From: an uncultured Bacteroidales bacterium
GTDB lineage: Bacteria > Bacteroidota > Bacteroidia > Bacteroidales > UBA4417
DNA: 38,919 bases
NCBI GenBank assembly: GCA_903946925.1
Contig: CAJAXK010000174.1
Location: 1-38,919 of the forward strand
Direction: 5' to 3'
Position numbers and translations under genes: made by a program
Shown here: piece by piece, positions 1 through 38,919 of the stretch
Position numbering within the stretch: position 1 is the first letter of the stretch
Layout: every line of letters begins with the position of its first letter
The notes under the pieces: generated by a model
Seen by the model: only the letters and a program-made list of their open reading frames with translations
The model's database searches: none
Told to the model about the DNA's origin: nothing

Positions 1-220
1 CACTCCGATAACCTAAAAATTAAGAACCGCCACTAAGGCACTATGACACAAAGGTTCACAAAACATTGTTATTCAGAGCTAAAGGCTTAGTGAACTTAGC
101 GAAGCGATATCACGCGATGCGCTGAGCTTGCCGAAGTGAACTCCTTTAAAATAAGCAATTGTGAGTAAACTTAGAGGCTTTGTGCCTTTGTGGCGAAAAA
201 AGACTTGTCGGAGTGGACTC
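1..220 (+). mobile_element. MITE-like repeat, copy A (left end cut by window edge)
   Basis: Partial member of the five-copy repeat family of this window. It starts inside the left inverted terminus (CACTCCGATAACC) and ends with GTCGGAGTGGACTC. Inside are the family phrases CACAAAGG, ACTTAG and GGCTTTGTGCCTTTGTGGCG. It also has a middle stretch (about 100-140) that shares GCGAAGCG-type words with copy B. It has the same orientation as the copies at 19943 and 37544. No protein is encoded. It lies 48 bp beyond the stop of the mannosidase gene. Confidence 0.7.
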
Positions 221-268
221 AAAAATAGATGCGACAATTCTCCCCTTTTGGAGTATAGCCTTAAGCTG

Positions 269-3200
269 CTATTTCAACGAAATTTTAAAAAACTTCGATT
301 CGAGAGGACTAACAGTTGCACTGCCATTGGAAATATTGTTTCCTGTTACATCAACTTCGGTGGTTGGCAAAATGCTACTGTTTAACCCGCTTACAAGCCT
401 TATTTCAGCATTTTTACCCGCTGTTTCACGTAAGTGGACAAGCAAATATTTTCCATCGTTGGATGGTTGTGCGGTTATTAAAACCACATTCGACGGCCAA
501 CCTTTTATAAACGAACCTTCCCAATTGTTGTCGCCATTGCCCGCACCTGGAATAATGCGGGTTAGGTAAGGCACTCGGCAGCCCCAACCAAATTGTGAGG
601 CAAAATTATTGGTATTGTCAGCCGAAGTGGTAAGGTAATATGTCCAGGAATGGCCACCACGTTGGTCGGCATTGAAATTTGTAACCCAGTAATTATTCAT
701 AGGCCACGAAAAAAGTTTTGTACTCTCTGGCATTGCCCCGGCTTGGTAGCGGCCCGTATTTATTGCGCCAAACTGCATCAAAGGCATTTCGGCACTTCCA
801 ATTACAATTTGCGAACCCGCATTGCGAACCGAAGTAAACGTCTGCACCGTATTCCAATCGTTGGAAGAGCCTTTTATCTGATCCTTGCCAGTTTCCATAA
901 CCCCACCCTGAACTTCGGTAAAATGCTTGCCATCCTTAAGCTCGAAAGGAAAAGCAATATAGAAACTCTCGGGATCGGTAATGCTCTTTTTTACAATGGA
1001 GCAAGCAATATCCATACGTTTTTCGGTATTGTACAGGCGTATCTCGAAAGTATATCCTTTCGGGTTTTCGGTAGTTACCGATTCGCCATAAAATTTCAGG
1101 CTTGTCCAAATTTCACCTTTTGTTTCCGAATCGAACCAGATTTTGTCGAGCGGCAATCTTTTAAAATCATCCAACCTCTTGCTTTCCATCTGCGACCTGT
1201 TCCCTAATTGCTCAAGGATAAATTCACCCATTTTATAGGTTGAATTTGGGTCGAGCAATTCCATGCCCAATTCTTTGTCGTACCACGATTTTATTGCGCC
1301 TTTTTCGGGATCGGAAACTATTTTATACCATTTATTTTCAACAACTTGCGTTGAATTAGGGTTCGGAAAAGCAATTTCGATGTCCAAAGGTTTGATCGTA
1401 AATTTCTTATATCCAAAAGCCGGAATATCCTTAAGCCATATTGCCCAATACGTTCCGTCCGATCGGGATGAAATGGGCTGGGCAGCAAGCCTGTTCCCGT
1501 TATGGTCGAAAATCCCTGCCATTTTCCCCCTTGGAACGATTTGGTGATCAATATAAACGGTCGTCAATCCGGATCTGTTCCAGTTCAATGTATTGAAAAC
1601 CAAAAGCGAAGGTTCTTTCTCGCGGCTGAATTTGCTTTGCAAAAGTCCCATGGCTTCCTCACCGATGGAGGCTGTGCGGCGGTTTGCTTCCCATGCATAC
1701 GATTCTTTCAACGCACGCTGATCCATGGTTGGCTGGCTAAAAGGTTCGCGCACACTTTCCGAATAACCGGTTGTGTGTTCGGTGTAAAAAAGCAAGGCAT
1801 TGTTCGCCAAATCAATACGTTCGTCAATTTCTTCGGGTAATTTTACCCCAGCTACCGATGCCATGGAAAGCCCGGCCACATTGGCTGTCAGCGTTGACGA
1901 AGCAACACGTGTTGTGGCCGATTCGCGGGCCGAAGCACCAAAACCATCCGTCCACCAGTCGGGCCAGGCACCCCTGACTATAGGAAACTCACCGCTGTGG
2001 TTTTTCTCCATGTTAAGGAAAAATGTTTCGTTGGTTGCCGTTGTAATCTTTGGCCATTCAAACGTATCATTCCATTGTTTTATCAAGTCGCTAGCAATAG
2101 TGGAAGGCGGTGAATTATCGGTCATATAACCTGAATGTTGTATGGCCATCTCATCAAAAGGGTATTTTTTGGCATCGAGTGATTGGAGGTAATTGAAAAG
2201 GTTGTTCTTAAACTTATCCATATCGCCCGATTGTATTTCGAGGACCGTATTGCCCAGCATATAATGTTCGGCCCTAAATGTAAGCACACGTTTTCCCGAT
2301 GGCGATTCCCACCAAAATAGGGTAGGGATATCGAAACAAATCAAGGCGCGGTGGCCATGCGTGCCCATGTTCAGGTATTTGATCCCCAATTGATTAAAGT
2401 AGTCGTTCATGCACCAGCCTATGCCGTTCACATCGTCCTGCATGGCCGTGCTCACTGGAATCCCACTTGCTTTAATCCTGCCCACAGCCTGAAGTGATGC
2501 TGCAAGGATTTGCTCATCAGGAAGTTCATCGAAATTATAGTACATTCCAGTAACCTGGATACGGCCTTCTTCCACCCGCTTTTTCAACCTTTCAATCTGA
2601 CTTTCTGGCCGGCATTTCAAATATTCGTCCACAGGCCACGAGGCTTCGCAAGTCCAGCGGAATTTGGCGTTTTCGGGATAATTATCGGTTGCATCGCAAT
2701 AATCGAGCGCATAATCAATATAGCGTAGGTGTTCGGCCAAAATTTCCGTTTGCGAGCGTGTGTAGCCTATATCGGTGTGGGAGTGTTGAACCAAGTCAAT
2801 TTTCCACTTCCTTACAGGATTCAGGGTTACAGTATTGGTCATGGTAAAATCACCGGCAACCACTTTCATTTTTACTTTTGTCGGGACTTCAACCGGGGTT
2901 AATCCAAGGTTAATGTTATTGTATCCAAATTTTAAAGCTGTGGTTTTGATCAATTTTCCATTGGCATATATTTTCGCTTCCACATCTTTCCCAAAATAGA
3001 AAACGGCTGCTTCAACCAATTGCAGCCTTGTGTTTCCTTGTTTGAGGATTGCTGGGAATGGGTTTAAATTCACACCCGTTTTCACAGTCTTTTTAAAAGT
3101 CATATACCATGACGAAAGGTTTGCATTGCTACCTATAACCTTTATTTTCAATGATTTGGAATGAGCAAGGTTTGCTGCCGGAATTCGCAAAATCATATAA

Positions 3201-3637
3201 CCGTGGTGATCGCCATGCTGATCGACCATTATGGAATTAAACTGCAACATTGAACCTTTGCTTCCGGTAACTTCCCATTTTGGACGGGCATCGGTATAAA
3301 AGGAAAATTGCTCATCGCCATTAACGGTCAAATCCATCCTTGCTCTTCCAGGACCAGAACCAAGTGCGGCAATCCAAACAAAAGTTGCATACTTTTCTTT
3401 TATTGATGCCGGTGCAGGATCGGTTTCCCATTCCATAAAATCTTTGCCGGAGGTTGCCCGCAAAAGCATACTCTCGCGCTGTCCGGGAATGCAGGAAGTA
3501 TATTCAAAATCCAGTCCCGAAATTTTGCTTGCATACCCATTTATCAGATGATCGTCGGGAGTAAAAACCGATTGCCCGAACAGGGAAGTGCCTGATAGAA
3601 ATAGAATTGCAAATAGGAAAGTAAGTGTATTTTTCAT
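269..3637 (-). CDS. Secreted glycoside hydrolase family 38 (alpha-mannosidase-like)
   Basis: A 1122-residue protein with a typical Sec signal peptide (residues 1-21, cut near SLFGQ). Residues about 25-275 form N-terminal beta-rich modules. The GH38 catalytic barrel starts at about 280 with HSHTDIGYT, the family's metal-binding HxHxD motif (H285, H287, D289). QDDVNGIGW around 399-407 holds an Asp in the place expected for the nucleophile. The C-terminal half matches the beta-sandwich domains of GH38 enzymes. GH38 enzymes remove alpha-linked mannose from glycans using zinc. This one should act in the periplasm or at the surface, since it has no type IX sorting domain. It is the last gene of the mannose operon, 39 bp after the isomerase. 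Some GH38-like proteins have other specificities, so alpha-mannosidase is a family-level call supported by the operon. Confidence 0.85.
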   Translation of the reverse strand: MKNTLTFLFAILFLSGTSLFGQSVFTPDDHLINGYASKISGLDFEYTSCIPGQRESMLLRATSGKDFMEWETDPAPASIKEKYATFVWIAALGSGPGRARMDLTVNGDEQFSFYTDARPKWEVTGSKGSMLQFNSIMVDQHGDHHGYMILRIPAANLAHSKSLKIKVIGSNANLSSWYMTFKKTVKTGVNLNPFPAILKQGNTRLQLVEAAVFYFGKDVEAKIYANGKLIKTTALKFGYNNINLGLTPVEVPTKVKMKVVAGDFTMTNTVTLNPVRKWKIDLVQHSHTDIGYTRSQTEILAEHLRYIDYALDYCDATDNYPENAKFRWTCEASWPVDEYLKCRPESQIERLKKRVEEGRIQVTGMYYNFDELPDEQILAASLQAVGRIKASGIPVSTAMQDDVNGIGWCMNDYFNQLGIKYLNMGTHGHRALICFDIPTLFWWESPSGKRVLTFRAEHYMLGNTVLEIQSGDMDKFKNNLFNYLQSLDAKKYPFDEMAIQHSGYMTDNSPPSTIASDLIKQWNDTFEWPKITTATNETFFLNMEKNHSGEFPIVRGAWPDWWTDGFGASARESATTRVASSTLTANVAGLSMASVAGVKLPEEIDERIDLANNALLFYTEHTTGYSESVREPFSQPTMDQRALKESYAWEANRRTASIGEEAMGLLQSKFSREKEPSLLVFNTLNWNRSGLTTVYIDHQIVPRGKMAGIFDHNGNRLAAQPISSRSDGTYWAIWLKDIPAFGYKKFTIKPLDIEIAFPNPNSTQVVENKWYKIVSDPEKGAIKSWYDKELGMELLDPNSTYKMGEFILEQLGNRSQMESKRLDDFKRLPLDKIWFDSETKGEIWTSLKFYGESVTTENPKGYTFEIRLYNTEKRMDIACSIVKKSITDPESFYIAFPFELKDGKHFTEVQGGVMETGKDQIKGSSNDWNTVQTFTSVRNAGSQIVIGSAEMPLMQFGAINTGRYQAGAMPESTKLFSWPMNNYWVTNFNADQRGGHSWTYYLTTSADNTNNFASQFGWGCRVPYLTRIIPGAGNGDNNWEGSFIKGWPSNVVLITAQPSNDGKYLLVHLRETAGKNAEIRLVSGLNSSILPTTEVDVTGNNISNGSATVSPLESKFFKISLK

Positions 3638-3676
3638 TTGATTGTTGTATTTCGATTGGTTAAGAAATATTTCATT

Positions 3677-5446
3677 CTACTTCACAAAAGCCATTACCAG
3701 AATAGCCTCCGTATTTGATTTATTGGTTATCCGGTAACTTTTGGCGGCGGCAGGAATAACAAATGTTTCGGCATAAGCGAAGCATTGACGAATGCCATTT
3801 TTTGTTTTTAGCTCTATACTATTGCCTTCTACCAGGCTCATTACATGGCACTTACTTAGGGTTTCAATTTCAATTTCACCTGTAAAGTGATACCTGTACA
3901 CATCGTACAAATGGGTTTCGTGCGTTGGCAAATGGTACAAAACCCAATCGGCTCCTTGTTTGAGTTTTACCGGTTTTGAAATCAGGTTCTGGGTAACATA
4001 ATCACCTTTCCGTTCAAAATTGAGGTTCTCCATACCGCGATCAATATTTATTGGACGTGGTTTACCATCCAAATCGAGGCGCAGCCAATCGTACATTTTA
4101 AATGTAAAAATATAGGGCGTGGAACTGATTTCGAGCACAAGGTTATTGGTTCCTGAGCCATGAATCGTTCCGGATGGGATAAGGAACAAATCGTGTTTGG
4201 AAGCTTTATGTTTCTGCACAAAATTTTCGATTTCGATAGGTTCCGAATCCCTGAAACTTTTTTCCAATGCTGACCTGAATAATTCTGGTTCAATATCATC
4301 CTGAAAGCTAAGGTAAACATCGGCATTATCTTTTGTATCCAGAATATAGTACGTTTCTTCTTGCGTGAAATTTTCGCCAAAATGCTCCTTCATGTACTCA
4401 GGTCGAGGATGGCACTGGATGGAAAGGTTACCGCCATCGAATGTGTCCAAAAAATCGAACCTTATCGGGAATTCGTTTCCATATCTTTCGTAACAATCAC
4501 CAAGTACCGATTTCCCTTCGAGGAACATCAGGCAATCAAATGAAAATTCCAGCAATAAGCCTGAACTAAAGAGAAGCAAGCCATTTTCCGGCACAATCAA
4601 TTCAAACGACCATGCATAATTGGGCACATTTTTATTTAAGCCGGTAATATGATCCTTAATCCAATTCCCGCCCCAGGCTCCAGGCTCAAACCACGGTCGG
4701 ACCCGAAAAACATTTTCTGCCATGGTTTTTATGGAATTCCTGAACACATTTCCATCAACCCAAACAGGTTCTTCTGGTCGCTGGGTATCAATAAAAATAT
4801 CAATTTTCGGTAAAATTTCTTGTTTGTGACTGTTCAGCACAACCCAGTCAACAAAATAGAACCTTTTATACATTGATTTTGGGTCACTTGCCTTTGTAGC
4901 ACCAAGATTGGCAATACTTCCGGCACGCGCCCTGAACTGGATTTCATTTTTAGGTACATCCAAGTAAACCAAAGTGCCTTGCAATCCCAAGAGTGACGCC
5001 CCGCAACCATAAACAATTTTCAATTTTTCGTTGAGAACAGGCTTGGTTTCCGCCAACTTTTCGGCATCAAAAAAATCAAGAAGTCTGAGAGTTGTTCGTT
5101 TTCCAAAAATCGGATCATCGCCACCAAGAAAAGGAGCAATAAGTTCTTCAATATCTGATGCTTCTTTGTATGATTTACTTATATCAATCCATTCTGCATC
5201 AATACCTTGCCTCGTTAATTCGGTATCAAGTTTTTCCCTGAAATCTTCAAAAAACACACCAATAAACCCATCAATAACCAAAAATTTACTTGAAACTATT
5301 TTTTGTGCAAGGCTCTCAAATCCGACAAACAATTGATTTTCTGGCAAATGGAAGGCTGGGTAAATATCGTATCCTCCACCATTTTGGGTCAAAGAGGAAG
5401 GCATCAGGTATTGTTCTGATTTTCGCCAATGGTTGTTTGTTGACAT
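3677..5446 (-). CDS. Class I mannose-6-phosphate isomerase with N-terminal kinase-like domain
   Basis: 589 residues, nearly twice the length of ordinary bacterial ManA (about 310-390). The C-terminal half is a cupin-type phosphomannose isomerase. [11 protein letters not shown] (Q344, H346), QEETYYIL (E364) and PSGTIHGSG (H429) match the conserved Q-x-H, E and H zinc ligands, and GAWGGNW lies near 256. It should interconvert mannose-6-phosphate and fructose-6-phosphate in the cytosol. Residues about 40-230 look like a nucleoside-kinase fold: [13 protein letters not shown] at 57-69, [10 protein letters not shown], a YLDVP strand and RFYFVDWVV. There is no GxxGxGK[ST] P-loop where one would be expected, so this half is probably not an active kinase. 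The ATG at 5446 follows the transporter stop by 62 bp. Confidence 0.85.
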
Positions 5447-5508
5447 TAAAATTTGTTTTTCGGAAATATGTTATATGTCAAGAAGTTAACTTTATCAGCA
5501 ATTTCTTA

Positions 5509-6660
5509 TCAGCTTCTTTTTGCAGCAAACACAGATATTGCTAACAAATAAACAGCACTAAAAACAAGGACAAACAAACCGGCAGTTAAGCTATACGAAT
5601 CAGTTAACCAGCCAATTAACACCGGAAGAACCGCACCGCCTGAAACTGCCATAATCATTAGCCCTGAAATTTCATTTGACCTATCGGAATATCGTTCAAC
5701 CGTGAGTGCAAAAATGAGTGGGAAAACGTTGGCTAGTGTCAAACCGATTAGGAACATAATAACCATGCCCGCAAACCCTCCGGTGGCAAAAAGTAAAGCA
5801 ATAACTGACAGAAGTGCGGCGAGTGCCGAGTAATGGAAAAAAGTCCTGGACGAGAAGCGCGTAAGCAGCAAAGCCCCAAGAAAAGTGCCGGCCATTTTGC
5901 CAAAGAAATATAGGCTGCGTGCCGATTCGGCATAGGTTTGGGTCGATTGGAATTTAATTAAAAAGTACTGCCCCGAAACGGAATTAATACCAACATCAAT
6001 TCCAACCAACAGAAAAATACCAACCACCATCATAGCTATATACCCGTTTGACAGCAATTTAAGTGATGAAGAAAAACTTGCCCGTGGCCCGGAATTGGTT
6101 GTTTCTTCTATTTTAATGGAAGCCAACCAGATTACAGCTATCAAAGTAACAGCACCAAACACAACGAACATCAGCCGCCAATCGCCATAAGTTAGCGCGA
6201 GCCAACCGGCAAAAGGTGCGGCAATCATGGAGCCAATCGCTTTGATAAATTGAGAAAAACTCAGGAAACTTGATGTGCGGTTTGAAGGTACAACATCAAT
6301 CAAAAGCGGATTAGCCGACACTTGCACGATGGTATTTCCAATGCCTAACAATGCAAAGCCAAAGAGCATCCCAAAGAAAGAATAAAGTAAAAAAGGGACC
6401 AACAATCCCAAAAAAGTTATTCCCATGCCAATATTCAGCATTAGCCGTTTTCCGATCCGGTCTTGCAGAATTCCGATTGGAACCGAAAGGAAGAAGAACC
6501 AGATAAATACTGCTGATGGGATAAGTTGCGCCAGGGTATTGCTTAGGTTAAATTCCGGCTTTATCCTGTCAACGCCGATACCGACGAGGTCGCAGAAACT
6601 CATCACGAAAAACGACATCAATACGGGGAAAACGTATTTCAGGTTTACTTTTTCTTTCAT
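5509..6660 (-). CDS. MFS sugar transporter (FucP/GlcP-like)
   Basis: 383 residues, almost wholly hydrophobic, with about 12 predicted membrane helices. The motif GILQDRIGKRLML (about 62-74) is the loop 2-3 signature of the major facilitator superfamily. The first helix starts VFPVLMSFFVMSFCDLVG, as in the fucose/glucose/galactose permease branch. It most likely imports mannose or a related hexose by proton or sodium symport, because it lies between a sugar kinase and mannose-6-phosphate isomerase. The ATG at 6660 is preceded directly by a run of A residues on the coding strand, so no Shine-Dalgarno is visible. The exact substrate is inferred from context only. Confidence 0.85.
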   Translation of the reverse strand: MKEKVNLKYVFPVLMSFFVMSFCDLVGIGVDRIKPEFNLSNTLAQLIPSAVFIWFFFLSVPIGILQDRIGKRLMLNIGMGITFLGLLVPFLLYSFFGMLFGFALLGIGNTIVQVSANPLLIDVVPSNRTSSFLSFSQFIKAIGSMIAAPFAGWLALTYGDWRLMFVVFGAVTLIAVIWLASIKIEETTNSGPRASFSSSLKLLSNGYIAMMVVGIFLLVGIDVGINSVSGQYFLIKFQSTQTYAESARSLYFFGKMAGTFLGALLLTRFSSRTFFHYSALAALLSVIALLFATGGFAGMVIMFLIGLTLANVFPLIFALTVERYSDRSNEISGLMIMAVSGGAVLPVLIGWLTDSYSLTAGLFVLVFSAVYLLAISVFAAKRS

Positions 6661-6677
6661 TTTTTTTTTTTTTTTTT
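6660..6677 (-). repeat. A18 homopolymer ending in the start codon of the MFS gene
   Basis: On the coding strand 18 consecutive A residues run up to and include the A of the transporter ATG. They fill most of the 22-bp gap between the ROK kinase stop (6683-6685) and that ATG. A-rich leaders favour initiation in Bacteroidota, and such a tract can change length by slippage. It may therefore tune transporter translation without affecting the coding frame. That role is inference. Confidence 0.7.
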
Positions 6678-6682
6678 GAAAA

Positions 6683-7621
6683 TTACATTTTTGGGTACAA
6701 TGGCTCTATTTTAGCAAAAAACGCATCGTCAATCAAACGGGCGCTGCCGATAATTGCAGCATTTTCGCGGAGTTCGGATATAGAAACCTCGATTTGAATT
6801 CCGTTTTCAGTGAATGCATCCAGCAAATGAGGGCCAAACTTATCGAAAGCCCCGGTAACATTGCCTCCCATTACAATTTGCCCAACGTTAAATTTTTTGA
6901 TCCATGGCGCAAGGAAATTGCCCATATTCGTCCCAAACTCAACGAACAACTGCCGGGCAACCTCATCATTTTCAAATAATTCGGCAACCCCTTTAACCCC
7001 ATTTACCTTTTTTCCGGTTAGTTTTTTGTATGATCTTTCGAACCAGCGTGTCGAAAAATAATCATCTGCAATCCCGTCCATCAGTGGGATGTACCATAAA
7101 CACCCCATTTCGGGAACCGAATCGCCTTCCACCACAGGAATCCCATCTTCCAAAAAAGCAGTCCCGAAGCCTGTGCCAAGCGTAAGTGCCAATATCCGGG
7201 ATGTTCCTTTTCCGATTCCAATCCACGATTCGGCTATCGCGAAAGCAGTCGCATCATTGATAAACCGCACAGGAAGCGTTTCCGGCAGTCCAAGCCTTTT
7301 ACGGATTTCGTCATAAACATGCACACCATACAGGCTGAGGTATTTTTCATTCCCTTCAAAAAGCCCGATTCCATTGGCATAATCGAACGGCCCGGGCATG
7401 GCAAAACCAATTCCGGCAATTTCATTTTTTCCGGCAACTTCAATTGTTTTATTGATAGCACCGGTCCAGGCAGTAAAAATTTCATCTGCCGAAGCTGTAT
7501 TGTCAACCTTTGCCTCAAAACAGGAACCTGCTATTAATTGATTGATTTTCAAATCAACAGCTCCACAACTGATGTGCGAACCGCCAATATCTATACCTAT
7601 TGCAATGTGTGTGTTGTTCAT
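6683..7621 (-). CDS. ROK-family sugar kinase (probable manno-/glucokinase)
   Basis: 312 residues from the ATG at 7621, where MNNTHIAIGIDIGGSH begins the phosphate-binding loop. An upstream in-frame extension to 7711 is possible but would add a non-conserved leader. IGIDIGGSH (8-15) is the ATP-phosphate motif. VRFINDATAFA (118-127) contains the catalytic Asp123. LALTLGTGFGTA (144-155) is the second phosphate motif. The usual ROK zinc motif CxCGxxGCxE is missing: the corresponding stretch reads VPEMGCLWYIPLMDG with a single Cys. No helix-turn-helix is present, so this is a kinase and not a ROK repressor. First gene of the mannose operon, it should phosphorylate imported hexose at O6 for the isomerase. 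Confidence 0.85.
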   Translation of the reverse strand: MNNTHIAIGIDIGGSHISCGAVDLKINQLIAGSCFEAKVDNTASADEIFTAWTGAINKTIEVAGKNEIAGIGFAMPGPFDYANGIGLFEGNEKYLSLYGVHVYDEIRKRLGLPETLPVRFINDATAFAIAESWIGIGKGTSRILALTLGTGFGTAFLEDGIPVVEGDSVPEMGCLWYIPLMDGIADDYFSTRWFERSYKKLTGKKVNGVKGVAELFENDEVARQLFVEFGTNMGNFLAPWIKKFNVGQIVMGGNVTGAFDKFGPHLLDAFTENGIQIEVSISELRENAAIIGSARLIDDAFFAKIEPLYPKM

Positions 7622-7671
7622 GGGTAATCGGTTTGGTTGTTTTAGAATAAAGAGTGAAAACCTGTAAGCAA

Positions 7672-7679
7672 CAAAGATA
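7672..7679 (-). promoter_or_regulatory. Candidate -7 box of the mannose operon
   Basis: TATCTTTG on the minus strand fits the Bacteroidota -7 consensus TAnnTTTG. It lies about 50 bp upstream of the ROK start, which gives a plausible leader of about 45 nt. No TTG is seen at the usual -33 distance (the nearest is about 29 bp away), so support rests on the -7 box and its position. Confidence 0.4.
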
Positions 7680-7782
7680 TAATTTTTATAAAATGAAGCT
7701 TGATTTGTCAATTATTTTAGGAACAATTTGAACAAAATGCAATTCTTATACTAGCAAACAAATTTCCAATTCCGAATTAATG

Positions 7783-7790
7783 TATTTTTG
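7783..7790 (+). promoter_or_regulatory. Candidate -7 box for the membrane protein gene at 7855
   Basis: TATTTTTG followed by C matches TAnnTTTG and lies 65 bp before the chosen ATG. A clear -33 TTG is not visible. Together with the minus-strand box at 7672 it would make 7622-7854 a divergent promoter region. Confidence 0.35.
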
Positions 7791-7854
7791 CTCTTGTGGA
7801 TGAGGGTCTGCATTGTTTTCAAATCAGTTTTTAGGAACTTTCAATTTTACACAA

Positions 7855-8529
7855 ATGATTCAAATTATAGACATCCCAACCGAACAAACAACTGCTGCAA
7901 CCGATGTGGTAATGGCTTTTGTGGCCTTAATGGTTACCTTAAAAGTTTACCAATATGGCAAGGATATTGACAGGAAAAAAACCATGATTTGGGTTTGGGC
8001 ATTTGGCTTGCTCACATTTGCTTCGGCAATAGGTGCGGTTGCCCATGGTTTTCAGATGAGCAAGTTTACCAACTTTCTGCTTTGGCAACCCTTGAACCTG
8101 GCATTGGGAATAGCTATCGGACTTTTTGCTGCAGGGGTGGTTTACGATTACAAAAATTACCGTTTGCCCAAAAAACTTATCCCAATTTTATTGGTTTTTG
8201 CAGTAGTCTTTTTTACGGTTACAGTTATTATACCAAACGCTTTTATAGTATTTATAATCTATGAAGCCATTGCAATGATTTATGCCTTAATAGTTTATAT
8301 TATTCTTGCTTCGCGCGGAAAAGTAAAAGGGGCCGGATTGATGGCCACAGGGATTTTGATTACCATTATTGCCGCCGCTATCCAAGCTGTTGAAACCATC
8401 AAGGTAACTTTTATCTGGCAATTTGATCACAACGGCATTTTTCATATTGTTCAAATGATTGGATTGTTGATTTTGCTCAAAGGGCTGCAAACCGAATTCC
8501 AATCGCGTGTTGTTAGGAAAGCTACCTAG
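7855..8529 (+). CDS. Seven-helix integral membrane protein of unknown function
   Basis: 224 residues from the ATG at 7855 (MIQIIDIP). An upstream TTG at 7813 is less likely. Six to seven hydrophobic helices alternate with short loops. Helix 2 carries FASAIGAVAHGF, and the last helix region carries a pair of His (FDHNGIFHIVQM). Ser and His in an early helix with a His pair near the last helix recalls the CREST membrane-hydrolase superfamily (alkaline ceramidase, PAQR). However, the spacing here (HxxxxH, not HxxxH) is not canonical, so this is only a suggestion. It stands alone, divergent from the mannose operon. I do not recognise a named family with certainty. Confidence 0.65.
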   Translation: MIQIIDIPTEQTTAATDVVMAFVALMVTLKVYQYGKDIDRKKTMIWVWAFGLLTFASAIGAVAHGFQMSKFTNFLLWQPLNLALGIAIGLFAAGVVYDYKNYRLPKKLIPILLVFAVVFFTVTVIIPNAFIVFIIYEAIAMIYALIVYIILASRGKVKGAGLMATGILITIIAAAIQAVETIKVTFIWQFDHNGIFHIVQMIGLLILLKGLQTEFQSRVVRKAT

Positions 8530-8570
8530 CTGGAGGAGATTAATAGTAGAAAATCAACATTCTTGGGGCT

Positions 8571-8619
8571 GGGTTATTGGGAAATGGTTAATGGTTATTG
8601 GAAAATAGTTAATGGTTCC
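8571..8619 (+). repeat. TTATTGG-type imperfect tandem repeat
   Basis: Short array built from GGTTATTGG, GGTTAATGG and AGTTAATGG words just after the membrane-protein gene. The reverse-complement words (CCAATAA) form the array at 12019-12069, in opposite orientation. Confidence 0.6.
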
Positions 8620-8661
8620 TGAAAAAGAAAAGACTCGCCAAAAAATCACTACCACAGAAAA

Positions 8662-8710
8662 CCCAGCCCTGAAAGGGCGAAATCTCAATAACCGTGGGTG
8701 AAGCCCACGG
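8662..8710 (+). repeat. REP-like double hairpin
   Basis: Two adjacent palindromes: GCCCT-gaa-AGGGC (about 8665-8678) and CCGTGGG-tgaag-CCCACGG (8692-8710, seven perfect pairs). This 'AGCCCTGAAAGGGCG ... CGTGGG(N)CCCACG' pattern resembles dispersed REP-like sequences seen in many bacterial genomes. It has no T-tract, so it is not a typical terminator. Confidence 0.55.
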
Positions 8711-8730
8711 AATATCAAAAACCAAAAAAT

Positions 8731-8850
8731 CATCCCACATCGCAATCCGCAATCCGCAATCCGCAATCCGACATCCGACATCCGCAATCCGACATCCGCA
8801 ATCCGACATCCGACATCCCACATCCCACATCCCACATCCGCAATCCCACC
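8731..8850 (+). repeat. 7-bp tandem array, GCAATCC / GACATCC / CACATCC
   Basis: About 16-17 seven-base units, all ending in ATCC, in a patterned mixture of three variants. Because 7 is not a multiple of 3 and the units contain no stop in this frame, the array reads through in frame with xerD as a spurious arginine/proline/histidine-rich N-terminal extension. The inverse units (GGATTGC) occur at 11865-11909, beyond the hydrolase gene. Confidence 0.85.
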
Positions 8851-8876
8851 TCCCCAAAAAAACTAACTTTGTAACC

Positions 8877-9785
8877 ATGATCTGGGAATCCTACAAACGT
8901 GGTTTTGACGCTTTTTTAAGGCTCGAAAAATCGCTTTCTGCCAATTCGGTGAATGCGTACAAGCGTGATATAGAAAAACTTACAGCTTTTTTGGAAGAGA
9001 GCAATATTGCGGTACAACCTACCGGGATCACGTTGTCACATTTGCAGGATTTCCTGAAATGGCTCAACAAATCGGCACTGAATGCCCGTTCGCAAATGCG
9101 GATAATTTCCGGAATACGGGCATTCTACAAATACATGTTGCTCGAAAACCTTATAGACCACGACCCCACCCAACTGCTCGATATGCCTCGCACTGGGCGA
9201 AAGTTGCCTGAATTCCTGACCATCAATGAAGTAGAAAGGCTGCTTGCAGCAATTGACCTTTCGAAGCCTGAGGGCGAACGCAACAAAGCCATTCTCGAAA
9301 CATTATACGGCTGCGGTTTGCGCGTTTCGGAATTGGTAAACCTAAAAATCAGCAGTATTTACTTTAACGAAGGGTTTATGCGCATAAACGGCAAAGGCAA
9401 TAAAGAACGCCTAGTGCCATTTAGTGGTAAAGCATTGAAACAGATAAATTTGTACCTGCACGAAATACGCAGCCATATTGACATAAAAAAAGGGAATGAA
9501 GATTTCCTTTTCCTGAACCGACGTGGGGCCAAGCTTTCCCGCGAAATGATTTTTACCATTATTAAAAACCTTGCTCTGTTTGCTGGAATACACAAAACCA
9601 TTGGCCCACATACACTTCGCCATTCGTTTGCAACACATTTGGTGGAAGGCGGTGCCGATTTAAGGGCGGTGCAGGAAATGCTTGGCCATGCAAGCATCAC
9701 AACAACTGAAATTTATACACACCTCGACAGGGCATACCTTAGGGAGAATATTATGGAACATCACCCGTTATACAAATGCAAGTAA
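8877..9785 (+). CDS. xerD: Site-specific tyrosine recombinase XerD
   Basis: 302 residues, the usual size for XerC/D. The ATG at 8877 (MIWESYKRGFDAFL) is the true start; the open frame continues upstream only because of the 7-bp repeat array. An N-terminal core-binding SAM-like domain (about 1-100) is followed by the catalytic domain with R149 (GCGLRVSEL), K173 (GKGNKERLVP), H245 and R248 (HTLRHSFATHL), H271 (LGHASITTTE) and nucleophile Y280 (IYTHLDRAYL). It resolves chromosome dimers at dif with XerC and can also drive integration of Xer-dependent elements. All catalytic residues are present. XerD rather than XerC is chosen from overall similarity, with some uncertainty. Confidence 0.9.
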   Translation: MIWESYKRGFDAFLRLEKSLSANSVNAYKRDIEKLTAFLEESNIAVQPTGITLSHLQDFLKWLNKSALNARSQMRIISGIRAFYKYMLLENLIDHDPTQLLDMPRTGRKLPEFLTINEVERLLAAIDLSKPEGERNKAILETLYGCGLRVSELVNLKISSIYFNEGFMRINGKGNKERLVPFSGKALKQINLYLHEIRSHIDIKKGNEDFLFLNRRGAKLSREMIFTIIKNLALFAGIHKTIGPHTLRHSFATHLVEGGADLRAVQEMLGHASITTTEIYTHLDRAYLRENIMEHHPLYKCK

Positions 9786-9848
9786 TACTGCAATTTATGC
9801 ACTAAATCAGAGTAATTTATAAACTCCCTATCAACATAATTAAAGTTA

Positions 9849-10553
9849 ATGGACGACAAAGACATCCCAATTTTGACAATTTCAGAAATATCTAACCTTA
9901 TGGTAGAAATACCTGCCGGAAAAATTGAAATGAGGGACGATAGGACCAAGCAAAAATGGGTGGTTGAAATTGATGCTTTCCTGCTTTGCAAATTTCTTGT
10001 AACGCAAAATCTTTTTTCCCAGGTTTTAAACGAATCGCCTAGCACTTTTAAAGGGGAAAACCTACCGGTTGAAACAATAAGCTGGAAAGAAGCAGTAACG
10101 TTTTGCAATTCCTTATCTGTTATAAATGGACTGAATTCTTGTTATAGATTTGATAATGAAAACGATGAAATTATTTTCGACCCGGAAGCTGATGGATTTC
10201 GTTTACCAACAGAAGCAGAATGGGAATATGCCTGTAAAGCCGGCACCAGCGGAATCAGGTATGGCGAAATAGATGCTATTGCTTGGTATAAGGGAAATTC
10301 AGGAAACCAAACCCAGTGTGTTGGGATAAAGGAACCAAATCCGTTTGGGATTTACGATATGTTAGGCAACGTTTGGGAATGGTGTTCAGATATTTACGAC
10401 GAAACTGTTTATGGATCGTACCGCGTTATCCGGGGTGGTGGGTGGAATGATGAAGAAAGGGGATGCATGGCTACCAACCGCCGTCGGAGCCATCCGCTTT
10501 TATTTAAAATAGATGACCTTGGATTCCGCTTAGCAAGGAATATGAAAAGATAA
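9849..10553 (+). CDS. SUMF1/FGE-sulfatase-fold protein
   Basis: 234 residues. The SUMF1-type C-lectin-like fold is recognised from LPVETISWKEAVTFCN, GFRLPTEAEWEYACKAG, NPFGIYDMLGNVWEWCSD, RVIRGGGWND and the terminal GFRLARN. There is no signal peptide, so it should be cytosolic. True formylglycine-generating enzymes have two catalytic cysteines near the C terminus (CxxxxC before NRYR). Here only one Cys remains (GCMATNRRR) in the generic position, so sulfatase-maturing activity is unlikely. The family also includes carbohydrate- or ligand-binding proteins of unknown role. It sits 63 bp after xerD. Confidence 0.82.
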   Translation: MDDKDIPILTISEISNLMVEIPAGKIEMRDDRTKQKWVVEIDAFLLCKFLVTQNLFSQVLNESPSTFKGENLPVETISWKEAVTFCNSLSVINGLNSCYRFDNENDEIIFDPEADGFRLPTEAEWEYACKAGTSGIRYGEIDAIAWYKGNSGNQTQCVGIKEPNPFGIYDMLGNVWEWCSDIYDETVYGSYRVIRGGGWNDEERGCMATNRRRSHPLLFKIDDLGFRLARNMKR

Positions 10554-10720
10554 AGTTAAAAGGCAAAGAGCAAAGGTTAAAGGTCAAAGTTAAGACCATT
10601 GATGTAAGCACTAAATAATTGTGTCAGAGTTGACAATATCGGAATCATTTTGAAAAATTGAAATGCAAATTCTCTCAAGCACCTTTATCCTTTGCCTTTT
10701 GACCTTTGCCTTTTAACCTA
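10553..10720 (+). repeat. Imperfect inverted repeat of AAAGGCAAAG/AAAGGTCAAAG words
   Basis: Begins at the stop codon of the SUMF1-like gene with GTTAAAAGGCAAAG, GGTTAAAGGTCAAAG. It ends with the reverse-complement words CCTTTGCCTTTTGACC and TTTGCCTTTTAACC, with about 80 bp of unrelated sequence between. The words are themselves reiterated, like those of the nearby 7-bp arrays. No coding role. Confidence 0.65.
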
Positions 10721-10807
10721 AATTCAATGCGGAATTTACAATTTTATGCAAAAAAAAAACATCAACCTGATTTGCTACTAATCCTAAATCTACCAACTTC
10801 AATAAAC

Positions 10808-11836
10808 ATGAAGCTAACTATCTGGAAATCTATCAAATATCTGTTAATAATTGGTTTAGCGATATTTTTATTTGCGTTGTTCTATCCCAGGACTTATGAT
10901 ATGCCTCATATAAAACCAAGAGAAGAAACGCATTTCTGGGAGTTATCCACAGGTTCGAGGATTGCCTATACCCTCATTCCTACCAAAGGGGAAAAATCAC
11001 CATTTCCTATAATTTTCCTGCAAGGTGGGCCAGGAGGATTCTACTCTGACGAAACCATTAACAGGTTCAAACCTTTGGCCGAAATGGGCTTTGATGTGTA
11101 TCTTTATGATCAGGTTGGAGGTGGTTATTCCGAGCGTCTCGAAAATATTGAAGAATACACCGCAGAAAGGCATAAAAAAGATTTGGAAGAAATTGTAAAA
11201 AAAATTGGTGCCGGAAAAGTGATTTTTATTGCGCAATCCTGGGGCGCAATTTTGGCAACTCTGTATATTGCAGACAATCCAAATAGGGTGGAAAAAGTAG
11301 TTTTTACCGGGCCAGGACCAATACAACCAACTAATAATGGCTTGTCAACACTAAAGCCACCCGACAGCCTGCATTTGCGGGAACCCGTTTATTCGAATGC
11401 CAAAGCCAATAAATCTACCAAAAATCTAAGAAGTGAATTTGTGATGAGATGGGCAATGCTTTTTGGGAACAAACTTGCCTCGGATGTCGAGGTTGATGAT
11501 TTTCAAACCCTGCTCAATGGTAAACTCAATAAATCAACGGTTTGTGACACTTCCTTAAGTGTAACTGCCGAAGGAGGAGGCGGATATTATTCACAGATAA
11601 TGTCAATAAAAAGTTTAGCAAATGTGAAAGATCCAAGACCTGCTTTGAAAGCATCAAGTATTCCAATTTTGGTAATGAAAGGGCAATGCGACAACCAAAA
11701 GTGGGGATTTACAAATGAGTATTTACAGGTTTTCAAAAATCACCAACTGGTAATTATTCCGAATGCGGGCCACTCAATTTCGGTGGAGCAACCCAGTTTA
11801 TACCTTGAAACTATTGCTGATTTCCTCAACAAATAA
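10808..11836 (+). CDS. Membrane-anchored alpha/beta hydrolase (S33 prolyl aminopeptidase-like)
   Basis: 342 residues from the ATG at 10808. The N-terminal hydrophobic helix (about 9-26) should anchor it in the inner membrane or act as an uncleaved signal. The alpha/beta-hydrolase core shows the oxyanion motif LQGGPGGF (71-78), DQVGGGYS, the nucleophile elbow AQSWGA with Ser144, acid Asp295 (GQCDNQKW) and His322 (NAGHS). HGGPG-type motifs are typical of proline iminopeptidases (family S33), so it may release N-terminal proline from peptides or cleave small esters. The substrate cannot be told from sequence. Confidence 0.85.
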   Translation: MKLTIWKSIKYLLIIGLAIFLFALFYPRTYDMPHIKPREETHFWELSTGSRIAYTLIPTKGEKSPFPIIFLQGGPGGFYSDETINRFKPLAEMGFDVYLYDQVGGGYSERLENIEEYTAERHKKDLEEIVKKIGAGKVIFIAQSWGAILATLYIADNPNRVEKVVFTGPGPIQPTNNGLSTLKPPDSLHLREPVYSNAKANKSTKNLRSEFVMRWAMLFGNKLASDVEVDDFQTLLNGKLNKSTVCDTSLSVTAEGGGGYYSQIMSIKSLANVKDPRPALKASSIPILVMKGQCDNQKWGFTNEYLQVFKNHQLVIIPNAGHSISVEQPSLYLETIADFLNK

Positions 11837-11864
11837 GCAAACCGGAGTAACCGATAACCGTTTA

Positions 11865-11909
11865 GGATTTGCGGATTGCGGATTGCGGATTGCGGATTGT
11901 GAATTGCGA
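11865..11909 (+). repeat. 7-bp tandem array, GGATTGC
   Basis: Four near-perfect GGATTGC units plus decayed edges, immediately downstream of the hydrolase. It is the reverse complement of the GCAATCC units at 8731-8850. Confidence 0.8.
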
Positions 11910-11930
11910 TTAAACCCCAATTGCCAATAA

Positions 11931-12012
11931 CACTTCGACAAAACTCAGTGTCCGCCAATAAACCAATTACCAATACCCCACCAATGACACTTCGACCCTT
12001 CTCTGTGTCCGC
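11931..12012 (+). repeat. Two direct copies of a 25-bp hairpin-forming word
   Basis: CACTTCGACAAAACTCAGTG-TCCGC at 11931-11955 and a variant at 11988-12012 that keeps CACTTCGAC, CT(C)TGTGTCCGC. Each can form a small stem through CACT...AGTG-like ends. Similar CTTCGAC/CTCAGT/GAAGT words occur in the MITE-like copy at 19943-20142. Confidence 0.5.
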
Positions 12013-12018
12013 AAAAAA

Positions 12019-12069
12019 CCAATAACCCAATAACCAATAACCAATAACCAATAACCAATAACCAATAAC
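12019..12069 (+). repeat. 7-bp tandem array, CCAATAA
   Basis: About seven CCAATAA/CCCAATAA units in a row, reverse-complementary to the TTATTGG words at 8571-8619. It lies 3' of the convergent small acidic protein gene. Confidence 0.85.
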
Positions 12070-12115
12070 TCTACAAAAAGTAAACGGTTGCGCCAAAAAG
12101 AAAAATTTCCTAATT

Positions 12116-12544
12116 TTAGTAACTACCCCAGCTAACCAGCGTAAGTTCCTGATCATCAAAGTAAAAATCAATTTGGGCATCTTCAAACGTAACACGGTGT
12201 TCGCCCCAGGCTTCATCGTCTTCGTCCACTTCCTTAAACCCATTTTCCTTCATCAAAACTATAATATTGTCCTTCGTAACATTAAATACCTTTGAGTTGA
12301 AAAGCACGGTTTCGAGATTGTCGGATTCAATAGTAATCAAGGTTGGCTCGCCGTTTGCAGCATCGAAAAAGAAATTCAGCCCCATATCGGGATAATTCCA
12401 AACAATGCTTTCTACATTGCCATCCATGGCGCTTTCGAGTTCTTCAACATCTTCGGGTTCGCCTAATAAACCTCTAACAATTTCGGGTGTACATCCAAAC
12501 CTGATATCACCCATACCACTGTTCAATACTATTTGTAAGTCCAT
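12116..12544 (-). CDS. Small acidic conserved-type hypothetical protein
   Basis: 142 residues, strongly acidic (many E/D, for example EPEDVEELESAMDG and KEVDEDDEAWGEH), with no signal peptide or membrane helix. Alternating hydrophobic strands (MGLNFFFDA, LITIES, IDFYFDDQELTLVSWGSY) suggest a small alpha+beta cytosolic protein. The opening GMGDIRFGCTPEIVRGLLGEPEDV, a Gly-rich loop followed by a helix, is likely the conserved part. I do not recognise a named family; immunity-type proteins share this general character, but no toxin gene is adjacent. Convergent to the hydrolase. Confidence 0.6.
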   Translation of the reverse strand: MDLQIVLNSGMGDIRFGCTPEIVRGLLGEPEDVEELESAMDGNVESIVWNYPDMGLNFFFDAANGEPTLITIESDNLETVLFNSKVFNVTKDNIIVLMKENGFKEVDEDDEAWGEHRVTFEDAQIDFYFDDQELTLVSWGSY

Positions 12545-12676
12545 TTTCTTATGTTTTGATTGTAATTTTTAGGCTGTAAACCCATTGTTAATATAAATTT
12601 GTGCTAAAAGTAATTTTACAACTGTGGGAATTTTCCAACAATTATAAACACCGATTTCAAGCACGAAAAGTAATAA

Positions 12677-13486
12677 TTATTTCAATGGCGAATCAGGTTC
12701 TTTCGCAAAAGTGTTATAAATTAATTTGTCAAGGAATTTTGGGATAATTTTTCCTAGGAAAACGGTTAGTTTTCCTTCAAAAAAAGTGAGGATTAATTGC
12801 CTTTTTCTTTTCTTCACCGCGAAATAAACATATTCTGCCACCTTTTCGGCCGACATCATGTGGCTTTCGTCGCGAGGGGTTTCGCCCTGCATAGTCCCAT
12901 CGGCCAATAAAGCCGCCCGCCTGATATTTGATGTTGTAAACCCGGGAGCCACCACCAACACATGAAGACCCGTTTTCCGGTTTTCGACACGTACAGTGTC
13001 CAGGAATCCTCTTACTGCAAACTTTGAGGCTGCATAAGCACTTCTGCCAGGCATCCCGATATAGCCCCCGATTGAAATTACACCAACCAACGATCCACTT
13101 GTTTTTAAAAGGTGCGGCATAGCAAATTTTGAGCAATAAACTGTTCCCCAATAATTTGTATCCATTAACCGGTGCATCACAGCAAGTTTCAGATCAACAA
13201 AAAGTGCCCTCATGCTAATACCTGCATTATTGATTAGCACATCGATCCTGCCAAATTTTTCAAGGGCTTTTTCAATCAATGCCTTACAGTCATTTTCGAT
13301 GGTGACATCCGTTTGAATAGCCAAAGCCTGAACTCCCGACAACTGTAAATCGGATACAATTGCTTTAAGTTTGGTTAGGTTCCGGGCAGCTAATACTAAT
13401 TTTGACTTCCTCGCACCGAACTCATAAGCAAGTGCTTTTCCAATTCCGGAAGATGCGCCCGTAATAACAACTACTTTATCTTTCAT
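12677..13486 (-). CDS. Short-chain dehydrogenase/reductase
   Basis: 269 residues from the ATG at 13486 (MKDKVVVITG); a nine-residue upstream extension is unlikely. Classical SDR: GASSGIG cofactor loop (10-16), NNAG (86-89) and the catalytic triad Ser138, Tyr151, Lys155 (YAASK). ARN after the second strand suggests NADP(H). The C-terminal hydrophobic tail (LTVFLGKIIPKFLDKLIY) is like that of membrane-associated SDRs acting on lipid or sterol-like substrates, but the substrate is unknown. Divergent from the aminotransferase gene. Confidence 0.88.
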   Translation of the reverse strand: MKDKVVVITGASSGIGKALAYEFGARKSKLVLAARNLTKLKAIVSDLQLSGVQALAIQTDVTIENDCKALIEKALEKFGRIDVLINNAGISMRALFVDLKLAVMHRLMDTNYWGTVYCSKFAMPHLLKTSGSLVGVISIGGYIGMPGRSAYAASKFAVRGFLDTVRVENRKTGLHVLVVAPGFTTSNIRRAALLADGTMQGETPRDESHMMSAEKVAEYVYFAVKKRKRQLILTFFEGKLTVFLGKIIPKFLDKLIYNTFAKEPDSPLK

Positions 13487-13562
13487 AGTATCTGTAAGTG
13501 AACAATAATTCAATAATTTCCATTTGCAAGCAAACTAAAAATGAATCTCAAGCATTAAATTG

Positions 13563-13570
13563 TACTTTTG
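13563..13570 (+). promoter_or_regulatory. Candidate -7 box of the aminotransferase gene
   Basis: TACTTTTG matches TAnnTTTG 22 bp before the ATG at 13592, giving a short leader of about 15 nt. No clear -33 TTG. Confidence 0.4.
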
Positions 13571-13591
13571 AAGTGCAAAATTCGTTTTTTA

Positions 13592-14788
13592 ATGTTAACA
13601 AACCGACAACTTTTTTTGACCAATCTGGCACAAACCAGCGATTCGCCACTCGCCATCGAAATAGAATATGCCGAAGGTATTTATTTATTTGATTCTTCCG
13701 GCAAAAAATATACCGACCTTATCTCCGGAATTTCGGTAAGCAATACAGGCCACCGGCATCCGGCTGTTGTTAAAGCTATTAAAGATCAGGTTGATAAATA
13801 CTTGCATCTGATGGTTTATGGCGAATACATTCAATCGCCACAGGTTCAACTTGCTGCCACCCTTGCCACCCTTTTACCTGAAAAACTCAATAATTGCTAC
13901 TTTGTAAATTCAGGTAGCGAAGCAGTTGAAGGTGCTTTGAAACTGGCAAAACGTTATACCGGTAGAAAGCAAATTGTTGCTTTTAAAAATGCCTATCACG
14001 GTAGTACCCACGGTGCATTGAGCGTAATAGGAAACGAGGATTACCAGATACCATTTTCGCCTCTTTTGCCTGAAATTGTGCATATAGAATTTAATTCAAT
14101 TACCGGTTTGGAATCAATTACCAACCAAACTGCCTGCGTAATTGTGGAGCCTATACAGGGCGAAGCGGGAATTATTGCAGGAACACAAGCTTTTTTAACG
14201 GCTCTCCGGAACCGTTGTACCGAAACTGGCACAATGCTTATTTTTGATGAAATCCAGACTGGTTTAGGGCGGACTGGCACGATGTTCGTTTTTGAAAAAT
14301 ACAAAATAATCCCAGATATTTTATTGTTAGCCAAAGGTTTAGGAGGGGGAATGCCAATTGGTGCATTTATTTCGTCTCACGAAATTATGCAAACACTAAC
14401 GTTCAATCCGGTTTTGGGCCATATTACAACTTTTGGTGGACATCCGGTAAGTTGTGCTGCTGCTTTGGCCAACATCGAGGTTATTATTCAGGAAAAACTT
14501 ATTGAAAGCGTTGAGGCCAAGAGCAGGCTTTTTATTCAGAGATTAAGCAAAAGCAAGATAATAAACGAAATACGTGCTGCCGGATTAATGTTAGCCTTGC
14601 AACTCGACAATTTTAAACAAGCAAAGGCGGTTATAGATAATTGTATCGAAAATGGAATAATAACAGACTGGTTTTTGTTTAACGATTCGTCCATACGCAT
14701 TGCACCACCACTAACTATAAACATGGTTCAAATTGAGGAATCGTGCCAAGTAATACTTGAAGCTTTGAGTAGGGCAACAGGGAAATAG
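13592..14788 (+). CDS. Class III PLP-dependent aminotransferase (acetylornithine/ornithine aminotransferase-like)
   Basis: 398 residues from the ATG at 13592. Fold-type I class III features are clear: NTGHRHPAVV (51-60), SGSEAVEGALKLAKRYTGR, KNAYHGSTHG, IVEPIQGEAG, FDEIQTGLGRTG (Asp219 binds the pyridine nitrogen) and AKGLGGGMPIGAF with the Schiff-base Lys248. The family moves amino groups from N-acetylornithine, ornithine, GABA or lysine to 2-oxoglutarate. No arginine-biosynthesis genes are next to it, so the exact substrate is open. Confidence 0.87.
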   Translation: MLTNRQLFLTNLAQTSDSPLAIEIEYAEGIYLFDSSGKKYTDLISGISVSNTGHRHPAVVKAIKDQVDKYLHLMVYGEYIQSPQVQLAATLATLLPEKLNNCYFVNSGSEAVEGALKLAKRYTGRKQIVAFKNAYHGSTHGALSVIGNEDYQIPFSPLLPEIVHIEFNSITGLESITNQTACVIVEPIQGEAGIIAGTQAFLTALRNRCTETGTMLIFDEIQTGLGRTGTMFVFEKYKIIPDILLLAKGLGGGMPIGAFISSHEIMQTLTFNPVLGHITTFGGHPVSCAAALANIEVIIQEKLIESVEAKSRLFIQRLSKSKIINEIRAAGLMLALQLDNFKQAKAVIDNCIENGIITDWFLFNDSSIRIAPPLTINMVQIEESCQVILEALSRATGK

Positions 14789-14816
14789 TTTTCGGTTTGA
14801 TAAAAAGAGAAAACTG
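14787..14816. terminator. Possible weak bidirectional hairpin between convergent genes
   Basis: AGTTTTC and GAAAACT form a 7-bp AT-rich stem in the 37-bp gap between the aminotransferase (plus) and the metallophosphoesterase (minus). There is little GC and no long T-tract, so termination is only possible. Confidence 0.25.
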
Positions 14817-14825
14817 TAATCTACT

Positions 14826-15770
14826 CTAAACCTTTTTCAAAGTAATCAACACAATTTCTGCCGGGCAGTTAAACCTTACCGGCATACCGCTAACCCCAAC
14901 ACCACGGGAAGTATAGCCAATCATTTTGCCAATTTTCCACTTACCATGGTTAAAGCTTTTTCCCTCAAACTGGTGACTGATTAAGGGGTAACCATCTTTG
15001 AGGCAAATTTGACCGCCATGTGTATGCCCGCACAGATAAAGGTCGTATTTGCTTGCAGAAGCAGCTTTAGCCAATTCCGATGTGTGTACCAAGGCGATTT
15101 TGAAATCATAACCACGGGTTTCGAGGCTCAATAGAGCTTGTTCAGTGTAATAGCTAAAAGGGTCGTCGGTACCAGTTACAAGTATTTTTTGTCCGTCCTT
15201 AATAATCTCAACCGATTCATTTACAAGTAATTCTAATCCTGATTGGTTTTCGTACTGGGCCATAAGGTATGTGTCGTGGTTGCCCAACACGGCAAAAGTA
15301 CCAAAAGGTGCTTGTATGTATTTCGACAAAATTTTGAAAGGCTTCAAAATCTGCAGTATGCTTCCCGAATTATCGCGGCGGTAATCACCCGTAAGGAAGC
15401 AAATGTCGAATGTGAGTTTTTTTATTTTTGTATTAATAATGGAAGCGAAACCGGGAATACTGTCAATATGCAGATCAGAGAGGTGTAACACCCTGAAACC
15501 ATCAAAAGCTGTTGGCAAATTTGGGTACTCGATGGTTATTTCCGAAACTTTTATTGTTTTTGCATTACCATAACCTTTCCGGTAATATCCTATTATTTTA
15601 AGCAAAACTGCAAAAATATTCAGGAGTCGAACAAATAAATTCCAATGGCTCCTGCTTTTCTTGCCATTCTTATTCCTTAAAAATTCAAGGTTTTCAAGCA
15701 CAGATCGGGTAGAAGCCCATATTAAACGCCTGTCCTTTCTAATTTCGGGGTCATTAATGAATTTGTACAT
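14826..15770 (-). CDS. Membrane-associated metallophosphoesterase (YkuE-like)
   Basis: 314 residues from the ATG at 15770; a GTG six codons upstream is an alternative. A hydrophobic segment at about 46-62 should tether it to the membrane. The calcineurin-like core carries all metal motifs: SDLHID (Asp99, His101), LTGDYR (128-132), LGNHD (162-166), VHTSE and CGHTHGGQ. Proteins of this type hydrolyse phosphate or pyrophosphate bonds, with some acting on phospholipids or UDP-diacylglucosamine. The substrate here is not determinable. Its 5' end faces the fluC 3' end. Confidence 0.85.
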   Translation of the reverse strand: MYKFINDPEIRKDRRLIWASTRSVLENLEFLRNKNGKKSRSHWNLFVRLLNIFAVLLKIIGYYRKGYGNAKTIKVSEITIEYPNLPTAFDGFRVLHLSDLHIDSIPGFASIINTKIKKLTFDICFLTGDYRRDNSGSILQILKPFKILSKYIQAPFGTFAVLGNHDTYLMAQYENQSGLELLVNESVEIIKDGQKILVTGTDDPFSYYTEQALLSLETRGYDFKIALVHTSELAKAASASKYDLYLCGHTHGGQICLKDGYPLISHQFEGKSFNHGKWKIGKMIGYTSRGVGVSGMPVRFNCPAEIVLITLKKV

Positions 15771-15904
15771 AAAAAAAGGGTTTGGCACATATTAGTACTT
15801 TGCTCCAAAAAATCGAAAACGGTCAATAAAAGGCGTGTGATCCTGTCTTTCAGTCGAACTGTTGAAAACCCTAAAAACTTTTACATTAATCTTTTTGGTC
15901 ATTG

Positions 15905-16282
15905 CTAAAACATTTTAATAACCATGATTCCAACAAAAGTGGCAAGTAACCCAACAAAAATACTGCTTCCTGTGTAGAAAAAAAAGTTAAAGAAATCGTT
16001 GTTGCGAAGCATTGACATGTTCTCTACGGCAAATGCCGAAAACGTGGTAAAACCGCCACAAAAGCCAACAGTTAGGAATAAACGCCATTCGGCTGAAATA
16101 AATTGGCCTTTCTCAGCAATTCCGTAGATAAGCCCTATTAGTAAACAGCCCACCACATTTACAGTGAACGTCCCGTAAGGAAAAGCCGAAGGGAAATGTT
16201 CTGCAAAATAACGCGATGCAGCAAACCTCGAAACCGTTCCAAGGAATCCACCTGTGCCAGCCAGAAGCATCAATTTGATCAT
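15905..16282 (-). CDS. crcB: Fluoride exporter FluC (CrcB)
   Basis: 125 residues from the ATG at 16282, exactly the family size; a longer upstream frame to 16351 adds a non-conserved polar leader. Four membrane helices with the FluC motifs GGFLGTVSRF (11-20), YGTFTVNVVGC (36-46, with pore Asn42) and GFCGGFTTFSAF (73-84, the Phe-box and the TTFS sodium-site region). Dimeric dual-topology channels of this family expel fluoride. A single copy suggests a homodimer. I see no recognisable fluoride riboswitch in the leader. Confidence 0.94.
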   Translation of the reverse strand: MIKLMLLAGTGGFLGTVSRFAASRYFAEHFPSAFPYGTFTVNVVGCLLIGLIYGIAEKGQFISAEWRLFLTVGFCGGFTTFSAFAVENMSMLRNNDFFNFFFYTGSSIFVGLLATFVGIMVIKMF

Positions 16283-16404
16283 TCGTACATTTTTTTTTGT
16301 TTTTGATAAAACTGAAACATTAACCAATAGTTTCCACTCAGGTTTAATCAAAAGTACAACAGAATATTTGTTTTATCCTCAATTATCAAAAACATATCCT
16401 AAAT

Positions 16405-16603
16405 GAGTCCACTTCGAAAAGTCATTTTTTGCCACAAAGGCACTAATTTTCTAAGTTTACTCACAATTGCTTGTTTTTTAGGTGTTCGTGATACCGCTTC
16501 GCTAAGTTCACAAAGTTTATAGTACTGATTAACAGTACTCTGTGGTCCTTTGTGTCCTCCGTGCCTCTGTGGTTTTCTTTTTTAGGGTTTTCGGAGTGGA
16601 CTC
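16405..16603 (-). mobile_element. MITE-like repeat, copy B
   Basis: 199 bp, inverted relative to copies A, C and E. Ends GAGTCCACTTCGAAAA and TTTTCGGAGTGGACTC are near-perfect inverted repeats. Internal family words include GCCACAAAGGCAC, CTAAGTTTACTCACAATTGC (shared with copy A), CTGATTAACA and CTCTGTGGTTTTC. The flanks (CTAAAT and ATAGTT) are not an obvious duplication. It fills most of the 448-bp gap between the E1 gene and fluC; the remaining ~125 bp (16604-16730) shows nothing I can name. Confidence 0.8.
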
Positions 16604-16730
16604 ATAGTTACAATTTTTGATTTACCCCACACTGTTGCAGCTTAAAAAACAATTTTTGGCACTTTTATTCTTTTTTACTCTTGTCCTGATAAAATATACT
16701 GAGAGTTTTTTTTAACCAGACCTCAATGGT

Positions 16731-19133
16731 TTAAAATATTTTCGGATACTTCACCGGGTTATAATCGTGCATCATATTGTAGATGCAATCGAATACATCT
16801 TCAGCATTTGGGTTAGAGAAATAATCGCCGTCGGTACCATAAGCTGCCCTGTGAGCCTGGGCTGTAACGGTTCTGGGTTCAGAATCCAGGTAATTAAAGC
16901 CTTTTTGCCCTTCTAACACTTTTTGCATCATGTAAGCAGTTGCGCCTCCAGGCACATCTTCGTCAAAAAACACAATTTTATTGGTCTTTTTCAACGATTC
17001 GGTAATTGAATGGTTAATATCAAATGGTTCTAATGACTGAACATCAATAAGTTCTACCGAAATCTTAAAATCGCGAAGTTGGGCAGCTGCATCCTGTGCC
17101 ACCCGGACGCACGATCCATAAGTTACAAGTGTTACATCGTTTCCTTGTTCAATTATTTCGGGTATGCCAACCGGAATACAGAATTCTCCAATATTCAATG
17201 GTTTCTTTTCCCTCAAACGGTATCCATTCAGGGGTTCAATAATTAGTGCAGGTTCATCGGATTTCAGCATTGTGTTGTAAAAGCCCGCTGCCCGGGTCAT
17301 ATCGCGTGGGACTAACACATAAACGCCTCTAATACTATTGATTACCATGCTTAGAGGAGAACCGGAATGCCAAATGCCTTCCAATCTATGCCCGCGTGTT
17401 GTAATAATCATGGGCGCTTTCTGGCCGCCAGCGGTGCGGTATTGCAAAGTTGCCAAATCGTCGCTCATAAGTTGCAGGCCATATAGCAAATAGTCGAAAT
17501 ACTGTATTTCGGCCACAGGCCTCATCCCTCTCATGGCCAGGCCAATACCTTGTCCGATGATGGTTGCTTCGCGTATTCCTGTATCAAAAATCCGGTTTTC
17601 GCCATATTTTAACTGCAAGCCTTCAAAAGTTTGGTTTACCCCACCAATTTTGCCAACATCTTCACCGAACATAACGATTTTTTCGTTCTTCGCAAATTGT
17701 AAATCCCAATTGTCGCGCAATATTTCCCTGCCGGGAACAAGCAAGGCATCATCGCTATATTCAGGATTTATGGCTTGAACCTTCAATGCCGATTCGTCCG
17801 ATTCGCTGTAAAGATAGGTATTGAATTTTTTGCGGCTCTCGTTCAATTCTTCAGTTAGCCATTGAGTTACATTTATTTTTAACGAATTGGATGGGTTGCT
17901 GCACGAATCGCAAATAAGCCGAAGTATTTTTTTTGCCGCCGACATAATATCTTTACGTATGGGGTCGGCAATCTGGCGTAAATCCTCCTTTATGGAATTT
18001 ATTCGGTCTGTTTTTGCACAATTGCAGCTTGTAACATCGGCTATCCGAAGGAAATCATCGCGGAGTTTGTTCAGTGGTTTTTGGTAGTTGTTCCAGGCTG
18101 TTTTTCTTGCATTCCTTACTTGTTCAACAGCTTCTTTCTCAATCAGATCGAGTTCATCGGACGTTGCAATATCCTGAGAAATAATCCAATTGCGCATTTG
18201 CGAAATACAGTCGAAATCCTTTTCCCAACTTAACCTTTCGGTGGTTTTATATCTTTCGTGCGAACCAGAAGTGCTATGGCCTTGTGGCTGTGTTACTTCC
18301 GTGATATGGAATAAAACCGGCACATGGTTTTCGCGGCAATAGCTAACCCCTTCATAGTAAATTTTGCATAGTTCTTCATAATCCCAGCCTCTGGCGGTAT
18401 AAATCTTATAACCGGCTTTATCGGCAGTTTGCTCGAAGCCTTTAAGAACTTCCGAAATACTGGATTTGGTGGTCTGTAGTTTGTTTGGCACCGAAATGCC
18501 GAAACCATCGTCCCAAACCGACATGGCCATTGGAACCTGTAAAACACCTGCAGCATTGATGGTTTCCCAAAAATGGCCTTCGCTCGTACTGGCATCGCCG
18601 ATGGTTCCAAATGCAACTTCGTCGCCATTTTTCGAAATGTTGGTCAAATGAGCCAGTTCAGGGTTGTTGCGGAACAATTTAGATGTAAGCGCAAGCCCTA
18701 ACAGGCGTGGCATTTGGCCAGCGGTTGGCGAAATATCGGCAGATGAATTTTTCTGTCCGGTAAGGTTTTTCCAATGCCCGTTGCTGTCTAGGCTGCGGGT
18801 GGCAAAATGGTTGTTCATCAGGCGGCCGGCATTCATAGGGTTAAAACCTGCATCCGTATCGCCATAAATTTGAGCAAAAACCTCCTCCACTTTCATCAAT
18901 CCGGCAGCAAGCATAAAAGTTTGGTCGCGGTAATATCCTGAACGCCAATCCCCATCTTTAAAAACCCGAGCCATGGCCAACTGGGCCACTTCCTTGCCAT
19001 CGCCAAATATACCGAACTTGCCTTTGCCCGAAAGCACTTCGCGCCTACCTAATAAACTTGCCTGTCGGCTGAGGTTAGCAATACGGTAATCGCTTAAAAC
19101 TTGTTCCTTATTGAAAAAATTTGAAAAATCCAT
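16731..19133 (-). CDS. Fused alpha-beta E1 component of a 2-oxoacid dehydrogenase
   Basis: 800 residues from the ATG at 19133 (MDFSNFF). Residues about 1-340 are E1-alpha with the thiamine-diphosphate motif GDASTSEGHFWETIN (180-193) and THDP contacts around YYRDQ. Residues about 465-800 are E1-beta: FGEDVGKIGGVNQTFEGL, GIREATIIGQGIG, QYFDYL, VLVPRD, LIEPLN and VTYGSC. Together they decarboxylate a 2-oxoacid (branched-chain or pyruvate type) and pass the acyl group to lipoyl E2. No E2 or E3 gene is adjacent. The linker between the halves has four cysteines as SCNC (370, 372) and CDSC (408, 411), which is unusual. Fused E1 of this length is known in Bacteroidota. Confidence 0.9.
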   Translation of the reverse strand: MDFSNFFNKEQVLSDYRIANLSRQASLLGRREVLSGKGKFGIFGDGKEVAQLAMARVFKDGDWRSGYYRDQTFMLAAGLMKVEEVFAQIYGDTDAGFNPMNAGRLMNNHFATRSLDSNGHWKNLTGQKNSSADISPTAGQMPRLLGLALTSKLFRNNPELAHLTNISKNGDEVAFGTIGDASTSEGHFWETINAAGVLQVPMAMSVWDDGFGISVPNKLQTTKSSISEVLKGFEQTADKAGYKIYTARGWDYEELCKIYYEGVSYCRENHVPVLFHITEVTQPQGHSTSGSHERYKTTERLSWEKDFDCISQMRNWIISQDIATSDELDLIEKEAVEQVRNARKTAWNNYQKPLNKLRDDFLRIADVTSCNCAKTDRINSIKEDLRQIADPIRKDIMSAAKKILRLICDSCSNPSNSLKINVTQWLTEELNESRKKFNTYLYSESDESALKVQAINPEYSDDALLVPGREILRDNWDLQFAKNEKIVMFGEDVGKIGGVNQTFEGLQLKYGENRIFDTGIREATIIGQGIGLAMRGMRPVAEIQYFDYLLYGLQLMSDDLATLQYRTAGGQKAPMIITTRGHRLEGIWHSGSPLSMVINSIRGVYVLVPRDMTRAAGFYNTMLKSDEPALIIEPLNGYRLREKKPLNIGEFCIPVGIPEIIEQGNDVTLVTYGSCVRVAQDAAAQLRDFKISVELIDVQSLEPFDINHSITESLKKTNKIVFFDEDVPGGATAYMMQKVLEGQKGFNYLDSEPRTVTAQAHRAAYGTDGDYFSNPNAEDVFDCIYNMMHDYNPVKYPKIF

Positions 19134-19195
19134 GGGTCTATCTGTTGTTTTCAACAAGCCTAAAAATGACTTGTTTTGTTGTTCTTAAAGTGAAA

Positions 19196-19203
19196 CAAAA
19201 ATA
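19196..19203 (-). promoter_or_regulatory. Candidate promoter of the E1 gene
   Basis: TATTTTTG on the minus strand (TAnnTTTG) is preceded by TTG at an 18-bp spacing (inside the last codons/stop region of the rubrerythrin gene). This is the best -33/-7 pair in the window. Leader length is about 55 nt. Confidence 0.5.
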
Positions 19204-19224
19204 AGGTTTACAATGTTGCCCCAA

Positions 19225-19800
19225 TCAATAATTTTCTGCAAGTATCTCAAAATAAGCTTGAGGATGTTCGCATCCGGGGCAGTTTTTTAAAGCTCGGTCA
19301 CTCTCATATATCAATCCGCATTTGCGGCAAATCCATTTCACTTTTTTATCTTTTTTGAAAACTTCACCATTTTCAATATTAGCAGCTAGTTTCTCGAAAC
19401 GTTGGGCATAAAACTTTTTAATTTGGATAAAAAGTTTGAGCTTGGTAGCAATTTGTTTGTATCCTTCTTCCCATGCAACCCTCTCAAATTCAGAAAATAA
19501 GATGGAACACTGGGCGTTTTCGGCCTCAAAAGCAGCTTTTAGGTTTTCGGGTGTTGATGCAATAGGTTCGGCCTTAAAGGTAGAAGTTATATCAAGTTCA
19601 CAGCCCTCCAGAAAGCGGAAAAGGTTTTTGCAGTGCGACATTTTTTGTTCTGCAGTTTCGGTAAAAATTGCAGACATTTGTTGGTAGCCTTCCTTTGTGG
19701 CAACTTTGGCAAACCATAAATATTTCTGAATGGCTTGGGTTTCAATAGCAAACGCCTGCATTACATGCCGGGCTGTGTGGGAGTCCTTAAAAATATCCAT
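19225..19800 (-). CDS. Rubrerythrin-like protein with degenerate diiron site
   Basis: 191 residues from the ATG at 19800, preceded by AAGGAAAAG, the same length as Desulfovibrio vulgaris rubrerythrin. From memory of that protein the two align without gaps across the diagnostic stretches (ETA-Q---H-K-LF-FLEG, EEGY--IA, RF--L--NI--G-VF). The C-terminal rubredoxin domain has both knuckles, CRKC (158, 161) and CPGC (174, 177). In the four-helix domain only Glu20, His56 and Glu94 of the iron ligands remain. The others read Lys53, Gln97, Lys128 and Tyr131 where Glu, Glu, Glu and His are expected. Peroxidase activity therefore seems lost, while one-electron transfer by the rubredoxin iron is still possible. 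Family membership is certain; function is uncertain. Confidence 0.85.
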   Translation of the reverse strand: MDIFKDSHTARHVMQAFAIETQAIQKYLWFAKVATKEGYQQMSAIFTETAEQKMSHCKNLFRFLEGCELDITSTFKAEPIASTPENLKAAFEAENAQCSILFSEFERVAWEEGYKQIATKLKLFIQIKKFYAQRFEKLAANIENGEVFKKDKKVKWICRKCGLIYESDRALKNCPGCEHPQAYFEILAENY

Positions 19801-19942
19801 TTCTTTTCCTTTAATTTCAAGCAATAAAAATATACAAAAATTGGTTCATTCGTTCAATTTCGTGTGGTTTGGCTAAAAATACCACTTCAAAGTGTCTTCA
19901 ATAACGCTGTTTATTAATAAGTTTCTACAAAATTTAAACCAT

Positions 19943-20142
19943 GAGTCCGCTCCGATAACCCTAAAAATGAGAAAACCACGGAGGCTCAGAGGCCAAATAG
20001 GTGCACAGAGTATTGTTAATCATCGCTATAGACTTAGTAAAACTTAGAGGCTTTGTGCCACATCGGCAGGCGTTCGACTGAGCTCACGCCGAAGTCTCAT
20101 TGAATTACTTTGTGGCGGAAAAAGACTTGTTGGAGTGGACTC
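19943..20142 (+). mobile_element. MITE-like repeat, copy C, with 6-bp target duplication
   Basis: 200 bp from GAGTCCGCTCCGATAACC to TTGTTGGAGTGGACTC. It is flanked on both sides by AACCAT (19937-19942 and 20143-20148), a perfect 6-bp direct repeat directly at the termini. Inside are AAAACCACGGAGGC, GTTAATCAT, GGCTTTGTGCC and an embedded palindrome-rich stretch (GTTCGACTGAGCTCACGCCGAAG split across about 20070-20095). It lies between the rubrerythrin gene and the glutathione peroxidase terminator. Confidence 0.85.
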
Positions 20143-20156
20143 AACCATGTAAAAAT

Positions 20157-20190
20157 AAAAAAAAACGGTTCAAGTTTTTCTGAACCGGTC
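20157..20190 (-). terminator. Rho-independent terminator of the glutathione peroxidase gene
   Basis: On the minus strand ACCGGTTCA-gaaaaact-TGAACCGT is followed by eight or more T residues. The GC-containing stem, short loop and T-tract are textbook, about 30 bp after the peroxidase stop. Confidence 0.85.
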
Positions 20191-20217
20191 CCGTGAAAAA
20201 ACAACCACAAACAAAAT

Positions 20218-20763
20218 CTATTTACCTGTAATCCATTTTAATATTTTTTCATCATTTGGTTTGGTTTTTGGCGAAACCATATCTACAAAATTTCCGTTCT
20301 CGTCAATCATAAATTTTTGAAAATTCCAGCTAACCTCAGCATCCATCTTTCCATTCAAAGCTTTAGATGTCAGCCATTTGTAAATAGGATCCATGTCATC
20401 GCCTTTAACCGAAATTTTTTGCATCATCGGAAAAGTAACCTTGTATTCTTCCTTGCAGAATTGCTTGATATCGGCGTTGGAACCCGGCTCCTGACTTAAA
20501 AAATTATTTGCCGGAAAGCCAATAACCATAAATTTGTCGTCGCCATATTTTGCATAAAGCTCTTGTAAATCTTTATATTGCGGGGTTAGTCCACATTTTG
20601 ATGCAGTATTAACGACCAATACTTTTTTGCCTTTGAGGCTTGCAAGGTCAAAATCAGCACCATCAATGGTTTTGGTTTTGAAACTATGGAAATTTGCTTT
20701 CTGGGCAAAACCAAATGTTACAGCAACCAACAGGGAGAGTGTAAGATACACTATTTTTTTCAT
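20218..20763 (-). CDS. Secreted/periplasmic glutathione peroxidase (thiol peroxidase type)
   Basis: 181 residues with a signal peptide (1-20, cut before QKANFHS). GPx catalytic residues are all visible: Cys57 in NTASKCGLTPQY, Gln91 in FPANNFLSQEPGS, and Trp146-Asn147 in VSWNFQKF. Cys rather than selenocysteine, plus Cys103 in QFCKEEY, fits the thioredoxin-dependent GPx type in which the second Cys resolves the disulfide. It would reduce hydroperoxides outside the cytosol. Monocistronic, with its own terminator. Confidence 0.92.
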   Translation of the reverse strand: MKKIVYLTLSLLVAVTFGFAQKANFHSFKTKTIDGADFDLASLKGKKVLVVNTASKCGLTPQYKDLQELYAKYGDDKFMVIGFPANNFLSQEPGSNADIKQFCKEEYKVTFPMMQKISVKGDDMDPIYKWLTSKALNGKMDAEVSWNFQKFMIDENGNFVDMVSPKTKPNDEKILKWITGK

Positions 20764-20975
20764 ACTATTATTTTTTTTAGTGTTTAATTTATTTTATTAT
20801 TAGTTAAACAAACAGAATTATGATGGTATTGTTCATTTTTTATATTTCGGAGTATCGAAACACATATTCAATCACGTTTCCAGTGTGAAAACTCGATGAT
20901 TTAGAAAACTATCAGAAAACGTCGGTAAAAACAATATTACTTTTTTATCCAAACTGCAGCATTTATAGAATTTGT

Positions 20976-20983
20976 TACTTTTG
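20976..20983 (+). promoter_or_regulatory. Candidate -7 box upstream of the glycosyltransferase at 21082
   Basis: TACTTTTG followed by C (TAnnTTTG) in the 318-bp gap between the divergent peroxidase and glycosyltransferase genes. This would give a leader of about 95 nt. No -33 TTG is evident. The rest of the gap is AT-rich with nothing else recognisable. Confidence 0.35.
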
Positions 20984-21081
20984 CTATGTTTATAATCTAG
21001 GGTTGTGGGTTTTGCTCTAATTCTGGTGAGAAAAACAGGTTATAGGTTTTACTTAAACTAGCACATACTAAACTTTATACT

Positions 21082-22200
21082 TTGGTCAGGAAATTAAATA
21101 TCTTGCATTTTTACGCTGAAGTACCTTCGTACATGAACCAATGGCAGCGTTTTCATTTTATTGACGAATTGCAAAGGGAAGGGCATACAGTAACAATTTT
21201 CAACCCATTATCTTACCGCTCCATTGATGAAGCAAATGAACTACTTCCAAAATTTATTGCTCAATCGGGTGTAAAATTTGATTTGTTTATTAATCCTGCA
21301 CCTTCAACCCTGATTTACAAACAAACATTACAAGCAATTAGCTCATTAGGTGTTCCTTCCCTTTTGATTTGTTTCGATAACCTACATGCACCCTTCATCC
21401 ATAAAGAAATTGCGCCTTTTTTCGATTTGGTTTGGTTAACTTCCTTTGAGACCGAATATTTGTTTAAAAAATGGGGCTGTTCTACCATTTTCCTGCCTTA
21501 TGCAGCTAATCCGTACAATTTTAAGCCTGAATGGGGAAAGGAAATTAATTCTGTTGGGTTTGTTGGAACATTGTATGACGACAGGGTTCAAAGGATTAAT
21601 AGGCTGACGGACAATTCGGTGCCATGCCGGGTTTATTCCAGTATGTTTTCAAAACAAACTAAACCTGATGCTGGCAAACAATTAAAAGCTTCGGAAATGA
21701 TTTCGTTGCTATTGAAATTATCGCAGTTTAAAATAGGACGAAAAGTGGCATATGCGCGCATACTTTACAAACTCAATGCAGGCGGTAACAGTTTGATTTT
21801 AAACGATTATCTTGAAACATCGCCATCAGTACCTTTCGAGGAAATCAATTCCATTTACTCAAACCATGCATTGTCTTTAAATATCACCGAACTAAGGAAC
21901 ACCTTCAATTTGAAACATCCTATTCATAAACTGCACCTTAGGACTTTCGAAATAGCCATGTGTGGTGGACTGCAAATTGCTTCTTTTGTGGAAGAGTTGG
22001 CCGGGTACTTTATAGATGGTGAAGAAATTATATTATGTAAGAGCGATGAAGAGTTTGTTTCAAAGTCGAAGTTCTATCTAAAGCCTGAAAATGAATCACT
22101 TCGCTTAAAAATGAAAAGAAATGCCCGAAAGCGGGCAGAAGCTGAACATACATGGAAGAATAGGTTTGAAGCGGCTTTTAAACAACTTTTTGGCAATTGA
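21082..22200 (+). CDS. CgeB-like glycosyltransferase (GT-B fold)
   Basis: 372 residues if translation starts at the TTG at 21082. That start keeps the first beta strand (RKLNILHFYAEVPSYM), which GT-B enzymes need. The next ATG (21133) would remove it, and no ATG or GTG lies between the upstream stop (21043-21045) and 21082. The C-terminal part has the pattern of Glyco_trans_1_2/CgeB proteins: LRTFEIAMCGGLQIASF, EEIILCKSDEEFVSK, and a final NARKRAEAEHTWKNRF helix. It likely adds a sugar to a surface polysaccharide. Donor and acceptor are unknown. First gene of the polysaccharide region. Confidence 0.75.
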   Translation: MVRKLNILHFYAEVPSYMNQWQRFHFIDELQREGHTVTIFNPLSYRSIDEANELLPKFIAQSGVKFDLFINPAPSTLIYKQTLQAISSLGVPSLLICFDNLHAPFIHKEIAPFFDLVWLTSFETEYLFKKWGCSTIFLPYAANPYNFKPEWGKEINSVGFVGTLYDDRVQRINRLTDNSVPCRVYSSMFSKQTKPDAGKQLKASEMISLLLKLSQFKIGRKVAYARILYKLNAGGNSLILNDYLETSPSVPFEEINSIYSNHALSLNITELRNTFNLKHPIHKLHLRTFEIAMCGGLQIASFVEELAGYFIDGEEIILCKSDEEFVSKSKFYLKPENESLRLKMKRNARKRAEAEHTWKNRFEAAFKQLFGN

Positions 22201-22247
22201 TATATTCAGGGTATTTCTTTGCAAACCCATGAATTGGATTTAACTTT

Positions 22248-22398
22248 GAGACCACTCCGAAAAGGCTTTTTTCGCCACAAAGGCACAAAGTTACTAAGTT
22301 TCACGAAGTATATAGTGCTGATTAACAATACTCTGTGTTCCTCTGTGTTCTCAGTGCCTCCGTGGTTTTCTTTTTTTTAGGGTTTTCGGAAGAGATTT
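22248..22398 (-). mobile_element. MITE-like repeat, copy D (shortest), inserted at the fkbM stop codon
   Basis: 151 bp, inverted like copy B. Left end GAGACCACTCCGAAAA. Right end decayed: TTTTCGGAAGAGATTT where TTTTCGGAGTGGACTC is expected. Flanked by AACTTT (22242-22247 and 22399-22404); the identity extends to about 11 bp (GATTTAACTTT) on both sides. The right junction falls within the TAA stop of the FkbM methyltransferase gene. Copy D lacks the middle segment found in A-C. Confidence 0.78.
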
Positions 22399-23200
22399 AA
22401 CTTTTGTACCACGATTGAGGCAAAACAAGCGGGTGGGATTTTGTATTATCAATGTCGAGTGGATGTGGGAAGGTTTTGGTGAACTCTTTTTTGTTAATCC
22501 TGTCATTTCGAAGAAAAGTAATTTCAAGTAATTCAGGGATTTCGACATTGTTGCGCTTGACCGTTTTTCCCAGATTGTTAGGATGGATATGAACTACAGA
22601 ATGTGAGTGTAAAAGTTTTGCGAAGGCCCTACTGCTCAAATCAAAATAGGGTTTGCTCCACAAGAGGTGCATCCAATGGAACTCAACAACAATTATCCTG
22701 AATCTATTTAATAATTGATCCGACAAAGAAAATATGGTCTCGTATTCATAGCCCTCAATATCCATTTGCAATAATAAGTCACTGGTTGTGTTAGGTAAAA
22801 CCTGATTCGCCCAGCTATCAAGGGTTATAAAATCGGCATCGTTTGTTGAAGAAATGAACTTTTTTAAAAAATGAAACCTGGAATGGTTTTCGGGCAATTG
22901 ATTTATCGATTTATCTGCCATAAAGACTTCCATGCCTCGGTTGGCACAGTCTTTTTCAAAACCAGCAATCGTTGATACACCAGGAGAAAAACAGGCTTCA
23001 ATGCCTTCAAAATCATCTGGGACTAAATACCCACCGTCGGAATCAGGGCCTAATCTTATAAGCGGTTTGTCAGTGGTAATTGGGCGTAACGATTTTATTA
23101 GGTTAATTAAATCAACAGGTTGCGTTGAAGGTGTTACAGCAATATTCTGATGTAAAAGGAAGTTTATTGTGGAGTTCCGTAAGGAGTTTAATAAATTCAT
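22397..23200 (-). CDS. FkbM-family methyltransferase
   Basis: 267 residues. GPDSDGGYLVPDD forms the SAM-binding start, FSPGVSTIAGFEKDCANRGMEVFMAD is the first Rossmann strand and loop, and LLLQMDIEGYEYETI is the FkbM signature. Proteins of this family O-methylate sugars or other hydroxyls, and neighbours point to a polysaccharide substrate. The gene ends exactly at the right edge of MITE-like copy D; its last codons and stop would be the same without the insertion, because the flanking repeat restores TAA. Confidence 0.8.
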   Translation of the reverse strand: MNLLNSLRNSTINFLLHQNIAVTPSTQPVDLINLIKSLRPITTDKPLIRLGPDSDGGYLVPDDFEGIEACFSPGVSTIAGFEKDCANRGMEVFMADKSINQLPENHSRFHFLKKFISSTNDADFITLDSWANQVLPNTTSDLLLQMDIEGYEYETIFSLSDQLLNRFRIIVVEFHWMHLLWSKPYFDLSSRAFAKLLHSHSVVHIHPNNLGKTVKRNNVEIPELLEITFLRNDRINKKEFTKTFPHPLDIDNTKSHPLVLPQSWYKS

Positions 23201-23322
23201 TATTTTGTTATTAGGGTATTTTTACCTATTTATCTTTCTCTTCTGGTTACTATCTTGTAGTCTGCTTTTTAGATTTTAATTCTCAGACTTGCTTGTTTTT
23301 CTTCTGTAGTTGAAGACTGGTG

Positions 23323-23330
23323 CAAATTTA
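23323..23330 (-). promoter_or_regulatory. Candidate -7 box of the FkbM gene
   Basis: TAAATTTG on the minus strand, about 120 bp before the ATG at 23200, inside the gap that separates this gene from the flippase gene. No -33 TTG at the usual spacing. Confidence 0.3.
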
Positions 23331-23400
23331 TGGCAATATTCGTTAAGTTTGGAGCAACTAGACAAACCCATTCATTTTAAGCCTTAACAAATAAAATTTT

Positions 23401-24879
23401 TTAGGTTATTTTTTTTGTTTTCAATGCTTTAATAGCAGACAAATAAAATTCTGGAATTTCTCGTCTGTAAAACAAGTAAGTAAGTACTGTTGAAATTATT
23501 GCATAGAATAGCAATACCCAAAAATAATCGGATGGAGATAAAACTATATAAACGATTATTACAGAAATGGTTACCAAAAGAGGCAAAATAATTTGTTTTT
23601 TTAAAGATAAATCGAGTTCCATTATTTTTCTGCTTTCCATATACATAAATACAATTTGGATCGGTTTTGTTAGAAGGCTCGCCCAAACAGCCCCCATCAG
23701 CCCAAAGAATTTAACCGCAATAACCGTTAGCAAAACTTGTGCTAAGGCTGAAAATGCGAAAGCCATTGTCAATAAATCGGACCTCTTTTTAGCTAAAAGT
23801 GGAAACGAATATATCTGGCGTAAACTTATAAACATAAACCCTAAACCCAATATGGGCAAAAATTTGAATGATTCGTAATAAATGGTGTTTTTAACAATCA
23901 ACGGTACTAAGAATGGGACCGCAATAGTATAAAGTGGTATGGCAATAATACTTACGGCTGAAAATCCATTAAAATATTTACGTACATCAGCTTTGCTTTG
24001 TTCAGTGGGTTCATTTGTCCAATTACCGAAAACCAGAGGGATTATGGCAGATGATAACCCATTTTGAAGAAACTCAATCACAACAAGGCATTTAATCGCA
24101 AAATCAAATATGGCAACATCGGTTGGTGATAAAAAATGCCCGATTATAAATTTGTCAATATTGGCCAATGTCCATGATAGCAATTGATAAAAGACCAGAA
24201 ACGTACAAAACTTTCGGAATAATGGCCAATACCTCCCTGAAAACCGCAATCGATATTCTCTGTTGAAATAGAAAATAGCCAGAAAAAATATTCCTGTCCC
24301 CGAAAGCAAGCGCCCCCACATCGGCCCCTGAAGGGAATATTTGTTTAAGCTTAACCAAGTTAAAGAAATTGAGATAGTAAGTATGAAATTAAATAAATTC
24401 ATGAACATATACTTGTTCGAACGTTGCTGGTAAATAAGCAAACTGGTGTAAGTTTTAAACATGCTATTAAAAAAAGCCGTAACAACGGCCATCAAACCAT
24501 AAGGGAAAAACAAAAGCTGTGTTTTTTGGGAACCGGAATTATTGAATAAATTAAATATCGATTCCCCAACCAACAACGAAGATAGTATGACAAATGTACC
24601 AATGATTAGGAGAGAAAGTACAATAGTGCCGATTATTTCTGTAAGCACTGCTGGATTGTTTTTGTTGTCAATAAATGAGATACCTATATAGTTATCGAAA
24701 CCAAAATTGAAAATTACTTGCAGAAACATGGTTATAGCTATGTACAATGCAAAAATCCCAAATTGGTCAGAGGTAAGCCAGTTTGTGTAAAAAGGCAATA
24801 AAACCAAGCCCGATGCAAGTGGTAATGCACCTGTTATGGTGTAAATTAACGATTTGCTAATAAATTGCCGTTTGATCAT
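23401..24879 (-). CDS. Polysaccharide flippase, Wzx/MOP superfamily
   Basis: 492 residues from the ATG at 24879 (MIKRQFISKSLIYT). About 12-14 membrane helices. The opening YTITGALPLASGLVLLPFYTNWLTSDQFGIFALY is typical of lipopolysaccharide/O-antigen flippases of the MOP superfamily. It would move undecaprenyl-linked oligosaccharide across the inner membrane. Its presence between glycosyltransferase genes suggests a Wzx/Wzy-type pathway, although no Wzy polymerase is recognised in the window. Divergent from the GT56 operon. Confidence 0.85.
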   Translation of the reverse strand: MIKRQFISKSLIYTITGALPLASGLVLLPFYTNWLTSDQFGIFALYIAITMFLQVIFNFGFDNYIGISFIDNKNNPAVLTEIIGTIVLSLLIIGTFVILSSLLVGESIFNLFNNSGSQKTQLLFFPYGLMAVVTAFFNSMFKTYTSLLIYQQRSNKYMFMNLFNFILTISISLTWLSLNKYSLQGPMWGRLLSGTGIFFLAIFYFNREYRLRFSGRYWPLFRKFCTFLVFYQLLSWTLANIDKFIIGHFLSPTDVAIFDFAIKCLVVIEFLQNGLSSAIIPLVFGNWTNEPTEQSKADVRKYFNGFSAVSIIAIPLYTIAVPFLVPLIVKNTIYYESFKFLPILGLGFMFISLRQIYSFPLLAKKRSDLLTMAFAFSALAQVLLTVIAVKFFGLMGAVWASLLTKPIQIVFMYMESRKIMELDLSLKKQIILPLLVTISVIIVYIVLSPSDYFWVLLFYAIISTVLTYLFYRREIPEFYLSAIKALKTKKIT

Positions 24880-24933
24880 AAGTTTAAAATAATTCACTTT
24901 AATCCAAACCCTTGATGGATTCGGTTTAAGGCG

Positions 24934-24941
24934 CAAAGTTA
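24934..24941 (-). promoter_or_regulatory. Candidate -7 box of the flippase gene
   Basis: TAACTTTG on the minus strand (TAnnTTTG), 55 bp upstream of the ATG at 24879. No -33 TTG. Confidence 0.35.
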
Positions 24942-25121
24942 CAAAACATGGGTTCGATTTTTCGTTAAAAGTGAAATTGCGGTAAAGCTGCTTAATCTGT
25001 TTTATAGACTTTTCTCATTTCTGGCATTTTAGCTACAAAATCGGTAGTGATATAGGATACAAAACAAAGTCGTGATTCTCATTTCTTTTAGTAAAATTCA
25101 GTTTATAGGAATTTTGATTCA

Positions 25122-25129
25122 TACATTTG
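25122..25129 (+). promoter_or_regulatory. Candidate -7 box of the GT56-aminotransferase operon
   Basis: TACATTTG followed by C ends 11 bp before the first ATG of the operon. Transcription would then start almost at the start codon, making the message nearly leaderless, or translation starts at the second ATG (25147). Confidence 0.35.
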
Positions 25130-25140
25130 CACTTTATTAA

Positions 25141-26214
25141 ATGGAAATGTACGTACACATTTTTGCAAACCAGACTGCTTATAGCTGGGCATTGCTCAAC
25201 TTGTTAGAAAAGGAAATTGATATTGAAAACCACATTTTTGTTTTTGGTATTGGTAGGGATCATCCAATGGATTATCCTTATAGCCCTCACCTGCAAAAGC
25301 ATATATTATACATGAAGCAGCCGGGGCAGCTTATCCGAATCCTAAAACTTATTTTTAGTGCTAAATGGATATATATACATTTATTGGCCTATGACCCAAC
25401 CTTGTTTTTTTGGTCGCTTAACAGTGAATTGTTAAAAAAATCAACATGGATTGTATGGGGGAGCGATATTTATGCTTTCCAAAAAAAACAGCAAAGCCTG
25501 AGAACCCGTATTTATGAGCGTTTACGGCAACATATTATTCCCCAGTTTCCCGAAATTGCTGCTTTCGTTCCAGAAGACTTTGATATAATAGCCTCATTAT
25601 ATAATAGTAAAGCCCGATACTTTCCTATTTTATACCCATTGCCTGTAGATGTAAGGCAATTAGATACTGTAAAAGATTTACCAACTAAAGGCACTTTTTC
25701 TGTTATGATCGGCAATTCCGGCGATCCGACAAACAACCATTTTGAAATGATCGAACTGCTTTCTGTTTTCAGGAATGAAGACTTGAGGGTGTTTTGTCCC
25801 ATGGCTTATGGCGGTACGCACGAATATCGTGAATTGGTCAACTCGAAAGGAATCTCTACCTTTGGAGACAATTTCATCCCTTGGCTTGAAATGAAAGGTA
25901 AGCAGGAATATGCAGAACAGCTTGCAGGTATTGATGTTGCAATTATGAACCATAAACGTCAGCAAGGCCTGGGCAATATTTTGGCTTTGCTTTATCTTGG
26001 TAAAAAGGTTTTCATAAGGGAAGAAGTAAGTTCATATTCATTCCTTTCACGGAACAACTGCAAAATTTATCCTGTTAAATCGCTTTTAGGGCTTAAATTT
26101 TCTGATTTCCGCAAACCAATGGACGAAAAAGAATCAACAATATCCAATGTTGGAAAAATAATGCAGGAGGATTATGCAGCCAACCTTTGGAAAAACCTGT
26201 TAAATCAACATTAA
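25141..26214 (+). CDS. GT56-family glycosyltransferase (WecF/Fuc4NAc transferase-like)
   Basis: 357 residues; MYVHIFANQ from the second ATG (25147) is an equally good start. The sequence has the layout of GT56: an N-terminal Rossmann strand, WIVWGSDIYAF, FAAFVPEDFD-like central strand (AAFVPEDFDII), then MIGNSGDPTNNH (donor phosphate loop) and MAYGG-HEYRELVNSKGISTFGDNF, ending with AIMNHKRQQGLGNILALLYLGKKVF. In enterobacteria GT56 (WecF) moves 4-acetamido-4,6-dideoxygalactose from TDP onto lipid III of enterobacterial common antigen. Here it is followed two bases later by a TDP-sugar aminotransferase, which fits a 4-amino-dideoxyhexose donor. Cytosolic, possibly membrane-peripheral. Confidence 0.8.
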   Translation: MEMYVHIFANQTAYSWALLNLLEKEIDIENHIFVFGIGRDHPMDYPYSPHLQKHILYMKQPGQLIRILKLIFSAKWIYIHLLAYDPTLFFWSLNSELLKKSTWIVWGSDIYAFQKKQQSLRTRIYERLRQHIIPQFPEIAAFVPEDFDIIASLYNSKARYFPILYPLPVDVRQLDTVKDLPTKGTFSVMIGNSGDPTNNHFEMIELLSVFRNEDLRVFCPMAYGGTHEYRELVNSKGISTFGDNFIPWLEMKGKQEYAEQLAGIDVAIMNHKRQQGLGNILALLYLGKKVFIREEVSSYSFLSRNNCKIYPVKSLLGLKFSDFRKPMDEKESTISNVGKIMQEDYAANLWKNLLNQH

Positions 26215-26216
26215 TT

Positions 26217-27302
26217 GTGATAAATGTAACCAAATCATATTTCCCTCAGCGCGAGAAACTCGACAAGTATATTGACCAAATATACGCATCGGGATGGATG
26301 ACCAACAATGGCAAACTTCTTGAAGAACTTGAACAAAGGCTAAAGGCGTTTTTGGGTGTAGAATATTTAGTTTTAGTATCCAATGGAACCCTTGCTTTAC
26401 AAGTGGCTTACCATGTTTTAGGTATAAAAAACGAAGTTATAACTACCCCTTTTTCATTTGTTGCCACAACCAATAGCTTGTTGTGGGAAAACCTGACCCC
26501 GGTTTTTGTTGATATTGAGCCACACACATTTAACATAGATCCAGGCTTGATAGAAAGCGCAATTTCCCCAAATACAACAGCAATCCTGCCGGTTCATGTT
26601 TTTGGCAATGCGTGCGAGGTGGAAAAATTGGACATTATTAGCAAGAAATATTCTTTAAAGCTTATTTACGATGCGGCACATGCTTTTGATGTAAGCGATG
26701 GTAACAGCAACGTATTGCGTTATGGCGATGCTTCCACTCTCAGTTTTCATGCCACTAAAATATTTCATACAATTGAAGGCGGTGCCATTATTTTGCATAA
26801 TGAAGAAGATTACACGAAAGCAAAATTGCTTATAAACTTTGGTATTTCTGATTACGATAAGGTTGATTTACTTGGGATAAACTGTAAAATGAATGAGTTC
26901 CAAGCCGCCATGGGGTTGGCAGTCCTTGATGATTTTGAGCAAATTAGCATCGGTCGTGAAAGGGTTTGGGAAAAATACGTGGATGCTTTTACAAAAATAC
27001 CTGAAGTTCAATTGCAGGTTAATAATGAGAGGTTCAAGAATAACTATTCGTATTTCCCTGTTGTTTTTCAAAGCGAAGCAAAGTTACTGGAAATAAAACA
27101 GGAATTGAACAACCAAAATATCAATCCCCGCCGTTACTTTTATCCATCCCTTAACCGGTTGGAGTATTTGCAACATGCAAACCCTTGTCCTGTTTCAGAA
27201 TCGCTTGCTAAACGCATACTGTGTTTGCCAATTTTCCCTGATCTTGATGAAAACGCCCAAGATGCCATTATTAAAATCATAATCGATAAACTTATTAAAT
27301 AA
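26217..27302 (+). CDS. DegT/DnrJ/EryC1 sugar aminotransferase (VioA/WecE-like)
   Basis: 361 residues starting at GTG 26217 (MINVTKSYFP), the position where the family normally begins, two bases after the GT56 stop; the only alternative is a TTG overlapping the previous gene. SGWMTNNGK (25-33), VSNGTLAL, TPFSFVATTNSL, YDAAHAF (Asp152) and LSFHATKIFHTIEGG with PLP Lys181 are diagnostic. SGW-TNNG and SFHATK-F-T-EGG are most like VioA, the dTDP-4-amino-4,6-dideoxyglucose enzyme, with WecE the near alternative. It would convert dTDP-4-keto-6-deoxyglucose to the 4-amino sugar using glutamate. rmlA/rmlB are not in the window. Confidence 0.85.
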   Translation: MINVTKSYFPQREKLDKYIDQIYASGWMTNNGKLLEELEQRLKAFLGVEYLVLVSNGTLALQVAYHVLGIKNEVITTPFSFVATTNSLLWENLTPVFVDIEPHTFNIDPGLIESAISPNTTAILPVHVFGNACEVEKLDIISKKYSLKLIYDAAHAFDVSDGNSNVLRYGDASTLSFHATKIFHTIEGGAIILHNEEDYTKAKLLINFGISDYDKVDLLGINCKMNEFQAAMGLAVLDDFEQISIGRERVWEKYVDAFTKIPEVQLQVNNERFKNNYSYFPVVFQSEAKLLEIKQELNNQNINPRRYFYPSLNRLEYLQHANPCPVSESLAKRILCLPIFPDLDENAQDAIIKIIIDKLIK

Positions 27303-27303
27303 A

Positions 27304-27861
27304 ATGGAAACATCATTCCTGAACACAGAAGAACTTCAGAATTTCGGTTTTAAGTCATTTGGATCAAATGTTTTGATTAGCCGGAAAGCTTCAATATATT
27401 CCCCCCAATTGATAAGTATTGGAAACAATGTACGGGTGGATGATTTTTGTGTTCTAAGTGGAAATATTACTTTGGGTTCTTATATTCATATTTCGGCCTA
27501 CACTGCACTTTATGGACGATATGGTATAACTGTTGCAGATTTTGCAACCATTTCGGGCAGGGTTTCTATTTATAGCCAAAACGATGATTATAGTGGCAAT
27601 TTTTTGACAAACCCCATGGTGCCTGTTCAATATTCTAATATTACCGGAGGAGAGGTGTTTATTAATAAACATGCCATAATAGCAGCAGGTTGTATTATTT
27701 TGCCTAATCTTACTATTGGAGAGGGTGCGTGTCTCGGGGCGATGAGTTTGCTGAAAACCAACGCAGAAGCCTGGATGGTTTACGCTGGTGTTCCGGCAAA
27801 GTTAAAAGGTCCGCGAAATACAAGGATACTTGAACTCGAAAAACAAATGCTTGATGTTTAG
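27304..27861 (+). CDS. Left-handed beta-helix (hexapeptide) acyltransferase
   Basis: 185 residues. Repeated hexapeptide turns (ISIGNNVRVDDFCVLSG, ITLGSYIHISAY, ITVADFATISGRVSI, VFINKHAIIAAGCIILPNLTIGEGACLGAMSLL) form a left-handed beta helix. AGVPAKLKGPR is the usual terminal capping motif of the family. The trimer would use acetyl-CoA. One base separates it from the aminotransferase stop, so it probably N-acetylates the new 4-amino sugar before GT56 uses it, replacing WecD-type GNAT enzymes. O-acetylation of the polymer is the alternative. Confidence 0.85.
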   Translation: METSFLNTEELQNFGFKSFGSNVLISRKASIYSPQLISIGNNVRVDDFCVLSGNITLGSYIHISAYTALYGRYGITVADFATISGRVSIYSQNDDYSGNFLTNPMVPVQYSNITGGEVFINKHAIIAAGCIILPNLTIGEGACLGAMSLLKTNAEAWMVYAGVPAKLKGPRNTRILELEKQMLDV

Positions 27862-27917
27862 CTTATAAATACTGCCAATAATTGTAATGCAGACTGATAA
27901 AAAAAAATTAATATAGG

Positions 27918-28700
27918 ATGAAAGAATTCTACCGTTTTTTAGTGAAAATTGGAATTGACCCCTTAGCCTTCTTCTACTTCTTGAAAGGGATACCCTCTTT
28001 TATAAGTGATTATCTAAAATTCAAGAGACTTTTGGTGGATAAAAAGGAATTTCCTATTGGCACAATCTATCCATTAATGATGAACAAATATTCCAATAGT
28101 GGGACAATGAAAGGAGCGTACTTTCACCACGATTTATGGGTCGCACGTGATATTTATAACTCAAAACCTATCAGACATGTGGATATTGGTTCCAGAATTG
28201 ATGGTTTTGTTGCTCATGTTGCCATTTTTAGGGAGATCGAGGTTTTTGATATCCGTATGCAAACAAGCAAAGTTAAAAATATCGTTTTTAAGCAAGCTGA
28301 TTTTATGCAGCTTCCCTCTGATCTTATAAGCTATTGCGATTCTATTTCATCGCTCAATGCTATAGAGCATTTCGGACTTGGCCGTTACGGTGACCCGATT
28401 GACCCTTATGGACATTTGAAGGGAATTGAAAATATTACTTCTATGCTTAAACCTGGTGGTATATTTTACTTTTCGGTCCCACAAGGGAAACAACGAATAG
28501 AGTTTAATGCACATAGGGTTTTTAATCTCTCTTATCTTTTAAAAGTACTTGACAAAAACTTTATTGTTGAATCCTTCAGCTATATAGACGATAAAGGCGA
28601 TTTAAATGAAAACGTTGAATTGATTGATGAAAAAATAAATAATAATTACGGCTGTAATTTCGGGTATGCCATCTTTAAGTTAAAGAAAAGGATTGTTTAA
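27918..28700 (+). CDS. DUF268-type putative SAM-dependent methyltransferase
   Basis: 260 residues. HVDIGSRIDGFVAHVAIF (about 82-99) is the DUF268 signature and resembles a SAM-binding loop; SSLNAIEHFGLGRYGDPIDPYG and MLKPGGIFYFSVPQG are also typical of this family and of class I methyltransferases. The N-terminal 60 residues are a variable, partly hydrophobic extension. It is 56 bp after the acyltransferase and on the same strand, so probably in the same operon. The substrate is probably a sugar or lipid-linked sugar, which is inferred from context. Confidence 0.8.
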   Translation: MKEFYRFLVKIGIDPLAFFYFLKGIPSFISDYLKFKRLLVDKKEFPIGTIYPLMMNKYSNSGTMKGAYFHHDLWVARDIYNSKPIRHVDIGSRIDGFVAHVAIFREIEVFDIRMQTSKVKNIVFKQADFMQLPSDLISYCDSISSLNAIEHFGLGRYGDPIDPYGHLKGIENITSMLKPGGIFYFSVPQGKQRIEFNAHRVFNLSYLLKVLDKNFIVESFSYIDDKGDLNENVELIDEKINNNYGCNFGYAIFKLKKRIV

Positions 28701-28790
28701 GGTTACCCAAAACACCTCACTTGCTCAAGCTTTATTTGGAGAAGTTTGTTTAAATGAATAAAAATCATCGATATCTGGATTATTGCAAAA

Positions 28791-29894
28791 TCATAAAACA
28801 TTTTCAATAAACCCAACTATCCTCTCAGCTGTTTTACCGTCCCAAAGTTGTGGGATGATTCCTTTTTTCCAGTTGCCATCAAGGATTTGGAGCGAGAAAT
28901 CAACTATTTTTTTTGTGTCGCTCCCGGCCAATTCATTTGTGCCTTCGGTTATGGTTATTGGCCTCTCGGTGTTTTCGCGCAAAGTGATACAGGGAATTCC
29001 ATACACCGTAGTTTCTTCCTGTATACCTCCACTATCGGTGAGTACAAATTTAGATGCAGAAATTAATTTGCCAAAATCATAATATCCCAAAGGGTCGCAA
29101 AGTGTAAGATTAGTCATAGAAGTGATATAACTTTCTAAACCTAAATCGCTTATCATTTTACGTGTCCGTGGATGAACCGGAAAAATAATCCGGATTTTTG
29201 TCTGGATTATAAAAAGCGCATCTAAAATCCGTTTGAAAGTTATCGGATCATCAACGTTAGATGGACGGTGTATGGTTAAAGTAACAAATTCTTTTTCTTT
29301 GAGGTTGAACTTATCAAGTATAGCTGATGCCTGTATGCCTGGCTGGTGCATCATTAAAGTATCTATCATAATATTCCCAACCAATTGGATTGATTCAGGC
29401 GAATGGCCTTCAGCCAATAAATTATCAACTGCATCCTGCGAGGGTGGAAGCAACAAATCAGCAATCGAATCGGTAACCAAGCGGTTTATTTCCTCTGGCA
29501 TAGTCCTGTCACGGCTTCGGATACCAGCCTCTACATGTATGGTTTTTATTCCTTTTTTTGCGGCCACCAACGTACATGCCATAGTTGAATTTACATCGCC
29601 AACAACTAAAATAGCATCTGGTTTAACTTCGTCGCACACTGTATCAAACTTTTCCATGATATGTGCTACTTGTTTGGCATGTGAAAACGAGCCAATGTTG
29701 AGCGAAATATCTGGCCTTGGTATTTTCAATTCCTCAAAAAACGTGTCCGACATCTGTGCATCGTAATGTTGCCCTGTATGTAACAGTATTGGTTCGATGC
29801 TGCTGGAAAACTTCATGCAATGCATGATTGGGGCAATTTTCATGAAGTTAGGACGGGTTCCTACTATATTTATGATTTTGAGCGGTTTAACCAT
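28791..29894 (-). CDS. wecB: UDP-N-acetylglucosamine 2-epimerase
   Basis: 367 residues, normal size. IVGTRPNFMKIAPIM (11-24) and LLHTGQHYDAQMSDTFF (36-52) are the N-terminal signatures; VEAGIRSRDRTMPEEINRLVTD and TDSGGIQEETTVYGIPCITLRENTERP are the substrate loops. It interconverts UDP-GlcNAc and UDP-ManNAc in the cytosol. It is 21 bp after the GT4 gene in the DUF4834-yfhO-GT4-wecB operon and provides ManNAc, or a precursor of ManNAcA, for the surface glycan. ManNAc dehydrogenase (WecC) is not in the window. Confidence 0.94.
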   Translation of the reverse strand: MVKPLKIINIVGTRPNFMKIAPIMHCMKFSSSIEPILLHTGQHYDAQMSDTFFEELKIPRPDISLNIGSFSHAKQVAHIMEKFDTVCDEVKPDAILVVGDVNSTMACTLVAAKKGIKTIHVEAGIRSRDRTMPEEINRLVTDSIADLLLPPSQDAVDNLLAEGHSPESIQLVGNIMIDTLMMHQPGIQASAILDKFNLKEKEFVTLTIHRPSNVDDPITFKRILDALFIIQTKIRIIFPVHPRTRKMISDLGLESYITSMTNLTLCDPLGYYDFGKLISASKFVLTDSGGIQEETTVYGIPCITLRENTERPITITEGTNELAGSDTKKIVDFSLQILDGNWKKGIIPQLWDGKTAERIVGFIENVL

Positions 29895-29915
29895 TATTTA
29901 TGTTTCCTTAAAATC

Positions 29916-31235
29916 TTATTTGTTTGTAATTGAATCCAACAATCCGGCAATTGAACCAGTGAGTGTACGGCGTGAGAATTGATTAATGGATCCGGTTGAT
30001 ACAGCCAGCTTGCCATCTTTGTATTTGGCGTAAAATTCAAAAATAGTTGCTTTCAGGTTTATCGAATCATTAAAATCTACAACAACACCGGCACCTGAAT
30101 CCCTAATTATAGAGGCCGAATCGCCACTATGTGGGGCAATACAAAGTATTGGGCGATAAGAAGCCAGATACTCGAATATTTTCCCGGGAATTATACCTGC
30201 CACATTTGGGGTATTGTTGATGAGTAGCATCAAAACTTGCGAACGCGAGGCTTCGGCAATAACATTCTTATGTGGCATATAATCAACTTTCTTTGCTTTT
30301 TCTATAAGCCCTTCTTTTTCAAGTTGTTCAAAAACAGCAATATCTGTTTTGCCTATAAATTTAATCTCCAAATCGGCAGCAAACGTTTTGTTCTCTGTGC
30401 AGATTTCTTTTAACGTAGCCCACAAGAAATTTGGGTTCCTATCTTTATTCAGGGATCCGATATGGGTCAAAGTAAATTTCTTGTCCAACTCACCGTTGTT
30501 TTGACCAAAATCAGCAGGGTCAAACCCATTTGTTACTACTTCAATTTTCCGTGGATAAAGTGCTTCGAGATCTTTCCCCCAATTTTTGCTAACGGTTGTA
30601 ACAATATCGGCTTTTGCCAATACCGATTTTTCAAGTCGTTTATGTTTGTTATCGGCAATTTGTGTTAACCGCAATTGGTGGTAGAAATCTATTTGTGTCC
30701 AAGGATCGCGGAAATCGGCTAACCATGGGATGTCCAATTCATTTTTCACACCAAGGGCAATAAGGTGCATAGAGTGGGGTGGGCCTGTTGAAATTATAGC
30801 ATCTACAGGATTGTCTTCCAAGAAATTAATTAGAAATTTAATTGAAGGTTTTATCCAGAATTTTCGTGCATCGGGGATAAAAAAATTGCCACGTACCCAT
30901 GTTGAAAAGGCTTCCGCCATTCCAGGTTTTTTCTTCTCGTTCAGGAAACCAGCATTAACTTTTTCCCCCTTTTTCATCCCAACTAGCTTTTTGTAGAACT
31001 CATAAGGTTCCCAAATAGGGGTTTTGACTATTTCGATGCTTTCCGGGATTTCTTCCAACAAACTAAAATCATGGGATGGGGCTTCGGGGTTTTCGGGCGT
31101 ATAAATTATGGGTTGCCAGCCGTATTCGTTCAAATATTTGCTGAATTTTAGCCAACGCTGAACCCCTGCACCCCCACTTGGAGGCCAGTAATAGGTAATT
31201 ACAAGTACTTTTTTTAATTTACATTCGCCAGGCAT
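29916..31235 (-). CDS. Family 4-type glycosyltransferase
   Basis: 439 residues. The N-terminal strand KKVLVITYYWPPSGGAGVQRWLKF is typical of Bacteroidota GT4 enzymes; IISTGPPHSMHLIAL, the linker VVTNGFDPADF and the donor-binding IPGKIFEYLASYRPILC (with the second Glu of EX7E-like site) complete the GT-B fold. It retains the anomeric configuration in glycan assembly. It overlaps neither neighbour (9 bp to yfhO, 21 bp to wecB), so the operon is tight. Sugar specificity is unknown. Confidence 0.86.
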   Translation of the reverse strand: MPGECKLKKVLVITYYWPPSGGAGVQRWLKFSKYLNEYGWQPIIYTPENPEAPSHDFSLLEEIPESIEIVKTPIWEPYEFYKKLVGMKKGEKVNAGFLNEKKKPGMAEAFSTWVRGNFFIPDARKFWIKPSIKFLINFLEDNPVDAIISTGPPHSMHLIALGVKNELDIPWLADFRDPWTQIDFYHQLRLTQIADNKHKRLEKSVLAKADIVTTVSKNWGKDLEALYPRKIEVVTNGFDPADFGQNNGELDKKFTLTHIGSLNKDRNPNFLWATLKEICTENKTFAADLEIKFIGKTDIAVFEQLEKEGLIEKAKKVDYMPHKNVIAEASRSQVLMLLINNTPNVAGIIPGKIFEYLASYRPILCIAPHSGDSASIIRDSGAGVVVDFNDSINLKATIFEFYAKYKDGKLAVSTGSINQFSRRTLTGSIAGLLDSITNK

Positions 31236-31244
31236 GAATACGGA

Positions 31245-33686
31245 TTATTTTTTTGCTGCCAATCCGTTTTTCCTGATATTAAATCCTAAAGTTCCCAATG
31301 CCAAGAGGACTAATAGGAGGGAGGAGGCCAGGGAAATTTTCTCGCCAATTCTATAAACAGGTGGGTCGAATTTGAATTCTATAGTGTGTTTGCCGGCTGG
31401 CACAATCATTGCCCGAAGAACGTAGTTTACACGGAAATAGGGCGATTTTTTTCCGTCAATATAGGCATCCCAGCCTTTTTCGTAATATATTTCCGAAAAA
31501 ACAGCCAGTTGTTCGCTGCTTGTTTCTGATATATAAGTGAGGTGGTTAGGTTTGTACTCAGTGAGCCTGATATTTGCCAATGTGTCCTTACTTATTATGT
31601 GGCCTTTTACCTGATCTTCAAAACGTTTGTCATAAATTGCGGTTTCAGAGGGTACAAGGTCGGTAAGTGCATTTAATTCCTCATCTGCATTATTTACAGC
31701 GCGGGCATTGTTCACAAACCAAGCATTTCCCATTGCCTGCATATTTATTTGCATTTCGGGTTGCCCAGTTTCCTTGTTTTCCATGATGAAATATTTTGTG
31801 TTCAACATGTTAAAAACATTCATATTGCCTTTTGAAAGCTGGTTTTCAATAAGTTCCTGATACCGTCGCAATTTTGCTCCATGGTATCCACCGATTGATT
31901 TGTGGAAATAGGAAGTGCTGGCATCGTTAAAAGGACTGACCGTTTGGTTGAAAACCCTGAAATTTGGGTCTATATCTTTCATTATAACTAAGTCGGCATT
32001 TGACGGTTGAAAAGGGTTATCAACCATACTTTTGCGAACAAAACTGTCGTTGTTCAAATACCGTTTGTTTACAGTCCATAAATCGGTAAGTATCAATAAA
32101 ATAAATATTGTATAAAATACAGGCTTTTTAATCATGTTTTTCAAATATGCCCAAATTGCTGCCCCTGCCAATAAGATAAAAATCAAGGAGCGGAAAGCAT
32201 CGGCCTGAAAAATTGCAGCCCGATCCAAACGGATAGCATCTAATAACCATTCAGGATAATAAGCTTTGTATTGAACATCTGCAGGCGAAACAAAACTAAA
32301 CATGCTGCTTCCCGCCACAGCGAAAACCAGACAAATCCCACCAACAATCCCAGCTGAATAGTATAAGTACTTAACCAGTTTTTTCTTATCCACTTCTCCT
32401 GAAAGGGCTTTGTTCAAACCAAGTATGGCTAACAACGGGATGCAAAATTCGGCAATCACCAATGTCATGGAAACTGCCCTGAATTTATTGTAACCTGGTA
32501 GGTAATTGAGGAAAAGATCGGTAAAAACCATAAAATTACTGCCCCACGAAAGCAAAATAGATAAGATTGTAGCGGATAAAATCCACCATTTATATTTTTT
32601 ATCAACTATAAACAGGGCAAAAACAAAAAGAAAAATTAAAATTGCCCCAATGTAAACCGGACCGGCAACACCTGGTTGGGTTCCCCAATACAATGGTAGG
32701 TTTTGAGTTAACTTTTCTGCCTGATTTGGATCTATATTGTTTGATAATAAAGCTTTGTACGAATTTGAAGAAGTTCCAACTGGTCCGGTTGAAGCACCTC
32801 CATTGAAATTGGGGATAAGAAAGGTAAAGGTTTCAGGGATTCCATAACTCCAGCCTGTTGCATAATCTTTATCAAGGCCAGTGGTCCGGTTGTCTTTATC
32901 GGTGGTCAGTTCAGATTTTCCCCTTGTAGTTACTTTTCCATACTCATACGTTGCCCAAAGTGTTGTTGCGTTGGTGGCGAGGGCAAACATGGCCGCAATA
33001 ATCATCACACCCGAAGCTTTTGCAAAACCAGGAATACGTTTTTCCTTGATGCTCATAATAAATTCGGAGATCAGGAACACAGCAACAGTCATTATAAGGT
33101 AATACGTGATTTGCAAATGGTTGGCCATAAATTCCAACGACAAAAATATTGCTGCAACAATGCCTCCAATTAGGTATTTGCCACGGTAAGTCAAAATTAT
33201 TCCTGCCAACACCGGGGCAATTAATCCTATAGCATGGGCTTTGCTATTGTGCCCGACTTCTATTATAATAAATAGGTACGACGAAAACGCAAAAGCTATC
33301 GAACCAGCGATAGCAAGCCAAATATCAACATTAAGGACAAGAAGCAGCAAGAAAAAGCCTGCCATATAAAGGAACACCAAAGAAGCGGGAAATGGCAGAT
33401 AAAGCTGCATCAACCTATCAATATACCTCAAAATATTGCCTTCGTATTGCACCGAAATCTGGTAAGCCGGCATTCCTCCAAACATGCTGTTGGTCCACAG
33501 TGGTTCATCGCCTGTTTTAGCGCGATAATCCACTATTTCCTTCGACATCCCTTTAAAATTCATGATGTCCGACTGCTTAATCATTTTGCCTTGAAGCATA
33601 GGGCTAAAATAAGCCATGGTAATGGTTGTAAAAATTACAACTGCCAGTAGGTATGGGAGAAACTGTTTAAAATTAATGTTTTTCAT
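31245..33686 (-). CDS. YfhO-family membrane protein (GT-C-like)
   Basis: 813 residues with about 11-12 membrane helices in the first two thirds (LPYLLAVVIFTTITMAYFSP onward) and a soluble C-terminal domain (about 540-780) before a final helix. The first loop MIKQSDIMNFKGMSKEI and MFGGMPAYQIS is characteristic of YfhO proteins. They resemble GT-C glycosyltransferases using lipid-linked sugars; in Bacillus YfhO glycosylates teichoic acid. Here it could decorate the glycan outside the membrane. A conserved Asp near the first external loop (KQSDI) fits the catalytic role in GT-C, but this is inference. Confidence 0.85.
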   Translation of the reverse strand: MKNINFKQFLPYLLAVVIFTTITMAYFSPMLQGKMIKQSDIMNFKGMSKEIVDYRAKTGDEPLWTNSMFGGMPAYQISVQYEGNILRYIDRLMQLYLPFPASLVFLYMAGFFLLLLVLNVDIWLAIAGSIAFAFSSYLFIIIEVGHNSKAHAIGLIAPVLAGIILTYRGKYLIGGIVAAIFLSLEFMANHLQITYYLIMTVAVFLISEFIMSIKEKRIPGFAKASGVMIIAAMFALATNATTLWATYEYGKVTTRGKSELTTDKDNRTTGLDKDYATGWSYGIPETFTFLIPNFNGGASTGPVGTSSNSYKALLSNNIDPNQAEKLTQNLPLYWGTQPGVAGPVYIGAILIFLFVFALFIVDKKYKWWILSATILSILLSWGSNFMVFTDLFLNYLPGYNKFRAVSMTLVIAEFCIPLLAILGLNKALSGEVDKKKLVKYLYYSAGIVGGICLVFAVAGSSMFSFVSPADVQYKAYYPEWLLDAIRLDRAAIFQADAFRSLIFILLAGAAIWAYLKNMIKKPVFYTIFILLILTDLWTVNKRYLNNDSFVRKSMVDNPFQPSNADLVIMKDIDPNFRVFNQTVSPFNDASTSYFHKSIGGYHGAKLRRYQELIENQLSKGNMNVFNMLNTKYFIMENKETGQPEMQINMQAMGNAWFVNNARAVNNADEELNALTDLVPSETAIYDKRFEDQVKGHIISKDTLANIRLTEYKPNHLTYISETSSEQLAVFSEIYYEKGWDAYIDGKKSPYFRVNYVLRAMIVPAGKHTIEFKFDPPVYRIGEKISLASSLLLVLLALGTLGFNIRKNGLAAKK

Positions 33687-33727
33687 GCAATGTAAAGTAA
33701 AGGTTAAATTAACACAGTGTTGGCAAT

Positions 33728-34009
33728 TTATTTTATTTCTTCGTAATCTACATACTCCCCGGCATCTGGATTTCGTTTTTCGTTTTTATTTTTTTCAATA
33801 AATGTTATCGAAACCTCACCATCCTTTTTGCGGGACTGTTCTTGATTAAAACCTTGATTTTGTTGGTTAAACCGTTGTTGTATATCACCTGCATATTTAC
33901 GCAACAGAGAGGGGAATATAACCCGTACGAATAATAAATATATGGCATAAATTACTAAAACAACAATTAGTGCTTTTACGACCGAGGCTTCTTGAATGTA
34001 TGAGTGCAT
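33728..34009 (-). CDS. DUF4834-like small membrane protein
   Basis: 93 residues with one membrane helix (about 11-29, ALIVVLVIYAIYLLFVRVIF) followed by RKYAGDIQQRF and a polar, Q/N-rich and charged tail ending in DAGEYVDYEEIK. The helix plus FP-LLRKYA and the final DYEEIK correspond to the small Bacteroidota family DUF4834, whose role is unknown. First gene of the yfhO-GT4-wecB operon, 41 bp from yfhO. Confidence 0.75.
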   Translation of the reverse strand: MHSYIQEASVVKALIVVLVIYAIYLLFVRVIFPSLLRKYAGDIQQRFNQQNQGFNQEQSRKKDGEVSITFIEKNKNEKRNPDAGEYVDYEEIK

Positions 34010-34147
34010 TGTTTGTTAAAAAAGAACGGCGAAATTACTGCTTTTTCCTGAATTGGGAACAGGGTTGCTGGCTTTGTTGCAAATATGCTTCAATGTTAAA
34101 GTATCATGCCATTATCAGTTTTAAATAATAATCAACCTGCACCTGAA

Positions 34148-34283
34148 AATGAAGGCTGTTAGGCTTTAGGCTGTTAGGGCTTTACTATTTACATAATGCC
34201 TGATTAAATCTATAATCTCGGATAAAATGGTGAACCCTAACACCCAAACCCCAAAACCAAACCCATTAAAGCTAAACCCCTGA
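34148..34283 (+). repeat. Inverted, AACCCTAA/TTAGGGCTT-rich repeat
   Basis: Left half has GGCTGTTAGGCTTTAGGCTG and TTAGGGCTTTAC; right half has AACCCTAACACCC, AAACCCC and AAAGCTAAACCCC, roughly its reverse complement, around a ~40-bp spacer. It occupies the middle of the 528-bp gap before the protease gene; the rest of that gap is AT-rich. Confidence 0.5.
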
Positions 34284-34333
34284 ATAGTTATCAGTTTTTT
34301 TTATATAACCTGACTTTATATTTGTAATAATAA

Positions 34334-34341
34334 TATATTTG
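34334..34341 (+). promoter_or_regulatory. Candidate -7 box upstream of the C10 protease
   Basis: TATATTTG followed by C (TAnnTTTG); a second TATATTTG lies at 34317-34324. Either would give a long leader (about 190-210 nt). No -33 TTG at the usual spacing. Confidence 0.3.
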
Positions 34342-34537
34342 CAATCGAATAGCATGGTGTATAAAGTAGCAAATTAGGTACATACTTTTCGATTGTAGAT
34401 TACCTTTTAATTGATTAATGCCAAGTATTGAAAGTGAAATTCATTTACAACATTAACAAGTAAAAATTTAAAATTCCACCACGTCCTTAATTTAAAGAAT
34501 CATCCTAAAACCAATAAATAACAAATAATCAACACTT

Positions 34538-37441
34538 ATGAGAAAACTAACTACCTTATTGTTTAGCCTTTTGTTTGTAACGTTTGCTTTTGGCAAATCT
34601 GTTACAATCGAAAAAGCCAATCAAGTGGCAAACAATTATTTTGCCGTTTATTCGGGCAAAGCCACACCTGTTGTTGCCAACAGTTTCAGTAAATCCTATA
34701 ATGGTATTACCACATACCATGTGTTCAACTACGCAGGTGGTGGTTTTGTAGTTGTTTCGGCTGACGATGCTGCAACCCCAATTCTTGCCCAATCGAACGA
34801 AGGTTTTATTGAAACTCAAATCTCTAACCCTGCGACCCAGTATTGGTTTGATAGCTACAGCAAGGAAATTGCACACATTGTATCTTCAGGAATGGACAAT
34901 GCCGAATCAATTGGTGAGTGGAACCAGATCCTGAACAACCAGATTGACGCTCCCATGCTTGATGTTGCACCTTTATTGACAACCATTTGGGACCAAGGCC
35001 AGTGGTACAATTATTACTGTCCAGTTGCAGCAGGCGGACCTGGTGGAAAAGCTTGGGCTGGTTGCGTTGCAACAACCATGGGTCAGATAATGAAATATTA
35101 TAACTTCCCTGCAACTGGTGTAGGATCACACTCTTATGTTCATGCAACTTATGGTCAACAATCAGCTAATTTTGGTGCGACTTCTTATAATTTTGCATCA
35201 ATGGGTACATCTGCAAACAGCGGAAGCTACCAGCAAATTGCTACTTTGTTGTACCATGCGGGTGTTTCTGTAAACATGGATTATGCACCCGATGGTTCAG
35301 GCGCTTTTTCAACGGATGTGCCATGGGCGATGAGTAGTTATTTTAATTACGACAATTCAACAATTGCCCTTGCTAATAAAGTTGACTACACAACTGCTGC
35401 ATGGAAAGCTCTATTGATGTCGGAATTAGATGCAAGCCGCCCATTATATTACTCAGGTAGCGGACCTGCTGGCGGACATGCTTGGGTTTGTGACGGATAT
35501 CAAACCAGCACGGGTAAATTCCACATGAATTGGGGTTGGTCTGGAGCTTCAAACGGCTATTTTGCTATTGGCGCACTTAATACTGGAAATGGTACATTCA
35601 ATTCAACCAATGCTGTTGTTTATGGAATTATGCCGGGAAACCCAAATTTAATTGTTCGCTTTACAGATCTTTTGGAAAATAACTCAGCACCTTACGGCGG
35701 CACATTTGACATTAATTGCACAGTAGTGGCTGGAACACCAAGTGCAGTAAATCTATATATTGATAATGTTCTTGTTTTTAACACAACTCAAACAAGTTTC
35801 TCATATCCCTGGAATACTAGTGCTGCCGGATTAGGGACACATGTTGTTCGTTTAGAAGCTATTGATGCAACTGATACTGTATATCAGCAAGTAAATATTG
35901 GTCTTAGCGAGTGGGTTAAGCAAAATAGTGGTTTTGCAACAGCTTCAAGAGGAATTCAGTACGTTCATGCGGTTGATTCATCCTTGGTTTGGGCTACGGC
36001 CTATGATGGTAGCGGTGGAGCTGCAACTATTAATGAATTTACAAAGACTGTAAATGGAGGTACAACTTGGACAACCGGACAAGTTCTAGGCGGTTCAGTG
36101 TACGGTCTTGGTAATATTTGCGGACTTAATGCCAATGTTGCCTACGTTTCCGTTTATCACAAATCTACCCAAGACAATAATTGTGGAGTTTACAAAACTA
36201 GCAACGGAGGAACATCCTGGACTCATTTGGTAGGAGCTTTGCAAGGAGCCGCTTCATTTGCTGACAACGTTTGGTTCTGGGACGAAAATAATGGTATGTG
36301 CCATGGTGATGTTACTGGCACCGGTACTGCTGCTTATTTCGAAATTTATACTACCCAAAATGGTGGCACAACCTGGACACGTGTTCCTAAATCTGACATT
36401 AATAATGGAGTTGCAGCTTTAGCCGGTGAAGGCGGATGGACATCCGTAATTGATGTGGTTGGAAATACGGTTATGTTTGGTACCAACAAAGGAAATCTTT
36501 ATATTTCGCATGACAGAGGTTTACATTGGACTATGAAAAATACCGGTATTACCCCAATCACCGATGGTATAAATAAAATTTCGTTCAAGGATCAAATGAA
36601 TGGTTTGGTTGCACAAACAAATGCAACTGTTGTTTTAAGGGAAACCCATGATGGCGGCGCAACTTGGACAACCATTACCCCAACGGGGCCATTTTTAACA
36701 AGCGATATGGGATATGTACCTGGAACTGAAAACACATTTGTATCAACCGGTGCCGCCGCTGGATTTACTGGCGCTGCATACAGCTTTGATGGTGGTTACA
36801 CCTGGTCGCAATTTATGGGTACCGAAACAGAGCAATACCTTGCTTGTGATTTTGTAAGCAACCATTGTGGATGGGCTGGTGGATTCAATGTAAGTGCTGC
36901 CGAAGGCGGTATGAACAAATATGTTGGTGTTCTTGCTCCTGGTGCAGTTCTCAGCCCAGTTTCCAACCTTATTGCCCAGCCTTTAGATAACAGCGTTCAC
37001 CTTACTTGGACAGAACCTGCAACTTTGCCACTTAGTTACAATATTTACCGCAACGACACACTCCTCACCAACACTCCTTCAACCCAATATCATGATGCCC
37101 CTGTTGCTAATGGTCAGCAAAACTATTGCGTAACTGCTGTTTATGATTTGGGTGAATCACCAAAAGTTTGTACCATTGCCTGGATCACTGTAGGTGTTCC
37201 TAATACCGATGAGGCTGCTTACAAGGTATATCCTAATCCTGCAACCGAAGTTATTAACCTAATTGCCCCAGTGAAATTTACCGAAGTTCGGTTAATTAAT
37301 AGCCAAGGACAAATAGTTTACCGTAACAGCAATAAGGCTACTAACCTTCATATACTTACCGAAGGTTTTGAATCAGGAATGTACGTTCTTCAGATTTATA
37401 CCGGAACTCAAATGGTTTCAAAGAAAATTTCGATAAAATAG
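34538..37441 (+). CDS. Secreted C10 (streptopain-like) cysteine protease with BNR propeller, FN3 and type IX sorting domain
   Basis: 967 residues: signal peptide 1-19; propeptide (about 20-135) with the FVVVSADD motif of Spi-type inhibitor/propeptides; C10 catalytic domain (about 140-365) with Cys176 (KAWAGCVATTMGQIMKYY), His314 (GGHAWVCDGYQ) and Asn331-Trp332 (HMNWGWSG). An Ig-like domain follows (about 370-455). Residues 465-800 have six Asp-box (BNR) turns such as NGGTTW, SNGGTSW, QNGGTTW, DRGLHW, DGGATW and DGGYTW, a sialidase-type beta propeller. An FN3 domain spans about 803-885. The C-terminal domain begins KVYPNPATEVINL and ends VSKKISIK (type A sorting signal), so it is exported by type IX secretion and released or anchored at the surface. 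It should degrade proteins, perhaps on glycosylated substrates recognised by the propeller. Single gene with its own terminator. Confidence 0.9.
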   Translation: MRKLTTLLFSLLFVTFAFGKSVTIEKANQVANNYFAVYSGKATPVVANSFSKSYNGITTYHVFNYAGGGFVVVSADDAATPILAQSNEGFIETQISNPATQYWFDSYSKEIAHIVSSGMDNAESIGEWNQILNNQIDAPMLDVAPLLTTIWDQGQWYNYYCPVAAGGPGGKAWAGCVATTMGQIMKYYNFPATGVGSHSYVHATYGQQSANFGATSYNFASMGTSANSGSYQQIATLLYHAGVSVNMDYAPDGSGAFSTDVPWAMSSYFNYDNSTIALANKVDYTTAAWKALLMSELDASRPLYYSGSGPAGGHAWVCDGYQTSTGKFHMNWGWSGASNGYFAIGALNTGNGTFNSTNAVVYGIMPGNPNLIVRFTDLLENNSAPYGGTFDINCTVVAGTPSAVNLYIDNVLVFNTTQTSFSYPWNTSAAGLGTHVVRLEAIDATDTVYQQVNIGLSEWVKQNSGFATASRGIQYVHAVDSSLVWATAYDGSGGAATINEFTKTVNGGTTWTTGQVLGGSVYGLGNICGLNANVAYVSVYHKSTQDNNCGVYKTSNGGTSWTHLVGALQGAASFADNVWFWDENNGMCHGDVTGTGTAAYFEIYTTQNGGTTWTRVPKSDINNGVAALAGEGGWTSVIDVVGNTVMFGTNKGNLYISHDRGLHWTMKNTGITPITDGINKISFKDQMNGLVAQTNATVVLRETHDGGATWTTITPTGPFLTSDMGYVPGTENTFVSTGAAAGFTGAAYSFDGGYTWSQFMGTETEQYLACDFVSNHCGWAGGFNVSAAEGGMNKYVGVLAPGAVLSPVSNLIAQPLDNSVHLTWTEPATLPLSYNIYRNDTLLTNTPSTQYHDAPVANGQQNYCVTAVYDLGESPKVCTIAWITVGVPNTDEAAYKVYPNPATEVINLIAPVKFTEVRLINSQGQIVYRNSNKATNLHILTEGFESGMYVLQIYTGTQMVSKKISIK

Positions 37442-37460
37442 TCTTTGACTAAACTTCATT

Positions 37461-37504
37461 AAAAAGCAAAAAGCCTGGTTTTATCGGGCTTTTTGCTTTT
37501 TTTG
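37461..37504 (+). terminator. Strong rho-independent terminator of the C10 protease gene
   Basis: GCAAAAAGCC-tggttttatc-GGGCTTTTTGC with a T7 tail, 20 bp after the stop codon. The stem has ten or more pairs. Confidence 0.92.
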
Positions 37505-37543
37505 TTACCTTGATTGAGTCAAAGCGATTTCAAAACCATTGAT

Positions 37544-37717
37544 GAGTGCGCTCCGATAACCCTAAAAAAAGAAAACCACGGAGGCACTGAGAACACAGAG
37601 GTACACAGAGCGTTGTTAATCAGAATTATAAGCTTCATTAAGATAAGTGGCTTTGTGCCACATCGGCAAGCTCAGTGTATCACTTTGTAGCTGAAGAAGA
37701 CATTTTGGAGTGGACTC
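37544..37717 (+). mobile_element. MITE-like repeat, copy E
   Basis: 174 bp from GAGTGCGCTCCGATAACCC to TTTTGGAGTGGACTC, same orientation as copies A and C. It contains AAAACCACGGAGGCACTGAG, CACAGAGGTACACAGAG and GGCTTTGTGCCACATCGGCAAG. Flanks ATTGAT (37538-37543) and ATTGTT (37718-37723) differ at one base, an eroded 6-bp target duplication. Confidence 0.8.
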
Positions 37718-37723
37718 ATTGTT

Positions 37724-38064
37724 TTGAATATTTTTCGGACTTCAAAACATGAAATAGCCGTGAAAACAAATCAATTGTACCGAATTTCGAATTTCTTTTC
37801 CGATGCAGAGGGAAAAGCTGTTTCGTAACAATGCTGTAAATGGGATAAAAAACCATTTTTATTTTTCAAAGAAAAAGATCGGGCAGACCCAGGGAATACC
37901 AAGTAAAGCACAGAAAAGGAACTCCATATGCCCCAACTCCATGCTGCTTTGGAGGGCACTTCGGATGATTCTGTTGGGTGTTAGCTAAGTCCTCCATCGT
38001 AAAAGCTTGAAATTTATCAGCAACAATTTACCCTTTTTTAGTGTAGTTCTTTACATGAATTATA
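37724..38064. other. Gene-poor interval, unassigned
   Basis: 341 bp with no gene I can defend. Short open frames exist on both strands (for example 62 codons on the minus strand at 37771-37959). None has a recognisable domain or convincing start, and they overlap each other. Confidence 0.5.
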
Positions 38065-38331
38065 ATATGGATTCCAATGCCGTTTAGTTAAGGATTCATT
38101 CTAATAGTTCACATTAATGTTTTTTGCAATTCACTTTATACCCCCTCTGTCTCCCCCTTGAAAAAAGGGGGAGGACATACTGACAAAGCTTAACCTATGA
38201 TCAAATGTCTGAAATTTTGTTGTGAACTACTCCCTCCCTATTTTCTAGGGAGGGCTGGGGAGGGTACAAAATCCGGCATTTTTTTCTTTCTTTTCTGAAA
38301 AATGCTAACTAAACGACATTGATATGGATTC
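38065..38331. repeat. 10-bp direct repeats (target duplication) bounding the element at 38075-38321
   Basis: ATATGGATTC occurs at 38065-38074 and again, perfectly, at 38322-38331, each directly next to an inverted terminus of the enclosed element. Confidence 0.75.
38075..38321. mobile_element. 247-bp inverted-repeat element with 10-bp target duplication
   Basis: The left end CAATGCCGTTTAGTTA and right end TAACTAAACGACATTG are inverted repeats with 15 of 16 matches. A second inverted pair TAGTTCACA (38105-38113) and TGTGAACTA (38221-38229), plus two strong hairpins (CTCCCCCTT-gaaa-AAAGGGGGAG near 38151-38173 and CCCTCCCTA-ttttc-TAGGGAGGG near 38233-38255), fill the interior. It has no coding capacity, so it fits a non-autonomous transposable element (MITE). 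It is unrelated in sequence to the GAGTCCACTCC family. Confidence 0.8.
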
Positions 38332-38533
38332 AATGAAATATCAGAATTTAATTAGTTTAAATGTTTTAGCTTGCTTTATTCAAAAACTTTATAGAACACT
38401 GATATTACTGATGTTACAGAATAATACTTATAAAGACAGAAATCCGTGCAAATCAATTAAATCTTTGTCATCTGTGTTCAATTGCCTGCAAGTGCTGAAT
38501 TATTCAGGTTAGGTTTTGTTTTTCAATATACAT

Positions 38534-38560
38534 AAAAAAAGCGGCCTTGATAAGGTCGCT
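38534..38560 (-). terminator. Rho-independent terminator of the partial gene at the right edge
   Basis: On the minus strand AGCGACCTT-atc-AAGGCCGCT is followed by seven T residues. It has an eight-pair GC-rich stem and lies about 70 bp past the stop codon of the gene at 38630. Confidence 0.85.
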
Positions 38561-38629
38561 TCGCTGGTTTTATTTTAATGCTGATAATCAAAAATAACTC
38601 TCAATCATTATTTTGCACTTGGTGATATT

Positions 38630-38919
38630 TTAGTTGTAAGCGAGTACTATATTTACTTCGCCCTGATATTGTGAAGCGCTTTGAGCCAACATTGCTTTGT
38701 CTGGTTGGCATTGAAGGTTGATTGATTGGTATCCGTTGATTGCATTTCCTTTAAGGCTTTGTGTGCTCGAAGCTGAAGTGTTCAAGGCAAAACTTTGATT
38801 GCTGTTGTTTGTAAAATTAGCTTTGCTTAAAATCAAGGAACAAGTTGCTGAAGCTGCACTTTTTATTTCTATTTGACCAAGATCGATGCCCGAAGTTTGG
38901 TTTCTTTGTATTGAAAAGG
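38630..38919 (-). CDS. 3' end of a probable secreted/surface protein gene (5' part outside window)
   Basis: Open on the minus strand from the window edge to the TAA at 38630, with no stop in about 95 codons, so it is the C-terminal part of a longer gene. The peptide reads ...GIDLGQIEIKSAASATCSL...QSFALNTSASSTQS... and ends YQGEVNIVLAYN. It is rich in Ser, Ala, Asn and Gln, with alternating strands and a final beta strand ending in YN. That is the pattern of bacterial beta-sandwich surface or pilus-like proteins (DUF4402 or spore-coat-U-like). Family not established. A strong terminator follows. Confidence 0.6.
   Translation of the reverse strand, partial: FSIQRNQTSGIDLGQIEIKSAASATCSLILSKANFTNNSNQSFALNTSASSTQSLKGNAINGYQSINLQCQPDKAMLAQSASQYQGEVNIVLAYN

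Follow-up and report, generated by a model that had tools for sequence, protein, structure and literature searches.

The question raised by this locus is what a rubrerythrin does once it has kept the iron-binding cysteines of its rubredoxin domain and lost most of the ligands of its diiron centre. The gene, here called RBX, lies on the minus strand of the window, that is, the whole stretch of 38,919 nucleotides from an uncultured Bacteroidales bacterium that was analysed; this strand reads as 191 residues and a stop, whereas the plus strand is interrupted by many stops. Its product has the architecture of a rubrerythrin, a four-helix ferritin-like bundle followed by a C-terminal rubredoxin domain, with the PF02915 and PF21349 profiles both above cut-off, the rubredoxin domain being of the rubrerythrin type (PF21349) and not a member of the classical rubredoxins (PF00301). 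Identity to intact homologues is about 41-52%, and the trees agree with common descent with the catalytic rubrerythrins. The AF2 model has a mean pLDDT of 86, exceeding 90 in the helices, and Foldseek returns the D. vulgaris rubrerythrin structures 1ryt and 1b71 as its best PDB matches. The original prediction had the protein aligning with D. vulgaris rubrerythrin without gaps at the same length of 191 residues, and this is borne out by 1b71, its best PDB relative, which aligns ungapped over residues 4-190. Features of the locus are collected in Table 1.

Table 1. Features of RBX and its surroundings, in window coordinates.
Feature	Position	Strand	Basis or remark
Fused E1 alpha/beta 2-oxoacid dehydrogenase component, downstream of RBX	16731..19157	-	Pfam, synteny
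RBX, diiron-less rubrerythrin, 191 aa, ATG to TAA	19225..19800	-	Pfam PF02915 53 bits, PF21349 39 bits; PDB 1b71 E 5e-45
C-terminal rubredoxin domain, residues 153-191, CRKCG...CPGCEHPQAYFE	19228..19344	-	Pfam PF21349 residues 156-185; nearly invariant, 24 homologues
Four-helix ferritin-like domain with altered site, residues 1-147	19360..19800	-	AF2 helices 8-36, 40-63, 83-111, 115-144
Tyr131 codon; ligand His131 in rubrerythrin	19408..19410	-	
Lys128 codon; bridging Glu128 in rubrerythrin	19417..19419	-	
Gln97 codon; Glu97 in rubrerythrin	19510..19512	-	Window's genus Q; family f6 E
Lys53 codon; bridging Glu53 in rubrerythrin	19642..19644	-	
AT-rich element shortly ahead of the RBX start	19822..19841	-	By-eye comparison; similar in most same-genus loci
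Terminator-like hairpin and T-run directly after gpx, between gpx and RBX	20166..20187	-	
Glutathione-peroxidase-family gene (gpx), N-terminal hydrophobic signal-like segment, upstream of RBX	20218..20763	-	Pfam PF00255 E 9e-40

At the seven positions of the diiron site RBX has E20, K53, H56, E94, Q97, K128 and Y131, where D. vulgaris rubrerythrin has E, E, H, E, E, E and H, and the catalytic set E20 E53 H56 E94 E97 E128 H131 is thus broken at four places. The residues first assigned proved right at every ligand once aligned to 1b71, and a proper alignment, which might have brought Glu or His to the lost ligand sites, places K53, Q97, K128 and Y131 there. RBX should accordingly not be classed among the catalytic rubrerythrins, whose defining ligand set it lacks; automatic annotation would nevertheless label it a working one, because it just passes the cut-off of the NCBIfam rubrerythrin equivalog NF045767 (201.4 versus 200 bits, a margin of 1.4 bits). 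The two CxxC knuckles, said at the outset to be kept, are intact (C158, C161, C174 and C177), and these cysteines are invariant in all 24 homologues.

The part played by each lost ligand can be read from sulerythrin, whose numbering runs two lower than that of RBX from residue 94 on. There, the two metals are bridged by the carboxylates of E53 and E126 (PMC9589262; PMC12851003), one metal being bound by E20 and H56 and its neighbour by E92 and H129 (PMC9589262), in agreement with the initial claim that residues 53 and 128 are bridging carboxylates turned into lysine. By this ligand assignment the Fe1 site of RBX keeps E20 and H56, the Fe2 site keeps only E94, and both bridges are Lys. A single missing bridging Glu is insufficient to abolish iron binding, since the sulerythrin E126A mutant still holds two irons (PMC12851003), so that the claimed inactivation does not follow from one such substitution; the case rests on four ligands lost together and two lysines gained, and, judged from these replacements, inactivation of the centre is supported.

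The prediction that fold and hydrophobic core are both kept stands for the fold, but the core is not simply conserved. G19, G93 and Y102, which catalytic relatives conserve, give way to larger or non-polar residues in the diiron-less clade, the second-shell glycines to larger ones and Y102 mostly to Phe. We infer a metal-free, repacked and charge-balanced core, in which K53 and K128 would pair with E20 and E94, formerly neutralised by iron, in families f1 and f6; through this pairing the bundle could fold without metal. In family f95 the balance would come from a single Lys at position 20.

Loss of the site is not drift in one genome, since 24 diiron-less sequences from three Bacteroidales families form a single clade in the maximum-likelihood tree, with 100/100 support that persists after masking the nine site columns. 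The pattern E20/K53/H56/E94/K128/Y131 is invariant in 22 homologues from two families (f1 and f6) and is far beyond chance. Within the window's genus Q97 does not vary either, and 11 of the 16 sampled genomes there carry RBX with an identical site pattern, the ten relatives besides the window's own being 68-87% identical to it; the 12 genomes of f6 with the diiron-less form read E20 K53 H56 E94 E97 K128 Y131. The suggestion that orthologues might set K53, K128 and Y131 apart as marks of a clade therefore holds in that these are fixed in two families, with the third, f95, having lost the site by other substitutions. Its two genomes (G109, locus L104, where residue 53 is Cys; G210, loci L077/L103) show K20, E53 or C53, H56, E94, I97 or L97, S128 and Y131, apparently another path, by other residues, to a core free of metal, and the exact place of this pair within the clade is unsure because of long branches. 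In the scan of named genomes the RBX type appears in uncultured Bacteroidales and in one Lentimicrobium MAG. No further diiron-less members were found among 395 class-level genomes (E 1e-72), none besides the window's own among 395 phylum-level genomes (E 1e-68), and none on viral contigs, whose single match was weak and confined to the rubredoxin part.

Amino-acid distances within the genus were then compared for RBX and the intact rubrerythrin paralogue of the same genomes. The mean for the ferritin domain is 0.258 in RBX versus 0.105 in the paralogue, and that for the rubredoxin domain 0.041 versus 0.113, so that the former domain of RBX changes about 2.5 times faster and the latter about 2.7 times slower. 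As measured by these distances, the ferritin domain is shown to have been released, and the rubredoxin domain, cysteines and surface alike, to be more tightly constrained than that of the catalytic paralogue. Rough dN/dS values of about 0.06 (ferritin domain) and 0.01 (rubredoxin domain) are not relied on, since silent sites are saturated in around half of the pairs or more. Although the ferritin domain is freed, the former diiron site is, on the alignment of 22 sequences, still constrained: six of its seven positions are invariant, against 30 of the 138 ferritin-domain columns (hypergeometric p 4e-4, the 22 sequences being related and not independent). Over the whole protein, only E53K, I124F, E128K and H131Y are fixed differently from the catalytic relatives.

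Genomes with the diiron-less form share the gene order gpx, RBX, E1. Wherever the contig extends far enough, f1 and f6 loci all have gpx ahead of the diiron-less gene; downstream, E1 is the very next gene in f1, and in f6 and f95 two other genes intervene. An operon of gpx and RBX was considered and rejected: the two genes are probably transcribed separately, because a terminator-like hairpin stands between them, in the window and, in the same arrangement, in locus L071. The AT-rich element ahead of RBX may be its own promoter, with a weak sigma-70-like match. A direct partnership of the two products is likewise doubtful, since gpx has a signal-like N-terminus and RBX has none. Neither is there a general pairing of gpx with rubrerythrin in the order, the genes adjoining, across 149 order genomes, only for diiron-less genes and in one f101 genome. 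In family f101, where E1 is also syntenic, the order is gpx, a free rubredoxin of about 50 aa, a rubrerythrin with all ligands, and E1. Descent of RBX from the rubrerythrin of this slot was rejected, since the slot is common to both but the tree does not join them.

Several other features of these surroundings were recorded. At the f101 loci (L106:3517-3654 and L107 at about 4905-5039) the free rubredoxin lies between gpx and the intact rubrerythrin, and a divergent peroxiredoxin adjoins gpx; the four genes look like a compact peroxide-defence cluster. A thioredoxin-like protein of 110-115 aa with a CAPC motif is encoded upstream of gpx at L060:6608-6955, L069:6801-7127 and L075:5496-5828, and does not adjoin gpx in the window. 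Downstream of the diiron-less gene, f95 carries genes for a PadR-family-like regulator and a PspC-like protein. Further away in the window, 34538-37441 encodes a 967-aa secreted protein that by eye is C10-type cysteine peptidase-like with a C-terminal type IX sorting-like segment, and at 8694-9000 and 11740-12243 there are short stretches of an intergenic repeat that translate into IRNPQSAIRHPTS-like peptides and lengthen mechanical ORFs.

A free rubredoxin gene (PF00301) occurs in none of the 15 tested genomes with the diiron-less form, and the PF00301 search of the window's own genome returned nothing; the domain is found within frames of more than 200 aa in four of the 15, two of these, when examined, being flavin reductases with a rubredoxin tail. 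The link between RBX and missing free rubredoxin is suggestive and no proof, because genomes G007, G015, G404, G414 and G020 have neither. Flavodiiron proteins usually receive electrons from rubredoxin. A protein of this type is present in 14 of the 15 genomes, the two examined being without a rubredoxin domain; one of these two, that of the window's genome, has 404 aa and the HxExDH motif.

The reading favoured here, to which an even chance may be given, is that the rubrerythrin of an ancestor of the three families lost its peroxidase centre, in a single event, and that RBX is its descendant, retained as an electron carrier of the rubredoxin type. Its iron-free four-helix bundle would serve as a scaffold and oligomerisation platform, and its rubredoxin iron, reduced by an NAD(P)H-dependent reductase, would pass electrons on to a partner, for which the same genome offers as candidates the 404-aa flavodiiron protein and the intact rubrerythrin. 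Considering that (i) the diiron-less sequences form a single clade, (ii) the site changes are fixed, (iii) the distances of the two domains have shifted in opposite directions, (iv) the gene occupies the slot described, (v) free rubredoxin is lacking, (vi) nearly all of these genomes have a flavodiiron-type protein, and (vii) f95 arrived at a lost site through different residues, these genomic data are consistent with such a carrier; against it, the f101 rubrerythrins share the slot but do not join the clade in the tree, some genomes without the diiron-less form lack free rubredoxin as well, and four of the 15 do have a rubredoxin domain within a longer frame. Of the two new roles originally proposed, electron carrier and redox sensor, the first fits best.

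The main rival to the carrier reading, itself unlikely, is that RBX is the non-catalytic subunit of a mixed oligomer, pairing with an intact rubrerythrin so that rubredoxin electrons reach the diiron site of the partner, as Flv1/Flv2 would with Flv3/Flv4. Such pairing is favoured by the arrangement in D. vulgaris rubrerythrin, where the rubredoxin that donates electrons to a diiron site belongs to another subunit. A suitable partner is also at hand, as the RBX-bearing genomes of the window's genus carry a rubrerythrin with all ligands (as two fragments in G014), and so do most f6 members; moreover, Flv1/Flv2 are without canonical diiron ligands and Flv2/Flv4 has been shown to be a heterodimer (PMC4390876). 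Against this, the window's genome encodes RBX and the intact rubrerythrin on separate contigs, and G210, a 100% complete genome, has the diiron-less form and no other rubredoxin-containing rubrerythrin. The mixed oligomer is consequently not general and pairing not obligatory in G210, which weakens its obligatory version.

Somewhat less probable again is a redox or peroxide sensor, in which oxidised rubredoxin iron, or Tyr131/His56, would alter contacts with a partner. The very strong constraint on the rubredoxin domain, the peroxidase gene adjoining in two families and the PadR/PspC genes of f95 would suit it, but the Pfam profile search finds no DNA-binding or signalling domain in RBX, and the PadR/PspC pair does not adjoin the diiron-less gene in the other families.

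That the site still binds metal, for example one zinc or iron through E20, H56 and E94, with some peroxidase or oxidase activity left, appears improbable. The invariance of these three residues in two families and the two irons retained by sulerythrin E126A speak for it; nonetheless, four of the seven site residues are lost, two of them to positively charged Lys, and, because f95 has Lys at 20 and L104 has Cys at 53, the metal set common to the clade is limited to H56 and E94.

Highly improbable is metal-free catalysis by amino-acid radicals, with Tyr131 beside Lys53/Lys128, after the manner of the DOPA radical of class Ie ribonucleotide reductase R2. Both proteins belong to the same fold superfamily, R2e swaps three metal-binding Glu for Q, S, K or V, P, K (PMC11846895), and Tyr131 is invariant in 24/24 homologues; but Y131 occupies a ligand position where the tyrosine of R2 sits beside the site, no NrdI-like partner was seen, and Y102 is mostly Phe. 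Just as slight is the chance of the related proposal that the K53/K128/Y131/H56 cluster is an active metal-free redox site, holding a modified or radical-forming tyrosine, that would be fed by rubredoxin iron of the same or a neighbouring chain; if true, RBX would be to rubrerythrin what class Ie R2 is to class Ib R2. Least credible of all is a decaying gene heading for loss: the faster change of the ferritin domain relative to the intact paralogue and the absence of RBX from some genomes of the window's genus would allow it, but the reading frame is open in every homologue found, the gene is conserved over three families and syntenic, both rough dN/dS values are low, and the site residues are fixed.

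A protein that almost certainly is no peroxidase and that is yet labelled rubrerythrin matters for predicting oxidative-stress defence in anaerobes. The clade also offers a phylogenetically clean natural experiment, in which a peroxidase family has been deprived of its catalytic metal site and its electron-transfer domain has become the conserved part; the intact and diiron-less copies within one genome form a ready pair for asking what a rubrerythrin does without the diiron site, and f95 may offer a second solution for neutralising a buried carboxylate cluster once the metal is gone. A literature search of incomplete coverage returned no description of a diiron-less rubrerythrin.

Among known systems, D. 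vulgaris rubrerythrin resembles RBX in length, gapless alignment, four-helix bundle and C-terminal rubredoxin with four Cys, and differs in the diiron residues, of which RBX has replaced 4/7, turning both bridging Glu into Lys. Free rubredoxin (PF00301) shares the Cys4 iron site of an electron carrier and the same gene slot in f101, but has about 50 aa and no four-helix scaffold. The kind of event is nonetheless already known, because three parallels exist. In the ferritin light chain the heavy chain's iron site has given way to a salt bridge between Lys62 and Glu107 (PMC11396501), and this member of the same superfamily would thus have used the same trick, a Lys-Glu pair in place of iron, although it forms cages and has no rubredoxin domain. 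Class Ie R2, in its QSK and VPK variants, has three metal Glu replaced and works without metal (PMC11846895); the exchange of metal-binding Glu for Lys and Gln, among others, would give both proteins a metal-free four-helix site, but R2 acts through a DOPA radical. Finally, cyanobacterial Flv1/Flv2 belong, like RBX, to a diiron electron-transfer family and have non-canonical ligands alongside canonical relatives with which they are paired (PMC4390876), in a different fold and with different domains.
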